Shown here: one piece after another, positions 1 to 64,000 of the stretch | Layout of the letters: every line of letters starts with the position of its first letter | Position numbering within the stretch: position 1 is the first letter of the stretch | From: Alphaproteobacteria bacterium | GTDB lineage: Bacteria; Pseudomonadota; Alphaproteobacteria; Rhodobacterales; Rhodobacteraceae | DNA length: 64,000 bases | Reading direction: 5' to 3' | NCBI GenBank assembly: GCA_030425185.1 | Contig: JAUIAU010000010.1 | Coordinates: forward strand, 1-64,000 | Translations under genes and position numbers: made by a program | The notes under the pieces: generated by a model | The model's database searches: none | Told to the model about the DNA's origin: nothing | What the model saw: the letters and a program-made list of their open reading frames with translations, nothing else

Positions 1-628
1 CGAGCGCGGGCAGGCGGGCCTCGATCTCGGCCAGCACCACCTCGGTGATGAAGGGCAGGTCCAGCGCGCGCGCCTCGGCCAGCGGCACCCAGTGCAGGTG
101 GCTCAGCTCGTCCTCGGCCGCGCCGAAGTCGTCCGGATCGCCGAGGATCGCCCGCGCGTCCGCGAGGAAGAACCGCGCGTCGAAGCGCCGGGGCCGCCCG
201 ACCGGGGTGATCGCCCGGAAGACGAAGCGCAGGGCACTCGGATCCGGCAGCGCGCCGGTGGCGAGGAACCTCGTCCAGCTCGGCCCCAGCCCGTCGAAGT
301 GGCCCTGACCGGGGCGCCCGAGGCGCAGCCCGGTTTCCTCCCAGAGTTCGCGGATCGCGCCGGCCGCCAGGGTCGCCGGGTCCGGGGCCATCGCGGTCAC
401 CGGCCGGGCCGCCAGCCGGGTGGCGCAAGGGCCGGGCAGGGGGGCCGCCACCGGCACGCGGGCGTCCTCGGGATCGACCGCCCCGCCGGGAAAGACGTAT
501 TTCGACGGCATGAAGGCCGCGCCCGCCCCGCGCTGGCCCATCAGGACCGCGGGGCGCGGTCCCTCGGGGTCACGAAGGACAATGAGGGTGGCGGCGTCCC
601 TGAGGGCGCTCTTGTCGGTCATGCTCAT
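1..628 (-). CDS. NUDIX hydrolase, 3' part cut by the window edge
   Basis: Reverse-strand translation MSMTDKSALRDAATLIVLRDPEGPRAVLMGQRG...AAGAIRELWEETGLRLG contains a Nudix-box-like motif. Confidence 0.8.
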   Translation of the reverse strand, partial: MSMTDKSALRDAATLIVLRDPEGPRPAVLMGQRGAGAAFMPSKYVFPGGAVDPEDARVPVAAPLPGPCATRLAARPVTAMAPDPATLAAGAIRELWEETGLRLGRPGQGHFDGLGPSWTRFLATGALPDPSALRFVFRAITPVGRPRRFDARFFLADARAILGDPDDFGAAEDELSHLHWVPLAEARALDLPFITEVVLAEIEARLPAL

Positions 629-647
629 GGCTCTCCCGCCGGGGACG

Positions 648-1034
648 TCAGGCGGAGCCGAACCCGTGCAGGCGGCGCGCCCATTGATAGCCGACAATCG
701 CGCCTTTGAGCCGGGGCAGCAAGTACAGCGACAGCACCACGCATCCGACCGAGAACAGAGCCGCCAGCTTCAGCGGCTCCGGGCGGAAGGTGGTGAAGTA
801 CCACAGGAGAAGCGGCGCCATCGCGTGCCCGACGATCAGGATCGTCAGGTAGGCCGGCCCGTCGTCGGCGCGGTGGTGGTGCAGTTCCTCTCCGCAGACC
901 GGGCAGGCATCGCGCACCGACAGATAGCCGCGCATCAGCGGCCCGGACCCGCAGTTCGGGCAGCGCCGCCGCCATCCGCGCAGCAAGGCCGGCCGCACCG
1001 GGCGCTCGTCTCCCGTCGTCGTCATCGTATTCAT
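648..1034 (-). CDS. DUF983 family membrane protein
   Basis: MNTMTTTGDERPVRPALLRGWRRRCPNCGSGPLMRGYLSVRDACPVCGEELHHHRADDGPAYLTILIVGH: two CxxC pairs followed by TM segments. Confidence 0.8.
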   Translation of the reverse strand: MNTMTTTGDERPVRPALLRGWRRRCPNCGSGPLMRGYLSVRDACPVCGEELHHHRADDGPAYLTILIVGHAMAPLLLWYFTTFRPEPLKLAALFSVGCVVLSLYLLPRLKGAIVGYQWARRLHGFGSA

Positions 1035-1252
1035 TCGTCCCACGCTCTCCTGTTCGCGCAAACACCCTAGGCAATTCCGGGCGCGGGCGCAGGCTGACAG
1101 GTTGTCTTGCGGCGGTCTGTCGCGCGGGCCGCTCCGGGGCGGTGAAGAAATTTGCGCCCCCGGCGACGGAAACCCGGTCCCGGACCGTTTGACCCTGTGA
1201 AATCGCCGAGACGAGGCGGTTTTCGACACGCAGGACGAAAGGAACCCTGACC

Positions 1253-1783
1253 ATGAAGAAGACGACCCTCCTCACCGGTGTGACCCTGGCCGCCGTTCTG
1301 GCCGGCTCCCTTGGCGCCTACGCTGCCGGTCCGGGCAATGGCCCCGGCCGCGCCGAAGGCCCGCGCGGTCCCTCGTTCGAGATGCTCGACCTCGACGGCG
1401 ACGGCATCGTGACCCAGGCCGAACTGGCCGGGCAGGCGACCTACCGCTTCGAGCAGGCCGACACCGACGGTGATGGTTTCCTGACGGCGGACGAGATGAC
1501 CGCCGCCCGCGAGGCCGCCCGCGCCGACGCCGCCGCGCGCCGCCAGGCCGCGATGATCGAACGGCTCGACACCGACGGCGACGGCAAGCTGAGCCTCGCC
1601 GAGATGGAAGCGGCCCGCCCGCAGGGCGCCGACCGGATGGCCGAGCACTTCTTCGACCGCTTCGACGCGGACGAGGACGGCAGCGTGACCGCGGAAGAGT
1701 TCGAGACCGCGCGGGCCGACATGCAGGAGCGGCGCGGCCCGGGCCGGTTCGGCGGCTTCTTCGGCGGACGCCACGACAACTGA
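1253..1783 (+). CDS. EF-hand domain-containing secreted protein
   Basis: Signal peptide plus four DxDGDG-type loops (DLDGDGIVTQAE, DTDGDGFLTADE, DTDGDGKLSLAE, DADEDGSVTAEE). Confidence 0.85.
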   Translation: MKKTTLLTGVTLAAVLAGSLGAYAAGPGNGPGRAEGPRGPSFEMLDLDGDGIVTQAELAGQATYRFEQADTDGDGFLTADEMTAAREAARADAAARRQAAMIERLDTDGDGKLSLAEMEAARPQGADRMAEHFFDRFDADEDGSVTAEEFETARADMQERRGPGRFGGFFGGRHDN

Positions 1784-1905
1784 GCCTGTCCCCGGCGGAC
1801 CGGCCCCGTCCCTGGCCGGTCCGTCCCCGTCCCACGCGCCGACGTCCCGCGGCGCGTGGGATCCCCACTGGAGCGCGCCGCGCGAAGAGGATACGCCAGA
1901 GGCTG

Positions 1906-2502
1906 ATGGACATGCCCTTCGACGCCCTCGACCAGGCCCCCGACGAGGTGCTGCTGCGCCTCTACGCGGAGGGGGCGCCGCAGGCGGCCCGCCTGTTGAC
2001 GCAGCGGATCACTCCGCTCGTCTACCGGCTGGCCTTTCGCCTGCTGGGCGACCGCGCCGAAGCCGAGGACATCGCGCAGGAAGCGATGCTGCGGCTCTGG
2101 CAGGCGGCTCCCGGCTGGCGGGCGGGCGAGGCGAAGGTCACAACCTGGGCCTACGCGGTGGCGCGCAACCTCTGCACGGACCGGTTGCGCCGCCGCAGGA
2201 CGCGTGGCGGGGTCGGCCTCGACGAGGCCCCGGAACCCGCCGATCCCGCGCCCGGCGCGGAGGCGCGGCTGACCGAGACGGCCCGGCAGGACGCCCTGCA
2301 GGCCGCGCTCGGGCAGCTTCCCGAGCGGCAGCGCGAAGCGGTCGTGCTGCGGCACCTTGAAGGTCTCGCCAATCCCGAGATTGCCGAGATCATGGACATC
2401 AGCACCGAGGCGGTCGAGAGTCTGACCGCCCGGGGCAAGCGAAACCTCGCGGCCCTGCTGGCAGGGCGGCGCGCAGAGTTGGGATACGACGATGACCACT
2501 GA
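1906..2502 (+). CDS. RNA polymerase sigma factor, sigma-70/ECF family
   Basis: Region 2 (RLAFRLLGDRAEAEDIAQEAMLRLWQ) and region 4 (LPERQREAVVLRHLEGLANPEIAEIMDISTEAVESLTARGKRNL). Confidence 0.9.
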   Translation: MDMPFDALDQAPDEVLLRLYAEGAPQAARLLTQRITPLVYRLAFRLLGDRAEAEDIAQEAMLRLWQAAPGWRAGEAKVTTWAYAVARNLCTDRLRRRRTRGGVGLDEAPEPADPAPGAEARLTETARQDALQAALGQLPERQREAVVLRHLEGLANPEIAEIMDISTEAVESLTARGKRNLAALLAGRRAELGYDDDH

Positions 2503-2905
2503 GCGCAAGGACCGGACGGACGACGCCCCCGGGTTCGGGGACCTCGATGCCCTCTTCGCCGAGGCGCGCGGCACCCCGCCCGCCCCCTCCGGCGACCTGC
2601 TCGCCCGGATCGAGGCCGAGGGCCTCGCCCGGCAGCCCCGCGCGACGCCGGTGGTAGCGCGGCCTGCCGCAGCGGCCCCCGAGACCGGTCGCGGCCTCTT
2701 CTCCGGCCTCGCGCAAGCCATCGCGGGGATCGGCGGCTGGCCCGCGCTTGGTGGCCTGACGGCGGCGCTGGTGATCGGCTTCGGCCTCGGCGTCAGCCCG
2801 CCCGACAGCGTCGAGAGCTTCGCCACCGAACTGCTCGACGGCGGCACGTCGGCGGTGCTGGGCGATGCGCTCTGGACGTTCGACAGCACGCTGGTGGAAG
2901 GATGA
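2492..2905 (+). CDS. Hypothetical single-TM protein, possible anti-sigma factor
   Basis: Overlaps the sigma-factor gene end; one hydrophobic segment. Confidence 0.55.
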   Translation: MTTERKDRTDDAPGFGDLDALFAEARGTPPAPSGDLLARIEAEGLARQPRATPVVARPAAAAPETGRGLFSGLAQAIAGIGGWPALGGLTAALVIGFGLGVSPPDSVESFATELLDGGTSAVLGDALWTFDSTLVEG

Positions 2906-2911
2906 CCTGAG

Positions 2912-3448
2912 ATGACCGAGACCCCGACACCGACCCCGCGCGCGCCGCGCTGGATGCGCGTGACGCTGATCGCCTCGCTGGCCGCGAACCTGCTGGTGGT
3001 CGGGCTGGTCGCCGGGGCGGCGCTGAACATGCGGCGCGGCGGCTTCACGCCGCCCGAGCGGATCGACGGTCCGAACCCGATGCTGCGCGCCCTGACCCGC
3101 GAGGATGCCCGGGCCCTGCGCGGCAAGCTGCGCGAGGCCGGGCCGTCGCTGGCCGAGACCCGCGCCGAGTCGCGCCGCACCTTCGAGGCGATCCTGGCGA
3201 CCCTGCGCGCCGAACCGTTCGACGCCGACCGCCTGACGGCCGAGATGACGGCGCTCGCCGCGCTGAACACGCGGCGGCTCGACGACGCCCAGACCGCGCT
3301 GGCCGGGTACCTCGCGGGTCTTGACCCCGCCGCCCGCCGTGCCTTTGCCGACCGGCTGGAGGACGCGCTGCGGCGCGGCCCGGAGGGGCGCGACGGTCCG
3401 CCGCCGCGCAACCGCGACACGCACCGCCCCGAGGGTGCGCGGAACTAG
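2912..3448 (+). CDS. Periplasmic heavy-metal sensor/resistance-like protein (CnrX/Spy-like)
   Basis: N-terminal TM followed by an Arg/Glu-rich helical domain ([34 protein letters not shown]). Confidence 0.6.
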
Positions 3449-4803
3449 GCGGCGTCCTCCGCCTGCGGGGTGATGCGCAGCCGGTTCCGCCCCTGCGCCT
3501 TCGCGGCGTAGAGCGCCCGGTCCGCCCGATCCATCAGCGTGGCGGGGTCGCAGCCGCCCGCACCCGGTCCGCCCATCGCCAGCCCCATGCTGACGGTCGC
3601 CCGCAACACGGTGTGGCCGTCCCGTGCCGTCACCCGGTGCTCGGCCACGAGGCAGCGCAGGCGGTCCGCGATCCGCTCGGCCTCGGCCAGGTCGGTGTCG
3701 GGCAGCACGATCAGGAATTCCTCTCCGCCGATCCGCGCCACGAGGTCCATATCCCGCAGGTTCTCGCGCAGGTGCAGTGCCGCCTCGGCCAGCACGGCAT
3801 CACCGGCGGCGTGGCCGTGGCGGTCGTTGACCTGCTTGAAGTGATCGAAGTCCACGAGGATCACCGCGAAAGCGCGCCCGGTCCGCGCGGCCCGCTCGGC
3901 GATGGCGTCGAGATGGCTGAGCGCGTAGCGCCGGTTGAACAGGCCGGTCAGCGGGTCGATCACGCTCAGCCGCAGGCCCTCCGCGATGTCGCGGCGGCGG
4001 CGGTCCGCGGCTTCCTTGATCGCCAGCCGGTGGGTCAGGCGCAGTCCGAGCTCCTCGGGCGCGACCGGCAGGCACAGCGCGTCGTCGGCCCCCTGGTCGA
4101 GCGCGGCGGCCACATGCACCTCGTCGCCCGGCGGCAGCAGGACCACCATCGCCGCGTGGCGCGTCGCGGGCCGGGCGCGCAGTTCCGCCATGGTATGCAG
4201 CGCCTCTTCCGGGGTTTCCGCCGCGGCCTCGATCACGAAGAGGTCGGGCTGGTCCTTCGAGGCGGCCAGCGCCTCCTCGCGGGTGGCGACGGCGACCCGC
4301 GCGGCGACATGCGGCGCCAAGGCCCGGTGCAGGCGCACCCCGCTGTCGGGCCGGGCCGGGATCACGCCGATCCGCTGCACCGGCGGCGCATCCGGGCGCG
4401 GGCCGGGCAGGGGGTTGTCCTCGGGACCGGCCCCGCGTCCGCGCATCAGGCTGCGGACCCGGGCCAGAAGCAGGGTTTCGTCCAGCGGCTTCGTGAGGAA
4501 GTCGTCGGCCCCGGCCTTGAGACCGCGCAGCCGCGCCTGCGTGTCCGACAGCGCGGTCACCATCACGACGGGAATCGCGGCGGTCTCCGGGTTGGACTTC
4601 AGCGCCCGGCAGACCGCGTAGCCGTCAAGATCGGGCAGCATCACGTCGAGCAGGATCAGGTCGGGCGCCTCGGCGCGCGCGATCTGCAGCGCCTGGCGCC
4701 CGGTGGTCGCCTGCACGACCTCGTAGCACGCGCTGGCCAGCTTGACCTTCAGGACGATGCGGTTGGTCGCCACGTCGTCCACGACCAGGATCCTGCCCGT
4801 CAC
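3445..4803 (-). CDS. pleD: PleD-like response regulator diguanylate cyclase (REC-REC-like-GGDEF)
   Basis: Receiver ([15 protein letters not shown]...[14 protein letters not shown]) and GGEEF output domain ([15 protein letters not shown]). Confidence 0.85.
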
Positions 4804-4926
4804 GCCTGCCCTCCCGGCCCGGGGGGGCCGGGCACGTTGCTCACTCTCGCTTGTGCTTCCAGACTGCCTGCGGAATGGTTAACAAAACCTTTCCACGCCC
4901 GCCCCGCAGGATCAGGAGACCCGCCA

Positions 4927-5205
4927 TTGACGCCCGATGCCGCGCAGACCGAAGCCCTTCGCGCCCTTGGCTGGCTGGTAGGACAGGACGAGGTGCTCGA
5001 CCGCTTCCTCGGCATGACGGGCGGCGATCTCGCCGACCTGCGCGCGCGGGCGGGCGATCCCGACCTGCATCTGGCGGTGATGGACTTCCTGCTGCAGGAC
5101 GAGCCGCTCCTGATACAGGCCTGCACGGATCTCGGCTGGGCGCCCGACACCGCGCTGCGGCTGCGCGGCAGCCTGCCGGGCGGCGAGGAGGTGCACTGGA
5201 CCTGA
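4927..5205 (+). CDS. DUF3572 family protein (TTG start)
   Basis: TPDAAQTEALRALGWLVGQDEVLDRFLGMTGGDLADLRARAGDPDLHLAVMDFLLQDEPLL; divergent from pleD. Confidence 0.75.
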   Translation: MTPDAAQTEALRALGWLVGQDEVLDRFLGMTGGDLADLRARAGDPDLHLAVMDFLLQDEPLLIQACTDLGWAPDTALRLRGSLPGGEEVHWT

Positions 5206-5220
5206 CCTGGGGGAGGGGCC

Positions 5221-5664
5221 TCAGCCCGTCTCGCCGTCGCGCAGCTTGCCGAGGATGCGGAGCAGTTCGTGCTCTTCCTCGGGCGTCAGCTTCTTCGAGA
5301 AATGGCACATGTTCTCGGAGCAGAGCGGCATCGCGGCCGTCATGACCTCGCGGCCCTTCGCGGTGATCTGGACATCGGTGTTGCGGCGGTCGCCCTCGCC
5401 GATCCGGCGCGAGATCAGGCCGGCGTCCTCGAGCTGGCGCAGCGCGCGGCTGGTGCCGGTCCGGTCAATGCCGACGAAGGTCGCGATTTCCGAGGGACGC
5501 GTCAGCCGCTCTTCCTCGAGTGCGAGCAAAATGCACCACCCGATGCGGGTCAGGCCATGCTGGCGCAGCCCGTCCTCGACACGGCGTTCCATCAGTCGGG
5601 CGACGACCGTAGTGTGGAACCCGATTGAGTCGTGAAGGCGGTATGCGGGGGCTGTCGTGTCCAT
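5221..5664 (-). CDS. MarR family transcriptional regulator
   Basis: MDTTAPAYRLHDSIGFHTTVVARLMERRVEDGLRQHGLTRIGWCILLAL..., winged-helix DRTGTSRALRQLEDAGLISRR. Confidence 0.85.
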   Translation of the reverse strand: MDTTAPAYRLHDSIGFHTTVVARLMERRVEDGLRQHGLTRIGWCILLALEEERLTRPSEIATFVGIDRTGTSRALRQLEDAGLISRRIGEGDRRNTDVQITAKGREVMTAAMPLCSENMCHFSKKLTPEEEHELLRILGKLRDGETG

Positions 5665-5712
5665 AATTGCCAGTGACAACAGTTCGGCGGTATTGTCAAG
5701 GGGCGACGCCCC
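5665..5712. promoter_or_regulatory. Putative MarR operator: TTGCCAGTGACAA plus TTGTCA half-site
   Basis: TTGCCAGTGACAA at 5667-5679 and TTGTCA at 5693-5698 in the divergent MarR/HAD spacer. Confidence 0.4.
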
Positions 5713-6411
5713 ATGATCCGCGCGGTGATCTTCGACAAGGACGGGACCCTCTTCGACTTCCAGGCGACCTGGGGCGCCTGGGCCGAGACGATGCTGACCG
5801 AGCTCGCGGGACCCGACCAGATCCTGCTGCACCGCCTGTCGCGCGCGCTGGGCTACGACCTCAAGACCCGGCGGTTCCGGCCCGACAGCTTCGTGATCGC
5901 CGACACCGCCGAGGCCGTCGCGGTCGTCCTCGCCGCCGAGATGCCCGGTCACCGGCCCGAGGACCTCCTCGACCGCCTGAACGCGGCCGCCGCCGAGGCG
6001 CCGCTGGTGGAGGCCGCACCGCTGGTACCGCTGCTGCTGGAACTCCAGAGCCGGGGCCTCGGCCTCGGGGTGGTTACCAACGACGCCGAGGCCCCGGCTC
6101 GCGCCCATCTCGCCGAGGCCGGGGTGCTCGACGCCTTCGACTTCATCGCGGGCTACGATTCGGGGTTCGGCGCGAAACCGGCGCCGCAGCCGCTGCTCGC
6201 CTTCGCCCGCGCGCTGGGCCTGCCGCCGTCCGACATCGTCATGGTCGGCGACAGCACCCATGACCTGAAGGCGGGACGCGCGGCGGGCATGGCGACGCTC
6301 GGGGTGCTGACCGGACCCGCCGAAGCGCCAGAGCTTGCCCCCTGGGCCGACGCGATCCTGCCCCATGTCGGGCACCTGCCCGAGTGGCTGGATAGCAGGA
6401 CGCGGCCCTGA
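5713..6411 (+). CDS. HAD-IA family hydrolase (phosphoglycolate phosphatase-like)
   Basis: AVIFDKDGTLFDF and MVGDSTHDLKAGRAAGM motifs. Confidence 0.85.
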   Translation: MIRAVIFDKDGTLFDFQATWGAWAETMLTELAGPDQILLHRLSRALGYDLKTRRFRPDSFVIADTAEAVAVVLAAEMPGHRPEDLLDRLNAAAAEAPLVEAAPLVPLLLELQSRGLGLGVVTNDAEAPARAHLAEAGVLDAFDFIAGYDSGFGAKPAPQPLLAFARALGLPPSDIVMVGDSTHDLKAGRAAGMATLGVLTGPAEAPELAPWADAILPHVGHLPEWLDSRTRP

Positions 6412-6537
6412 GGCCACCGGGGTCCCGCCCCGAAAACCCGCCCGGACCGGCCCCGAAAACGACACGCGCCGTCGCTTGTCGCCAATCCTTCGCGGCCCGG
6501 CTGCTGTCAACCTGCCCCGCAGGACCACAGCGGGAGA

Positions 6538-8100
6538 ATGACCATGGCCGATGTTGCAGAGCGCCGCAAACGGGCGGGCGGGCGCGCGGGCGGGGCCACG
6601 CGGCGCGGCACGGCGGCGATCCACCAGATGCCGTGGCGCATTCCGGTCAACACCGACCGTCCGACCGAGCCGCTGACCGAGGAGGGCGTGCAGGCGATTC
6701 ATGACGGCGCCATGCGCATCCTCGAGGAGATCGGGATCGAGTTCCTGAACGAGGAGAGCCTCGAGATCTTCCGCGAGGCGGGCTGCACCGTGGACGGCAC
6801 CAACGTCCGCATGGGCCGCGACTGGGTGATGGAGATGGTGGCCCGCGCGCCCGCGTCCTTCACGATCACGCCGCGCAACCCCGACCGCGCCATCACCATC
6901 GGCGGCAACCACATGGTGTTCGTCAACGTCTCGTCACCGCCGAATTACTGGGACCTCGAGACCGGCAAGGTGCCGGGCACCCGCGCCCATTGCGCGAACC
7001 TTCTGCGGCTGACCCAGTACTTCAACTGCATCCACGTTGCCGGCGGCTACCCGGTCGAGCCGGTGGACATCCACGCCTCGGTCCGCCACCTCGACGTGCT
7101 CTTCGACAAGCTGACGCTGACCGACAAGGTCGCGCATGCCTACAGCCTCGGCAAGGAGCGGGTCGAGGACGTGATGGAGATGGTCCGCATCGCGGGCGGG
7201 CTGACCGACGCCGAGTTCGAGGCCACGCCCCGGATGTACACCAACATCAACTCGACCTCGCCGCTCAAGCACGACATCCCGATGATCGACGGCTGCCTGC
7301 GCTGCATCCGCCGCGGTCAGGCGGTGATCGTCACGCCGTTCACTCTGGCGGGCGCGATGGCGCCGGTGACCATGGCGGGGGCGGTGGCGCTGTCGATCGC
7401 CGAGGCACTGTCGGCCATCGCGCTCTTCCAGTACGTCAGGCCCGGCTGCCCCTGCGCCATCGGCACCTTCACCTCGAACGTGGACATGAAGTCCGGCGCC
7501 CCCGCCTTCGGCACGCCCGAATACATGCGCGCGACCCAGATGACGGGGCAGCTGGCGCGGTTCTACGGTCTGCCGCTGCGCTCGTCCGGGGTCTGCGCGG
7601 CCAACGTGCCCGACGGGCAGGCGATGTGGGAAACCTCGAACAGCCTCTGGGCCGCGGTGCAGTCCGGGACCAACATGGTCTACCACGCCGCCGGCTGGCT
7701 GGAGGGCGGGCTGATCGCCAGCCCCGAGAAGTTCATCATGGACTGCGAGGTCCTGCAGATGATCCAGCGCTATTTCGAGCCCGCCGTGACCGCCACCACC
7801 CCCGGCGACATCGCCCTCGACGCGATCCGCGAGGTCGGCTGCAACGGCCATTTCTTCGGCACCCAGCACACGCAGGACCGCTACACGACCGCCTTCTACC
7901 AGCCGTTCATCAGCGACTGGCGGAACTACGAGGCCTGGCACCTCGGCGGCGCGGTCTGGACCGCCGAGCGCGCGCACCGTGCCTACAAGCAGATCCTCGC
8001 CGACTTCGAGGCCCCGCCGATGGACGTCGCGATCCGGGAGGAACTGACCGCCTTCGTCAGCCGCCGCAAGGCCGAGGGCGGCGCGCCGACCGACTTCTGA
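6538..8100 (+). CDS. Trimethylamine methyltransferase (MttB/MtgB-like) family protein
   Basis: 520-aa ORF with no internal amber codon; MttB-family features (EEIGIEFLNEESLEIFREAG; CPCAIGTFTSNVDMKSGAPAFGTPEY). Confidence 0.8.
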   Translation: MTMADVAERRKRAGGRAGGATRRGTAAIHQMPWRIPVNTDRPTEPLTEEGVQAIHDGAMRILEEIGIEFLNEESLEIFREAGCTVDGTNVRMGRDWVMEMVARAPASFTITPRNPDRAITIGGNHMVFVNVSSPPNYWDLETGKVPGTRAHCANLLRLTQYFNCIHVAGGYPVEPVDIHASVRHLDVLFDKLTLTDKVAHAYSLGKERVEDVMEMVRIAGGLTDAEFEATPRMYTNINSTSPLKHDIPMIDGCLRCIRRGQAVIVTPFTLAGAMAPVTMAGAVALSIAEALSAIALFQYVRPGCPCAIGTFTSNVDMKSGAPAFGTPEYMRATQMTGQLARFYGLPLRSSGVCAANVPDGQAMWETSNSLWAAVQSGTNMVYHAAGWLEGGLIASPEKFIMDCEVLQMIQRYFEPAVTATTPGDIALDAIREVGCNGHFFGTQHTQDRYTTAFYQPFISDWRNYEAWHLGGAVWTAERAHRAYKQILADFEAPPMDVAIREELTAFVSRRKAEGGAPTDF

Positions 8101-8169
8101 GCCGGGGCGTTGAGGGTTTCTTAAGCCTCCGGGCGTAGGTCGCGGGACGGCCAACCCCGGAGCCACCCG

Positions 8170-8757
8170 ATGCACGGACTCGTCAACCGCTCGCTGCAGT
8201 GTTTCATCCGCGACACCTACGGCGAAGACCCCTGGACCGCGACCGTGGCCCGCGCGGGCCTCGGCGCGACCGAGTTCGATTCGCTCGAATGCTATGACGA
8301 CGCGCTGAGCGAGGCGCTGATCGGGGCCGCCAGCGCGGTCCTGAACAAGCCCCGCGCGGCGATGCTGGAAGACCTCGGAACCTACCTCGTCGCCACCCCC
8401 GGCAGCCAGAACGTCCGCCGCCTGCTGCGGTTCTCCGGCACCGGGTTCGAGGCGTTTCTCTACGCGCTCGAAAACCTGCCCGACCGGGCGCGGCTGGCGA
8501 TCCCCGACCTCGACCTGCCCGCCCTCGAACTGCGCCGGACCGGGGCGGGGGAGTTCGTGCTGGCCGTCCGCTGGCGGACCCCGGACGCCGCCTGCGTGCT
8601 GATCGGCCTCCTCCGGGCGATGGCCGACGATTACGGCGCGCTCGCGCTCTTCGAGCACGCGCCCGGCGACCACGGGTCCGAAGCGATCCGCGTCCAGCTT
8701 CTCGACACCGGTTTCGCGGAGGGGCGGCGGTTCGACCTCGCCGGGGCCGCCCGATGA
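8170..8757 (+). CDS. Degenerate heme NO-binding (H-NOX/HNOB) domain protein
   Basis: MHGLVNRSLQCFIRDTYGEDPW...LLEDLGTYLV...LLRFSGTGFEAFLYALENL...VLIGLLRAMADDYG. Confidence 0.75.
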   Translation: MHGLVNRSLQCFIRDTYGEDPWTATVARAGLGATEFDSLECYDDALSEALIGAASAVLNKPRAAMLEDLGTYLVATPGSQNVRRLLRFSGTGFEAFLYALENLPDRARLAIPDLDLPALELRRTGAGEFVLAVRWRTPDAACVLIGLLRAMADDYGALALFEHAPGDHGSEAIRVQLLDTGFAEGRRFDLAGAAR

Positions 8758-9791
8758 GCGCCGCTCGCGATCCGCTGACCGAAGGGCGCGTGATCGGCCT
8801 GTCGGGGGCCGCGCTGGACCTGCTCGTGCCGTGGCACCTCTGGATCGGGCCCGCGGGCCGCATCGTCCGCGCCGGGCCGACCGTCACCCGCATCGTCGCG
8901 CCGCCGGGCGAGACGCTGACCGGGCGCGATCCCTTCACGCTGCTCGACATCCTGCGCCCCTATCCGGTCCGCGATCTCGCGCGCCTGCTCCTGCTGAAAG
9001 GGCACCGCTTGCGGGTCCGTCTGCAGGCGCACCCCGACCTGTCGCTGGCCGGCATGGTGGTGCCGCTGCCCGGCGGCGGCGGGGCCTTCCTGACCCTGTC
9101 GCCCGGCGCGGCCCTGGTCGAGATCGTGCGCCGCTTCGACCTGACGCTGGACGATTTCGCCCCCACGGACCTGACCGCCGAGATGCTGTTCCTGATCGAG
9201 GCGAAGTCGGCCGCCTTCCGCGAATCGCGCCGCCTGAACGAACGGCTGCGCGGCGCCAAGACCGTGGCCGAAGCGCAGGCGATGACCGACACCCTGACCG
9301 GCCTCGCCAACCGCCGCGCCGCCGATGCCGCGCTGGCCGGGCTGACCGCGGCACCGGGGCCGCGCTTCGGGCTGATGCATGTGGACCTCGACCACTTCAA
9401 GGCCGTGAACGACACGCTGGGCCATGCCGCCGGCGACGCAGTGCTGCAGGAGGTGGCCCGCGTCCTGCGCGAGGAGACCCGGCGCGACGACGTGGTGGCC
9501 CGGGTCGGCGGCGACGAGTTCCTCGTGATCCTGCGCGATTGCGACGATCTCGGACTGCTCGACCGCATCGCCCGCCGCATCATCGCAAGGCTGGAGGAGC
9601 CGCTCGACCGGGACGGACGGCCCTGCCGGATCTCGGCCAGCATCGGCACCACGGTCTCCAGCTTCTACGACGATCCCGCCGCCGCCCGGATGCTGGAAGA
9701 CGCCGACCGCGCGACCTATGCCTCCAAGTCCGGCGGCCGGGCCCGCCACACCATACACGTGCCCGATGGTCCGGAGGGATCGATGCACTAG
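8754..9791 (+). CDS. HNOBA-like N-terminal domain fused to a GGDEF diguanylate cyclase
   Basis: Overlaps the H-NOX-like gene (ATGA); VPWHLWIGPAGRIVRAGPTV HNOBA-like start; intact RVGGDEFLVILRDCDD. Confidence 0.8.
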   Translation: MSAARDPLTEGRVIGLSGAALDLLVPWHLWIGPAGRIVRAGPTVTRIVAPPGETLTGRDPFTLLDILRPYPVRDLARLLLLKGHRLRVRLQAHPDLSLAGMVVPLPGGGGAFLTLSPGAALVEIVRRFDLTLDDFAPTDLTAEMLFLIEAKSAAFRESRRLNERLRGAKTVAEAQAMTDTLTGLANRRAADAALAGLTAAPGPRFGLMHVDLDHFKAVNDTLGHAAGDAVLQEVARVLREETRRDDVVARVGGDEFLVILRDCDDLGLLDRIARRIIARLEEPLDRDGRPCRISASIGTTVSSFYDDPAAARMLEDADRATYASKSGGRARHTIHVPDGPEGSMH

Positions 9792-10026
9792 GGCGACGCT
9801 CGGCACCGTCTTTCAGCGGAACGCCTGAGGGTGTCCTTGCCGCCTACCGGCTTCCCGCAGCGCGGCAGGACGTCCACGTCCCGCACCCGCGGTGTCCCCA
9901 TCGCCCCCCGGGACCCGTTGTCCCCGCCACGCGGGGCAGGTCTGGCCGCAAAGCAGGACAGGTCCTGCCAGTCTCCTGCCGCCGATCTCCGGCCCGCCCC
10001 GCCCGGGCGACCGGTCCCGCCGCCCG

Positions 10027-10464
10027 TCAGACCTCCAGCCAGATCGTCACCGGCCCGTCATTGACCAGCGACACCGCCATGTCGGCCCCGAAACGCCCGG
10101 TCGCGACCGGCACGCCGAGCGCCTGCAGCGCGGCCGCCGTCGCTTCGTAGAGCCGTGCGCCCTCGTCCGGCGGGGCGGCGGTCGAAAAGCCGGGCCGGTT
10201 CCCCGAGCGCGTGTCGGCCGCCAGCGTGAACTGCGAGACCACCAGCGCCGCGCCGCCGATGTCCAGCAGCGAGCGGTTCATCTTCCCCGCCTCGTCCTTG
10301 AAAATCCGCAGCTTGGCGATCTTCGCGGCCAGCGCCGCCGGTTTCTCCGGCCCGTCGCCCTGCATCGCGCAGACCAGCGCCAGCACGCCCGGCCCGATCT
10401 CGCCGATCACGGCGCCGCCGACCTCGACCCGCGCCATGCTGACGCGCTGGATCAGCGCCCTCAC
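10027..10464 (-). CDS. dtd: D-aminoacyl-tRNA deacylase (GTG start)
   Basis: [31 protein letters not shown]...[25 protein letters not shown]. Confidence 0.9.
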
Positions 10465-11384
10465 AGCTCGGCCCGGCGGGGCGGGTTGGCCCCGGCGCGC
10501 GAGACCGTGACCGCCGCCGCGCGCACGCCGAGGTCGAGCGCGGCCCGCAGCCCGTCCTCCGGCAGTCCCGCCGCCAGCGCGTCGCGGCTCAGAAGCCCCG
10601 CGTCGTTCAGCCCGGCCAGCAGCCCGGCGTTGAACGTGTCGCCCGCGCCGACGGTATCGACCACTTCGACCCGTCGCGCCGCAACGCGGACCGCGCCGCC
10701 TGCGGTGTACCCGGTCACGCCCTCCGCGCCCTCGGTGATGCAGACCAGTTTCGGCCCCTTCGCCAGCACCGCGCTTGCCAGCGCCGCAAGGTCGCCCGGC
10801 CCGAACAGCCAGTGCAGGTCCTCGTCCGACAGTTTCACGATGTCCGACGCCGCCAGCATCCGGTCGATCCGGGCGCGATAGACGGCCTCGTCGCGGATAA
10901 AGCCGGGGCGCACGTTCGGGTCCAGCATGATGACCCGCCGCCCGGCCTCGCGCAGGCAGAGCGTCTCGTAGCTCCGCGCGCAGGGCTCGACCGCCAGCGA
11001 GATGCCCCCGAAGAACAGCGCCTCGACCCCGTCGAGATCGCCGGGCAGGTCCGCCTCGGCCAGCATCCGCCCCGCCGTGCCCTCGTCGTAGAAGGCGTAG
11101 CGCGCCTGCCCGTCGGTCAGCGTCACGAAGGCCAGCGTCGTGGGCCGGTCCGAGCGCGCGGCGCGTCCCGCGTCCACGCCGCTGTCGGCCAGCGCCGCCT
11201 CCAGCACCTGCCCGAAGAGGTCGGTCGAGAGCCCGGTGAAGAACCCGGTCGGTGTGCCCAGCCGCCCCAGCGCGATGGCGGTGTTGAACACCGCGCCGCC
11301 CGCGTAGGGGGCAAAGGCCGCCTCGCCCGAGACCGCCGTGCGCGGCAGCATGTCGATCAGGGCCTCGCCCGCACACAGGATCAT
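10461..11384 (-). CDS. PfkB family carbohydrate kinase (fructokinase-like)
   Basis: [13 protein letters not shown]... and [21 protein letters not shown]. Confidence 0.88.
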
Positions 11385-11486
11385 CGCCGTCTCTCCCTTC
11401 CGCGCCGTCCCCGACGCGTTCCGTTATCGCTAACATCGGCCTCTTGGCTAGCGTCACCAGGCACGCGGCGCAATCCCGACGTGGCC

Positions 11487-12614
11487 TCAGTTGCCGCCTT
11501 TCGCCGCCAGGATCGCGCCGATGATGCCGGCCACCAGCAGGCCCAGCACCACCGCACCCGCGATCTTCCACGCCGACCAGGGGCGTTCGCCCTGCACCTT
11601 GCCGGTCTGCCCGTTCACCACGAAGCGATAGGTCTTGCCGCGATACTTGTAGGCCGCGATCCAGACCGGCAGCAGCACATGCTTGAAGGTGACCGCACTG
11701 ACGTCGGTGTCGACCCGGTGCACCTGTTGCCGATCCCCGCCGATGTCGAACTTCACGTCGCGCAGGATCACCCGGTCCATGTAGGCCCGCGCGGTATCGA
11801 GGCCCTCGGGCAGCTCGACGGTATAGGCCTCGGCCCGGAATCCGGCGAGGATCTCGGGCGTGTAGGGCGTCATCTCGGACAGGTCCCAGGGCTCGAGCGC
11901 GTCGGTCAGGTCGCGCGGCAGCGAGCGCGACGCCAGCACCAGCACGTCGTCGAAGAACCGCGCGACCCGGCCGCTGACCGGGGTCCAGCGGACCTTCTGG
12001 ACCTGCACGCTCTCCATCTTGCCGTCGCGCATCCGGCTTTCGGTCACGTAGTAGACCGTTCCGCGCTGGCCGGAATAGCTGCTCTTGGTCTGGGCGTCGT
12101 AGGTCCAGAACGGGACGTAGATCCCCTCCAGCCGCCGCCCCTTGCGGGCGTATTGCTGCAGGCCGTTCGGCGCGAACCAGAGCCGCCCGAGCCAGTCGGT
12201 CATCGCCTGCTTGGCCGTCCGTTCGTCCAGCGCGAAGGGCAGCACGCCCTTCGGCTTGATGTGCCGGCTCTCGCCGGTGTCGGCCACCACGGGCGTCGCG
12301 CAGAACGGGCATTCGGTGGCATGGACCGCCGGGTCGAACTCGACCTGCGCGGCGCAGTTCGGGCAGGTGGTGACGCGGGTCACCTCGGTCTCGGCGACGT
12401 CGAGCCCCTTCAGCGCCGCGAGATAGTCGATCTCGAGGATCTTGCCGGGGGCGGGGGCCATGCCCTCGATCGCCTGCCGGTGGCCGCAGTGGTCACAGAC
12501 CAGCTCGGTCGCGCCGGGCTGGTAGCGCAGGTCCGCACCGCAGGCCTCGCAGGGGAAGCGGTGCAGGTCCTTCGGTGCGGGCGGAGGGGGCGGGGCCGCC
12601 GTCGTGTCGCTCAT
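11487..12614 (-). CDS. TFIIB-type zinc-ribbon membrane protein (YdjG-like)
   Basis: CxxC pairs ([41 protein letters not shown]...ECPFCATPV) and a C-terminal TM. Confidence 0.7.
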
Positions 12615-12621
12615 GGCCGCC

Positions 12622-13746
12622 TCAGACGCCGGGCGGCGGGGGCGGCGGCAGCACGGTGAAGAGCTGCGCCAGCTCGGTCACCTCCTCGGCCTTCTTCCAG
12701 CCGTCCTGGCCCTGCGTCCAGACGAAGGTCTCGCGGGTCAGGGTGCCCTCGGTTACCATCCGCCCCAGCGACGCCTTCGAGAACGGGCCCTTGGTCGCGC
12801 CGTTCTCGGCGATGTGCCAGACGTGCTCGACCGGCGGCGGGGGCGGCGGCGGCGGGGCGGCTGCCGCCGGGGCCGCGGGCCGCGCACCCCACGGCCCTTG
12901 CGCCATCTGCGCGCCCATCGCCATGCCGAGCCCCGCGCCGATCCCGGCGCCCATGCCGCCGTCGCCACCCGGGTTCTGGGCCGCTGCCGTCATCGCCTGC
13001 GCGGCCGAGAACTGCTGGAACTTCGCCAGGTCGCCGACGATCCCCATCGAGGTGCGCTTGTCGAGCATCCCCTCGACCTCGGGCGGCAGCGAGATGTTCT
13101 CGATGTAGAGCTCGGGGATCGCCAGACCGTAGGCCTCGACCGCCGGGTTGATCGCCCCGGTCACCAGCTTGCCCAGGTCGGCGGTGTTGGCCGCCATGTC
13201 GAGCACCGGGATCTGCGAGCCGGCCAGCACCCGGCTGACCTCCTGCACGATGATGTTGCGGATCTGGAAGCTGATCTCGTCAGCCGTGAACTCGCCGTCG
13301 GTGCCGACGATCTCGGACATGAAGCGCCCGGCATCCTTGACCCGGATCGAGTAGGTCCCGAACGCCCGCAGCCGCACCGGCCCGAACTCCGGGTCACGGG
13401 TCATGATCGGGTTCTTCGTGCCCCATTTCAGGTCGTTGAAGCGGGTGGTGCTGACGAAATAGATCTCGCTCTTGAACGGCGACTTGAAGCCGTGGTCCCA
13501 GTGCTGGAGCGAGGTCATGATCGGCATGTTGTTGGTCTCGAGCATGTAGAGACCGGGCGTGAACACGTCCGCCATCTGTCCCTCATGGATGAAGACCGCG
13601 ACCTGCCCCTCGCGCACCGTCAGCTTGGCGCCGTACTTGATCTCGTGGCCCTCGCGCTCGAAGCGCCAGACCATCGTGTCGCGGGTGTCGTCGGTCCACT
13701 CGATGACGTCGATGAACTGACCGGAGAGGAAGTCGAAGATGGGCAT
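12622..13746 (-). CDS. SPFH domain protein (YdjI-like) with C-terminal GYF_2-like domain
   Basis: MPIFDFLSGQFIDVIEWTDDTRDTMVWRFEREGHEIKYGAKLTVREGQVAVFIHEGQ; C-terminal VWHIAENGATKGPFSKASLGRMVTEG. Confidence 0.85.
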   Translation of the reverse strand: MPIFDFLSGQFIDVIEWTDDTRDTMVWRFEREGHEIKYGAKLTVREGQVAVFIHEGQMADVFTPGLYMLETNNMPIMTSLQHWDHGFKSPFKSEIYFVSTTRFNDLKWGTKNPIMTRDPEFGPVRLRAFGTYSIRVKDAGRFMSEIVGTDGEFTADEISFQIRNIIVQEVSRVLAGSQIPVLDMAANTADLGKLVTGAINPAVEAYGLAIPELYIENISLPPEVEGMLDKRTSMGIVGDLAKFQQFSAAQAMTAAAQNPGGDGGMGAGIGAGLGMAMGAQMAQGPWGARPAAPAAAAPPPPPPPPVEHVWHIAENGATKGPFSKASLGRMVTEGTLTRETFVWTQGQDGWKKAEEVTELAQLFTVLPPPPPPGV

Positions 13747-13754
13747 GGGCGGGT

Positions 13755-13955
13755 CTACTTCTGTTTGGAGGATGCGGACGAAGAGAAGGCTGACCCTCCG
13801 GCAGGGACTTTCCGCGCGCGAGCAGACGCAGCGGCGGATGCGGGTGTCTTCTCTAAGAAGCGCCCGGTCTTCGGTTCCCGGTTGATGGTCGTGCCGGACC
13901 AGCGTTCACCGCCGTTCTTGCCGACCCGGTATCCCTCGTACAACGTCTTAACCAT
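13755..13955 (-). CDS. 66-aa hypothetical protein overlapping the DUF6338-like gene
   Basis: MVKTLYEGYRVGKNGGERWSGTTINREPKTGRFLEKTP; 8-nt overlap with the upstream ORF. Confidence 0.55.
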   Translation of the reverse strand: MVKTLYEGYRVGKNGGERWSGTTINREPKTGRFLEKTPASAAASARARKVPAGGSAFSSSASSKQK

Positions 13956-14565
13956 TCGTATCCTCCTCCAAGGGGATGAACTCGATCGAGCGAAGTTCGG
14001 AGGTGTCTATCCACGCAGACCTGCGCGGATTCACCAGGTGCCATATGCCATCCTCTGCAACAGAGTAGACATCCTCAAGGTAGATTCCGCCCTTTTCTCT
14101 CGGTGCGCTGGCGATTGAGCGCTCTCCGACAAACCCAAAGATCTCCTTCCCGTCCGCAAAACGAAGGATCAGGTATGTCGGACCCGCGAGATCGTCGAAG
14201 GCAAACTCGAATGCCGAATTTACCGGGCGGACGGTCGGCATGACGATGCGTCTGAGCCCCTCAGGAAACCAGCCCCGCGTCGCCAGCCATCCGACGAGTG
14301 CACCCAGCACCATAGGTTGCACGACGTTTTGTAGAACGAGAAACCACGCAGGAGTCGGGGAGGGAAGCGTGCTTTCCAGCCAGCCGAGCGAGCCGAGGGC
14401 AACGATCTGATTGACCAGGCTTAGGATAAGGGACTCGATCAGTGTTTCGTTGATCCGAGGGCGTTCGCCGGCAACGAACCAACTCCGCACGGACATGAAG
14501 ACGAAACCCGCCAGAAAATAGCGGACGAAGAACTCCAGCGTCTCTGGGGCGAGGAGTTGCGTCAT
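13948..14565 (-). CDS. DUF6338-like membrane protein
   Basis: Several TM segments followed by a soluble C-terminus (GPTYLILRFADGKEIFGFVGERSIASAPREKGGIYLEDVY...WHLVNPRRSAWIDTSEL); lower GC than neighbours. Confidence 0.65.
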   Translation of the reverse strand: MTQLLAPETLEFFVRYFLAGFVFMSVRSWFVAGERPRINETLIESLILSLVNQIVALGSLGWLESTLPSPTPAWFLVLQNVVQPMVLGALVGWLATRGWFPEGLRRIVMPTVRPVNSAFEFAFDDLAGPTYLILRFADGKEIFGFVGERSIASAPREKGGIYLEDVYSVAEDGIWHLVNPRRSAWIDTSELRSIEFIPLEEDTNG

Positions 14566-14568
14566 CGA

Positions 14569-15477
14569 TCAGCTTTCCCCGCCGAGCTTTTCGGCGGCGA
14601 GGCGCGTGACGATGGGGCGGGCCTCGGCGGGGGTCATGCCGGGGCGCAGGCGCGGGTCATAGAGGATCGACAGCAGGATCTCGTCATGCGTCGTCAGAAG
14701 CGCGAATTCCTCGTCGTCGTTGAAGATCGAGGGCCGCGCGGCGGGGCTGTCGTTGGCGAGGCCGAGGCCCTGCGCCAGTTCCTCGTGCAGGCAGGACAGC
14801 CGCAGCAGGTCGGGATGTTCGGCCTTGATGACGGCGATCGCCGCCACGTAGGTGTCCGGGTTCGTCCGGTCGGAGAAGGCATAGACCGAGCAATAGGTGT
14901 AGCGGTCCATCCCGGTGATGCTGGCGACCGTCGCCGGATCGATGCCGGGCACCAAGGACCGCAGCAGCGGCTCCGCGGCGCGCTGGCTGTCGGCGTCGAG
15001 GAACAGCACGTGGTAATTCGCGTTGCCGCCCTGCGTGACGCTGATCGGGTGGCCGGTCAGCCGCGACAGGCGCTCGGCGTAGCGGGCCAAGTTGGCGCGG
15101 TCGGTGGCCTCCTGCGCGGCGGGCACGGCGTCCGAGAAGACCGCCCGCATCCGCACCGGCTGCGCCCAGCGGCGCAGGCGCGAGGGCGTCTGCTGCGCCA
15201 CGAAGCGCCCGTTGCGGACGGCATACTCGTCATAAAGCGCGATCCGCTCGAAATTGGCCACCAGCGCGGCCCGGGTGATCGGCGTGTCGGGTCCCCCGCC
15301 GTCGCGACGCAGCAGCCCGCGCGCCAGCAGCCGCTGCTCGGCGGCGCGGTAGTAGTTGGACAGCGCGAGGCTGGCGGCCGAGGGCCGGGTGACCTCTGGC
15401 GCGGCCGGTGCCGCCACCGGGGCGGGCGGCATCTCGCAGCCCGCGAGCGCGGCGACCATGGCCGCCGCGCCCAGCAT
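14569..15477 (-). CDS. DUF2927 domain lipoprotein
   Basis: MLGAAAMVAALAGCEMPP lipobox; LRLSCLHEELAQGLGLANDSPAARPSIFNDDEEFALLTTHDEILLSILYDPRLRPGM. Confidence 0.8.
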   Translation of the reverse strand: MLGAAAMVAALAGCEMPPAPVAAPAAPEVTRPSAASLALSNYYRAAEQRLLARGLLRRDGGGPDTPITRAALVANFERIALYDEYAVRNGRFVAQQTPSRLRRWAQPVRMRAVFSDAVPAAQEATDRANLARYAERLSRLTGHPISVTQGGNANYHVLFLDADSQRAAEPLLRSLVPGIDPATVASITGMDRYTYCSVYAFSDRTNPDTYVAAIAVIKAEHPDLLRLSCLHEELAQGLGLANDSPAARPSIFNDDEEFALLTTHDEILLSILYDPRLRPGMTPAEARPIVTRLAAEKLGGES

Positions 15478-15500
15478 CCGGGTCAGGGGGCGCCGGTGGC

Positions 15501-16691
15501 TCAATTCGGAACCGCCGTTCCGGCCGTGTCGCCGGTCTTGTCGCCGCGTGCCTTGGCGGCGGCGAGCGTGTCGCGCAGTTCGGTTTCCATCTTCTTCAGC
15601 TCGACCTCGGCGGCGGCCCGGCGCGCCTTGCCCTCGTCCGCGATCTGCAGGCTCTCGTTGATCGTGGCGATCAGGTTGGCGTTGGCCGCCTTCACCGCCT
15701 CGATGTCGAAGACGCCGCGCTCCATCTCCTCGCGGATCACCTTGTTGGCCTGCCGCAGGTTCTCGGCATTGGCCTGCAACAGCTCGTTGGTCAGGTCGTT
15801 CGCCTCGCGCACGGCCTTCGCGGCCTCGCCCGAGCGCTGGATGGTGACGGCCTGCGCGAGCTGGGTCTCCCACAGCGGCACCGTGTTGACGAGCGTCGAG
15901 TTGATCTTGGTGACCAGCGACTTGTCGTTCTCCTGCACCAGCCGGATCGAGGGCAGGGACTGCATCGTGACCTGCCGCGTCAGCTTCAGGTCATGCACCC
16001 GGCGCTCCAGGTCGTCGCGGGCCGCGCGCAGGTCGCGCAGTTCCTGCGCGGCCATCACCTGCTGCTCCTCGGGCGCGGCCTCGACGGCGGCGGCCTTGGC
16101 CGGGATCTCGTCGGTGTCGAGAACCCGCAGCTTCTCCTCGCCGGCGGCGATGTAGACCGCGAGCGCGTCGTAGAACTTCAGCGTCTTCTCGTAGAGCACG
16201 TCGAGCGACTTGATGTCCTTCAGCAGGGTGTGCTCATGCGCCAGCAGGTTCTCGGTGATCCGGTCGATCTGGCCCTGCACCTCCTCGTAGCGGGCGGCGA
16301 ACATGGCGATGGGCTTGGCGCGGCCCAGCAGGCGGTCCCACCAGCTCTGCTTGCGCCCGACGCCCAGTTCCTCGGGGTTGAAGCCCCGGATGGTCGAGAC
16401 GATCTCGCGCAGGCTCTCGCCTGCCGGGCCCACGTCCTTGTTGCGCACGTCGGCCAGCATCGCCTGGCTGATCTCCTGCAACTCGGCTTGTGCCGCCGAC
16501 CCGAATCGCACGATCGAGTTGGTATCGCCCATGTCGATCTCGCCCATCGCCTTGCGGATCTCCTCCGCGACGGGCGGCGTCGCCTTCTCAAGCGGCACGA
16601 GCTCGGTCGAGGGCACGGGCAACAGCGCCTGGCTCACCTTCTCCACGTCCTGGAGGGCGGCGGCGGCCTGCTGGCGGACGGTATCGGACAT
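15501..16691 (-). CDS. Toxic anion resistance (TelA-like) protein
   Basis: TelA-family coiled coil; IRGFNPEELGVGRKQSWWDRLLGRAKPIAMFAARYEEVQGQIDRI. Confidence 0.9.
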   Translation of the reverse strand: MSDTVRQQAAAALQDVEKVSQALLPVPSTELVPLEKATPPVAEEIRKAMGEIDMGDTNSIVRFGSAAQAELQEISQAMLADVRNKDVGPAGESLREIVSTIRGFNPEELGVGRKQSWWDRLLGRAKPIAMFAARYEEVQGQIDRITENLLAHEHTLLKDIKSLDVLYEKTLKFYDALAVYIAAGEEKLRVLDTDEIPAKAAAVEAAPEEQQVMAAQELRDLRAARDDLERRVHDLKLTRQVTMQSLPSIRLVQENDKSLVTKINSTLVNTVPLWETQLAQAVTIQRSGEAAKAVREANDLTNELLQANAENLRQANKVIREEMERGVFDIEAVKAANANLIATINESLQIADEGKARRAAAEVELKKMETELRDTLAAAKARGDKTGDTAGTAVPN

Positions 16692-16739
16692 GGTCTCTCT
16701 CCTGTCAGGGAATCGCTTTTTCCGGTGTCTATCGGGTCG

Positions 16740-17633
16740 TCATGTTCGGGCGGTGACGCCCTCGCGGGCGAGGCGGTCGCGCAGGACCCCGATCTCGATA
16801 TCGAGGTCCGAGCGGTCGTCGAGCAGCAGCTTCTCGGTACGCGCGGCAAACTCGTCGCCGAGGTCGCGCAGCAGCGCCAGGTAATCGGCGCGGGCCTGCG
16901 CATCGCGGGTGCGGGCGTAGAAGTCGGCGAACTTGATCGTCGCGTCCCGCGCGCCCAGCAGGTAAACCGACAGGTACTTCCGGGCCGCGGTCAGGTCGCG
17001 CGGATCGGCCTCGACCTTGCGGAACATCGCGCGGGCGCGGGCCTGGAACGCCTCCAGCGCGCGCTCGGCCTCCCGGTCCTTGGCCCGCAGGATCGCGTCC
17101 GACATCGCCGCCAGATGCTCTTCCGCCGCCTCGACGGCGCTGGCGACCCGGTTGGTCTGGAAGGTGTCGACCCCCTCCAGCCCCTTGTCCTTCAGCGGAT
17201 CGGGGCCGAAGGCCGCGAAGTGCAGCGCCGCCCCCAGCACCGCGAAGAGGACCGGCGCCACCAGCCCGGCCTCGTGGCTGATCCCGGCGAGGCCCAGCCC
17301 GATCCCGGTCGCGAGCGAGGCGAGGATCTTGCGCGGCACGGCCGGGCGGCGGGCGATGGTGCGGGCGTCATAGGCCTCCTCGGCCTTCAGCCCCTCGCGC
17401 AACAGCCAGGCCGCCAGCAGCAGGACGCCGACCGCGCCGAGCGCCACCGCCATCATCACCGGCGGCTTGAAGAAGGCCATCGCGAGGATCGGCAGCGGCG
17501 CTGCGAACAGCAGGTTGACCCGCGCCCCGATCTTCGAACGCGTCACCCCCGCGAGGATCGCCGGATCATCGGCGCGCGGGGCCGGACCGGTGCTGCCGCC
17601 GGGCGAGTACTTGCCGCCGTATCGCTGGGCCAT
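16740..17633 (-). CDS. XpaC-like (5-bromo-4-chloroindolyl phosphate hydrolysis) family protein
   Basis: Two TM segments plus coiled coil; RKYLSVYLLGARDATIKFADFYARTRD; adjacent to telA. Confidence 0.75.
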   Translation of the reverse strand: MAQRYGGKYSPGGSTGPAPRADDPAILAGVTRSKIGARVNLLFAAPLPILAMAFFKPPVMMAVALGAVGVLLLAAWLLREGLKAEEAYDARTIARRPAVPRKILASLATGIGLGLAGISHEAGLVAPVLFAVLGAALHFAAFGPDPLKDKGLEGVDTFQTNRVASAVEAAEEHLAAMSDAILRAKDREAERALEAFQARARAMFRKVEADPRDLTAARKYLSVYLLGARDATIKFADFYARTRDAQARADYLALLRDLGDEFAARTEKLLLDDRSDLDIEIGVLRDRLAREGVTART

Positions 17634-17636
17634 CGG

Positions 17637-17720
17637 TCAGAGCCCCCAGCCGAAGCCGGCATAGGCATAGAGCCCCAGGAGCGCGGCATAGGCCACGTAG
17701 CGCAGGCCGGTCGAGGACAT
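17637..17720 (-). CDS. Candidate 27-aa single-TM small protein
   Basis: Reverse-strand ATG...TGA encodes MSSTGLRYVAYAALLGLYAYAGFGWGL, immediately upstream of xpaC. Confidence 0.35.
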   Translation of the reverse strand: MSSTGLRYVAYAALLGLYAYAGFGWGL

Positions 17721-17793
17721 GGCAAGCCTTTCTCTAGCGTCTCGTGCCCGAATATAGGCAATGCGCCCGGCCGCCGCTACAGCCGCGAAGGGG

Positions 17794-18708
17794 TTAACGT
17801 CGCGGGGTTTTCCCCCTCGGGGGGCGCCCGCCCGCGCCGCCGGGCCCCGCCGCCGGTTTCCGCCCCGGCGCCTTGCCGGGTCCCCGGGTCTGCCCCGGCT
17901 TCGGGCCCGCGCCCGGTTTCCCCGGCGTCTTGCCGCGCTGCGCCTTCGGCTTCAGCGGCGCGGGCGCGTCCGGGGCAAGGCCCAGCTGGTCCCGCACGAT
18001 CTTCGGCCGGATCTCCTCGACCTGGCCCGGCTCCAGCCCGTCGAGGCGGAACGGCCCGTAGCTGATCCGGATCAGCCGGTTCACCGCCAGTCCCAGCGCC
18101 GACATCGCCCGCCGGATCTCGCGGTTCTTGCCCTCGCGCAGGCCCACCGTCAGCCAGGCATTCGCCCCCTGCTGGCGGTCGAGCGTCACCTCCATCGGCT
18201 GGAACCGCTCGCCCTCGACCTCGATCCCGCGCCGCAGCCGGTCGAGGAGCGCCTCGTCGGGCTGGCCGTTGACCCGGACCCGGTAGCGCCGGAGCCAGCC
18301 GGTCGAGGGCAGTTCCAGCCGCCGCTTGATTGCGCCGTCATTGGTCAGCAGCAGCAACCCTTCCGAGTTCAGGTCCAGCCGCCCGACCGAGACCACGCGC
18401 GGCATCTCGGGCGGCAGCGCGTCGAACACCGTCTCGCGCCCCTTCTCGTCCTTCGCCGAGGTCACGAGGCCCAGCGGCTTGTAGTACCGCCAGAGCCGCG
18501 GCGGCTCCGGCTCCTTCAGGGGCTGGCCCTCCACGGTGATCCGGTCGCGCTCGGTCACGTTCAGCGCGGGGCTGTCCACGGTCTTGCCGTTCACCGCGAC
18601 CTTGCCGTCTCGGATCATCTCCTCAGCGGCGCGGCGCGAGGCGACACCGGCCCGGGCAAGAACCTTGGCGAGGCGCTCGCCGGGCGGAGGGGAGGGGTCG
18701 GCAGACAT
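17794..18708 (-). CDS. Ribosomal large-subunit pseudouridine synthase (RluB-type)
   Basis: S4 domain (RLAKVLARAGVASRRAAEEMI) and VGRLDLNSEGLLLLTNDG catalytic motif; basic Pro/Gly-rich tail. Confidence 0.88.
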   Translation of the reverse strand: MSADPSPPPGERLAKVLARAGVASRRAAEEMIRDGKVAVNGKTVDSPALNVTERDRITVEGQPLKEPEPPRLWRYYKPLGLVTSAKDEKGRETVFDALPPEMPRVVSVGRLDLNSEGLLLLTNDGAIKRRLELPSTGWLRRYRVRVNGQPDEALLDRLRRGIEVEGERFQPMEVTLDRQQGANAWLTVGLREGKNREIRRAMSALGLAVNRLIRISYGPFRLDGLEPGQVEEIRPKIVRDQLGLAPDAPAPLKPKAQRGKTPGKPGAGPKPGQTRGPGKAPGRKPAAGPGGAGGRPPRGKTPRR

Positions 18709-18753
18709 GGGCGGCCTCTTGCGGGGCGGGAGAATTCCCGGCATCCCCGATCC

Positions 18754-19212
18754 ATGACCCCGTTTCGCCCCCATATGCAAGCCGCGCTCGACGAGGCCCG
18801 CGCCGCCGCCCGGCGCGGCGAGGTGCCGGTGGGCGCGGTCCTGGTGGGCCCGGACGGGCAGGTGCTGGCCCGCGCGGGCAACCGCACGCGCGAAGGCCAC
18901 GACCCCACGGCGCATGCCGAGATCCGGGTGATCCGCGACGCCTGCGCCACCCTCGGGACCGAGCGTCTGCCGGGCTGCGATCTCTACGTCACGCTGGAGC
19001 CCTGCGCGATGTGCGCCGCCGCCATCGCCGCCGCCCGCATCGCCCGGCTCTACTACGGCGCCGACGACCCGAAGTCGGGCGGCGTCCGCCACGGCGCCCG
19101 GGTCTTCGCCCATCCGCAGGCGCACCATGTCCCCGAGGTCTATGACGGTATCGCCGCGCGCGAGGCCGAGGACCTGTTGCGCGACTTCTTCCGGGGACTG
19201 CGCGACAACTGA
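18754..19212 (+). CDS. tadA: tRNA-specific adenosine deaminase / nucleoside deaminase
   Basis: HAEIRVI and LEPCAMCAAAI zinc motifs. Confidence 0.88.
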   Translation: MTPFRPHMQAALDEARAAARRGEVPVGAVLVGPDGQVLARAGNRTREGHDPTAHAEIRVIRDACATLGTERLPGCDLYVTLEPCAMCAAAIAAARIARLYYGADDPKSGGVRHGARVFAHPQAHHVPEVYDGIAAREAEDLLRDFFRGLRDN

Positions 19213-19223
19213 CGCCGCCTGTC

Positions 19224-19347
19224 CTTCTTCTTGGGCGAAATACTCCGGGGGGCGCGCGCCCGCTCGGGCGCGCGGCGGGGGGCAGAGCCCCCCGGTCCGG
19301 CCTGCGGCCGGAGCGCTTCGCGCCTGAGTATTTGGGCCAAGAAGAAG
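19224..19347. repeat. Inverted pair of GAGTATTTnnGCCAAGAAGAAG flanking a hairpin-rich core
   Basis: CTTCTTCTTGGGCGAAATACTC (19224-19245) and GAGTATTTGGGCCAAGAAGAAG (19326-19347); core contains GGGGGGCAGAGCCCCCC and TCCGGCCTGCGGCCGGA. Confidence 0.8.
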
Positions 19348-19357
19348 GGGCGGGCGC

Positions 19358-20389
19358 TCAGGCCACCGGCACCCATTGCACGGCGTCGATCGAGGGTGCG
19401 GCGGTGGCCAGCATCACCAGCCGGTCGAACCCCAGCGCGATGCCGCTCGCGGGCGGCATCAGCGCCAGCGCGGCGAGGAAGTCCTCGTCCAGCGGGTAGC
19501 GTTCGCCGTAGACCCGCGCCTTTTCGTCCATCTCGGCCTCGAAGCGGCGGCGCTGTTCGGCCGGATCGGTCAGTTCGCCGAAGCCGTTCGCCACCTCGAC
19601 GCCGCAGACGTAGAGCTCGAAGCGCTCGGCCACCCTCGGGTCGTCCTCCGCGCGCCGCGCCAGCGCGGCCTCGGCCGCCGGGTAGCGGTCGAGCAGCGTG
19701 GCCCGCCCGTGGCCGAGCCGCGGTTCGACTTTCTCGACCAGCACCCGGCTCAGCATGTCGGACCAGGTGTCATCGGGCGCGGACCGCAGGCCCCGGGCCG
19801 CCATCTGCGCGGCCAGCGCGGCGGCGTCGGGCGTGCCGTCCCCGGCCAGCGTCGCCAGCAGGTCGATCCCGGCATGGCGCGCCAGCGCCTCGGCCACGCT
19901 CAGCCGCTCGGGCGCGGCGAGCGGGTCGCAGGACGAGGTGCCGTGGCGCAGGAGCGCGCTGCCCGCGGCCTCCGCGGCCAGCCGCAGAAGGGCGCTGCAG
20001 TCGGCCATCAGCGTCTCGTAGCCCTCGCGGGCGCGGTACCATTCCAGCATTGTGAACTCGGGCGCATGCAGCCGCCCGCGCTCCCGGTTCCGCCAGACCG
20101 GGGCGAAGGTCACGATCCGCGTCTCGCCCGCCGCCAGCAGCTTCTTCATCGAGAATTCGGGCGAGGTATGCAGGTAGTAGCGCCGCGCCGTGCCGTCCGG
20201 GCCGAGCGCCTCGGTCGCGAAGGCGTGCAGGTGGGCCTCGTTGCCCGGGCTGACCTGCAGGCCGGGCGTCTCGACCTCGAGGAAGCCCTGCGCCCCGAAC
20301 CAGGCGCGCAGGCTGTCGCGGATCCGGGCGCGCGCCAGCAGGGCCGGGCGGCGGTCGGCGTGGCGGTCGGGCGACCAGAACGGCGTCAT
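19358..20389 (-). CDS. epmA: EF-P lysine aminoacylase (GenX/PoxA/EpmA)
   Basis: Truncated class-II LysRS (FLEVETPGLQVSPGNEAHLHAFATE; HAPEFTMLEWYRA; SGIALGFDRLVML); divergent from efp. Confidence 0.9.
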   Translation of the reverse strand: MTPFWSPDRHADRRPALLARARIRDSLRAWFGAQGFLEVETPGLQVSPGNEAHLHAFATEALGPDGTARRYYLHTSPEFSMKKLLAAGETRIVTFAPVWRNRERGRLHAPEFTMLEWYRAREGYETLMADCSALLRLAAEAAGSALLRHGTSSCDPLAAPERLSVAEALARHAGIDLLATLAGDGTPDAAALAAQMAARGLRSAPDDTWSDMLSRVLVEKVEPRLGHGRATLLDRYPAAEAALARRAEDDPRVAERFELYVCGVEVANGFGELTDPAEQRRRFEAEMDEKARVYGERYPLDEDFLAALALMPPASGIALGFDRLVMLATAAPSIDAVQWVPVA

Positions 20390-20502
20390 CTCGCGGCTCC
20401 TGCGCGGCGGGGGGCTGGCGATTTCCCGAAAGATGCGCTAGGCGCGCGTGGGAATGCGCCCGGCCCTAGCCGCCGACGGCGTCTAGGACAAGGACCCGAC
20501 CG

Positions 20503-21069
20503 ATGAAAGTGATCGCATCCAGCCTGCGCAAGGGCAACGTCGTCGAGATGGACGGCAAGCTCTATGTCGTTCTGACCGCACAGAACTTCCACCCCGGCAA
20601 GGGCACGCCCGTGACCCAGGTGGACATGCGCCGCATCTCGGACGGCACCAAGGTTTCGGAGCGCTGGCGCACCACCGAGCAGGTCGAGAAGGCCAACGTC
20701 GACGAGCGCGAGTACGACTATCTCTACAGCGACGGCGAGGGCTTCCACTTCATGGAGCCCGAGACCTACGAGCAGATCACCGTCACCGAGGACGTGATCG
20801 GCGACACCAAGGTCTACCTGCAGGAAGGCATGCGGGTCTATCTCAAGACCTACGAGGGCGTCGGCATCGCCATCGAGGTGCCGCAGAAGATCACCGTCGA
20901 GATCACCGAGACCGAGCCGGTGGTGAAGGGCCAGACCGCGTCCTCGTCCTACAAGCCCGCGATGTGCGACAACGGCCTGCGCGTGATGGTGCCGCCGCAT
21001 ATCTCGGCCGGGACCCGGATCGTGATCAACACCGAGGACAACTCCTACGTCGAGCGCGCCAAGGACTGA
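20503..21069 (+). CDS. efp: Elongation factor P
   Basis: [48 protein letters not shown]... Confidence 0.95.
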
Positions 21070-21095
21070 GCGCGACCCGGCCGGAACGGACAGGG

Positions 21096-21125
21096 GGGCG
21101 GTCCCGGCGGGGCCGCCCTTTTTTT
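21096..21125 (+). terminator. Intrinsic terminator of efp
   Basis: GGGCGGTCCC-GGC-GGGGCCGCCC stem (one G:U) followed by T7. Confidence 0.85.
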
Positions 21126-21151
21126 GAATCCGACGGCTACGGCGACTATCA

Positions 21152-21670
21152 TTGAGCCATTCGGCTTTAGGTCTCTTCAAGGGAGCACGCGACTTGGAAG
21201 ACCTCGAAGTGCGCGCAAGGCAGCTTCATCAGCGTTCAGGTGACTTCATTAGGAGTGCAAGTCATCTATGCGATCCGATACATGACGGGTGGGTGCCGTC
21301 TTCATGTTTGCTGCTTGGTTTCGCCGCAGAACTGATGGCCAAGCGGAGACTCCTCCTCCTTGGTCACGATGCAGCGACACTTAGACATCAGCCCTATGGG
21401 CACGACATCGCCAGAATGTGGAAGACCGATACCAGGCTATTCGTTGATGCCCTGGCATTGGTGGAAGAACTGAAGAAAAAACCCAACCCCGATGGTGTTG
21501 GCGAGAACTTTGACTTTCCCCTTCATTTTGAAACACTTGCACGCGCCCATTCCAGGGAAGGTGACTATTCCTTGAGATACCATGGCGGCGTACGAGAATT
21601 TGCGGATCCAAAGGCCATGTGTATCGTCCTCGGAAATCTCTGGATTTCCGAGGACGAGGCGTGTGTCTAG
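21152..21670 (+). CDS. Hypothetical protein, HEPN-like (TTG start), low GC
   Basis: GFAAELMAKRRLLLLGHDAATLRHQPYGHDIARMWKTDTRLFVDAL: AEL...GHDI architecture typical of HEPN-type helical domains. Confidence 0.5.
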   Translation: MSHSALGLFKGARDLEDLEVRARQLHQRSGDFIRSASHLCDPIHDGWVPSSCLLLGFAAELMAKRRLLLLGHDAATLRHQPYGHDIARMWKTDTRLFVDALALVEELKKKPNPDGVGENFDFPLHFETLARAHSREGDYSLRYHGGVREFADPKAMCIVLGNLWISEDEACV

Positions 21671-21708
21671 CTCCGGTCCGGTTGTGCTATAGAAAACTCA
21701 ATAATCTC

Positions 21709-22401
21709 CTAGACCGTCATCGCCACCATCACCTCCGGTTCGATCACCTCGACGCCGGGCAGGTTCTTGATCAGCGTCGCGGCGGACTGTTCCAGCACCG
21801 GGAAGGTCCGGTAGTGGCAGGGGACCACGGTGCGAAAGTCGAAGAAGGTCCGCGCCGCGTAGGCCGCGCGCGCCATGTCCATGGTGTAGTGCCCGCCCGC
21901 GCAGAGGATGCCGACATCCGGGTGGTGCAGGTCGTTCCAGACGCCCATGTCGGCGGTCACGTCGGTATCGCCCGAGACGTAGACCGTCCGGCCCTCGCCC
22001 GAGATCATGAACCCCGCCTCGGCCCCGGCATAGACCGGCCCGTTCGGCCCGGAGAGGGACGAGGAATGCACCGCGCCCACCATCGTCACCCGGACCTCGC
22101 CCAGCGTGATGGTCCCACCCTTGTTGAAGCCGATGCCCTCGACCCCCTCGCTGGCCTGCCAGTGCGAGATCAGGTCGTAGATGCCCGCGACGGGGATCCC
22201 GGTCTCCTTCGCCAGCGCCACCGCGTCGGCGCTGTGGTCGCCATGCCCGTGGGTCACGAGGATCGCGGTCGCCCCCGCCACCGCCTCGGCACGGCGCTCG
22301 GCGGGGAACATCGGGTTGCCGGTCAGCCACGGGTCGATCAGCAGGACCTGTCCCGCGATCTCGAGCCGGAAGCCGGAATGGCCAAGCCACGTCAGTTGCA
22401 T
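21709..22401 (-). CDS. Metal-dependent hydrolase, MBL fold (UPF0173-like)
   Basis: MQLTWLGHSGFRLEIAGQVLLIDPWLTGNP...ILVTHGHGDHSADAVALA. Confidence 0.9.
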   Translation of the reverse strand: MQLTWLGHSGFRLEIAGQVLLIDPWLTGNPMFPAERRAEAVAGATAILVTHGHGDHSADAVALAKETGIPVAGIYDLISHWQASEGVEGIGFNKGGTITLGEVRVTMVGAVHSSSLSGPNGPVYAGAEAGFMISGEGRTVYVSGDTDVTADMGVWNDLHHPDVGILCAGGHYTMDMARAAYAARTFFDFRTVVPCHYRTFPVLEQSAATLIKNLPGVEVIEPEVMVAMTV

Positions 22402-22465
22402 GTCGTCTCTCTCCCTCCGTCGGACTAGATTGCCCCGCGCAAGGTAACCGCAACCGGGGGGCGGA

Positions 22466-23113
22466 ATGGAAGGCTTGATGCGGCAGGTGGACGGCTATTG
22501 CGAGCGGCTGGGGCCCGAATACTGGGCCGAGCCGGTCAATGCCTGGACCAATTTCGCCTTCCTCCTCGCGGCGCTGATCATGGGCGCGCGGACGCGCGGC
22601 ATGGTGACGGGGCAGGTGCTGTCGGCCCTCCTGTTCCTGATCGGGCTGGGCAGCTGGGCCTTCCACACGCTGGCGACGGTCTGGGCCGGGATCGCGGACG
22701 TGCTGCCCATCGTGGTGTTTTCCTTCGCCTACATCTTCGTGGCCAACCGCGACTACTGGCGGATGCCCGCGGGCTGGGCGGCGCTGGCGACGGCGGGCTT
22801 CATCCCCTATGCCGCGCTGCTGATCCCGGTGCTGCAGACGGTGCCGTTCCTGTCGATCTCGGCGCAGTACTGGCCGCTGCCGCTGATGATCCTCGCCTAC
22901 GGGCTGGCCCTGCTGCGGCGCAGGGCGGACACCGGGCGCGGGCTGATCTTCGGCGCGGGGCTCCTGACGCTGTCGCTGACGGCGCGCTCGCTCGACATGG
23001 CGCTCTGCGACAGCATCCCGATCGGCACGCATTTCCTGTGGCACCTGCTCAACGCGCTGATGCTGGGCTGGATGATCGAGGTCTGGCGCCGCCACCGGCT
23101 GGCGCATCCCTGA
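22466..23113 (+). CDS. Ceramidase-domain (CREST-type) membrane protein
   Basis: Multi-TM; YCERLGPEYWAEPVNAWTNFAFLLAAL and SWAFHTLATVWAGIADVLPI, FLWHLLNALMLGW. Confidence 0.8.
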   Translation: MEGLMRQVDGYCERLGPEYWAEPVNAWTNFAFLLAALIMGARTRGMVTGQVLSALLFLIGLGSWAFHTLATVWAGIADVLPIVVFSFAYIFVANRDYWRMPAGWAALATAGFIPYAALLIPVLQTVPFLSISAQYWPLPLMILAYGLALLRRRADTGRGLIFGAGLLTLSLTARSLDMALCDSIPIGTHFLWHLLNALMLGWMIEVWRRHRLAHP

Positions 23114-23185
23114 GCCGCTGCGCGCGGCTTGCAGCGCCCCGCGCGCCCCGCTAAACCCGCCGCGAACCGCCGGAAGGAACAGCCC

Positions 23186-23473
23186 ATGTCCATCGACATC
23201 GACACCGCCCGCAAGGTGGCCAAGCTGGCGCGGATCGCCGTGCCCGAGTCCGACCTGCCGAAACTCGCCGACAACCTCAGCGGCATCCTGAACTTCATGG
23301 AGCAGCTGAACGAGGTCGATGTCGAGGGCGTCGAGCCGATGACCAGCGTCACGCCGATGCGCCTCAAGCGCCGCGCCGACGTCGTGACCGACGGTGACCA
23401 GCAGGCCAAGGTCCTGTCGAACGCGCCCGACGCCCGCGAAGGCTTCTTCGCGGTCCCGAAAGTGGTGGAGTGA
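23186..23473 (+). CDS. gatC: Asp/Glu-tRNA amidotransferase subunit C
   Basis: [55 protein letters not shown]. Confidence 0.95.
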
Positions 23474-23475
23474 TC

Positions 23476-24963
23476 ATGTCCGAGCTGTCCCGCCTGACCA
23501 TCGCCGAGGCCCGCGACCGCCTCGCCGCCCGCGAGATCACCGCCGTCGAGCTGACCGAGGCCTGCCTCGCGCAGATCGAGGCCGCCGACGCGCTGGGCGC
23601 CTTCGTCCACAAGACCCCCGAGATCGCGCTCGAGCGCGCCCGCGCCGCCGATGCCCGCATCGCGGCGGGCGAGGCCAAGCCGATGACCGGTATCCCGGTC
23701 GGCATCAAGGACCTGTTCTGCACGAAGGGCGTGCCCAGCCAGGCCGCCTCGCGCATCCTCGAAGGCTTCCGCCCCGAGTACGAGTCGACCGTCAGCCAGC
23801 AGCTGGCCGACGCCGGCGCGGTGATGCTGGGCAAGCTGAACATGGACGAGTTCGCGATGGGCTCGTCGAACGAGACCTCGGTCTACGGCAACGCAGTCAA
23901 CCCGTGGCGGCGCGGCAACGACGAGACCGCGCTGACGCCCGGCGGCTCGTCCGGCGGCTCGGCCTCGGCGGTGGCCGCCGACCTCTGCCTCGCCGCGACC
24001 GGCACCGACACCGGCGGCTCGATCCGCCAGCCTGCCGCCTTCACCGGCATCGTGGGGCTCAAGCCCACCTACGGGCGCTGTTCGCGCTGGGGCATCGTGG
24101 CCTTCGCCTCCTCGCTCGACCAGGCCGGACCGATGACCAAGACGGTGCGCGACGCCGCGATCATGGGCGCGGCGATGATGGGTCACGACCCGAAGGACTC
24201 GACCTCCGCCGACCTGGCCGTGCCCGACTTCGAGGCGATGCTGACCGGCGACATCCGAGGCAAGGTCATCGGCATTCCGAAGGAATACCGCATGGACGGC
24301 ATGCCGTCCGAGATCGAGGCGCTCTGGCAGCAGGGCGCGGAGATGCTGCGCGACGCCGGGGCCGAGCTGCGCGACATCTCGCTGCCGCACACGAAGTACG
24401 CGCTGCCCGCCTATTACGTCATCGCGCCGGCCGAGGCCTCGTCGAACCTCGCGCGCTACGACGGCGTGCGCTTCGGGCACCGGGCGAAGCTGGCGCAGGG
24501 CGACGGCATCACCGAGATGTACGAGAAGACGCGCGCCGAGGGCTTCGGCCCCGAGGTGCAGCGCCGCGTGATGATCGGCACTTACGTGCTGTCGGCGGGC
24601 TTCTACGACGCCTATTACAACCGCGCCCGCAAGGTCCGCGCCCTGATCAAGAAGGACTTCGACGACGTCTTCGCGGCAGGTGTCGACGCGATCCTGACGC
24701 CCGCCACCCCCTCGGCCGCCTTCGGGCTGGGCGAGATGGCCGAGGCCGACCCGGTGCAGATGTATCTCAACGACGTCTTCACGGTCACCGTGAACCTCGC
24801 CGGACTGCCCGGCATCAGCGTGCCCGCGGGCCTCGACGCGCAGGGCCTGCCGCTCGGACTGCAGCTGATCGGCCGCCCGTGGGACGAGGGCGATCTGCTG
24901 AATACCGCCTACGCGCTCGAGCAAGCCGCGGGATTCGTGGCAAAACCCGCGCGCTGGTGGTAG
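23476..24963 (+). CDS. gatA: Asp/Glu-tRNA amidotransferase subunit A
   Basis: Amidase signature ([45 protein letters not shown]). Confidence 0.96.
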
Positions 24964-24998
24964 GATTGCCGACAGGCAGGACGAACCGGGCAGGGGCG

Positions 24999-25739
24999 AT
25001 GCGCAGCACCATCCTTCTTCTTGCGGCAGCCGCGACGGTTGCCGCCTGCACAACGTCCGTTCCCGACAGCGGGGCGGAGGCCACCGGGGTCGGCTTCGGC
25101 GACTACCGCAGCTACCAGCAGCAGCGCGAGGCCGAGCTGGCCGGACGCGCCACCGCGGGCCTCGGCACGCCGGTCTCGGGCGAACGCGCGCCCCTGAGCG
25201 CGCTCGCCCCCGCCGCCACCCCGCAGACCGAGGCCGAGCGCCTCGCCGCCGAGACCCGGGCGACGCTCGGCATCGGCACCACGCCCGCCGCCGCCCCCGT
25301 GACGACCGCCGCCGCCGCCCCGGCCGCCCCCGCGGGCCCGGTGCGCCTGTCTGACGAGAACAGCTTCGAGGCCGTCGCCGCCCGCGAGACGATCGAGAGC
25401 GACCGCGCCCGTCTCGAAGAGCGCCGCGCCGAGTTCGAGGTCGTGCAGCCGACCGCGCTGCCGCAGCGCCCGGGTGATACCGGGCCGAACATCGTCGCCT
25501 ACGCGCTGGCGACCAGCCACCCGCGCGGGCAGGCGCTCTACCGCCGGGTCACGCTCTTCGGCGGCGACGCGCGCAACTGCAACCGCTACTCGAACGCCAA
25601 CGAGGCGCAGGAGGTCTTCCTCGCCGCCGGCGGCCCCGAGCGCGACCGCCATGGCCTCGACCCGGACGGCGACGGCTATGCCTGCGGCTGGGACCCGACC
25701 CCGTTCCGGCTGGCGGCGCAGGCCCGGCAAGGCAACTGA
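24999..25739 (+). CDS. Lipoprotein with C-terminal excalibur-like DxDxDGxxC motif
   Basis: Lipobox (AAATVAACTTS); NCNRYSNANEAQEVFLAAGGPERDRHGLDPDGDGYACGWDPTPF. Confidence 0.65.
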   Translation: MRSTILLLAAAATVAACTTSVPDSGAEATGVGFGDYRSYQQQREAELAGRATAGLGTPVSGERAPLSALAPAATPQTEAERLAAETRATLGIGTTPAAAPVTTAAAAPAAPAGPVRLSDENSFEAVAARETIESDRARLEERRAEFEVVQPTALPQRPGDTGPNIVAYALATSHPRGQALYRRVTLFGGDARNCNRYSNANEAQEVFLAAGGPERDRHGLDPDGDGYACGWDPTPFRLAAQARQGN

Positions 25740-26437
25740 TCCCGATCCGGCATCCCTCGCCCAACCACGGGCCGCGGCGCGACGGGCTCCGCCCCGGCCT
25801 CGTCGTCCTGCACTACACCGCGATGGACAGCGCCACCGGCGCCCGCGACTGGCTCTGCGCGCCCGAGGCCGAGGTCTCGGCGCATTACCTCGTCGACCGC
25901 GACGGCACCGTCTGGCAGCTGGTGGACGAGGAGCTGCGCGCCTGGCACGCCGGCGCCGGGGCCTGGGACGGGCAGGGCGATGTCAACTCGCGCTCGATCG
26001 GCATCGAACTGGTGAACACCGGGACCGAACCCTTCGCCGAGCCCCTGATGCGCGCCCTCGAGGCGCTGCTGCCCGGCATCCTCGCGCGCTGGGCGATCCC
26101 GCCCGCGGGGGTCATCGCCCATTCCGACATGGCCCCGGGCCGCAAGATCGACCCGGGTCCCCGCTTCGACTGGGCGCGCCTCGCGCGCGGCGGCCTCGCG
26201 CTCTGGCCCGCCGTCCTGCCTCCCGGCCCGCCCGAGGACCCCGATCCCGCGCGCTTCGCCGCCCGCCTGAGCGCCATCGGCTACCCGGAGGCGGACCCGG
26301 CGACGCGGCTCGCCGCCTTCCGCCTGCGTACGCGGCACGGCGCGCCCGGCCCGCTCGACGCGACCGACATGGACCTCGCGCGGCGCTGGCTCGTTCTTCT
26401 TGGCAAAAATACTCATGATCCCGCCCTTTCCGTTTGA
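25736..26437 (+). CDS. N-acetylmuramoyl-L-alanine amidase (Amidase_2/AmpD-like), apparent CTG start
   Basis: VVLHYTAMDSATGARDWLCAPEAEVSAHYLVDRDGTVWQLV...HSDMAPGRKIDPGPRFDW; zinc-ligand region lies upstream of the first ATG. Confidence 0.8.
   Translation: MIPIRHPSPNHGPRRDGLRPGLVVLHYTAMDSATGARDWLCAPEAEVSAHYLVDRDGTVWQLVDEELRAWHAGAGAWDGQGDVNSRSIGIELVNTGTEPFAEPLMRALEALLPGILARWAIPPAGVIAHSDMAPGRKIDPGPRFDWARLARGGLALWPAVLPPGPPEDPDPARFAARLSAIGYPEADPATRLAAFRLRTRHGAPGPLDATDMDLARRWLVLLGKNTHDPALSV
26394..26414 (-). repeat. Copy of the GAGTATTTnnGCCAAGAAGAA repeat (reverse orientation)
   Basis: TTCTTCTTGGCAAAAATACTC inside the 3' end of the amidase gene. Confidence 0.75.
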
Positions 26438-26470
26438 CCGGACGCCGGGGGCGGAGTAGCCCCCGGACCG

Positions 26471-26831
26471 CGCGGAGGGCCGGATGGCCGCGGCAGCGAT
26501 GTCGAGGAAAGTCCGGACTCCCAGAAGCGACGGTGCCGGGTAACGCCCGGGCGGGGCAACCCGACGGACAGCGCCACAGAAACCATACCGCCCCGCAGGT
26601 CGGGGTCAGGTCGAACCGGTGGGGTAAGAGCCTACCGCGCCCCCGGCAACGGGGGTGGCATGGCAAGCCCCACCGGGAGCAATGCCGAATAGGGGGCCCG
26701 CCTTCGCGGTGCGCTTTCACCCAGGGCCCCGGGTTGGCAGCACGAGCGCGGGTGGCGACACCCCGCCCAGAGGAATGGCCATCGAGGGGGCTCCGGCCCC
26801 CGAACAGAATCCGGCTTACAGGCCCTCCGCG
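26471..26831 (+). ncRNA. rnpB: RNase P RNA (M1 RNA), bacterial type A
   Basis: GAGGAAAGTCCGGACTCC, ACAGAAACC..., AGAGGAATGGCC, ACAGAATCCGGCTTACA; P1 helix CGCGGAGGGCC/GGCCCTCCGCG closes the ends. Confidence 0.93.
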
Positions 26832-26942
26832 CATCCGACGCCGCCCGCGCGGGCAGCGTTGCATTGTCCACTTTACCTGCTATCATGGATGTCAACTTTG
26901 ATTGACAGTTTGCGGCTGGACCGTGAGCGCACGAGGCCGCCG

Positions 26943-27428
26943 ATGAAAGACCTGGATCGCCCTGCGTCCCTGACCGATCCCGACACGGCGCCCGGACCCG
27001 ATCCCGCGGACGACACCCTGCCGATCGAGGCGCTCGCCTTCATCGCCGCCCTGATCGCCGAGCCGCAGGTGGGCGCCGCCGCGCCCGGCGCCGAGGTATG
27101 GCTGCTGGCCCCCGACGGCACGGTCCTGCACGATCCCTCCGGACCCGAGGCGGCCGGTGGCGCCTTCGCCGACCGCTGGCCCTGGGAACTGGAACCGCTG
27201 ATCTCGGGTGCGGTGGCCGATGCCGCGTCCGGCGGCACCGTCAGCTTCGACGCCTTCCGCCGCAGCACGGGGCAGGGCGGCGACCGTTGGATGCGGGTCA
27301 CCCTGACCCTGCTCGGCCAGCGCGGCACCGCGCGGCTGATCCGCGCCGACCTGGTCGACGTCTCGGCCGAGATCGATGCCGCGCGCATCAAGGCCCGCAC
27401 GGCGCGGACCCCGCGCCGCCTCAACTGA
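26943..27428 (+). CDS. Hypothetical acidic protein
   Basis: MKDLDRPASLTDPDTAPGPDPADDTLPIEALAFIAALIAEPQVGAA; start uncertain. Confidence 0.55.
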   Translation: MKDLDRPASLTDPDTAPGPDPADDTLPIEALAFIAALIAEPQVGAAAPGAEVWLLAPDGTVLHDPSGPEAAGGAFADRWPWELEPLISGAVADAASGGTVSFDAFRRSTGQGGDRWMRVTLTLLGQRGTARLIRADLVDVSAEIDAARIKARTARTPRRLN

Positions 27429-27449
27429 CGGGGCCTCCGCCGAATCCGG

Positions 27450-27477
27450 TTGACACCCCCCGCGCGGCTTGTAAAAG
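27450..27477 (+). promoter_or_regulatory. Candidate sigma-70 promoter of rpmG
   Basis: TTGACA-N16-TAAAAG upstream of rpmG. Confidence 0.45.
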
Positions 27478-27533
27478 CGCGGCTTCAGAACACTGAATTC
27501 GGGCGGGCGACCGCCCCGGCGAGGAGCACCCCA

Positions 27534-27701
27534 ATGGCGAAACCGACGACGATCAAGATCCGTCTCAACTCGACCGCGGGCACCGGCCATTTCTACGTGA
27601 CGAAGAAGAACGCGCGGACGATGACCGAGAAGATGACCGTACGGAAGTACGATCCCGTGGCCCGCAAGCACGTCGAATACAAGGAAGGCAAGATCAAGTG
27701 A
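27534..27701 (+). CDS. rpmG: 50S ribosomal protein L33
   Basis: [55 protein letters not shown]. Confidence 0.96.
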
Positions 27702-27727
27702 TCTGACCCTTCCACGAGAGTTCGGCG

Positions 27728-27770
27728 AAGGCCGCGCGGGGCGAGACCCCTGCGCGGCCTTCTTCGTTTT
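27728..27770 (+). terminator. Intrinsic terminator of rpmG
   Basis: AAGGCCGCGC...GCGCGGCCTT stem followed by TCTTCGTTTT. Confidence 0.75.
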
Positions 27771-27796
27771 CAGCCGCCTTCTCCGGAGCCTCCGAG

Positions 27797-28306
27797 ATGA
27801 CCACCACCGCCGAGCTGACCCTGCGCACCGCGACCGCCGCCGACATCGCCAGCGTGGACGCGCTGCTGGCCATCGCCTATCCCGCCTCGCTCAAGGCCGA
27901 CTACGCGCCGTCCGTACTGGTCACCGCGCTGCCGCTCATCAGCCGCGCACGGCCCGAGCTGGTGACCAGCGGCACCTACTCGCTGGCCGAACGGGGCGGG
28001 CAGCTGCTGGGCGCCGGGGGCTGGACGCGGGTCGCCCCCGGCGGCGCGCGCGAGGGGCAGGGGGTGGGCCATGTCCGGCACCTCGTCGTCGATCACCGGG
28101 CCCAGCGGCAGGGCGTGGGACGCGCCCTGATGGCCCGCGTGCTGGCCGAGGCCCGGGAGGCCGGGCTGACCCGGCTCGACTGCCAAGCGACGCGCACGGC
28201 CGTGCCCTTCTATGCCGCGCTCGGCTTCGAGGTCCTGGGGCCGGTCAGCGTGCCCCTGCGCCCGGGCATCGTTTTCCCGGCGGTCGCCATGCGGCGCGCC
28301 CTCTGA
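27797..28306 (+). CDS. GNAT family N-acetyltransferase
   Basis: VGHVRHLVVDHRAQRQGVGRALMARVLAEAREAG acetyl-CoA binding motif. Confidence 0.88.
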   Translation: MTTTAELTLRTATAADIASVDALLAIAYPASLKADYAPSVLVTALPLISRARPELVTSGTYSLAERGGQLLGAGGWTRVAPGGAREGQGVGHVRHLVVDHRAQRQGVGRALMARVLAEAREAGLTRLDCQATRTAVPFYAALGFEVLGPVSVPLRPGIVFPAVAMRRAL

Positions 28307-28313
28307 GCCGGCA

Positions 28314-28347
28314 AAGGAAAAGGGCCGGCCCCTTCCGGAGCCGGCCC
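28314..28347 (-). terminator. Intrinsic terminator downstream of the Bax inhibitor-1 gene
   Basis: Reverse strand GGGCCGGC-N10-GCCGGCCC followed by TTTTCCTTT. Confidence 0.7.
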
Positions 28348-28372
28348 CCAAGGCCGTCAGGCCCTGCCGGGA

Positions 28373-29113
28373 TTACTCGCGATTGCCGAGGAACTGGAGC
28401 AGGAACATGAACATGTTGATGAAGTTGATGTAGAGCGACAGCGCGCCCATGATCGCCGACTTGTCGAGCCACTCCTGATCGCCGTAGTGGGCGTGCTGCA
28501 GGTAGGTGGTCTTGATGTTCTGCGTGTCATAGGCGGTCAGCGCCGCGAACAGCAGGACGCCGATGGCCGAGATCGCGAAGGCGATCGCCGGGCTGCCGAC
28601 GAAGATGTTGATGATCGACACGATGATCAGGCCGACGACGCCGATCAGTAGGAAGCTGCCCCAGCCCGACAGGTCCTTCTTCGTGGTGTAGCCATAGAGC
28701 GAGCAGGCCGCGAAGGCACCCGCCGTGGCGAAGAAGGTCTGCGCGATAGAGACGCCGGTGAACACGGCGAAGATCCACGAGATCGACAGGCCCATGACGG
28801 CCGCGAAGACGTAGAAGAAGGTCTGTGCCGCAGCGGCCGACATGCGGTTGATCATGCCGCCGAACAGGAAGACCATGCCGAGCGGGGCGAACATGATGAC
28901 CCAGCCGAGGATGTTCGGCTGCATGGTCACCGGATCGCGGAAGATCGGGAGCAGCGCGGGCGCGGTGCCCACTGCCCAGGCCACGAGGCCGGTCAGCGCC
29001 ATGGCGACCGACATCAGGCCGTAGACCTTGTTCATGTGGGCCTTCAGGCCCGCGTCGATCTGGGCGGAACGGGCGCCAACGCCTGCCGACCGGATCGTCT
29101 GATACTCTGCCAT
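28373..29113 (-). CDS. Bax inhibitor-1/YccA family membrane protein
   Basis: MAEYQTIRSAGVGARSAQIDAGLKAHMNKVYGLMSVAMALTGLVAW...; LTAYDTQNIK. Confidence 0.92.
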   Translation of the reverse strand: MAEYQTIRSAGVGARSAQIDAGLKAHMNKVYGLMSVAMALTGLVAWAVGTAPALLPIFRDPVTMQPNILGWVIMFAPLGMVFLFGGMINRMSAAAAQTFFYVFAAVMGLSISWIFAVFTGVSIAQTFFATAGAFAACSLYGYTTKKDLSGWGSFLLIGVVGLIIVSIINIFVGSPAIAFAISAIGVLLFAALTAYDTQNIKTTYLQHAHYGDQEWLDKSAIMGALSLYINFINMFMFLLQFLGNRE

Positions 29114-29231
29114 GAGAACCCTCCATTGAATGCGCCGGGCGATGGCGCGCCCGTCTTGGCCAAGCATATCGGGAGGGGCCCGTCGTCTTTCAAGACATAT
29201 CGTGGACGGCAGAGTCAGCTTTGGGGCGGGC

Positions 29232-29438
29232 TCAGCGCTTCCAGGTGTGCGGGACGTCCCACAGCGGGCGCTGCGATTCGGCGGCCGCTTCGGCGGGGCT
29301 CAGGCCGAGGTCGGCCAGCCGGCGGGCGTCGAGCCGCGCCAGATCCTGCCGCGACTTCCACAGGGAATGCAGCGAAAACAACGAGATACCAGCGGCGGGA
29401 TGGCTGATGGCAACGGTGCGGGCGAGAGAGGCGAACAT
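29232..29438 (-). CDS. DUF1127 family small protein
   Basis: SLWKSRQDLARLDARRLADLGLSPAEAAAESQRPLWDVPHTWKR. Confidence 0.85.
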   Translation of the reverse strand: MFASLARTVAISHPAAGISLFSLHSLWKSRQDLARLDARRLADLGLSPAEAAAESQRPLWDVPHTWKR

Positions 29439-29560
29439 CTGTAACTCTTCTGATTTCGTGGTGACACCCCGAGGGAGGATCAGGGATGTTGATGTATCTG
29501 CCAGACCGTGATCCATATGAAAAACGAATGAATGTGATCCTCGACTTCAGGAGAATTGAT

Positions 29561-30415
29561 ATGCCGCGCAATCTGGACCTGACCGCCCTGCGCAGCTTCG
29601 TCGCCGTCGCGGAAACCGGCGGCGTGACCAAGGCGGCGGGGTTCCTGAACCTGACACAGTCCGCCGTCTCGATGCAGTTGAAGCGGCTGGAGGAGGGGCT
29701 GGGCCTCGACCTGCTCGACCGCTCGGGGCGCGGCATCGCGCTGACCGGAACCGGCGAGCAGTTGCTCGGCTATGCCCGCCGGATGCTGGCGCTGAACGAC
29801 GAGGTGTATACTCGCCTCACCAGCCAGGAGTTCGAGGGCGAGATCGCGCTCGGCGTCCCGCACGACATCGTCTACCCGGCGATCCCGCGCGTGCTGCAGC
29901 AGTTCCACGCCGAGTTCCCGCGCGTCCGGGTGCAGCTGATCTCGTCCTTCACCAATCGCCTCAAGCAGTTGCACCAGCGCGGCGAGTGCGACGTGATCCT
30001 GACCACCGAGGACCAGGCCGACGCGGGCGGAAAGACCCTGTTGACCGTGCCGCTGGTCTGGATCGGCGCGCCGGGCGGCAGCGCGTGGCGTCAGCGGCCG
30101 CTGCGGCTGGCCTTCGAATACGGCTGCATCTTCCGGCATGGCGTGCAGCAGGCGCTCGACCGGGCCGGCATCCCGTGGGAAATGGCCGTCGAAAGCGATT
30201 CGACCCGCACCGTCGAGGCTTCGGTCAGCGCCGATCTCGCCGTCCACGCCAGCCTCGAAGGGACCGCGCCGCCCTATGTCGAGCGCATCGCGCATAACGG
30301 GGCGCTGCCGCCGCTGGCCTCGAAACAGATCAACCTCTACCGCGCCCCGCTGACCGAAGGCACGGTGACCGACCGGCTCGTGGAATTGATCGGGACCGCC
30401 TACAAGGCGCTCTGA
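29561..30415 (+). CDS. LysR family transcriptional regulator
   Basis: MPRNLDLTALRSFVAVAETGGVTKAAGFLNLTQSAVSMQLKRLEEGLG. Confidence 0.9.
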   Translation: MPRNLDLTALRSFVAVAETGGVTKAAGFLNLTQSAVSMQLKRLEEGLGLDLLDRSGRGIALTGTGEQLLGYARRMLALNDEVYTRLTSQEFEGEIALGVPHDIVYPAIPRVLQQFHAEFPRVRVQLISSFTNRLKQLHQRGECDVILTTEDQADAGGKTLLTVPLVWIGAPGGSAWRQRPLRLAFEYGCIFRHGVQQALDRAGIPWEMAVESDSTRTVEASVSADLAVHASLEGTAPPYVERIAHNGALPPLASKQINLYRAPLTEGTVTDRLVELIGTAYKAL

Positions 30416-30422
30416 GCCGGTC

Positions 30423-31385
30423 TCAGCCGGGAATGTCGATCACGATCTTGCCGGTGGCGCTGCGGTCGCGCAGGGCCGCCAGCCCCTCGGCCGCCCGCGC
30501 CAGCGGCAGGCGCTGCCCGATATGGGGATGCAGCAGCCCCTCGGCATGCCATCCGATCAGCGTCGCGAGGCTGTCGGTCAGCGGTTTCGGGTCGAAGGAC
30601 AGGTGCCCGCCCCACCAGAACCCGATCACCGTGACGTTCTTCACCAGCAGGTGGTTCGCCGGGATCTCGGGCAGGCCCCCCGCGAAGCCGATCAGCAGGT
30701 AGCGTGCCTCCGGGCGGCAGGCCGACAGCGCGGCGCGGAACCCGGGTCCGCCCACCGGATCATAGACCACGTCCACACCGCCCAACTCCTTGCAGCGCGC
30801 GCGGATGTCGTCGGTCTCGGCGTCGAGCAGCACATGCGCCCCCGCCGCCTGCGCGAGGCGCAGCTTCCCGGCCCCGCGCGCCACCGCGATCACGCGCGCG
30901 CCCATCCGCGCACCGATCTCGACCGCCGTCAGCCCGACCCCGCCCGCGGCGCCCAGCACCAGCAGCGTCTCGCCCGGCCGCAGCCCCGCCTTGTAGTCGA
31001 GCGCCATGTGGGACGTGCCATAGGCCACCTGGAACCCGGCGGCGGTCGCGTCGTCCATCGTGTCGGGCAGGGGCAGGCAGACCCCGGCCGGGGCCACCGC
31101 GACCTCGGCCAGCCCGCCGTGCCCGGTGAACGCCGCGACCCGCTGGCCGGGGACGAAGCCCGTGACCCCCGCGCCGACCGCCCGGACCGTGCCCGCGCAT
31201 TCCATGCCCAGCGTGACCGGGAACGGGCGGCGGTCCTGGTACTGCCCCTTCGCCAGCAGCAGGTCGGCGAAGTTCAACCCGCAGGCGCGGACCGTCAGGC
31301 TGACCTCGCCGGGGCCGGGCACCGGCTCGGGCAGGTCGGTCAGGGCGGGCGGGCTCTCGGGCGTGAGGGCGACGAAGGCTTTCAT
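30423..31385 (-). CDS. NADPH:quinone oxidoreductase family protein (MDR superfamily)
   Basis: GLNFADLLLAKGQYQDRRPFPVTLGMECAGTV and VLGAAGGVGLTAVEIGARMGARVIAVA. Confidence 0.9.
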   Translation of the reverse strand: MKAFVALTPESPPALTDLPEPVPGPGEVSLTVRACGLNFADLLLAKGQYQDRRPFPVTLGMECAGTVRAVGAGVTGFVPGQRVAAFTGHGGLAEVAVAPAGVCLPLPDTMDDATAAGFQVAYGTSHMALDYKAGLRPGETLLVLGAAGGVGLTAVEIGARMGARVIAVARGAGKLRLAQAAGAHVLLDAETDDIRARCKELGGVDVVYDPVGGPGFRAALSACRPEARYLLIGFAGGLPEIPANHLLVKNVTVIGFWWGGHLSFDPKPLTDSLATLIGWHAEGLLHPHIGQRLPLARAAEGLAALRDRSATGKIVIDIPG

Positions 31386-31661
31386 GGCGACTCCCGGGGG
31401 CTGGATTGGGCCACCCTGCCGATGTTGCGCGGCGATGCAAGGCAGGGTTGCAGGGCATCGCAGAACGATACGCTAGAACGGGAATCTTTGCAAAATGCAA
31501 TGCACAATGCGAAACACGTAAAAGGCGACTCGGATTGCGAGGTTTTAAACCCTGTGTGGAAATCCGGCCTTTTCCGCGCCGCCCGCAAAAATGCCCTTCC
31601 GGGGCGGGACTCTGCCCCTCGTCCCGGCCCGGCGAAAAAAATTTTCCGGCAACTCGGAATT

Positions 31662-31677
31662 TGGCACGCTACTTGCT
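31662..31677 (+). promoter_or_regulatory. Sigma-54 (RpoN)-type -24/-12 promoter
   Basis: TGGCACGCTACTTGCT: GG-N10-GC spacing and TGGCACG-N4-TTGCT consensus. Confidence 0.7.
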
Positions 31678-31710
31678 GCACAGAGGGGGCAAGCACAAGG
31701 AGACCCCGTC

Positions 31711-32079
31711 TTGAAACACCCCGTGGACGTTCACGTAGGCAAGCGAATCCGTCACCGGCGCTTGATGGTGGGCATGACCCTGCAGCAGCTTGCCGAGAAG
31801 GTCGGGATCAAGTTCCAGCAGATCCAGAAGTACGAAACCGGGATGAACCGGGTCTCCGCCTCGCGCCTGTGGGAGATCGGCGCCGCGCTCACCGTGCCCG
31901 TGAGCTTCTTCTTCGAGGGTCTGGGCTCCAAGGCGCAGGAGGCCGAGGCCACCGACCTGCCGGGCGATCTGCTCGCCGACAAGGAGGCGCTGGAGCTGAT
32001 CCGGTCCTACTACGCGATCCCGGAAACCCAGCGCCGTCGCCTGTTCGACCTCGCCCGCGTGCTGTCGGACGCGGCGTGA
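31711..32079 (+). CDS. XRE-family helix-turn-helix regulator (TTG start)
   Basis: HPVDVHVGKRIRHRRLMVGMTLQQLAEKVGIKFQQIQKYETGMNRVSASRLWEIGAALTVPVSFFFEGL. Confidence 0.88.
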   Translation: MKHPVDVHVGKRIRHRRLMVGMTLQQLAEKVGIKFQQIQKYETGMNRVSASRLWEIGAALTVPVSFFFEGLGSKAQEAEATDLPGDLLADKEALELIRSYYAIPETQRRRLFDLARVLSDAA

Positions 32080-32182
32080 CCGGCCCGGCGCGCGCCATCT
32101 GACGCAGGCCCGCCCGGCTTGACCGGGGCCGGGCCTGCCGCCACACCGGACGGGGAACCGACGCCCGACCGGAGACGCCCCG

Positions 32183-32980
32183 ATGACCGCTGACCCCGCC
32201 GATCTCTGGCCCGTGGCCCACGCGCTGGCCGATGCCGCGCGTGTCGAGACGCTGCGCTGGTTCCGCGGCGGTGCGCTTTCCATCGACAACAAGGATGCCG
32301 GCGGCTTCGACCCGGTGACGCAGGCCGACCGCGCCTCCGAGGCCGCGATGCGGGCCGTCCTCGCCCGCCTGCGCCCGGACGATGCGGTGCTGGGCGAGGA
32401 GCAGGCCGCAACAGGCGGCACCAGCGGCCTGGCCTGGGTCCTCGACCCGATCGACGGCACCCGCGCCTATCTCTCGGGCACGCCGACCTGGGGCGTGCTG
32501 ATCGCGCTCAGCGATGCGACCGGCCCGAAACTGGGGATCATCGACCAGCCCTATATCGGCGAGCGGTTCGCGGGCGGCGCGGGCGTGGCCCGGGTGACCG
32601 GCCCGCAGGGGGAAGCGGCGCTGTGCACCCGCGCCACGGCGCGGCTGGAGGACGCGGTGATCTTCACCACCTTCCCGGAGGTCGGCACGGAGGCCGAGCG
32701 CGCCGCCTTCCATGCGCTCGCCCGCGACTGCCGCCTGACCCGCTACGGGATGGATTGCTATGCCTATGCGCTGCTTGCGGCGGGGCAGATCGACCTCGTC
32801 GTCGAGGCGGGTCTGCAGGCCTACGACATCTGCGCCCCGATCGCGGTGATCGAGGCGGCCGGCGGCGTCGTCACCGACTGGCAGGGCGGCCCGGCGCACC
32901 ACGGCGGCCGGGTGCTGGCGGCGGCCAATCCCGTGATCCACGCCGCGGCCCTCGACCGGCTGCGGCAGGCGGGCGACTAG
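32183..32980 (+). CDS. Inositol monophosphatase family protein (HisN/CysQ-like)
   Basis: VTQADRASEAAMRAVL, GEEQ, WVLDPIDGTRAYLSG motifs. Confidence 0.85.
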   Translation: MTADPADLWPVAHALADAARVETLRWFRGGALSIDNKDAGGFDPVTQADRASEAAMRAVLARLRPDDAVLGEEQAATGGTSGLAWVLDPIDGTRAYLSGTPTWGVLIALSDATGPKLGIIDQPYIGERFAGGAGVARVTGPQGEAALCTRATARLEDAVIFTTFPEVGTEAERAAFHALARDCRLTRYGMDCYAYALLAAGQIDLVVEAGLQAYDICAPIAVIEAAGGVVTDWQGGPAHHGGRVLAAANPVIHAAALDRLRQAGD

Positions 32981-32999
32981 GGCGGGACGCCTTCGGCGA

Positions 33000-33020
33000 G
33001 AGTATTTCTGCCAAGAAGAA
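33000..33020 (+). repeat. Copy of the GAGTATTTnnGCCAAGAAGAA repeat
   Basis: GAGTATTTCTGCCAAGAAGAA, 15 nt upstream of the next gene start. Confidence 0.75.
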
Positions 33021-33035
33021 ACAGGGGACGGCGCG

Positions 33036-34376
33036 ATGCGGAGACTGCTGATCCGGGGGGCCGAGGCGGTCGTCACCATGGACGACGCCCGCACCGAGCT
33101 GCGCGGCGCGGACGTGCTGGTCGAGGGCGGCGTGATCGCGGCGGTGGGGCAGGGGCTCGACACCGTGGGCGCGGACCGCTGGGAGGCGCGCGGCTGCGTG
33201 GTGACGCCGGGCCTCGTGAACACCCATCACCATCTCTACCAGACCCTGACCCGCGTGGTGCCGGGCGGGCAGGACGCGCTGCTCTTCGGCTGGCTGAAGA
33301 CGCTCTACCCGATCTGGGCCGGGTTCGGACCCCAGCACATGCGCGTCTCGGCGCTGATCGGGCTGGCCGAGCTGGCGCTGAGCGGCTGCACCACCTCGTC
33401 GGATCATCTCTACCTCTACCCGAACGGGGCGCGGCTGGAGGACACCATCGACGCCGCGCGCGAGATCGGCCTGCGGTTCCACCCGACGCGCGGCGCGATG
33501 AGCATCGGCGAGAGCGCGGGCGGGTTGCCGCCCGATGCGCTGGTCGAGGCGGAGGCGGCGATCCTCGAGGACATGATCCGCGTCGTCGATGCCTTCCACG
33601 ATCCCCGGCCCGGCGCGATGGTGCGGGTCGGTCTCGCACCCTGTTCGCCCTTCTCGGTCAGCCGCGACCTGATGCGCGAGGCGGCGCTGCTGGCGCGGGA
33701 CAAGGGCGTGCGGCTGCACACGCACCTGGCCGAGAACGACGAGGACATCGCCTATTCCGAAGCCGCCTTCGGCTGCCGTCCCGGGCAATATGCCGAGGAT
33801 CTCGGCTGGACCGGCGAGGACGTCTGGCACGCCCATTGCGTGAAGCTCGACGCGGGCGAGATCGATCTCTTCGCGCGGTCTGGCACGGGCGTGGCGCATT
33901 GCCCCTGCTCGAACTGCCGCCTCGGTTCGGGGATCGCGCCGGTCCGGGCGATGCGGGACGCGGGCGTGCCGGTGGGGCTGGGCGTCGACGGTTCGGCCTC
34001 GAACGACGCGGGCAGCCTGATCGCCGAGGCGCGGCAGACCCTGCTGTTGCAGCGGGTGGCGCACGGGGCCGATGCCATGAGCGCGCGCGAGGCGCTGGAG
34101 ATCGCGACGCGCGGCGGCGCGCGGGTGCTGGGGCGCGACGACATCGGCGTGCTGGCGCCGGGCTACCGGGCGGACATCGCGGTCTGGGATGTCTCCGGGA
34201 TCGAGGCGGCCGGGGCCTGGGACCCGGTCGCGACGCTGGTGCTGGCGGGGCCCATGCGGGTGCGCGACCTCTTCGTCGAGGGGCGGCCGGTGGTGCAGGA
34301 ACGCCGGGTCGTGACCGCCGACATGAGCCGCGCGCTGGCCGACCAGGCCCGCCTGCTGCGCGGGCTGATGGGTTAA
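33036..34376 (+). CDS. 8-oxoguanine deaminase (amidohydrolase)
   Basis: TPGLVNTHHHLYQTLTRVVPGGQDALLFGWLKTLYPIW; HTHLAENDEDIAYSEAAFGCRPGQYAEDLGW; GLGVDGSASNDA. Confidence 0.85.
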   Translation: MRRLLIRGAEAVVTMDDARTELRGADVLVEGGVIAAVGQGLDTVGADRWEARGCVVTPGLVNTHHHLYQTLTRVVPGGQDALLFGWLKTLYPIWAGFGPQHMRVSALIGLAELALSGCTTSSDHLYLYPNGARLEDTIDAAREIGLRFHPTRGAMSIGESAGGLPPDALVEAEAAILEDMIRVVDAFHDPRPGAMVRVGLAPCSPFSVSRDLMREAALLARDKGVRLHTHLAENDEDIAYSEAAFGCRPGQYAEDLGWTGEDVWHAHCVKLDAGEIDLFARSGTGVAHCPCSNCRLGSGIAPVRAMRDAGVPVGLGVDGSASNDAGSLIAEARQTLLLQRVAHGADAMSAREALEIATRGGARVLGRDDIGVLAPGYRADIAVWDVSGIEAAGAWDPVATLVLAGPMRVRDLFVEGRPVVQERRVVTADMSRALADQARLLRGLMG

Positions 34377-34412
34377 CAGGCTGTAAATGATAGGGAAAAG
34401 CCGCTGACCCTT

Positions 34413-34430
34413 TGTTTCGCGCGCGAAACA
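34413..34430. repeat. 18-bp perfect palindrome TGTTTCGCGCGCGAAACA
   Basis: TGTTTCGCG followed directly by its reverse complement CGCGAAACA, between convergent genes. Confidence 0.8.
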
Positions 34431-34463
34431 TCGGGGCAGCAGGGCTGACCGTTTAACCCTTCG

Positions 34464-35753
34464 TTAGCCCTTCACCCGCGCGCCGGCGATCCACACGCCC
34501 GCCACCGCGCGGTCGTCGCCCATCATGATCGTCGGGAAGACCGCCTCCCAGATGTCCTGCGCCCGGCCTGCACGCTGGGCGATGCCCGGGGTACTCGCCA
34601 GATCAAGCGCGACCAGATCGGCCTCCATCCCTGCCTCCAGCCGCCCGATCCGGTCGCCCATGTGCAGTGCGCGCGCCGATCCGGCGGTCGCCAGCCACAG
34701 CAACTGCGCCGGGTGCAGGGGCGTGCCCGCGAGCTGGCCCACCTCGTAGGCCGCCGCCATCGTGCGCAGCATCGAGAAGGACGAGCCGCCCCCGGTGTCG
34801 GTCGCGAGGCCCACCGGCAGGACCGGTGCGAGACCGGCCATGTCGAAGAGGCCCGAGCCGATGAAGGTGTTCGAGGTCGGGCAATGCACCAGCGCCGCCT
34901 GCACCTCGGCCAGCCGGGCGCGCTCGCGCGGGGTCAGGTGGATCGCGTGTCCGTAAAGGCCGCGCGCGCCGAGCAGCCCGTGCGCCTCGTAGGTGTCGAG
35001 GTAGTCGCGCGCCCCGGGGAACAGCTCGGCCACCCAGGCGCATTCGTCGGTCTGCTCGCTGAGGTGCGTCTGCATCAGGCAGTCCGGATGCTCGGCCCAG
35101 AGTGCGCCGAGGGCCGCGAGCTGCTCCGGGGTGGAGGTCGGCGAGAAGCGCGGGGTGATGACGTAGGACAGCCGGTCCTGCCCGTGCCAGCGCTCCAGCA
35201 GACGCTTCGAGTCGTCGTAGGCCGTCTGCGCGGTGTCGCGCAGGCTGTCGGGCGCGTTGCGGTCCATGCAGGTCTTGCCCGCCGCCAGCCGCATCCTGCG
35301 CGCCTGGCCCTCGGCCATCAGGGCATCGACGCTCTCGGGGTGGATGGTGCAGTAGGAGCAGACCGTCGTGGTGCCGTGCGCGGTCACGAGGTCGAGGTAG
35401 CGCGCCGCCACCTCGGCCGCGTAGGCCGCATCGCCGAAGCGCGACTCCTCGGGAAACGTGTAGGTGTTCAGCCAGTCGATCAGGCGCTTGCCCCAGCTCG
35501 CGATGATGCCGGTCTGCGGGTAATGGGCATGGGCATCGACGAAGCCGGGCAGGATCAGCGCCTGCCCGAGATCGGTGACGGGCACCTCCGGGTGGGCACG
35601 GCGCAGGGCATCGGCCTCGCCCGTCGCCGCGATGCGCCCGCCCTCGATCAGGACGCCGCCGCGCGTGTCGTGGCGGGCCGCCTCCGGGGGCGGCACGGTG
35701 AAGGGATCGGCGGTGAAGGCCAGCGTCTGGCCGAGGAGAAGGGTCGCGCTCAT
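34464..35753 (-). CDS. guaD: Guanine deaminase
   Basis: LPGFVDAHAHYPQTGIIASWGKRLIDWLNTYTFPEESRFGD; MQTHLSEQTDECAWVAELFPGARDYLDTYEAHGLLG. Confidence 0.9.
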   Translation of the reverse strand: MSATLLLGQTLAFTADPFTVPPPEAARHDTRGGVLIEGGRIAATGEADALRRAHPEVPVTDLGQALILPGFVDAHAHYPQTGIIASWGKRLIDWLNTYTFPEESRFGDAAYAAEVAARYLDLVTAHGTTTVCSYCTIHPESVDALMAEGQARRMRLAAGKTCMDRNAPDSLRDTAQTAYDDSKRLLERWHGQDRLSYVITPRFSPTSTPEQLAALGALWAEHPDCLMQTHLSEQTDECAWVAELFPGARDYLDTYEAHGLLGARGLYGHAIHLTPRERARLAEVQAALVHCPTSNTFIGSGLFDMAGLAPVLPVGLATDTGGGSSFSMLRTMAAAYEVGQLAGTPLHPAQLLWLATAGSARALHMGDRIGRLEAGMEADLVALDLASTPGIAQRAGRAQDIWEAVFPTIMMGDDRAVAGVWIAGARVKG

Positions 35754-35878
35754 GGCCGCAGCCTAGGGCCGTGCGGGGCGGCGGTAAATCGGGATCGCCC
35801 CTGTCTTTTCCGCGAGCCAGCCGTTATGTCACAGGCGACCGCGCCGCAGCGCGGAACCATCCGACAGGGGGGAGCGGC

Positions 35879-37273
35879 ATGACCGACGACAAGCTTGACC
35901 TGCCGGACGAGGACGCGCGCGAGGACGAGGACTACTCGCTCGACCGCGACCTCGTGCACGAGGTGCTGGACGCGGTCGAGGCCGAGGACGCCAGCCGCCT
36001 CGACGCGCTGCTGGAACCGCTGCACGCCGCCGACATCGCCGACCTCCTGGAACAGATCGGACCGGGCGACCGCGGCGAGCTCGTCCGGCTCTGGAGCAGC
36101 GAGATCGACGGCGAGATCCTGTCGGAACTCGACGAGGGCGTGCGCGCCGAGGTCATCGCCGAACTTCCGAGCGACGTGCTGCGCGAGGCGGTGCGCGACC
36201 TCTATACCGACGACGTGGTGGACCTCGTCGAGGACCTCGAGGAGGCCGACCAGCGCACCATTCTCGACGCGCTGGAAGCCACCGACCGGGTCGCGGTCGA
36301 ACAGGCGCTGAGCTACCCGGAATACTCGGCCGGCCGCCTGATGCAGCGCGAGCTGGTGACCGCGCCCGAACACTGGACGGTCGGGCAGGCCATCGACTTC
36401 CTGCGCGCGCAGGACGAGCTGCCCGAACAGTTCTACCACGTGATCCTCGTGGACCCCCGGATGAAGCCGGTGGGCTACGTGACGCTGGGCAAGGTCCTGT
36501 CGGCCCGCCGCGCCGTGCCGCTGGCCGAGATCAGCGAGGACAGCTTCCGCACGATCCGGGTCACCCAGCCGGACAAGGATGTGGCCTATGCCTTCAACCA
36601 GTATCACCTGATTTCCGCCCCGGTGGTGGACGAGGACGACCGGCTGGTCGGCGTCATCACCATCGACGACGCGATGGCGGTGCTCGACGAGGAACACGAG
36701 GAGGACATCCTGCGCCTCGCCGGTGTCGGCGACGAATCGAGCCTGAGCGACACCGTGATCGAGGCGACGAAGGGCCGGGCGCTGTGGCTCTTCGTGAACC
36801 TGCTGACGGCGATCCTCGCCTCGGTCGTGATCGACCTGTTCTCCGACACGATCCAGACGCTGGTCGCGCTGGCGGTGCTGATGCCGATCGTGGCCTCGAT
36901 GGGCGGCAACGCGGGGACCCAGACGATGACCGTCGCGGTGCGGGCGCTGGCGACGCGCGACCTGACCGCGCAGAACGCCTGGCGCGTGATCCGGCGCGAG
37001 GTGGCGGTCGGCGCGATCAACGGCCTGGCCTTCGGCCTGCTGATGTCGATCATCGCGGGGTTCTGGTTCGGCGTGCCGATGCTGGCGGTGGTGATCGGGG
37101 CGGCGATGCTGATGACACTGATCGCCGCCGCGCTGGGCGGCATCGTGATCCCGATGGCGCTGGAACGGCTGAAGATCGACCCGGCGCTGGCCTCGGGGCC
37201 CTTCGTGACGACGGTGACCGATGTCGTGGGCTTCTTCGCCTTCCTCGGCCTCGCCTCGGTGGTGCTGCTGTGA
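35879..37273 (+). CDS. mgtE: Magnesium transporter MgtE
   Basis: N-domain, CBS pair (VGVITIDDAMAVLDEEHEEDILRLAGV) and TM domain (PIVASMGGNAGTQTMTVAVRALA). Confidence 0.94.
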   Translation: MTDDKLDLPDEDAREDEDYSLDRDLVHEVLDAVEAEDASRLDALLEPLHAADIADLLEQIGPGDRGELVRLWSSEIDGEILSELDEGVRAEVIAELPSDVLREAVRDLYTDDVVDLVEDLEEADQRTILDALEATDRVAVEQALSYPEYSAGRLMQRELVTAPEHWTVGQAIDFLRAQDELPEQFYHVILVDPRMKPVGYVTLGKVLSARRAVPLAEISEDSFRTIRVTQPDKDVAYAFNQYHLISAPVVDEDDRLVGVITIDDAMAVLDEEHEEDILRLAGVGDESSLSDTVIEATKGRALWLFVNLLTAILASVVIDLFSDTIQTLVALAVLMPIVASMGGNAGTQTMTVAVRALATRDLTAQNAWRVIRREVAVGAINGLAFGLLMSIIAGFWFGVPMLAVVIGAAMLMTLIAAALGGIVIPMALERLKIDPALASGPFVTTVTDVVGFFAFLGLASVVLL

Positions 37274-37836
37274 GCGGCGCGGAGGACAAGCAGGCGCTGC
37301 GCGCGCAGGTGCTGGCCCGCCGCAAGACGGCCCATGCCGCGGGCGATCCGCGCCCGGCGATCGAGCGGCTTCTGGCGTTTCTTGCCCCCGAGCGCGGGCG
37401 GCCGGTGGCGGGATACATGCCGATGCGCTCGGAGATCGATCCGCTGCCCGCGATGGCCGATCTCGCGATGGACGCGCCGGTGGGCGTGCCGGTGATCCCC
37501 GGCAAGGCGCAGCCGCTGCTCTTTCACCGCTGGGAACTCGGGGCCGAGATGATCGACGGTCCCTTCGGCGCGCGGGTTCCCGCGGCGGGGGTGGAGATGG
37601 TGCCCGAGGTGCTGATCGTGCCGCTGGTCGCCTTCGACCGCCGCGGGAACCGGCTGGGCTACGGCGGCGGCTTCTACGACCGGACGCTGGAAGGTCTGCG
37701 CGCGCGCGGCAAGGTGCTGGCGGTGGGCTATGCCTGGGCCGCGCAGGAGGTGGACGCGCTGCCCCTGGAGCCGACCGATCAGCGCCTCGATGCCATCGTG
37801 ACCGAGGCCGAAACGCTGGTCTTCCCCGCGCCCTGA
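37270..37836 (+). CDS. 5-formyltetrahydrofolate cyclo-ligase (GTG start)
   Basis: IVPLVAFDRRGNRLGYGGGFYDRTLEGLRA; overlaps the mgtE stop. Confidence 0.9.
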   Translation: MSGAEDKQALRAQVLARRKTAHAAGDPRPAIERLLAFLAPERGRPVAGYMPMRSEIDPLPAMADLAMDAPVGVPVIPGKAQPLLFHRWELGAEMIDGPFGARVPAAGVEMVPEVLIVPLVAFDRRGNRLGYGGGFYDRTLEGLRARGKVLAVGYAWAAQEVDALPLEPTDQRLDAIVTEAETLVFPAP

Positions 37837-37852
37837 GCGGCGGTCCGCCGCG

Positions 37853-38242
37853 TCAGATCAGCACGAACCCGGCCGCGCCAATCACCACGGCCAGCGCCAC
37901 CAGCACACCGACCGGCACGCGCGCGAGGCCCGTCAGTCCCGGCGCCGGGGCGGGGCGGTGGCGGTCGCCGGCCTCGGGCGGCAGGCGGTAGCTGTGCGGC
38001 GGTTCGGGACGCGGCGCCTCGTCGAAGGCCTGAAAGCTGCGGGTGTCCTCGGTCCCGGCGTCGGTCGCCGGGGGCGCTGCGGTGGGTTTGCGCAAGGGAG
38101 GCATGCGGATGCTCCTGTCGTCGTCGGGCCGCGTCATGCGCGCGGGCTCACCCTCCAGAAACGAGGCAGACGCGAAAGAGTTTCGCCCGGGGGCGATGTC
38201 CGTGTCGGAACCAAACGGGTCGGGTGCGATATCGCGGGGCAT
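37853..38242 (-). CDS. Hypothetical protein with C-terminal TM
   Basis: MPRDIAPDPFGSDTDIAPGRNSFASASFLEGEPARMTRPDDD...VGVLVALAVVIGAAGFVLI. Confidence 0.6.
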   Translation of the reverse strand: MPRDIAPDPFGSDTDIAPGRNSFASASFLEGEPARMTRPDDDRSIRMPPLRKPTAAPPATDAGTEDTRSFQAFDEAPRPEPPHSYRLPPEAGDRHRPAPAPGLTGLARVPVGVLVALAVVIGAAGFVLI

Positions 38243-38502
38243 GGCAGATGTCCTCGCTGATGACGAACAGCAATAAAGATATGGGCTTCGGGCGCGGAAC
38301 CGGGCCTCGCGGGCGTTCACGTTTTCGCAAGTGCAGCATCGCGGCGCGTCCTCCGGGCGGGGTCCGCGGCCGGTTTCGGCACCCCCGGTGCCGCTGCCGG
38401 GACCGCGACGTGGCGGCACCGGGGCGGTTCGGTCGGATTTGCCGCGAATCCGCCGCGCCGGGCGTGCTTGCGGGAACCGCCGCGCGGGCGTAAGGCGAGG
38501 AC

Positions 38503-39318
38503 ATGAAGCTGCTTTTCCTTGGCGATGTGATGGGCCGCGCAGGGCGCGCCGCGGTCATCGAGCGCCTGCCTGCCCTGCGCCGTGACTGGAGCCTCGATTT
38601 CGTCGTGGTCAACGCCGAGAACGCCTCGTCCGGGGCCGGTCTGACGGTGGATCACGCGAAGTCCCTGCTGAACGCCGGGGCTGACGTGCTGACGCTGGGC
38701 GATCATGCCTTCGACCAGAAGGAGATGATCCAAGGGATCGAGGCCGAACCGCGCATCGTCCGCCCTCTGAACTTCGCCAAGGACGCGCCCGGGCGCGGAC
38801 ACCGCGTGTATACGACCGCGCGCGGGCACAAGGTGCTGGTCGCGCAGGTGCTGGGCCAGGTCTTCATGAAGCGGCCCTTCGACGATCCGTTCTCGGCGGT
38901 GGATGCCGTGCTGCGCAGCCACCCCCGCGGCGGGATGGTGCAGGCCAGCCTCGTCGACGTGCATTGCGAGGCCACGTCCGAGAAGATGGGCATGGGCCAT
39001 TTCTGCGACGGCCGCGCCAGCGTCGTGGTCGGCACCCACACCCATATCCCGACCGCCGATGTCCAGATCCTGAAGGGCGGCACCGCCTTCCAGGCCGACG
39101 CGGGCATGTGCGGCGACTATGACAGCGTGATCGGCATGGAGAAGTCCGAGCCGCTGCGCCGCTTCGTGACCGGCATGCCGAAGGGGCGGTTCACCCCGGC
39201 GCTGGGCGAGGCGACGCTGTCGGGCCTCTATGTCGAAACCGACGACCGCACCGGTGTGGCGACCCGGGTCGAGATGGTGCGGCAGGGCGGACGGCTGCAA
39301 CCGCAAGGGCCCGCATGA
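38503..39318 (+). CDS. YmdB-like metallophosphoesterase (TIGR00282 type)
   Basis: MKLLFLGDVMGRAGRAAVIERLPALRRDWSLDFVVVNAENASSGAGLT...VVGTHTHIPTADVQIL. Confidence 0.92.
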   Translation: MKLLFLGDVMGRAGRAAVIERLPALRRDWSLDFVVVNAENASSGAGLTVDHAKSLLNAGADVLTLGDHAFDQKEMIQGIEAEPRIVRPLNFAKDAPGRGHRVYTTARGHKVLVAQVLGQVFMKRPFDDPFSAVDAVLRSHPRGGMVQASLVDVHCEATSEKMGMGHFCDGRASVVVGTHTHIPTADVQILKGGTAFQADAGMCGDYDSVIGMEKSEPLRRFVTGMPKGRFTPALGEATLSGLYVETDDRTGVATRVEMVRQGGRLQPQGPA

Positions 39319-40280
39319 CACGCGCCGAAAGCGCCGGGCTGGTCGGCCTGCTCGTCCTGCTCGGGGCGGGCTGGGGCATCACCCAGCCGCTGGCCAAGCT
39401 GGCGGTCTCGACCGGCCACGCGGCCCTCGGGCTGGTCGTCTGGCAACTGGCGATCTCGGGCGTGCTCTGCGGGGCGCTGCTGAAGCTGACCGGGCGCGGG
39501 CTGCCGCTGACCCGGCCCGCGCTGGGGCTTTACCTTGCCGTGGCGCTGGTGGGGACGATCCTGCCGAACTCGGCCAGCTACGAGGCCGCGCGGCACCTGC
39601 CCTCCGGCCTGATCTCGATCCTGCTCTCGACGATCCCGATGCTGGCCTTTCCCATCGCGCTGGCGCTCGGCCTCGACCGGTTCCGCCCGCGCCGCCTGGC
39701 CGGGCTCGGCTGCGGGCTGGCGGGCGTGCTGCTGATCGTGGGGCCTGAGGCGAGCCTGCCCGATCCCGCGATGCTGGCCTGGGTGCCGATCGCGCTGATC
39801 GCCCCGGCCTTCTACGCCTTCGAGGGCAATTTCCTCGCCCGCTGGGGCCGCCCCGAGGTGGACCCGGTGCAACTGCTCTGCGGTGCCTCGATCGTCGGCG
39901 TGGCCATCGCGCTGCCGGTGGCGCTGGCGACGGGACGCACGGTCGCCTTTCCCGCGCCGTCGGACTGGAGCCTCGCCGAGACCGCGCTGGTCGGAAGCTC
40001 GGTCGTCCACTGCATCGTCTATGCCAGCTACTTCTGGATGATCGGCCGCGCCGGGCCGGTCTTCTCGGCGCAGGTCAGCTACCTCGTCACCGGCTTCGGG
40101 GTCCTCTGGGCAAAGCTCCTCCTGGGCGAGAGCTACTCCGCCTGGGTCTGGGGGGCGATGGGCCTGATGTTCGTGGGGCTCTTCCTCGTGCAGCCGCGCC
40201 CGAAACTGGCAGCCGTTCTGCCGCAGGACGGGACGCTGGACAGCGCCGCGCCGCAGCTTCAGGATGGCCCGCGGCCCTGA
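39315..40280 (+). CDS. DMT (EamA) family transporter
   Basis: About 10 TM; LGAGWGITQPLAKLAVSTGHAALGLVVWQL. Confidence 0.85.
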   Translation: MTRAESAGLVGLLVLLGAGWGITQPLAKLAVSTGHAALGLVVWQLAISGVLCGALLKLTGRGLPLTRPALGLYLAVALVGTILPNSASYEAARHLPSGLISILLSTIPMLAFPIALALGLDRFRPRRLAGLGCGLAGVLLIVGPEASLPDPAMLAWVPIALIAPAFYAFEGNFLARWGRPEVDPVQLLCGASIVGVAIALPVALATGRTVAFPAPSDWSLAETALVGSSVVHCIVYASYFWMIGRAGPVFSAQVSYLVTGFGVLWAKLLLGESYSAWVWGAMGLMFVGLFLVQPRPKLAAVLPQDGTLDSAAPQLQDGPRP

Positions 40281-40304
40281 CCTGAGAGGGAGCGCGCGCG
40301 CCCC

Positions 40305-42086
40305 ATGATCGAGCTTGGACTCTCGCCCACCGCCGAGGCGGTGCTGACGCTTGCGGTCGTCGCGGCGATGTTTCTCGCCTTCCTGCGCGAGGTCTACCCG
40401 GCCGAGGTCGTGGGCATGGCCGCCGCCGCCTTCTTCCTCGTCACCGGCATCCTGCCCTATGACACCGCGCTGGGCGTGCTGTCTAACCCGGCCCCCTGGA
40501 CCATCCTCGCGATGTTCCTGATCATGGGCGGGCTGGTGCGCACCGGGGCGCTCGACTGGCTGACGCGGCTGGCCGAGGGGCAGGCCGACAACAACCCGCG
40601 CCTGACGCTCGTCGGCCTCTTCGGCTTCGTGGTGATCGCCAGCGCCTTTCTCAACAACACGCCGGTCGTGGTCCTGATGATCCCGGTCTTCGTCCAGATC
40701 GCGGGCAAGCTGGGCAAGGCCCCGTCCAAGCTGCTGCTGCCGCTGTCCTATGCCGCGATCCTCGGCGGGATGCTGACGCTGATCGGCACCTCCACCAACC
40801 TGCTGGTCGACGGCGTGGCGCGGGCGAAGGGGCTGGAGGCCTTCTCGATCTTCGAGATCACCGCGCTCGGGGTGATCCAGGTCGCGGTCGGCATGGCCTA
40901 TCTCGCGCTGATCGGGCGCAAGCTGTTGCCCGAGCGCGTGTCGATGAGCGCGATGCTCGGGCAGGGCCGCCGCAAGATGAAGTATTTCACCGAAGTCGCG
41001 CTGCCCGAGGACAGCAACCTGATCGGCCAGAAGGTCCTCGAGATCGACCTGTTCACCCGCGACGGCGTGCGGCTGATCGACGTGCTGAGGGGCGATGCCT
41101 CACTACGCCGCAACCTCGGCGCCGTGGTGCTGGAGCCGGGCGACCGGGTCGTCCTGCGCTCGGAAATGACCGAGCTTCTGGGCCTGCAGCAGAACAAGGA
41201 CCTGCGGATGGTGGACAAGTTGTCCTCGGTCCAGACCACGACGGTCGAGGTGCTGATCACCCCCGGCGCGCGGATGGTCGGCCGGTCGCTGGGCGCGCTG
41301 CGCCTGCGGCGGCGCTACGGCGTCTATCCGCTGGCGGTGCACCGGCGGAACCAGAACATCGGGCGGCAGCTCGACGACGTGGTGGTGCAGGTCGGCGACA
41401 CGCTGCTGGTCGAGGGGGCGCCCGACGACATCCGGCGGCTGGCGGCGGACATGGACCTCGTCGACATCGCGGCGCCGGTCGCGCGGCCCTATCGCCGGTC
41501 GCACGCGCCGGTCGCCGTGGGGGCGCTGGTCGCGGTGGTCGGCCTCGCGGCCTTCAACGTCGCCCCGATCCTGCTGCTGGCGGTGGTCTCGGCCGTCGTG
41601 GTGCTGGTCGCCCGCGCCATCGACGCGGACGAGGCCTTCTCGTTCATCGAGGGCCGCCTGATGGCGCTGATCTTCGCCATGCTGGCGGTCGGCGCGGCGC
41701 TCGACGCCTCCGGCGCGGTGAAGCTGATCGTCGATGTCCTGGCGCCCGGGCTGGCGCTGCTGCCGCCCGCGCTGGTGATCTTCGCGGTCTATTTCCTCGC
41801 CTCGGTGCTGACCGAAGTGGTGTCGAACAACGCGGTCGCGGTGATCCTGACGCCGATCGCCATCGAACTGGGGGTGGCGCTGGGCCTCGACCCGCGCCCT
41901 CTGGCGGTGGCGGTGATGTTCGCGGCCTCGGCCGCCTTCGCGACGCCCATCGGCTACCAGACCAACATGCTGGTCTATGGTCCCGGCGGCTATCGTTTCA
42001 CCGACTACTTGCGTGTCGGCATCCCGATGAACATCCTGCTGGGGATCACCGCGAGCCTGATGATCCCCCTGATCTGGCCGCTCTGA
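40305..42086 (+). CDS. SLC13/DASS family permease with central TrkA-C (RCK_C) domains
   Basis: PYAAILGGMLTLIGTSTNLLVDG; SVLTEVVSNNAVAVILTPIAIELG. Confidence 0.9.
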   Translation: MIELGLSPTAEAVLTLAVVAAMFLAFLREVYPAEVVGMAAAAFFLVTGILPYDTALGVLSNPAPWTILAMFLIMGGLVRTGALDWLTRLAEGQADNNPRLTLVGLFGFVVIASAFLNNTPVVVLMIPVFVQIAGKLGKAPSKLLLPLSYAAILGGMLTLIGTSTNLLVDGVARAKGLEAFSIFEITALGVIQVAVGMAYLALIGRKLLPERVSMSAMLGQGRRKMKYFTEVALPEDSNLIGQKVLEIDLFTRDGVRLIDVLRGDASLRRNLGAVVLEPGDRVVLRSEMTELLGLQQNKDLRMVDKLSSVQTTTVEVLITPGARMVGRSLGALRLRRRYGVYPLAVHRRNQNIGRQLDDVVVQVGDTLLVEGAPDDIRRLAADMDLVDIAAPVARPYRRSHAPVAVGALVAVVGLAAFNVAPILLLAVVSAVVVLVARAIDADEAFSFIEGRLMALIFAMLAVGAALDASGAVKLIVDVLAPGLALLPPALVIFAVYFLASVLTEVVSNNAVAVILTPIAIELGVALGLDPRPLAVAVMFAASAAFATPIGYQTNMLVYGPGGYRFTDYLRVGIPMNILLGITASLMIPLIWPL

Positions 42087-42102
42087 GCGAAGGAGACCGC
42101 CG

Positions 42103-42465
42103 ATGCGCCCGCTGCCCCTTGCCGCTGTCCTGACCCTTGCCCTGGCCGGTACGGCGCTGGCAGGTCCCCGGCCCGCCGGGATCGCCCTGACCGAGACCGG
42201 GCTGACGGTGACCCTGACGAATTCCGCGCGCTGCCAGGTGCCGCGCCCCGGAACCGCGCTGGCGTGGTCGGGCACGCTGGCGGGCTGCGGCGCGGACTGG
42301 AGCTACGCCGTGACGCTCGACCCCGGCACCAACCCGGCGCGCGAGGTCGTTCGGGCGATCTTCGCCGACAGCGTCCAGATGGCCGCCATCGGCCGGGTCG
42401 TGCTGACCGACGCGCGGGGACATGACCGCGTCTTCGTCTCGCCGCCGCCCACGGCCGAGGACTGA
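42103..42465 (+). CDS. Hypothetical secreted protein
   Basis: Signal peptide MRPLPLAAVLTLALAGTALA followed by a small domain. Confidence 0.6.
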   Translation: MRPLPLAAVLTLALAGTALAGPRPAGIALTETGLTVTLTNSARCQVPRPGTALAWSGTLAGCGADWSYAVTLDPGTNPAREVVRAIFADSVQMAAIGRVVLTDARGHDRVFVSPPPTAED

Positions 42466-42519
42466 GCCCGCTGTTCCGCCCCTTCCCCCGGCCTATGTCG
42501 CGGCGAAAGGGAGGCGGAG

Positions 42520-43089
42520 ATGGATGATCTGGCCCGCATCGAGGTCGACAGCGCCGCGGCGCTCTGGGCGTGGCTCGCCGCGCATCACGGGCAGGCCGAG
42601 GGCGTCTGGCTGGTGACCTGGAAGGAGGCCGATCCGGCGCGCTACGTCTCGCGGGAGGCGGTGCTCGACGCGCTGATCGCCTACGGCTGGATCGACGGGC
42701 GGCGCAAGATCCTCGACGACCTGCGGACGATGCAGCTGATCTCGCCGCGCCGTCAGCAGGTCTGGGCCGAGAGCTACCGCACCCGCGCCGCGCGCCTGAT
42801 CGACGACGGGCGCATGCAGCCGCCCGGCCTCGCCGCGATGGCCGCGGCGCAGGCGGCGGGCACCTGGGAGGGCCGTCCGGAGGTCGAGGCGCTGCAGGTC
42901 CCCGACGACCTGGCGGCAGAGTTCGCTGCCGCGCCCGGGGCGGGGGCGTGGTTCGCGCAGGCCGCACCGTCCTACCGGCGCAACGTGCTGCGCTGGCTGG
43001 CCGGGGCGAAGCGGGCCGACACCCGCGCGCGGCGGCTGGCCGAGATCGCCGGGCGCGCCGCCCGGGGGGAGAAGGTGCCGCAGTTCTGA
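42520..43089 (+). CDS. YdeI/OmpD-associated (bacteriocin-protection-like) family protein
   Basis: VDSAAALWAWLAAHHGQAEGVWLVTWKEADPARYVSREAVLDALIAYGWIDGRR. Confidence 0.85.
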   Translation: MDDLARIEVDSAAALWAWLAAHHGQAEGVWLVTWKEADPARYVSREAVLDALIAYGWIDGRRKILDDLRTMQLISPRRQQVWAESYRTRAARLIDDGRMQPPGLAAMAAAQAAGTWEGRPEVEALQVPDDLAAEFAAAPGAGAWFAQAAPSYRRNVLRWLAGAKRADTRARRLAEIAGRAARGEKVPQF

Positions 43090-43114
43090 AGGCTCAATGG
43101 CCGCGCCGGTGCTG

Positions 43115-44890
43115 TCAGAGGGGCCAAGCGACCAGCAGGACCGGGATGCTGACCACGAGGATCAGCGCCTCCAGCGGCAGGCCCATCCGCCAGTAATCCC
43201 CGAACGCATAGCCGCCGGGGCCGAGGATCAGGGTGTTGTTCTTGTGCCCGATGGGGGTGAGGAACGCCGCCGAGGCCGCCACCGCGACTGCCATCAGGAA
43301 GGGATCGGGGTTGACGCCCAGCCGCTCGGCCATCGAGATCGCCACCGGGGCCGCGACGATGGTGGTGGCGGTGTTGTTCAGCACGTCCGACAGGGTCATC
43401 GTCACCGCCATCAGCACGGCGAGGATCGCCCAGGCGGGCAGGCCCTCGGTCAGGCCGATCAGGGCCCCTGCCAGCAGGTCTGTCCCGCCCGAGGCCTCGA
43501 GCGCCGCGCCGAGCGGGATCATCGAGCCGAGCAGCACGATCACCGGCCATTCCACCGGGGTGTAGAGATCGCGCAGCGGCAGGATGCCGGTCAGGACATA
43601 GGCCACCACGACGGCCCCGAGCGCGATGGGCAGGTAGACGAGGCCGAGGCTGGCCGCCAGCACCGCCGCCGCGAAGAGGCCGATCGCAAGCCAGGTGCGG
43701 CCCTCGCGGGTCACCTCGGCGCCGCCCGCCAGCGGCAGCGCGTCCAGCCAGTCGGCGAGGTCGTCCCGCCCGGAGGCGGGCGCGAGGATCAGCAGCACAT
43801 CCCCGGCCCGCAGCGGCGTCGCGCGCAGCGGCGCGGTGCCGGTGCGGCCCTCGCGGGCCAGCCCGACCAGCAGGGCGCCGCGCCGCCAGCCGAGGCCGAC
43901 CGCCTGCGCGCTGCGCCCGACGAGGCGCGAGTCGGGGGTCAGCACCAGTTCGAGGAACGCCGGGTCGCCGCCCGCCGCGTCGAGCCGGGCGAGCCGCTCG
44001 GGCGTGGCGGCGGCGAGGCCCTGCGCGCTGCGCAACTCCTCCAGCGCCGCGGGCGCGGCCTCGACCAGCAGCACGTCGCCCGCGGCGAGGGGCATGTCGT
44101 CGGCGGGGTCGGAGTGGCGGGTGTCCCCGCGCCGCAGGCCCCGCACCGTCACGTCGGCGTCCCGGGCGGCCGCGCGCAGGGCGGCGACCGGCTGGCCGTC
44201 GAGCGCGCTGCCCTCGGGCAGGACCAGCTCGCACAGGTAGCCGCGCCCGCCGCCGCCGCGCGGGCGGTCGCCCGCCTCCCCGCCCTGCGGGATCAGCCGC
44301 CAGCCGACCAGCGCGACGAAGGCGATCCCGGCCAGCGCGGCCGCCGCCCCCACCGGGGCGAAGTCGAACATCGCGAAGGGCGCGCCGAGGCTGTCCTCGC
44401 GGATCGACGAGATGATGATGTTGGGCGGCGTGCCGATCAGCGTCGCCATCCCGCCGAGGATGGTGGCGAAGGAGAGCGGCATCAGCGTCAGCCGCGCCGC
44501 GCGCCCGGCCTTGCGGGCCGTCTCGATATCAACCGGCATCAGCAGCGCCAGCGCCGCGACGTTGTTCATGAAGGCCGACAGCACCCCCGCGATGCCGCCC
44601 ATCAGCGCGATGTGGCCCTGCAGGGCGCGGCCCGGATCGACGAGGGTCCGCGTGATCAGCGCCACCGCGCCCGCCCGCACCAGCCCCGCCGAGACGATCA
44701 GCACCAGCGCCACGATCAGCGTGGCCGGGTGGCCGAAGCCGCTGAAGGCGTCCTCCTTGGGCACGAGCCCGGAGACCACCCCGACGATCAGCGCCCCGAA
44801 GGCGACGACGTCGTACCGGATGCGGCCCCAGAGCAGGAGCCCGAACACCGCCGCAAAGAGCGCGAACAGCAGGGACTGGTCGGTGGTCAT
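43115..44890 (-). CDS. SLC13/DASS family permease
   Basis: PLSFATILGGMATLIGTPPNIIISSIRED; TLSDVLNNTATTIVAAPVAISMAERLG. Confidence 0.9.
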   Translation of the reverse strand: MTTDQSLLFALFAAVFGLLLWGRIRYDVVAFGALIVGVVSGLVPKEDAFSGFGHPATLIVALVLIVSAGLVRAGAVALITRTLVDPGRALQGHIALMGGIAGVLSAFMNNVAALALLMPVDIETARKAGRAARLTLMPLSFATILGGMATLIGTPPNIIISSIREDSLGAPFAMFDFAPVGAAAALAGIAFVALVGWRLIPQGGEAGDRPRGGGGRGYLCELVLPEGSALDGQPVAALRAAARDADVTVRGLRRGDTRHSDPADDMPLAAGDVLLVEAAPAALEELRSAQGLAAATPERLARLDAAGGDPAFLELVLTPDSRLVGRSAQAVGLGWRRGALLVGLAREGRTGTAPLRATPLRAGDVLLILAPASGRDDLADWLDALPLAGGAEVTREGRTWLAIGLFAAAVLAASLGLVYLPIALGAVVVAYVLTGILPLRDLYTPVEWPVIVLLGSMIPLGAALEASGGTDLLAGALIGLTEGLPAWAILAVLMAVTMTLSDVLNNTATTIVAAPVAISMAERLGVNPDPFLMAVAVAASAAFLTPIGHKNNTLILGPGGYAFGDYWRMGLPLEALILVVSIPVLLVAWPL

Positions 44891-45031
44891 GGGGGCAGCC
44901 TAGCGGCTGGGGCGGGCGAGGGGTAGGGGGCGGGGCCGCGCCGGGGCGGCGGAGGGGCGCACCGACCTTGCCGCGTCGGCGGACCTCGCCTATAGAGCGG
45001 CCTGATCCAGCACAGGACGGACGAGGACGAC

Positions 45032-45775
45032 ATGGCCGGCCATTCCAAATGGGCGAACATCCAGCACCGCAAGGGGCGGCAGGATGCGGCGCGCTCGAAG
45101 CTTTTCTCCAAGCTCGCCAAGGAAATCACCGTGGCGGCGAAGATGGGCGATCCCGACCCCGACAAGAACCCGCGACTGCGGCTCGCCGTGAAGGAGGCCA
45201 AGTCGAACTCGGTCCCGAAGGACGTGATCGACCGCGCGATCAAGAAGTCGCTGGGCGGTGACGCCGAGAACTACGAGGAGATCCGCTACGAGGGCTACGG
45301 CCCCGGCGGCGTGGCGCTGATCGTCGAGGCGATGACCGACAACCGCAACCGCACCGCCTCGAACGTGCGCTCGACCTTCGGCAAGTACGGCGGCAACCTC
45401 GGCGAGACCGGCTCGGTCGGCTTCATGTTCGACCGCAAGGGCCAGATCCTCTACCCGGCCGAGGCGGGCGACGCGGACACCGTGATGATGGCGGCGATCG
45501 AGGCCGGGGCGGAAGACGTCGAGTCCTCGGAAGACGGCCACGTGATCTGGTGCGCCTTCGAGGACCTGAACGACGTCTCGACCGCGCTGGAAGCCGAACT
45601 GGGCGAGGCCGAGTCGACCAAGCTCGTCTGGCGGCCGCAGACCACCACAGAACTCGGCCTCGACGAGGCGCAGAAGCTGATGAAGCTGATCGAGGTGCTG
45701 GAGGACGACGACGACGTGCAGTCGGTCACCGGCAACTTCGAGATGTCCGACGAGGTGATGGCGCAGCTCGCCTGA
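45032..45775 (+). CDS. YebC/PmpR family transcriptional/translational regulator
   Basis: [50 protein letters not shown]. Confidence 0.96.
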
Positions 45776-45863
45776 AGGCGGCGCGCGGCATTGATCGGGG
45801 GTCCGGGCGGCTGCGTCCGGGCCCTTTTCTTTTGTGGCGCGCGGGCGGCGGGGGCGGGCCGGT

Positions 45864-45885
45864 GAGTATTTGGGCCAAGAAGAAG
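45864..45885 (+). repeat. Copy of the GAGTATTTnnGCCAAGAAGAAG repeat
   Basis: GAGTATTTGGGCCAAGAAGAAG, identical to 19326-19347. Confidence 0.8.
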
Positions 45886-45924
45886 CGGGGGGGCACGCGA
45901 AAGCGCGCGGGGTCGGCGAGCGGT

Positions 45925-46161
45925 TTACTCGGCGGCGAGGCGTGGCGGGCGTTCGGCCAGCAGAGCGGGGATCGAGATATCCTCGTCGAGTTGCGGCCAG
46001 TGCAGGCCGAACGGCGAGATGGCGACATCCGCCAGCGCTTCGGCGGTCGCGTCGCGCAGCCTCGGGAACCAGGCCAGAGGCACGCCCAGGATCCGGCCGT
46101 CGGCAAGATGCACCCACAGCGTGTCGGTGTCGCAGCGGACCTCAGTTGCCGAAATGCTCAT
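45925..46161 (-). CDS. DUF2442 domain protein
   Basis: VRCDTDTLWVHLADGRILGVPLAWFPRLRDATAEALADVAISPFGLHWPQLDEDISIPALL. Confidence 0.88.
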   Translation of the reverse strand: MSISATEVRCDTDTLWVHLADGRILGVPLAWFPRLRDATAEALADVAISPFGLHWPQLDEDISIPALLAERPPRLAAE

Positions 46162-46378
46162 GCCACGCCCTCCTGATCCGGTCGGCATTGTCCTCGGTCA
46201 TCCGCACGATCAGCCGTTGGGTCCGGGCATCGAACCCGGCGCTGCGGTCGATCCGCGCCGGATCAAGCCAGACCTTCGCTTCGCCCCGGTCGCGCATCAC
46301 GTGCACGGGTTCGCGGGGATCGCCCTCGTTCGAGTAGAAGAAGAACCGAAACCCATCGAGACGCAAGACCGTCGGCAT
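46142..46378 (-). CDS. DUF4160 domain protein
   Basis: MPTVLRLDGFRFFFYSNEGDPREPVHVMRDRGEAKVWLDP; overlaps the DUF2442 gene by 20 nt. Confidence 0.88.
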   Translation of the reverse strand: MPTVLRLDGFRFFFYSNEGDPREPVHVMRDRGEAKVWLDPARIDRSAGFDARTQRLIVRMTEDNADRIRRAWHEHFGN

Positions 46379-46477
46379 CCTTTCACCCTAGCGCGGTTCG
46401 CAGCGCGCGTCAGCCGCTGGTTGCACCGGTCCTGCGCCAAGGCTAGCACGCCCGGGGCAACGCGCGAGGGGGATCCC

Positions 46478-47089
46478 ATGACCGCTTTCCTTGCCGGGGT
46501 TTCGCTCGGGCTGTCGCTGATCCTCGCGATCGGGGCGCAGAACGCCTTCGTGCTGCGTCAGGGGCTGCGGCGGGCGCATGTGTTGCCGGTGGTGCTGACC
46601 TGTGCGCTGTCGGACGCGGTGCTGATCGTGCTGGGGGTCAGCAGTTTCGGCTGGGTGGCGGCGCGGCTGCCGCTGGTGGCGCCGGTCCTCGTCTGGGGCG
46701 GGGCGGCGTTCCTCGGGGTCTACGGCGCGCTGCGGCTGCGGGCGGCCCTGCGCGGGGGCGAGCGGCTCGACGCGGCGGAGGCGGGGACCGGCAGCCTGCG
46801 CGCGGCGGTGGGCACCTGTCTCGCGCTGACCTGGCTCAACCCGCATGTCTATCTCGACACGGTGGTCTTCCTCGGCTCGGTCTCGACGCGCTACGGCGAC
46901 GCGGCGGCGCTCTTCGGTGCGGGGGCGGTGACGGCGAGCTTCGTCTTCTTCTTCGCGCTCGGCTACGGCGCGCGGGCGCTGGCGCCGGTCTTCGCCCGGC
47001 CGGGCGCGTGGCGGGTCCTGGACCTCGTCATCGCGGCGGTGATGTGGGCGCTGGCGGCCAAGCTGGTGGCGGGGCAGCTGGCGGGCTGA
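46478..47089 (+). CDS. LysE/ArgO family amino-acid exporter
   Basis: GVSLGLSLILAIGAQNAFVLRQGLRRAHVLPVVLTCALSDAVLI. Confidence 0.9.
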   Translation: MTAFLAGVSLGLSLILAIGAQNAFVLRQGLRRAHVLPVVLTCALSDAVLIVLGVSSFGWVAARLPLVAPVLVWGGAAFLGVYGALRLRAALRGGERLDAAEAGTGSLRAAVGTCLALTWLNPHVYLDTVVFLGSVSTRYGDAAALFGAGAVTASFVFFFALGYGARALAPVFARPGAWRVLDLVIAAVMWALAAKLVAGQLAG

Positions 47090-47128
47090 GGTGTGGACAA
47101 GCCCGGCGCGGCGTGGTCTGTCGGCGTC

Positions 47129-48031
47129 ATGCAATCCACCCCCGGAAACCCTGTCGTCGGCGTGCTCTGGATGCTCCTGACGGGGCTCTGTTTCGTCGCG
47201 GTCACGGCGCTGGTGAAATCGCTCGGCACCGGGATCCCGGCGGCGCAGTCCGCCTTCCTGCGCTACGCGCTGGGGCTGGTGTTCCTGCTGCCGGTGCTGC
47301 CGCAGCTTCTGCGGCTGCCGGGAGGCGCGCGGATGTGGACCTGGTTCGGCCTGCGCGGTGCCGCGCATACGCTGGGCGTGATCCTGTGGTTCTTCGCGAT
47401 GACCCGGATTTCCATCGCCGAGGTCACGGCGATGAACTACCTCAACCCGGTCTATGTCACGCTGGGGGCGGCGGTGTTCTTCGGCGAGAAGCTGGCGCTG
47501 CGGCGGCTGGCGGCGGTGGGGGTCGCGCTGCTGGGCGCGCTGATCATCCTGCGGCCCGGCCTGCGCGAGGTCTCGGACGGGCACGTGGCGATGATCTTCA
47601 CGGCGATCTTCTTCGGGGTCTCCTACCTGCTGGCCAAGAAGTTCTCGGGCGAGGTCTCGGCGGGCGTGGTCGTCGCCATGCTGTCGCTCACGGTCACCAT
47701 CGGGCTGGCGCCCTTCGCGCTGGCGGTCTGGGTGCCGGTGACGGCGCACCAGGTCTTCGTGCTGTTCTGCGTGGCCTGTTTCGCAACCGCCGGGCATTAC
47801 ACGATGACCCGCGCCTTTGCCGCGGCGCCGCTGACCGTGACCCAGCCGGTGACCTTCGTGCAGCTCGTGTGGGCAACGCTGCTCGGCGCGCTTGTTTTCG
47901 GCGAGCCGGTCGACGCCTTCGTGGTGCTGGGCGGCGGGCTGATCATCGCCTCGATCAGCTTCATCACCTGGCGCGAGGCCCAGCTGCGGCGCGGGCGGGT
48001 CACGCCCTCGGTGCCCGAAACCAAGCTGTGA
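47129..48031 (+). CDS. DMT (EamA) family transporter
   Basis: Ten hydrophobic segments; GNPVVGVLWMLLTGLCFVAVTALVKSLGTGIPAAQSAFLRYALGL. Confidence 0.88.
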   Translation: MQSTPGNPVVGVLWMLLTGLCFVAVTALVKSLGTGIPAAQSAFLRYALGLVFLLPVLPQLLRLPGGARMWTWFGLRGAAHTLGVILWFFAMTRISIAEVTAMNYLNPVYVTLGAAVFFGEKLALRRLAAVGVALLGALIILRPGLREVSDGHVAMIFTAIFFGVSYLLAKKFSGEVSAGVVVAMLSLTVTIGLAPFALAVWVPVTAHQVFVLFCVACFATAGHYTMTRAFAAAPLTVTQPVTFVQLVWATLLGALVFGEPVDAFVVLGGGLIIASISFITWREAQLRRGRVTPSVPETKL

Positions 48032-48103
48032 CACCGTCTTTCGGATGACAGCCGCGGGCAGGCGGGGCAGAGTGGCAGGGCACGATGTCGAGGAGGCCTG
48101 CCG

Positions 48104-49162
48104 ATGCGAACCCTAATGCTTTCCAGTCTTGCGCTCGGACTGGCCGGGCAGGCCGAGGCGGGGCTGGAGGTGTGCAACCAGACCGACACCCGGCACCAGG
48201 TCGCGATCGGCTATTCGGACAACGGCGACTGGGTCAGCGAGGGCTGGTGGGGGGTCGATCCCGGGGCCTGCACCACGGTGATCGGCGGCGACCTGAAGGT
48301 GCGCAACGTCTACTACCGCCCCACCGCCAGCGGCCATGACTATGGCGGCGAGTACGCCTTCTGCGTCGACAGCGCCGCCTTCACCATCCGCGGCGACACC
48401 GACTGCGCGGCGCGCGGTTACCGCGAGGCGCTGTTCCTGATGGAGGACACCGGCCCGACCGCGACCGAGTGGACCATCGTTCTGAACGGCGCGCCGGTGC
48501 CGGACAAGGCGCCCGCGCCGCCGCCTGCGCCCGCCCCGGCCCCTGCGCCCGCGCCGATGGCGGGGCTCGGGTTCGAGTATTCCGATTTCGACAGCGGCAT
48601 CGAGCCGGGCACGATGGGCGAGCCGTTCACGGTGGAGGGGCGGTTCCTCGAATGCGCGATGCCCGAGGGCGAGCGCTACTGCCTGTTCGAGGCCGAAGGC
48701 TGGGAATGGTACCTCTACGAGGGCGCGACGCCCTCCTTCGCGCTCGACGCGATGGAGGTCCTGACGCCGGGCCAGCGGGCGGTCTTCAGCGGCGACGTGA
48801 TCAGCTATGGCGACATCTCGGTCGAGGCGATGCTGCGGCGCTACGTGGCCGACGGCACCGAGGACGAGAGCGACCGGATCTGGGCCGCCGTGCAGGGCAG
48901 CTTCTATGCCGCCGACGAGCCGGGCTACACGGCGGACGTCTATACCAACAACTTCTTCACCGAGAACGGCGGCATCCTGTCGGGCGAGATCTTCCGGATC
49001 GCGCCGGACTGTCCCGAGAGCAACGGCGCAGGCCCGGTGATGATCCGCACCGAGCGCGAGACGCAGGACAGCGTCTGTTTCGTGCTGTCGGACTGGGGTC
49101 CGGGCGGCTTCACCACGACCTTCGCGGGCGGCTGGCAGGAGACCCGCTGGGTGCGGCGTTAA
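48104..49162 (+). CDS. Secreted DUF1036-like protein with Pro/Ala linker and a second C-terminal domain
   Basis: LEVCNQTDTRHQVAIGYSDNGDWVSEGWWGVDPGACTTVI...VYYRP; linker [19 protein letters not shown]. Confidence 0.75.
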   Translation: MRTLMLSSLALGLAGQAEAGLEVCNQTDTRHQVAIGYSDNGDWVSEGWWGVDPGACTTVIGGDLKVRNVYYRPTASGHDYGGEYAFCVDSAAFTIRGDTDCAARGYREALFLMEDTGPTATEWTIVLNGAPVPDKAPAPPPAPAPAPAPAPMAGLGFEYSDFDSGIEPGTMGEPFTVEGRFLECAMPEGERYCLFEAEGWEWYLYEGATPSFALDAMEVLTPGQRAVFSGDVISYGDISVEAMLRRYVADGTEDESDRIWAAVQGSFYAADEPGYTADVYTNNFFTENGGILSGEIFRIAPDCPESNGAGPVMIRTERETQDSVCFVLSDWGPGGFTTTFAGGWQETRWVRR

Positions 49163-49227
49163 CCTGATTTCAACTTTTTCCCGCGGCCCGGTTGAGTCGG
49201 GCCCGCGCAGGCCCGATCTTTGCGGGC

Positions 49228-49905
49228 ATGCGGGGACGGATCATCATCGTTGCGGCGCTGGCTGCCGCCCTTTGGGCGAGTGCCGCGCTGGCCGACCTGA
49301 GCGGACGCGCGCGGGTGATCGACGGCGACACGCTGGAGATCCGCGGCGTGACGGTCCGGCTGCTGGGGATCGACGCGCCCGAGGCCGACCAGACCTGCGC
49401 GCGCGCCGGGGACCGGGCCTGGCCCTGCGGGCGCTGGGTCACGCAGGAGGTGCGCGCCTATCTGAGCGGACGGACGGTGACCTGCGCCGAGGAAGGGCAG
49501 GACCGCTATGGCCGGGTGCTGGGGCGCTGCCGGGTCGGGGACGCGGACCTGTCGGCGACGCTGGCGGTGTCGGGCCTGGCCTGGGTGAACCCGCGCTACG
49601 AACTGACCTACCAGCCGCAGGAGAAGGCCGCCGCCCTGGCGGGCCGGGGCCTCTGGGCAATGCAGAGCGTGCCGCCCTGGGAATATCGCGCCACTGAGGC
49701 CGCGGCGCTGGCGGCACGGCCGCCGCAGCAGGCCCCGCGCACGGGCTGTGTCATCAAGGGCAACATCTCGTCGGGCGGGCGCATCTACCATGTGCCGGGG
49801 CAGGAGCACTATGACCGCACCCGCATCGACACCGCCCGGGGCGAACGCTGGTTCTGCTCGGCGGCCGAGGCGCGGGCGGCAGGCTGGCGACCGGCCCGGC
49901 GCTGA
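49228..49905 (+). CDS. Thermonuclease (SNase-like) family protein
   Basis: GRARVIDGDTLEIRGVTVRLLGIDAPEADQTC...DRYGRVLGRC. Confidence 0.88.
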   Translation: MRGRIIIVAALAAALWASAALADLSGRARVIDGDTLEIRGVTVRLLGIDAPEADQTCARAGDRAWPCGRWVTQEVRAYLSGRTVTCAEEGQDRYGRVLGRCRVGDADLSATLAVSGLAWVNPRYELTYQPQEKAAALAGRGLWAMQSVPPWEYRATEAAALAARPPQQAPRTGCVIKGNISSGGRIYHVPGQEHYDRTRIDTARGERWFCSAAEARAAGWRPARR

Positions 49906-50017
49906 GGCGCATGGGGGATGCATCTTTCCCGCCCGAACTTGATCCCGGTCAAGGTGCGGGGCCGTCGGGCATCGCAAGGTGACTCGCAACACAGGCTCAG
50001 AAAGACAGGAGGGGACC

Positions 50018-50260
50018 ATGTCGAACACGCCGCATGAACTCGCGGAGGAGTTTCCGCAGCACGTCGAGCGGATGCACCAGCTCAAGACCGAGGACGCGCA
50101 TTTCGCGAAGCTCTTCGACGAATACCACGAGGTGAACCGCGCCGTTCACCGGGCCGAATCCCGCGTCGAGGTGATCGACGAGTCGGCCGAGGAAACGCTG
50201 CGCCGCCGCCGGATGGCGATCAAGGATCAGATCTTCGGCTATCTCGCCACCCCGGCCTGA
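50018..50260 (+). CDS. YdcH/DUF465 family protein
   Basis: MSNTPHELAEEFPQHVERMHQLKTEDAHFAKLFDEYHEVNRAVHRAESRVE. Confidence 0.9.
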   Translation: MSNTPHELAEEFPQHVERMHQLKTEDAHFAKLFDEYHEVNRAVHRAESRVEVIDESAEETLRRRRMAIKDQIFGYLATPA

Positions 50261-50308
50261 GCCGGATCCGACTTCGACAGGGCGACCTCCCGCGCCCTGC
50301 TCAAGGAA

Positions 50309-50343
50309 CCCGCCGCCGATCCTCCCTCGGCGGCGGGTTTTTT
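50309..50343 (+). terminator. Intrinsic terminator
   Basis: CCCGCCGCCGA-TCCTCCC-TCGGCGGCGGG followed by TTTTTT. Confidence 0.92.
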
Positions 50344-50353
50344 CATGGGTTGG

Positions 50354-50989
50354 CTAGTCCTGCGGGGCCTGATCCGGCAGGGATCGCACCAGAGCGATCA
50401 GGTTGCCGACCTGCTGTCGGGTCGGGGTAAGGCTCAGATCTCCGTGTGCGATACGGTTGCGCAGCGTTCCCAGTTCGCGCAGCAGCGGTTCGGAGTCCGG
50501 CAGGACCCGGCCTGTCGTGACCAAGAGATCAATCATCGTGGCGGTGCTCATCATCCGGTCTTGGAGTTCAGGCTGCGCGCGCCGGGCCTTCGCTTCCAGG
50601 GCGGCCCAGGCCAGTAGCAGGGCAGCACGGGGCGCGCGCTCGATCAGGTCCGCGGCCTCCATCAGACTGGCGTCCACGATTTCCGCGGTTGCCGGAGTGA
50701 CAGGGCCCACCTCGGACGTGGCATAGACGATCTCCAGCCGCCACTCCGGGTGACGGGACAGAAGGGACTTGATCTGTTCGATTTTGGTTGCGGCGGCCGG
50801 GCGGGTTCCGTCGATCACCTCGATGATGAGACCCGGAGTCCTTCCGGTCGCAATCGCATCCGGGAAGTGGTGCCCGAGGAATGCAGGCAGGTCCTGCTGC
50901 CGAGGGTCCCGCAGCACAGTATAGCCCTGACGGCGCCAGTGCGGTTCCATCCGGTCCAGAGCATAGCGGTTTGTCGGTTCAAATCCCAC
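50354..50989 (-). CDS. Putative REase_AHJR-like nuclease-fold protein with HEPN-like C-terminus
   Basis: GYTVLRDPRQQDLPAFLGHHFPDAIATGRTPGLIIEVID (AHJR-like) and ELGTLRNRIAHGDLS (RNxxAHG); GTG start overlaps the previous stop (TAGTG). Confidence 0.55.
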   Translation of the reverse strand: MGFEPTNRYALDRMEPHWRRQGYTVLRDPRQQDLPAFLGHHFPDAIATGRTPGLIIEVIDGTRPAAATKIEQIKSLLSRHPEWRLEIVYATSEVGPVTPATAEIVDASLMEAADLIERAPRAALLLAWAALEAKARRAQPELQDRMMSTATMIDLLVTTGRVLPDSEPLLRELGTLRNRIAHGDLSLTPTRQQVGNLIALVRSLPDQAPQD

Positions 50990-51441
50990 TATGACAACTC
51001 CTCATGCGGGTCCCCTGTCACCTTAACATACACGAGCGGTTTTTCCGCCCTCAATGCATCGAGAAGGCACGAACTCGGATCGGAAAACGCGAACACCCGC
51101 TCGGGTTCGAACTTCTGTACGACCAGACGTTCGACAAGGGCATCGTCGGCATAGATTGTCCCTGTCATGGCATCGAGGATCGGTTTGACGCGATTGTCGA
51201 CATCGCCCGCGAGAGCGGCAGCCGGGAAAATATAGATCGTCACCGAGACGGAGTCGGTGAGGAGCCATGACCCTTCCTCGAGACCGTCGCTTGCCGCCCT
51301 TGAAACCCGGGACCGCCACTGTGTCTTGGATGCGGAGCTCGCCTGAGCGCTGACGGCTGTCCCCGCTACCAGAAACTCAAGCGGCAGATCGGGTTCCATG
51401 GCCTCCACCCGGTGCAAGCGCGTCGAACCCAGTTTGGCCAA
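50989..51441 (-). CDS. RusA-like Holliday-junction resolvase family protein
   Basis: AGDVDNRVKPILDAMTGTIYADDALVERLVVQKFEPE carries the RusA-type DxDN...KPxLDA...DD signature. Confidence 0.75.
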   Translation of the reverse strand: MAKLGSTRLHRVEAMEPDLPLEFLVAGTAVSAQASSASKTQWRSRVSRAASDGLEEGSWLLTDSVSVTIYIFPAAALAGDVDNRVKPILDAMTGTIYADDALVERLVVQKFEPERVFAFSDPSSCLLDALRAEKPLVYVKVTGDPHEELS

Positions 51442-51518
51442 ATAGGTAAAGGTAACCTTAAGGCCTTGGCCCTCCCGTGCTCCGCCGCTAGCGTCGCCGC
51501 CGGACGAGGGAGGATGCC

Positions 51519-52700
51519 ATGGCGCGACGCTGGCAGGGACTGGCGCTGCTGTTCACGCTGCGTGCGACGATGGCGTTCCAGTTCGCCACCGTGGGCGCGC
51601 TGGGGCCGCTGGTGCAGGAAAGCTTCGCGGTGGACGCGGCGGGCCTCGGGCTGCTGATCGGGCTCTATGTCGCGCCGGGCATCGCGGTGTCGCTGCCCGG
51701 GGGACTGTTCGGCAAGCGGTTCGGCGATGTCCGCGTGATCGGCGCGGGGCTCTGCCTGATGATCGCGGGCGGCATGCTGATGAGCCTCGCCAGCGGCTGG
51801 GGCCTGCAACTGGCGGGCCGGGTGCTGGCCGGGGCGGGCGGCGTGTTCCTGAACGTGCTGATGACCAAGATGGTGACCGACTGGTTCGCGGGGCGCGAGA
51901 TCGCCACGGCGATGGCGAGCTTCGTCAACGCCTGGCCCGGGGGCATCGCGCTGGCGCTGGTGGCGCAGCCGATGGTGGCCGAGGCGGGCGGGCTGGTCGC
52001 CGCGCAGGCGCTTGCCGTGGCGCTGTCGGCGGCGGGGCTGATCTGGTTGCTGCTGCAACCCCTGCCCGAGGCACTGGCGCAGGCGGGACCGGTCCGGGCC
52101 TGGCCCGCGGGCCGCGGGCTGGCGGCGATCCTGCTGGCGGGCTGTGTCTGGGGCCTCTACAACGGCGGGTTCGCGCTGCTCCTGAGTTTCGGGCCGACGC
52201 TGATGGTCGAGCGCGGCACGGCGCTGGTCGAGGCCAGCCGGGCGGTCAGCCTGGTGTTCTGGGTCATCGCGGTCTTCGGCGTGCTGGGCGGGGCGCTGGC
52301 CGACCGCACCGGGCGGCCGGGCCTCGTGCTAGTCGGCGCGACGCTGGTGCAGGCGGTCCTGCTGCTGGTGTTCGCCTCCGGCGGCTCGTCGGTGGCACTC
52401 CTGCTGGCGATCGGGGTGATGGTCGGCCTGCCCTCCGGGCCGATCATGGCGATGCCCGCCCGCGCGCTGGCCCCGGCCGAGCGGTCCGTGGGTATGGGGC
52501 TGTTCTACACCGTCTATTACCTGTGGTTCGCGCTGATCCCGCCCGCGGCAGGTGCCGCGATCGAGGTCGCGGGCACCGCGGCCGCCGCGCTGGTGCTGGG
52601 GGCGGGGCTGCTGATGACCTCGCTCGCCTGCGCGGCGGGGTTCGAGGGGGTGGTGCGGGGCGTCAAGCGCCCGGCCCCTCAGGCCGGATCGACGCGGTAG
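51519..52700 (+). CDS. MFS transporter (CynX/NimT-like)
   Basis: 12 TM; RWQGLALLFTLRATMAFQFATVGALGPLVQESFAVDAAGLGLLIGLYVAPGIAVSLPGG. Confidence 0.85.
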   Translation: MARRWQGLALLFTLRATMAFQFATVGALGPLVQESFAVDAAGLGLLIGLYVAPGIAVSLPGGLFGKRFGDVRVIGAGLCLMIAGGMLMSLASGWGLQLAGRVLAGAGGVFLNVLMTKMVTDWFAGREIATAMASFVNAWPGGIALALVAQPMVAEAGGLVAAQALAVALSAAGLIWLLLQPLPEALAQAGPVRAWPAGRGLAAILLAGCVWGLYNGGFALLLSFGPTLMVERGTALVEASRAVSLVFWVIAVFGVLGGALADRTGRPGLVLVGATLVQAVLLLVFASGGSSVALLLAIGVMVGLPSGPIMAMPARALAPAERSVGMGLFYTVYYLWFALIPPAAGAAIEVAGTAAAALVLGAGLLMTSLACAAGFEGVVRGVKRPAPQAGSTR

Positions 52701-54073
52701 GGCAGCACGCCGCGGGTGTCGTGATCGACAGACAGGCGGCGTTCCAGCGGCGGAACCGAACGCTGGTGGCAATGGCGGCGCTCGCAGATGCGGCAGGAGA
52801 TGCCGATCGGCTCGAACGCGCCGTCTTTGAGGTCGAAGCCGTCGGCATAGACCAGTGCCGAGGCATAGCGCACCTCGCAGCCCAGCCCGATGGCGTAGCG
52901 GCGGACCGGGGCGTTCCAGTGCCCGCCGGGTTTCGACACGTCGCGGGCAAGGCAGATGTAGCGCACGCCATCCGGGGTTTCGGCAAGCTGGCGCAGGAAG
53001 CGGCCCGGCGTCTCGAACGCCTGGTGGACGTTCCACAGCGGGCAGGCGCCGCCGAAGCGGGCGAATTGCAGCCGCGTCGCGGAGTGCCGCTTGGTGATGG
53101 TCCCGGCCTGGTCGACGCGGACGAAGAAGAAGGGGATGCCCTTTGCCCCCGGCCGCTGCATCGTCGAGAGCCGGTGCGCGACCTGTTCGATGGAGGCGCC
53201 GAAGCGGTCGGCCAGCCGTTCGAGGTCGTGCCGGGTCTCGCGCGCGGCGTCGAGGAAGGCGGTGTAGGGCAGCAGCACCGCGCCCGCGAAGTAGTTCGCC
53301 AGCCCGATCCGGGCGATGTCGCGGGCGGCGTCGGTCTGGAAGCGGGCAAAGTCGAGCGTGGCGTCGAGCAGCTTGCCCTGCGTTAAAAGCGCGATCTGGT
53401 GCAGGAGCTGGAAGCGCCGGGTGGCGGCGGCGGCGCGCGTCGACAGCCGGAGGCGCCGCGCCTCCGGGTCATAGAGGCGCAGGTCGGGCATGTCGGCGGC
53501 CTCGGTGGCGATGCCGGCCTCGGCCAGCAAGCGCAGCGCGCCCGCCTCGGGGTCGGGGCCGAGCCGGGCCGCGACCCGTTCGGCGGCGCGGTCCACGGCG
53601 TCGATGTAGTTGTCGCAGTAGTGGAAGAAGTCGCGGACCTCCTCCCACGGGCTGGGGCTGAGGGCGCTGCCTTCGCGCCCCAGCGCCTCGTCGAGCGAGG
53701 CGAGGCGCTCGTGCGTGGCGCGGTAGGCGCGGTGCAGTTCGAGGAAGGCGCGCGCCAGCGCCGGGGCATTCGCCGCGCTCAGCCGCAGGTCGGCCAGCGG
53801 CGGGGCCTCGGTGAAGACCGGGTCTGTCAGCGCTTCGCGCAGGTCCGAGACGAGGCGCTCGGTGTCGCCCTGGGCCAGTTCGGTGACGTCGAAGCCGAAT
53901 TCCCGCGCCAGCGCCACCACGACCGCCGTCGAGACCGGGCGGTTGTTGTTCTCCATCTGGTTCAGGTAGGGCAGCGAGATCCCCAGCTTTTCGGCGAAGG
54001 CGCGCTGCGTCAGCCCGAGGCGCTGGCGCGTCTCGCGCAGTTTCGCCCCGGCATAGAGCTTCTGCTGGGTCAT
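52679..54073 (-). CDS. pccR: ScfR/PccR-type regulator (XRE HTH + ImmA/IrrE-like + DUF2083)
   Basis: KLRETRQRLGLTQRAFAEKLGISLPYLNQMENNNRPVS; C-terminal CPLWNVHQAFETPGRF; CRICERRHCHQRSVPPLERRLSVD. Confidence 0.85.
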   Translation of the reverse strand: MTQQKLYAGAKLRETRQRLGLTQRAFAEKLGISLPYLNQMENNNRPVSTAVVVALAREFGFDVTELAQGDTERLVSDLREALTDPVFTEAPPLADLRLSAANAPALARAFLELHRAYRATHERLASLDEALGREGSALSPSPWEEVRDFFHYCDNYIDAVDRAAERVAARLGPDPEAGALRLLAEAGIATEAADMPDLRLYDPEARRLRLSTRAAAATRRFQLLHQIALLTQGKLLDATLDFARFQTDAARDIARIGLANYFAGAVLLPYTAFLDAARETRHDLERLADRFGASIEQVAHRLSTMQRPGAKGIPFFFVRVDQAGTITKRHSATRLQFARFGGACPLWNVHQAFETPGRFLRQLAETPDGVRYICLARDVSKPGGHWNAPVRRYAIGLGCEVRYASALVYADGFDLKDGAFEPIGISCRICERRHCHQRSVPPLERRLSVDHDTRGVLPYRVDPA

Positions 54074-54091
54074 GGCGTGCGGGTCCCGGTC

Positions 54092-54122
54092 TTTGCAAAC
54101 CTGAGCTTAGCGGGCTGCAAAG
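54092..54122. promoter_or_regulatory. Putative PccR autoregulatory site
   Basis: TTTGCAAA (54092-54099) and CTGCAAAG (54115-54122) just upstream of the regulator start. Confidence 0.5.
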
Positions 54123-54147
54123 CGGCGGCCAAGCGGGGCCTTGGCGC

Positions 54148-55365
54148 TCAGCCCGAGACCAGTTGCCGCTCGCGCCGCAGGACGTAGAGGATCGAGAGCA
54201 CCGACAGGATCGAGGTGATCAGCATGATCGCCATCAGCGGCCAGGGTCCGGCCCCCGGCACCAGCAGGGCGGCCGCCAGCGCCGACAGCGCGGCCCCGCC
54301 GCCGATCATGAACGCGCCGCCAAGGCCCGAGGCCGTTCCCGCGAGGTGCGGCCGCACCGAGAGCAGGCCGGCGGTGGCGTTGGGTAGCGTCATCCCGTTG
54401 CCGAGGCCGACGAAGGTGACGAAGCCGAAGAAGGCGACCGGGTGGGTGAAGCCCAGCCCGTAGAGCAGCGGCGGGAAGACGAGGCCCGCGGTCGCGATCA
54501 GGCAGCCCATCAGGATCATCGGGTTCACCCCGACGCGCACCGAGTAGCGCCCGGAAATGAAGTTGCCGACCGCGTAGCCGATGGCGGGCGCCCCGAAGAA
54601 GAAGCCAAGTTGCTCGGGCGGCAGGCCGTAGACGGTGGTGCCGACGTAGGGCGCTCCGCCGAGGAAGGCGAAGAACGCCCCCGAGCAGAACGCCGAGCAG
54701 GCGACATAGCCCCAGAACCGGCGCGAGGTCAGCAGTTCGGGATACTCGCGGGCCTGTTCGGCAAAGCTGGTGCTGCGCGCGGCCGAGGTCTCGCCCAGGT
54801 CGAAGAAGATCAGCGCGAGGATCGCGGCGGCGCCGAAGAGCAGCAACAGGAAGGACGCCTGCCATCCGAACGCGGCTTCGAGCGCGCCGCCGATGGCGGG
54901 CGCGATCATCGGGACGAGGGACATGCCCATGGTGACATAGCCGATCATCGACGCGCTTTCGGCCGGTCCGACCATGTCGCGCACGATGGCGCGGCTGAGC
55001 ACGAGGCCCGCCGCCACCACGGCCTGCGCCATGCGGAAGGCGAGGAACACCTCGATCGTCGGGGCCAGGAGGCAGCCCAGCGTCATCAGCAGGAAGAGCG
55101 TCGTGGTGGTCAGCAGGACCCGCCGCCGTCCGAACCGGTCCGAGATCGGGCCGACGACGATCTGCAGGATCGCGGTCGCCATCAGGTAGAGCGACACCGA
55201 GAGCTGCACAACGCGGTAGTCGGTCTCGAAATAGAGGGCCATCCCCGGCAGCGAGGGCAGGAAGATGTTCAGGCTCATCGCGGACAGGCCGGCGACGAGC
55301 ACGAGGGTCACGATGTGGGGCGGTGTCGTCCGGTCGAGAAACCGGACCCTGGGGCGCTGGCTCAT
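54148..55365 (-). CDS. Bcr/CflA family multidrug efflux MFS transporter
   Basis: MSQRPRVRFLDRTTPPHIVTLVLVAGLSAMSLNIFLPSLPGMALYFETDYRVVQLSVSLYLMATAILQIVVGPISDRFGRRRVLL. Confidence 0.92.
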   Translation of the reverse strand: MSQRPRVRFLDRTTPPHIVTLVLVAGLSAMSLNIFLPSLPGMALYFETDYRVVQLSVSLYLMATAILQIVVGPISDRFGRRRVLLTTTTLFLLMTLGCLLAPTIEVFLAFRMAQAVVAAGLVLSRAIVRDMVGPAESASMIGYVTMGMSLVPMIAPAIGGALEAAFGWQASFLLLLFGAAAILALIFFDLGETSAARSTSFAEQAREYPELLTSRRFWGYVACSAFCSGAFFAFLGGAPYVGTTVYGLPPEQLGFFFGAPAIGYAVGNFISGRYSVRVGVNPMILMGCLIATAGLVFPPLLYGLGFTHPVAFFGFVTFVGLGNGMTLPNATAGLLSVRPHLAGTASGLGGAFMIGGGAALSALAAALLVPGAGPWPLMAIMLITSILSVLSILYVLRRERQLVSG

Positions 55366-55497
55366 GCGAAAGGTGATAGGCCGGGACGCGGGGCGCGTCC
55401 ATCCGCAGCGGCCCGGCGGCCTGTGCAAAAGCGCAGACAGCGGGCCGGGCATCGCGCAGAGCCGAATTAACAGATTTGCGATTACCTTTTCGGTGAC

Positions 55498-55514
55498 TTT
55501 GCAGTGTTTGCAAA
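55498..55514. promoter_or_regulatory. Putative PccR binding site upstream of pccB
   Basis: TTTGCAGTGTTTGCAAA, 90 nt upstream of the pccB start. Confidence 0.55.
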
Positions 55515-55603
55515 TTCGCGGGATTCTCCTTTGCGGCAACCTGCCTGATCGTTATGCACCCTGAAAGCCGATAGACCTGCGCGAAACGAGAGGGAGCCGG
55601 ACC

Positions 55604-57136
55604 ATGAAAGACATTCTTCACGAGCTCGAGCACCGCCGCGCGGATGCGCGCCTCGGCGGGGGCCAGGCGCGGATCGACAGCCAGCACGGCAAGGGCAAGC
55701 TGACCGCCCGCGAGCGGATCGAGCTGCTGCTCGACGAGGGCTCGTTCGAAGAATACGACATGTTCATCACCCATCGCTGCACCGACTTCGGGATGCAGGA
55801 GAACACCCCGCGCGGCGACGGCGTCGTCACCGGCTGGGGCACGGTGAACGGCCGCCAGGTCTATGTCTTCGCGCAGGACTTCACGGTTCTCGGCGGCTCG
55901 GTCTCCGAAACCCACGCGGCCAAGATCTGCAAGATCATGGACATGGCGATGCAGAACGGCGCGCCGGTCATCGGCATCAACGACTCGGGCGGGGCGCGCA
56001 TCCAGGAGGGCGTCAGCTCGCTGGCGGCCTATGGCGAGGTGTTCAAGCGCAACATCCGCGGCTCGGGCGTGGTCCCGCAGATCAGCCTGATCATGGGCCC
56101 CTGCGCGGGCGGCGCGGTCTACAGCCCCGCGATGACCGACTTCATCTTCATGGTGAAGGACTCGTCCTACATGTTCGTGACCGGACCGGACGTGGTGAAG
56201 ACCGTCACCAACGAGCATGTCACCGCCGAGGAGCTGGGTGGCGCCTCGACCCACACCCGCAAGTCCTCGGTCGCGGACGGCGCCTTCGAGAACGACGTGG
56301 TGGCACTGGCCGAGACGCGCCGCCTGATCGACTTCCTGCCGCTGTCGAACCGCGAGAAGCCGCCGGTGCGGCCGTTCTTCGACGATCCCGGCCGGCTGGA
56401 GCCGAGCCTCGACACGCTGGTGCCGGACAACCCCAACCAGCCCTACGACATGAAGGAACTGATCCTGAAGATCGCCGACGAGGCCGATTTCTTCGAGATT
56501 CAGGAAGAGTTCGCCAAGAACATCATCACCGGCTTCATCCGGCTGGAAGGCTCGACCGTGGGCGTGGTGGCGAACCAGCCGATGGTGCTGGCGGGCTGCC
56601 TCGACATCGACAGCAGCCGCAAGGCCGCGCGCTTCGTGCGGTTCTGCGACGCCTTCGAGATCCCGATCCTGACGCTGGTCGACGTGCCGGGCTTCCTGCC
56701 GGGCACCACGCAGGAATACGGCGGCGTCATCAAGCACGGCGCGAAACTGCTCTATGCCTTCGGCGAGGCGACGGTCCCGAAGGTGACCGTCATCACTCGC
56801 AAGGCCTATGGCGGCGCCTATGTCGTGATGGCCTCGAAGCACCTGCAGGGCGACATCAACTATGCCTGGCCGACCTCCGAGGTCGCGGTGATGGGGGCCA
56901 AGGGCGCGGTCGAGATCCTCTATCGCTCGGAACTGGGCGACCCGGAGAAGATCGCGGGCCGCGTGAAGGATTACGAAGACCGCTTCGCCAACCCCTTCGT
57001 CGCCGCCGAGCGGGGCTTCATCGACGAGGTGATCCAGCCGCGCTCGACCCGCAAGCGGGTGGCCCGTGCCTTTGCCGCGCTGCGCGGCAAGAAGCTGGAT
57101 ATGCCGTGGAAGAAGCACGACAACCTTCCGCTGTGA
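55604..57136 (+). CDS. pccB: Propionyl-CoA carboxylase beta subunit
   Basis: [54 protein letters not shown]; full carboxyltransferase domain. Confidence 0.95.
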
Positions 57137-57148
57137 GGGGGGGCTGCA

Positions 57149-57907
57149 ATGACAACGAGCGCTCTTCAGCTGCAACAATTGCTGCACTCTGTATCCGCCA
57201 AAAAAACAGAGGCTTCGGCAAGGTTTGTTGATGTTCTTACCGATGAGCTTGGGTTGTCGGGCGTTGATGGACGCATTGATGCGGTCAGTCTGTTGTTGCG
57301 TCAAGTAAACCGTGTGTTGGAGGACTTTGAAGCACTCGATCTCGACGAGAACTCCAAGATTACACTTGGCGGTTTCCTTAGACCTTTTCGAGGTCTTTTG
57401 ACTTACTCGCAAGTCAACATGGATATGCAGAATGCCAGAAAGAACTTCTTGAGCGGGGACTCAATTGTCGGGCTTGTCTCGATCCACTCAGCCTTATCTG
57501 GAAAGCTTGAAAGAATTGAACTAAAGGAAGATATTTCTTCTCTCTTGGCGGATGCATCGAGCATTTTGAAATCTCTAGAAGAGGTCGAATTGCCAGCAAG
57601 CCTTGACAGAATTCTTAGAATTCGGGTCGTTCAAATAAAGACTGCTTTGGAATGCTACAGATATCTTGGCGCGGAAGAATTGCAGGCTGCAATTGAATCC
57701 TTAGTTGGGGTTTCCGTGATGAACGCCGGGAAGCCCGGAGAAAGCTCAACTGAAAGTCTTTGGGAAAAAGTTCGAGGCTTGGTCTATAAATCGAAAGTTG
57801 CCCTCGATACTGCCCAAGTAGCATCAAGCAATGCGGTGAAAACTGCTGATAATGTGTTGGCGCTCGGTGATCTTGCCCAGAAAATGCTGTCCGGCCCAAG
57901 CTCATGA
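57149..57907 (+). CDS. Orphan hypothetical protein, low GC
   Basis: 252-aa alpha-helical ORF visibly lower in GC than flanks; stop overlaps the next ATG. Confidence 0.65.
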   Translation: MTTSALQLQQLLHSVSAKKTEASARFVDVLTDELGLSGVDGRIDAVSLLLRQVNRVLEDFEALDLDENSKITLGGFLRPFRGLLTYSQVNMDMQNARKNFLSGDSIVGLVSIHSALSGKLERIELKEDISSLLADASSILKSLEEVELPASLDRILRIRVVQIKTALECYRYLGAEELQAAIESLVGVSVMNAGKPGESSTESLWEKVRGLVYKSKVALDTAQVASSNAVKTADNVLALGDLAQKMLSGPSS

Positions 57908-58332
57908 AGTCTTCTAATCTTTCCGCCCCATCGCTAGACGGCTCTCCAACCTTCCACCTCTTCTCTGACGGGCCGCGCCCGGTCGCGCCGTTCTCCCACG
58001 CCGTCGAAACCGAGGGCTGGGTGATTCTGACCGGCCAAATGCCCACGGACCCGGACGCGCCCGACGCGCCGTTGCCGGACGGGGTTGAGGCGCAGACAGT
58101 GCGCGTGATGAAGAACCTCGAATTGATCCTGAATCGCATGGGCCTAGACCTGTCCCATGTTGTTCAGATGCGCGCCTATCTCACCCAGTTTGAACGCGAC
58201 TACGCCGCCTTCAACGATACCTACCAGACCTTCTTTCACCCTGACCGCCGCCCGGCCCGGACCACGGTGGGCGTCACCGCGCTGGCCGTGGGGGCGCTGG
58301 TCGAGATCGACTGCGTGGCGAAGCGCCCGTGA
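57904..58332 (+). CDS. RidA/YjgF family protein
   Basis: PFSHAVETEGWVILTGQMPTDPD...QTVRVMKNLELILNRMGLDLSHVVQMRAYLT...RTTVGVTALAVGALVEIDCVA. Confidence 0.9.
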   Translation: MKSSNLSAPSLDGSPTFHLFSDGPRPVAPFSHAVETEGWVILTGQMPTDPDAPDAPLPDGVEAQTVRVMKNLELILNRMGLDLSHVVQMRAYLTQFERDYAAFNDTYQTFFHPDRRPARTTVGVTALAVGALVEIDCVAKRP

Positions 58333-58676
58333 GCCGGACCCGCTGGCATATCCTGCGCGAGGGCGCGGCGGTCACCGTGACCCGGCGTCTGCCGGTGCGG
58401 TACGACGTCGGTCTCACGTCGGTCTTGCGTCGGTGCGACCGCCCGCTGCGGCTGGCGCAGCAGGTGCGGCAGGACCTCTGGCGCGCGGTGCGGGACCTGC
58501 GCGGTTTCGCCCCCGCCGTGACCGTGCGGATGACCGAGGCGGGCGCCGAGATCACCGCCGGGGGTCGCGTCGAGGGGCCGCTGCCGCGCGCGCAGGTCGA
58601 GGCGGCGATCCGGGAGATGCTCGACGACCGGGCGCGGCAGGCGCGCTGGCTGGCGCGCTGCGGGGCCGCGCGATGA
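58329..58676 (+). CDS. Conserved hypothetical protein (GTG start)
   Basis: Overlaps the RidA-family stop; 115 aa with codon-biased composition. Confidence 0.65.
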   Translation: MSRTRWHILREGAAVTVTRRLPVRYDVGLTSVLRRCDRPLRLAQQVRQDLWRAVRDLRGFAPAVTVRMTEAGAEITAGGRVEGPLPRAQVEAAIREMLDDRARQARWLARCGAAR

Positions 58677-58704
58677 CCGGCCGGGACACCCGATGCTGCG
58701 CCGC

Positions 58705-58895
58705 AGGACAACTTGGCGGCGAGGTGACGCAAGGGCATTGCGTCGCAGCGGGTAGATGGATTAGGACTCTCGCGTCGCCAGTTGAGATACGGCGCAACCG
58801 CTCGACCGAGGGAGGAGCGCACGGCAATCCGTGCGGCTTGGGGTGCGGTTCGACGCTGACCACGGGTCCCGCGCAAGCGGGACCCGTCCTGTTTT
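58705..58895 (+). ncRNA. Candidate structured RNA ending in an intrinsic terminator
   Basis: GACGCAA-GGGCA-TTGCGTC (58726-58744), CGCACGG-CAAT-CCGTGCG (58818-58835), ACGGGTCCCGC-GCAA-GCGGGACCCGT (58862-58887) followed by CCTGTTTT. Confidence 0.4.
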
Positions 58896-59296
58896 CCGCC
58901 CTGCTCTCGGTCCTTCTCGCGCTGGCGCCCGCCGCCGCGCAGGAGACCGCGCCGCGCCCGCGTCCGCTGGCCCTGCCGGGTGGCCTGACCGTCGCGCCGG
59001 TCGATGTCGGGGTCGAGGACGAGTCGGGGATCCCGACCCTCGTGCTGCGCTATCTCGCGCCGGAGATCGCGCCGGGCGCGGGCCGCTGGACCTACGAGAC
59101 CGCCCTGCCGGCGATGGACCGGCTCTGCGTCGAGGAGGGCCTCGCGGCCGAGGCGCGGATGGGCACCGGGGCGCGGCAGATCCTGATCGTCCTGATGGAC
59201 CGCGTGGTCGCGCGCGGACAGCCCGACCCGGACGCGACGCAGTTCCTCAGCCTTTACACCCGCGACGGCGACACCTGCATCTGGGAGCTTTTCTGA
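58889..59296 (+). CDS. Secreted hypothetical protein (DUF6497-like), start uncertain
   Basis: LFSALLSVLLALAPAAAQETAPRPRPLALPGGLTVAPVDVGVEDESGIPTLVLRYLAPEI...DTCIWELF; start coordinate marks the signal-peptide-like segment (CTG codon). Confidence 0.6.
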   Translation: MFSALLSVLLALAPAAAQETAPRPRPLALPGGLTVAPVDVGVEDESGIPTLVLRYLAPEIAPGAGRWTYETALPAMDRLCVEEGLAAEARMGTGARQILIVLMDRVVARGQPDPDATQFLSLYTRDGDTCIWELF

Positions 59297-59501
59297 TGGT
59301 CCTACCACATCTTGCGGGTTTCCGGGCGCCCGATGCCGCGCCGCCACAGCCCTGTGGACAACCCTGCTTCCTGTTTATTTCCGGCGGCTTGTCAGCTATT
59401 CTTAAGGCTGGTTCCGGGGTCCGGGACTGTAACTCGTCAAGAAGCGGAGGCACGGGGCGCAGGCCGCGTGACGTCCGCCGTTCAGAAGGTAGGACAAGAG
59501 C

Positions 59502-59648
59502 ATGTCGAAAACTCTCATGCTGCTCGCGGCATTCGGCGTGGCGACCCTCGTCACCGCTTGCGGCTCCAGCACTCCCGAAGAAGAGATCGTCTACATCGAT
59601 CCCGCGCCCGTGCCGGCCGAGCCGGTCTACACCGGCAAGTACAAGTAA
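59502..59648 (+). CDS. 48-aa small lipoprotein
   Basis: MSKTLMLLAAFGVATLVTACGSSTPEEEIVYIDPAPVPAEPVYTGKYK; clear lipobox; absent from the supplied ORF track. Confidence 0.7.
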   Translation: MSKTLMLLAAFGVATLVTACGSSTPEEEIVYIDPAPVPAEPVYTGKYK

Positions 59649-59720
59649 CGCGACGCGGGCGTTCCCGGCCAAGGGGACGCCCGTTCGTGCGGCTGGCCGC
59701 CCTGCTGAGGAGGGTCGGCC

Positions 59721-60131
59721 ATGCTGAAGCACCGTGGCTTCCCGAGCCGCCTGACCGGGACCGACTTCCACTTCACGATCCGCCGAGAGAACAAGAAGGG
59801 GGCGACGCCGCTCGCCCCGCGCAAGCGCTATGCCGACCGCAAGGCGGTCGACCGCGCCGCCGACCGGGCCTTCCTCGCGGCCCTCATCACCCATTTCGGC
59901 GAGGAGCCGTTCGAGCGCGGCAACCTCGATGCCGGGCGGCTGTCGTGGCTGTTGGGCCGCGAGGTGGTCGCGGTCGAGCCGGATTTCGATCCGACCTCCT
60001 ACGAGGCGCTGCTGCGGGTGGACATGAAGGCCGCCGAGCGCGGCTTCCCCGAGCTCTTCGCTGAAGAGCCGGAGCCCGAGCCCTGGGATGACGGTTGGGA
60101 CGACGAGGACGACGCGGAGGACGGCCGGTGA
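59721..60131 (+). CDS. Hypothetical protein with acidic C-terminus
   Basis: MLKHRGFPSRLTGTDFHFTIRRENKKGATPLAPRKRYADRKAVDRAADRAFLAAL...EPEPWDDGWDDEDDAEDGR. Confidence 0.65.
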   Translation: MLKHRGFPSRLTGTDFHFTIRRENKKGATPLAPRKRYADRKAVDRAADRAFLAALITHFGEEPFERGNLDAGRLSWLLGREVVAVEPDFDPTSYEALLRVDMKAAERGFPELFAEEPEPEPWDDGWDDEDDAEDGR

Positions 60132-60237
60132 CCGGGCGGAATCGGCAGTCTCCCGCGCAGGGGCATCGGCAAACTCTTGCCTTTTGCCGCGCATGGCCTG
60201 CTATATCGAACCAGAGCAGTTCATCAGGAGACAGGTC

Positions 60238-60441
60238 ATGTCCAAGCTTCCCCTCTTCCTCGCCGGTGCGTCCCTCGCCCTTCTGGCCGGTTGCCTCTCG
60301 CCCGACGGCGAGCGCGCCGCGGCCGGTGCCGCCATCGGCGGTCTTGGCGCCGCGCTGCTTGACGGCAACGTGGTCGCGGGTGCGGCCGTCGGTGCCGCCG
60401 CAGGCGCGCTCTGCGACGACGCGGGCGTCTGCCGCCGCTGA
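60238..60441 (+). CDS. Small glycine-zipper lipoprotein
   Basis: MSKLPLFLAGASLALLAGCLSPDGERAAAGAAIGGLGAALLDGNVVAGAAVGAAAGALCDDAGVCRR. Confidence 0.75.
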   Translation: MSKLPLFLAGASLALLAGCLSPDGERAAAGAAIGGLGAALLDGNVVAGAAVGAAAGALCDDAGVCRR

Positions 60442-60611
60442 TCCGGCGCCGGGGGGCCGCCGCCGCACGGCCCGCCTGACCCAGACACACGATCTTCCGT
60501 TTCGGGATCGCCCGGGCTGCCGCCCGCGCGGTCCCGTTTTCGTTTGCCCGCCCGCCCGGAGCGGGTGCCTGCCCATGCCCGACCGGGCGAAGAACTGAAG
60601 GACGAGGGACC

Positions 60612-62612
<2,001 letters not shown>

Positions 62613-62756
62613 GGCGATGAAGGGCGGGGCGGCAAACCGGTCCGATACGGATCCATGTCCGCCCTGCCATCTGGTGCTGCCGGAGGCGATCGGAGTGCTG
62701 ACGTCTGCTTTGCAGGGGGCTGAAGCGGCTGAGCGGAGGGCGTCCGCCCGCGTGTC

Positions 62757-63209
62757 TCAGCCGCCCGCCTCGAAGCGCAGTTCCTGCTGCCGGGAGGGCA
62801 TCTTGTCGATGGTGCGGGTGATCTCGCGGACGTCCCAGGGGGCGGGCTTGCGCAGTTCGACCTCGCCGTCCTTGTCCATGATCACCAGCATGAAGCCGCG
62901 CGGGCGCAACTGGTCGCGCGGCTGGCTGCCCGAGCCGCGCTCGGCGTCGAGGATCACCACCACGTCGCGCTCGGCCAGCGCGTCGGGCCGGTCGGCCAGC
63001 AGCGCGACCTGCTCGGCGAAGCGCGGGTCGTTCGGGCTGTCGGCGAAGACCACGACGGGCCGCGCCACCCAGAGAAAATCGTTCAAATCGACGTCATTCG
63101 CCTGCAGCACCGCCAGGACCGTCTCCTCGGCCGGGGTGGCGTCCTGCGCTGCCAGGGCACCCGGCAGGGCAAATGATGCAATCAAAACAAGGTGGAACAG
63201 TCGTGTCAT
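62757..63209 (-). CDS. DUF4174 domain secreted protein
   Basis: Signal peptide MTRLFHLVLIASFALPGALA; NDFLWVARPVVVFADSPNDPRFAEQVALLADRPDALAERDVVVI. Confidence 0.8.
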   Translation of the reverse strand: MTRLFHLVLIASFALPGALAAQDATPAEETVLAVLQANDVDLNDFLWVARPVVVFADSPNDPRFAEQVALLADRPDALAERDVVVILDAERGSGSQPRDQLRPRGFMLVIMDKDGEVELRKPAPWDVREITRTIDKMPSRQQELRFEAGG

Positions 63210-63378
63210 CGGGCCTCCGGTCGCTTCGCATATAGGCGGTGCGACGGGGCCTGCCCAGCCGCCGGGGCGCTTTTTTGCATGCGCCCGCGTTAAGCCCGCG
63301 GCGACTGCCCGGGCGTACCGTCCCTCTCCGAACCTGACCCTGGGGCCCGAGCGCCGCCGGGACGCACGGGAGAGAGCC

Positions 63379-64000
63379 TTGGACGTCATCCTGCATGTCG
63401 GCGCGCACCGGACCGGCACCACCACGCTGCAACGCTTCCTCGCCGCCAACCGGGCGGCCCTGGCCGGGCACGGGATTGCGGTCTGGGGGCCGGAGCGCAC
63501 GCGGGACGGGCTGTTCTCCGGCCTCGTCAAGGCGCCGCACCGCATCACGCTGGAGGACGAGCGGCGCGGGCGGCGGTCCTGCGGCATGATCCGGGTCGAG
63601 CTGCAGCGGCTGGCGGACCGGGGGATCGGCACGCTGATCGTCTCGGAAGAGAACATGATCGGCTCGATGGAGAACAACATCTTCAACCGGCGGCTCTACC
63701 CCCACGCGGGCGAGCGGCTGGAGCGGTTCTTCGACGGCTTCGGCGCGCAGACGGTGCGGGTCGCGCTGGGCGTGCGCAGCTACGACCGGGCCTGGGCCTC
63801 GGCGCTGGGCTATTTCCTGAAGGCGGGATTCCCGCTGCCGGAGGACGCCGGGATCCGCGCGCTGGCCGAGCAGCCAGGACGCTGGCGGCACGTGGTCCGG
63901 CGCATTGCGCAGGTCTTCCCGGCCGCGAAACTGGCGGTCTGGCCGTTCGAGGCGCTCGTCGGCCTGCCGGAGGTGCAACTCGCCGCCCTGCTGGGCCGGC
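63379..64000 (+). CDS. Sulfotransferase-like P-loop protein (TTG start), cut by the window end
   Basis: DVILHVGAHRTGTTTLQRFLAANRAALAGHGIAVWGP: HxGxxKTGTT-like PAPS loop. Confidence 0.65.
   Translation, partial: MDVILHVGAHRTGTTTLQRFLAANRAALAGHGIAVWGPERTRDGLFSGLVKAPHRITLEDERRGRRSCGMIRVELQRLADRGIGTLIVSEENMIGSMENNIFNRRLYPHAGERLERFFDGFGAQTVRVALGVRSYDRAWASALGYFLKAGFPLPEDAGIRALAEQPGRWRHVVRRIAQVFPAAKLAVWPFEALVGLPEVQLAALLGR

What the first reader, a model, noticed from the sequence alone, without database searches (positions are those of the whole stretch)
8170..9791. H-NOX-like protein without the heme-ligand His or YxSxR motif, coupled to an HNOBA-GGDEF cyclase
Seen: the ORF has the H-NOX fold signature (MHGLVNR..., LLEDLGTYLV, GLLRAMADDYG). 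Where heme-binding H-NOX proteins carry the proximal His (FL..L..LH), it reads FLYALENLPDRARL (Pro). Counting back from GLL, the YxSxR positions read V-R-W-R-T. The downstream gene overlaps it by 4 nt and encodes an HNOBA-like domain plus an intact GGDEF. Established: H-NOX proteins bind heme through that His, and H-NOX/diguanylate cyclase pairs exist. Inference: this may be a heme-independent sensor or scaffold controlling c-di-GMP, through an unknown ligand or as a pure protein-protein regulator.
Basis: partly seen in the sequence, partly recalled or inferred. Interest (0 to 1): 0.7.

Follow-up and report, generated by a model that had tools for sequence, protein, structure and literature searches.

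The report
Heme-ligand-less H-NOX paired with cyclase
This gene pair encodes a gas-sensor-type protein that has lost the parts needed to hold its heme, next to an enzyme that makes the bacterial signal c-di-GMP; it belongs to a large, already described group ("Group 5 H-NOX") whose trigger is still unknown.

Summary
The ORF at 8170-8757 is a true H-NOX-fold protein (Pfam HNOB E 7e-20; AlphaFold pLDDT 92.6; best solved match Nostoc H-NOX, TM 0.80-0.86). Pro104 stands at the proximal-His position and V-R-W-R-T at YxSxR. The downstream gene overlaps by 4 nt and encodes an HNOBA/PAS domain, a signalling helix and a GGDEF with intact A- and I-sites.

It is not new. Kumar & Spiro 2017 noted the missing axial His in Paracoccus H-NOX, and Lee-Lopez & Yukl 2022 defined "Group 5 H-NOX" (<10% with the His, mostly Pro; GGDEF, MTTB and HAD neighbours). 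The window matches each point.

What I add: about 69% of sampled genera in this family carry a homologue. In 203 members the residue is Pro 159, His 14, other 30. His and non-His interchange at least 6-10 times on the tree. The YxSxR Ser and Arg columns are among the most variable, and even D. shibae Hnox (His-bearing, reported NO sensor, same genus code as the window) lacks the full motif. The cyclase is adjacent wherever the contig reaches. The window genome lacks both nitrite reductases.

Most likely a heme-independent protein partner that restrains the cyclase; this is inferred, not shown.

The parts
8170..8757 (+). Group 5 H-NOX (HNOB fold) gene, 195 aa, intact
   Evidence: Pfam HNOB E 7e-20; AlphaFold pLDDT 92.6; Foldseek to Nostoc H-NOX TM 0.80/0.85
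8159..8162 (+). GGAG, likely ribosome-binding site of the H-NOX gene
   Evidence: read directly in the sequence
8479..8481 (+). codon CCC, Pro104 at the proximal heme-ligand His position (His105 of Nostoc H-NOX)
   Evidence: phmmer alignment and 203-row alignment
8566..8580 (+). V133-R-W-R-T137 in place of Y-x-S-x-R (heme propionate site)
8754..8757 (+). ATGA start/stop overlap of the two genes
   Evidence: the same -4 offset in 128 of 195 relatives
8754..9791 (+). diguanylate cyclase gene, HNOBA/PAS - signalling helix - GGDEF, 345 aa
   Evidence: Pfam; AlphaFold pLDDT 93.0
8772..9260 (+). HNOBA (H-NOXA-type PAS) domain plus signalling helix, residues 7-169
   Evidence: partner profile matches sGC beta1 206-383 at E 2e-8 and 2p04 at E 4e-6; PAS-like strands and long helix 140-176 in the model
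9279..9743 (+). GGDEF domain, residues 176-330
   Evidence: Pfam GGDEF E 3.4e-40
9480..9491 (+). RxxD inhibitory (I) site R243-D246, spaced 5 residues before GGDEF
   Evidence: both residues invariant in 54 partners
9507..9521 (+). GGDEF active-site motif, residues 252-256
   Evidence: invariant in 54 partners
6538..8100 (+). MTTB (trimethylamine methyltransferase family) gene, a usual Group 5 neighbour; context only
   Evidence: Pfam MTTB E 2.3e-227; same-strand upstream in 112 of 197 relatives with enough flank
5713..6411 (+). HAD hydrolase gene, a usual Group 5 neighbour; context only
   Evidence: Pfam; upstream in 106 of 197 relatives

Best explanation
The pair is a Group 5 H-NOX/diguanylate cyclase module. 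The H-NOX protein keeps the fold and, most likely, a partner-binding surface, but it has lost the heme ligand and the heme-propionate motif. It therefore acts as a heme-independent protein regulator of the cyclase, docking on the HNOBA/PAS and signalling helix and holding c-di-GMP synthesis down. In effect it would be a standing mimic of the activated form, in which the iron-histidine bond is broken. Shown here: the fold, the residue losses, the constant coupling, and relaxed constraint at the heme site with strong constraint elsewhere. Inferred: no heme in vivo, direct docking, and the inhibitory direction (borrowed from P. denitrificans genetics and from D. shibae).
For: His105, Trp74, Tyr134, Ser136 and Arg138 are invariant in the seven canonical H-NOX used as outgroup. 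In 203 Group 5 proteins they are Pro 159/His 14, Leu 197, Cys 102/Val 61, and no consensus for Ser and Arg; the Ser and Arg columns rank 138th and 148th of 153 in variability. His and non-His change at least 10 times on the best tree, at least 6 on well supported branches, so the position is not held by selection. Family-specific residues (E67, D68, R83, R84, R87, F88 and the ADDYG motif at 152-156) are at least 97% conserved in the Pro class and kept in the His class, apart from one D at E67. The cyclase gene follows in 200 of 203 loci, and the other 3 end at a contig edge. In P. denitrificans the hnoX mutant underproduces and the cyclase mutant overproduces biofilm, which the authors read as H-NOX inhibiting DgcA (PMC5588039). 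The window genome has no NirK or NirS.
Against: A His-bearing member, D. shibae Hnox, is reported as a heme NO sensor (PMC8846402, PMC7232146), so heme binding is possible on this scaffold even without Tyr and Ser of YxSxR. The hydrophobic pocket residues (F96, L97, L100, P117) are retained, so the cavity may still hold something. No heme-binding assay, complex model or pocket volume could be made here. c-di-GMP has not been measurable in P. denitrificans (PMC12582929).
Confidence: 0.52

Rival explanations
1. The vacated pocket binds another small or hydrophobic ligand (for example a fatty acid, quinone or tetrapyrrole without iron ligation), and that ligand switches the cyclase.
For: Pocket-lining hydrophobic residues stay conserved: F96 in 202/203, L97 in 196/203, L100 in 184/203, P117 in 203/203, and Trp74 replaced almost uniformly by Leu73 in 197/203. 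Nostoc H-NOX takes a non-heme drug (4iae, BAY 60-2770 bound, named).
Against: No conserved polar residue that would read a common ligand was found at the propionate site; Ser and Arg positions have no consensus. Conserved hydrophobics may only keep the fold.
Confidence: 0.23
2. The protein still binds heme, with a different axial ligand or none, and senses NO as in D. shibae Hnox.
For: D. shibae Hnox works as an NO sensor although it reads C-x-W-x-R at YxSxR. Most non-His members carry a His six residues earlier, and half of the group carries a Cys at the Tyr134 position.
Against: The window protein has Tyr98 and Val133 at those two positions, so it has neither substitute. The -6 position is about 240 degrees around the helix from the ligand site (inference from helix geometry). 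Nitrite reductase genes are not significantly commoner in His-bearing genomes: 6/10 against 43/124, Fisher p 0.17.
Confidence: 0.18
3. The H-NOX gene is drifting toward loss and no longer regulates anything.
For: H-NOX is only 49% identical (median) to relatives, while the neighbouring MTTB is 78%. Two of 137 homologues have an in-frame stop.
Against: The ORF is intact, codon-biased and well folded in the model. It is retained in 137 of 199 genomes sampled with invariant non-heme residues and always with its cyclase.
Confidence: 0.05

Closest known systems
Group 5 H-NOX, type case Paracoccus denitrificans H-NOX/DgcA (Pden_3719/Pden_3720)
   Same: Proximal His replaced, mostly by Pro in the group; gene overlaps a GGDEF gene; MTTB and HAD hydrolase neighbours (PMC8738867, PMC5588039)
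   Different: Nothing defining found. The window genome lacks NirS and NirK, whereas P. denitrificans is a denitrifier
Dinoroseobacter shibae Hnox/Dgc1 (Dshi_2815, here L106)
   Same: Same genus code as the window genome, 46% identical H-NOX, adjacent GGDEF cyclase with -4 overlap, MTTB upstream
   Different: Has the proximal His and an Arg at the Arg138 position; reported as a heme NO sensor that inhibits Dgc1
Canonical heme H-NOX (Nostoc Alr2278, sGC beta1)
   Same: Fold, start of chain, Pro117 and hydrophobic pocket residues
   Different: No proximal His, no YxSxR, Trp74 replaced by Leu
Soluble guanylate cyclase alpha subunit (from general knowledge)
   Same: An H-NOX domain that does not carry heme, in a regulator with a PAS and coiled coil leading to a cyclase
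   Different: The alpha H-NOX is fused in the same chain and works in a heterodimer; here it is a separate protein and the output is GGDEF. The analogy was not tested beyond a structural match at TM about 0.5 to chain A of sGC
Vibrio cholerae heme-free H-NOX redox switch
   Same: Heme-independent signalling by an H-NOX fold
   Different: That case keeps the His and uses a Cys-zinc site; Group 5 has no conserved Cys set (PMC8738867)

Membership tests
Group 5 H-NOX (Lee-Lopez & Yukl 2022) | HNOB fold and sequence similarity to the cluster seeded with P. denitrificans H-NOX | tested here: inconclusive
   HNOB fold met, E 7e-20; 137/199 family genomes hold a homologue, mostly 45-54% identical. The P. 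denitrificans sequence itself was not identified and aligned, so cluster membership rests on the shared features below
Group 5 H-NOX (Lee-Lopez & Yukl 2022) | Proximal His absent, usually Pro | tested here: met
   Pro104; family 159 Pro, 14 His of 203
Group 5 H-NOX (Lee-Lopez & Yukl 2022) | No conserved Cys | tested here: met
   Best Cys column is 102/203 and the window has Val there; C11 86/203, C41 2/203, C142 5/203
Group 5 H-NOX (Lee-Lopez & Yukl 2022) | GGDEF, MTTB and HAD neighbours | tested here: met
Canonical heme-binding H-NOX | Proximal His | tested here: not met
   Pro104
Canonical heme-binding H-NOX | YxSxR motif | tested here: not met
   V-R-W-R-T
Canonical heme-binding H-NOX | Binds heme and NO | not testable with these tools
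   needs purified protein
HNOBA-GGDEF diguanylate cyclase | HNOBA/PAS domain and signalling helix | tested here: met
   sub-threshold alone; 43/54 partners match HNOBA; profile to sGC beta1 PAS + coiled coil E 2e-8; PAS-like strands and long helix in the model
HNOBA-GGDEF diguanylate cyclase | Intact GGDEF and RxxD sites | tested here: met
   RRDD-VVARV-GGDEF at 243-256
HNOBA-GGDEF diguanylate cyclase | Makes c-di-GMP | not testable with these tools
   needs enzyme assay

The most novel reading that the evidence does not exclude
Group 5 H-NOX proteins as a class are heme-independent cyclase regulators in which the heme ligand is optional and evolutionarily labile, with heme/NO sensing lost and regained (or kept only in scattered lineages such as D. 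shibae) on a constant H-NOX/HNOBA-GGDEF scaffold.
Probability: 0.45. Interest if true: 0.6.

Novelty: new member of a known kind. Interest (0 to 1): 0.35.

Why it matters
The missing ligand in this group is a published open question: how do these proteins sense anything (PMC8738867)? The window protein (Pro) and D. shibae Hnox (His) come from the same genus code and keep the same partner architecture, so they give a natural pair for testing whether heme is needed to control the cyclase. If it is not, many "NO sensor" annotations in this family need rewording: a homologue is present in 137 of 199 genomes sampled across its genera.

Tried and rejected
(1) A substitute heme ligand nearby: a His six residues before the ligand site is common in relatives and a Cys at the Tyr134 position is found in half, but the window has Tyr98 and Val133. 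(2) Link between a retained His and NO production by NirK/NirS: 6/10 against 43/124, p 0.17, and only one independent pair on supported branches; no conclusion. (3) A second, canonical H-NOX elsewhere in the genome to take over NO sensing: none, a single HNOB match. (4) Sequencing artefact or pseudogene: rejected (intact ORF, codon bias, conservation). (6) Iyer 2003, Plate & Marletta 2013, Islam 2024 and Bedrunka 2018 are not held as full text; their content is cited through other papers.

Full report
What is there. The ORF at 8170-8757 (195 aa) overlaps the ORF at 8754-9791 (345 aa) by four bases. The first is an H-NOX-fold protein: Pfam HNOB E 7e-20, closest solved relatives Nostoc Alr2278 and sGC beta1, AlphaFold mean pLDDT 92.6, and Foldseek best hits Nostoc H-NOX at TM 0.80-0.86. 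Nostoc His105 aligns with Pro104, and Y-Q-S-T-R with V-R-W-R-T. The second is a diguanylate cyclase: GGDEF E 3.4e-40 with the product-inhibition RxxD site spaced correctly. Its N-terminal part is sub-threshold for HNOBA alone, but 43 of 54 partners from related loci match HNOBA. The partner profile matches the PAS plus coiled coil of sGC beta1 (E 2e-8) and the solved histidine-kinase chain 2p04 (E 4e-6), and the model shows PAS-like strands followed by a helix at 140-176.

How widespread. Of 199 genomes drawn across the window's family (almost all of different genera), 137 hold a homologue. In 385 genomes drawn across the class, HNOB matches are rare (18), and those outside the family that I could align carry the proximal His; one divergent weak match (L236) was not aligned. 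Across 203 distinct Group 5 proteins the ligand position is Pro 159, His 14, Gln 6, Asn 5, Ala 5, Ser 4 and others. The family-wide set alone gives 101 Pro and 11 His, one of the His cases being a canonical H-NOX. The further 80 loci were chosen by similarity to the window protein, so the family-wide set is the fairer count.

What constraint remains. In seven canonical outgroup proteins His105, Trp74, Tyr134, Ser136 and Arg138 are invariant. In Group 5 Trp74 is Leu in 197/203, Tyr134 is Cys or Val in 163/203, and the Ser and Arg columns rank 138th and 148th of 153 in variability. None of the 14 His-bearing members has the full YxSxR motif. By contrast E67, D68, R83, R84, R87, F88 and the ADDYG motif at 152-156 are at least 97% conserved in the Pro class and almost always shared by the His class. 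On a quick maximum-likelihood tree made without the ligand column, His/non-His needs at least 10 changes, at least 6 forced by well supported branches; for instance L042 (Pro) and L215 (His) are close sisters. Many deep branches of that tree are weak, so gain cannot be told from loss.

Coupling. A GGDEF gene follows directly in 200 of 203 loci; the other three run into a contig end (combined, since each script missed a few that the other found). The start/stop overlap is -4 in 128 of 195. MTTB lies upstream on the same strand in 112 of 197, and the HAD hydrolase in 106 of 197.

The D. shibae comparison. Genome G035, given the same genus code as the window genome, is D. shibae DFL 12 (the first 6 kb of its contig C2 are identical to NC_009955.1). 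Its only homologue (L106) has the His and reads C-x-W-x-R at YxSxR. D. shibae is reported to have a single H-NOX gene, whose NO-bound product inhibits the adjacent Dgc1 (PMC6473078; PMC7232146; PMC8846402). That L106 is Dshi_2815 is inferred from its being the only homologue and lying next to a GGDEF gene.

Literature. Kumar & Spiro 2017 (PMC5588039) state that P. denitrificans H-NOX, like that of R. sphaeroides, lacks the axial His, overlaps a GGDEF gene, and appears from mutants to inhibit DgcA. [quoted passage not shown] The window protein shows each of those features; the P. denitrificans sequence itself was not aligned here. I therefore call the finding a new member of a known kind.

Mechanism. 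I favour a heme-independent protein partner that restrains the cyclase through its HNOBA/helix module (0.52). Rivals are another ligand in the pocket (0.23), heme held some other way (0.18) and decay (0.05). The direction of regulation is borrowed from relatives. The window genome has neither NirK nor NirS, so it is not expected to make NO by nitrite reduction; this weakens, but does not exclude, an NO role. His-bearing genomes are not significantly richer in nitrite reductases.

Noticed in passing
8170-9260 against 6538-8100: H-NOX (median 49% identity to relatives) and the cyclase N-terminus (40%) diverge much faster than the neighbouring MTTB (78%), while the GGDEF domain is at 56%; possibly a fast co-evolving pair.
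   Followed up: partly
3445-4803, - strand: A response regulator with GGDEF (PleD-like) lies about 3.4 kb upstream of the H-NOX gene, so two c-di-GMP synthesis genes are close together.
   Followed up: partly
L128 (G116) and L133 (G177): Two of the 137 homologues have an in-frame TAA and may be decaying copies.
   Followed up: no
L236: A weak HNOB match from another alphaproteobacterial family (E 7.8e-15) that did not pass the Group 5 profile; possibly a different H-NOX-like family.
   Followed up: no
window Tyr98 and Val133 / relatives: 129 of 203 Group 5 proteins have a His six residues before the ligand position and half have a Cys at the Tyr134 position; the role of these is unknown.
   Followed up: partly
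10461-19128, - strand: Ordinary genes: PfkB kinase, zinc-ribbon-like protein, SPFH/GYF protein, TelA, a Halogen_Hydrol-family protein and an RNA pseudouridine synthase.
   Followed up: no

Follow-up and report, generated by a model that had tools for sequence, protein, structure and literature searches.

A RusA-like resolvase and a protein that joins an archaeal-Hjc-like domain (AHJR) to a HEPN domain are encoded side by side in a conserved operon, which genome comparisons show to move as a ~1.1 kb unit of two genes among many alphaproteobacteria. Together the two genes probably make up a defence or conflict system, so far undescribed, directed at phages or plasmids. A RusA gene found outside a phage is usually written off as a leftover of a prophage; a mobile obligate operon gives this RusA subfamily, and AHJR-HEPN with it, a testable role. 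If that role is defence, recognition of branched DNA would be tied to an RNase effector. At 1.1 kb and two genes the unit is compact, its empty site is clean, and it is directly testable. Coordinates refer to the copy in the window, which is the whole stretch of DNA analysed, 64,000 nucleotides from a member of the Rhodobacteraceae (Table 1).

How much of this is new? HEPN-M/HepT proteins have been described as occasionally fused to an archaeal Holliday junction resolvase-like REase, until then undetected (Anantharaman 2013, PMC3710099), and to judge from its domains this is very probably the same AHJR-HEPN fusion. The main text of that paper does not mention RusA, and the operon, its mobility, the degeneracy of AHJR and the defence context are not described there. 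A literature search, in which subscription literature was thinly covered, found no paper linking RusA with AHJR or HEPN or treating RusA as a defence component, and no described function for PF18743. The sequence-only reading had called the cassette possibly undescribed; the fusion had been noted before, and it is the RusA partner that appears to be undescribed.

Could the two genes be neighbours by chance? Their co-occurrence across loci, seen in both search directions, rules this out. RusA lies directly upstream in 26/26 distinct loci with a full-length AHJR-HEPN gene; one of these RusA copies (G558) is broken, being truncated and frameshifted beside an AHJR-HEPN frame that is open and has its R-x4-H motif intact. 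Searches starting from AHJR place RusA upstream of every full-length match. A search of 199 genomes from another order that began with RusA found AHJR-HEPN downstream of all members of the RusA subfamily (5/5), and the three generic RusA matches from the same search all come without it. When each protein is compared with plasmids by tblastn, the identical six records are retrieved, with the genes adjacent in all of them. Genome contigs queried with RusA gave 11 loci, all but one (L014) with AHJR-HEPN directly downstream, and the same contigs queried with AHJR-HEPN gave no relatives; a scan of the class of G453 returned no additional AHJR. HEPN-only matches lacking RusA were left out (L003 and L033-L035, weak or sub-threshold for HEPN/DUF4145, L035 being just above the DUF4145 threshold), as was L036, a GntR regulator. 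Far from co-occurring rarely, the genes almost always do so, and this, together with the exact empty site described below, bears out the two-gene cassette that the sequence-only reading had proposed. The gene trees of RusA and AHJR-HEPN have their main clades in common, and the pairwise distances of the two genes correlate with r = 0.86, a value inflated by kinship among the sequences. Omega is ~0.04-0.27 for both genes and for both AHJR-HEPN halves in the pairs with unsaturated dS. Both genes and both domains are under purifying selection, and the pair is a conserved operon in which translation is probably coupled.

Table 1. Features of the RusA/AHJR-HEPN cassette, in window coordinates
Feature	Position	Strand	Basis
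rusA-like gene, 136 aa	50989..51399	-	PF05866, AF2 model, invariant catalytic residues
AHJR-HEPN gene, 211 aa	50354..50989	-	PF18743, family profile, AF2 model
Cassette insert, both genes and leader of ~83 bp	50355..51482	-	Alignment with G1042 C287 (L080)
Predicted HEPN catalytic motif R177-NRIA-H182-G183	50441..50461	-	R, H and G invariant in 25/25 homologues
Degenerate PD-(D/E)XK motif P43-D44 ... E57-V-I59, Lys lost	50813..50863	-	Residue counts over 25 homologues
Palindrome cluster (AAGGTAACCTT / CCTTAAGG / AAGGCCTT) in RusA leader	51449..51467		Sequence

Both open reading frames are present on the minus strand (window 50354-51441), with a 1-nt stop/start overlap, TAGTG, as first described. 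The longest RusA frame does begin at TTG 51441, but ATG 51399 is the more likely start, because the best relatives begin there and GGTGGAG stands before it. GC content is 0.59 for RusA and 0.65 for AHJR-HEPN against ~0.70 for the whole window, in line with the lower GC noted earlier; the cassette is also below host GC in most GC-rich hosts, and the coding scores of its genes are low in most hosts. The flanks carry DUF465, SNase-type nuclease, MFS, ScfR and carboxyl-transferase genes and, as had been remarked, no phage genes. The pair had been placed between an intrinsic terminator and an MFS gene. The latter is indeed MFS_1 (E 6.5e-35); the terminator-like element downstream belongs to the neighbouring gene and lies outside the cassette, because it is conserved in the relative without the pair. 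The RusA leader holds short, overlapping palindromes without a second copy in the window, a possible candidate for a regulatory site or operator. Visual inspection did not reveal this cluster in leaders from relatives, and a sigma-70 promoter scan of the leader gave no match. Nor did a comparison by eye of 25 loci, covering leader and downstream flank, show any regulatory or terminal repeat that the loci share at the ends of the cassette.

Evidence for mobility comes from a same-genus relative (G1042 C287, L080) that has an exact empty site, with 12 bp (ctcgtggctgcg) where the window has the 1,128-bp cassette. Window positions 46442-50354 and 51483-56095 match this contig at 95-96%, with nothing between them. 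One edge of the cassette falls at the AHJR-HEPN stop codon and the other ~83 bp upstream of ATG 51399; on Rhizobium plasmids, the matching block with differing flanks likewise starts ~60 bp upstream of RusA. The distribution is patchy, the pair being absent from ~396 other genomes of the family and present as a full-length copy in 6/387 genomes of the class. Neither the flanking genes nor the empty-site comparison revealed an integrase, tRNA or phage gene around the cassette, and none of the phage records or viral contigs examined contains the RusA subfamily with AHJR-HEPN. In one Defluviicoccus genome (L014, 8001-9869), AHJR-HEPN is missing and a transposase-like ORF, which from its sequence we take to be IS110-like, sits right after RusA. 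At L071 (G847), both genes are decayed, frameshifted remnants.

The first protein had been read as RusA-like, and PF05866 agrees (E 2.7e-10, 41.4 bits against a gathering cut-off of 22.8). Its AF2 model (pLDDT 86) is matched by Foldseek to E. coli RusA (1q8r, prob 1.00, E 3e-5, TM 0.6-0.8), and the fold also matches 2h8c. D66, D68, N69, K72, D76 and D86 are invariant in 25/25 copies, and the catalytic Asp triad and Lys among them (D66, D68, K72 and D86) align with D70, D72, K76 and D91 of E. coli RusA. Fold, size and the aligned aspartates and lysine are thus common to this protein and the PF05866 resolvases, but it belongs to a separate subfamily recognisable by a signature of its own (W28, QKFEP), lies outside a phage context and is always coupled to AHJR-HEPN.

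The second protein has the AHJR-like N-terminus (IIEVID, with Ile for the ExK Lys) and the C-terminal RNxxAHG motif, here RNRIAHG, that the sequence-only reading had picked out. The archaeal-Hjc-like PD-(D/E)XK domain (residues ~8-105) is well above the gathering score of PF18743 (residues 8-105, E 4.9e-17, 62.1 bits against 26.1), and in this part the family profile matches archaeal Hjc structures (2eo0, E 2e-5). The HEPN domain (residues ~105-203) gives fainter signals: the family profile weakly matches HepT toxins (5yep, E 0.08), the Pfam match of the window protein is sub-threshold (17 against 28.4 bits), and Foldseek returns HepT/2hsb with prob 0.97-1.0 but weak E values of 0.03-0.1. The homologue on the plasmid pTi passes the thresholds of both PF18743 and the HepT-like PF01934 (25.8 against 23.5 bits for the latter). 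In the AF2 model (mean pLDDT 87) the N-terminal domain is alpha/beta and the C-terminal half is an all-helical bundle, and the bundle carries R-x4-H as in the HEPN superfamily, with R177, H182 and G183 invariant in 25/25 copies. Which of the domains are active enzymes? In AHJR, PD is kept in 25/25 copies and E57 in 22/25, but the catalytic Lys in 7/25, and the window protein, one of the 18/25 that have lost it, reads PD...EVI rather than the complete PD...ExK of an active nuclease. Because the ExK Lys is so rarely kept and yet the domain is under selection, AHJR is probably a binder of junction DNA rather than a nuclease in these proteins. RusA and HEPN, the latter as a predicted RNase, are both probably catalytic, because their catalytic residues do not vary and both are under purifying selection. 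The protein differs from archaeal Hjc and other PF18743 members in its fusion to HEPN and in the frequent loss of the Lys. It resembles the HepT/MntA (HEPN-MNT) toxin-antitoxin systems in belonging to a two-gene module with a HEPN fold and R-x4-H, but its HEPN is joined to an Hjc-like domain and it is paired with a RusA nuclease instead of a nucleotidyltransferase; no MNT antitoxin partner was seen, RusA being the partner in all loci.

A defence role, as the sequence-only reading had suggested, is backed by gene context on rhizobial plasmids only; at other loci the pair forms an islet by itself. On plasmid pT136b of Rhizobium sp. T136, the pair has AbiEi/AbiEii (E 3e-90, 4e-92) on one side and an Mrr nuclease on the other, after which come Gabija-like GajB/GajA (2e-50 and 2e-76, respectively) and PD-T7-5 (3e-128). 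In R. gallicum, PD-Lambda-2 B/C (1e-68, 8e-23) is directly upstream of the pair, and in R. phaseoli Mrr-type nucleases stand on either side of it. These three plasmids have one island lineage in common, so the contexts are not independent and the defence-island evidence comes essentially from that lineage. The T136 stretch (L020:10036-23027) is a dense plasmid defence island whose content varies in related plasmids. The copy on pTi_CFBP2177 is found beside a HATPase gene, ligD and imuA/dnaE2 rather than defence genes. Chromosomal copies are lone islets among ordinary genes, for example EamA, HgmA, IolB/KduI, Tex and CobO, and most stand amid metabolic or transport genes, which counts against defence. 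In PADLOC, 0 families match either protein at E values up to 5, so membership of a defence system catalogued there was rejected. Between two Rhodopseudomonas loci (L016 and L017), RusA and the start of AHJR-HEPN are ~90% identical and identity then drops abruptly to ~60% (L017:8447-9487, covering most of AHJR-HEPN); this pattern suggests a probable allele swap within AHJR-HEPN, as in arms-race genes.

How might the pair work? We favour, with a probability of about one half, a defence or conflict module complete in its two genes: RusA would cut DNA, AHJR would sense branched DNA and HEPN would act as an RNase effector. The defence reading draws on the conserved operon, purifying selection, catalytic conservation, patchy mobility, the rhizobial defence context and the Rhodopseudomonas allele swap. 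Weighing against it are the negative PADLOC result, the ordinary surroundings of most chromosomal copies, the one island lineage behind the defence context, and the sub-threshold Pfam and weak Foldseek matches of HEPN. RusA would be an active endonuclease that cuts the branched DNA of an invader, and AHJR, mostly a pseudo-nuclease, would bind the same kind of DNA. The targets may be Holliday junctions or forks that arise as the DNA of a phage or plasmid replicates or recombines. Binding by AHJR would turn on HEPN, and the resulting RNA cleavage could lead to dormancy or abortive infection in addition to the cutting by RusA. More tentatively, the pair could be a system against phages or plasmids that has so far gone unrecognised. 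Two unrelated Holliday-junction-type folds, a RusA that is active and an Hjc-like sensor that has mostly lost catalysis, would recognise branched DNA, and the HEPN RNase fused to the sensor would mount an abortive response by cleaving RNA.

The main rival is a toxin-antitoxin or addiction module, with AHJR-HEPN as the RNase toxin and RusA as its antidote, acting by binding or by resolving the trigger DNA. A small overlapping gene pair that is mobile across plasmids and chromosomes would fit such a module, HEPN is nearest to HepT toxins and even passes a HepT-like Pfam threshold in the pTi copy, and at L014 a mobile element directly follows RusA where AHJR-HEPN has been lost, as for a dispensable toxin. 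We nevertheless regard it as somewhat unlikely: catalytic residues kept in every RusA copy would be unusual for a mere sequestering antidote, neither MNT nor another known antitoxin partner is seen, and the G558 locus, with its broken RusA and intact AHJR-HEPN, implies that viability there does not strictly depend on RusA.

Next comes a DNA-repair or recombination cassette, in which two Holliday-junction-type nucleases would process junctions left after damage and HEPN would be an accessory interaction domain. Both DNA-facing domains do come from Holliday-junction resolvase families, and ligD is near the pair on both pTi and the T136 plasmid, accompanied by imuA/dnaE2 or xth. This explanation predicts the reverse of what is seen, an invariant HEPN R-x4-H and an AHJR Lys that is mostly lost, and the very patchy distribution and the lack of consistent repair genes among the chromosomal neighbours make it quite improbable. 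Lastly, lambdoid phages typically carry RusA genes and generic phage RusA matches exist, but the remnant of a decayed prophage, in which a phage-type RusA would lie beside an unrelated gene, is extremely improbable: the operon is conserved across orders, is under purifying selection and is missing from the phage and viral sequences examined. This reading is ruled out by the clean, exact insertion of 1,128 bp; no phage gene, integrase, nearby tRNA or attachment site accompanies it, and the flanking synteny shows no decayed prophage.

One neighbour recurs on plasmids. A HATPase_c_3 protein of ~650 aa is encoded just downstream of the pair on both the Rhizobium plasmid (L020:14696-16675) and pTi_CFBP2177 (L021:13101-15035), and its sole PADLOC match is to a type II restriction-enzyme model, a weak match over the ATPase region.
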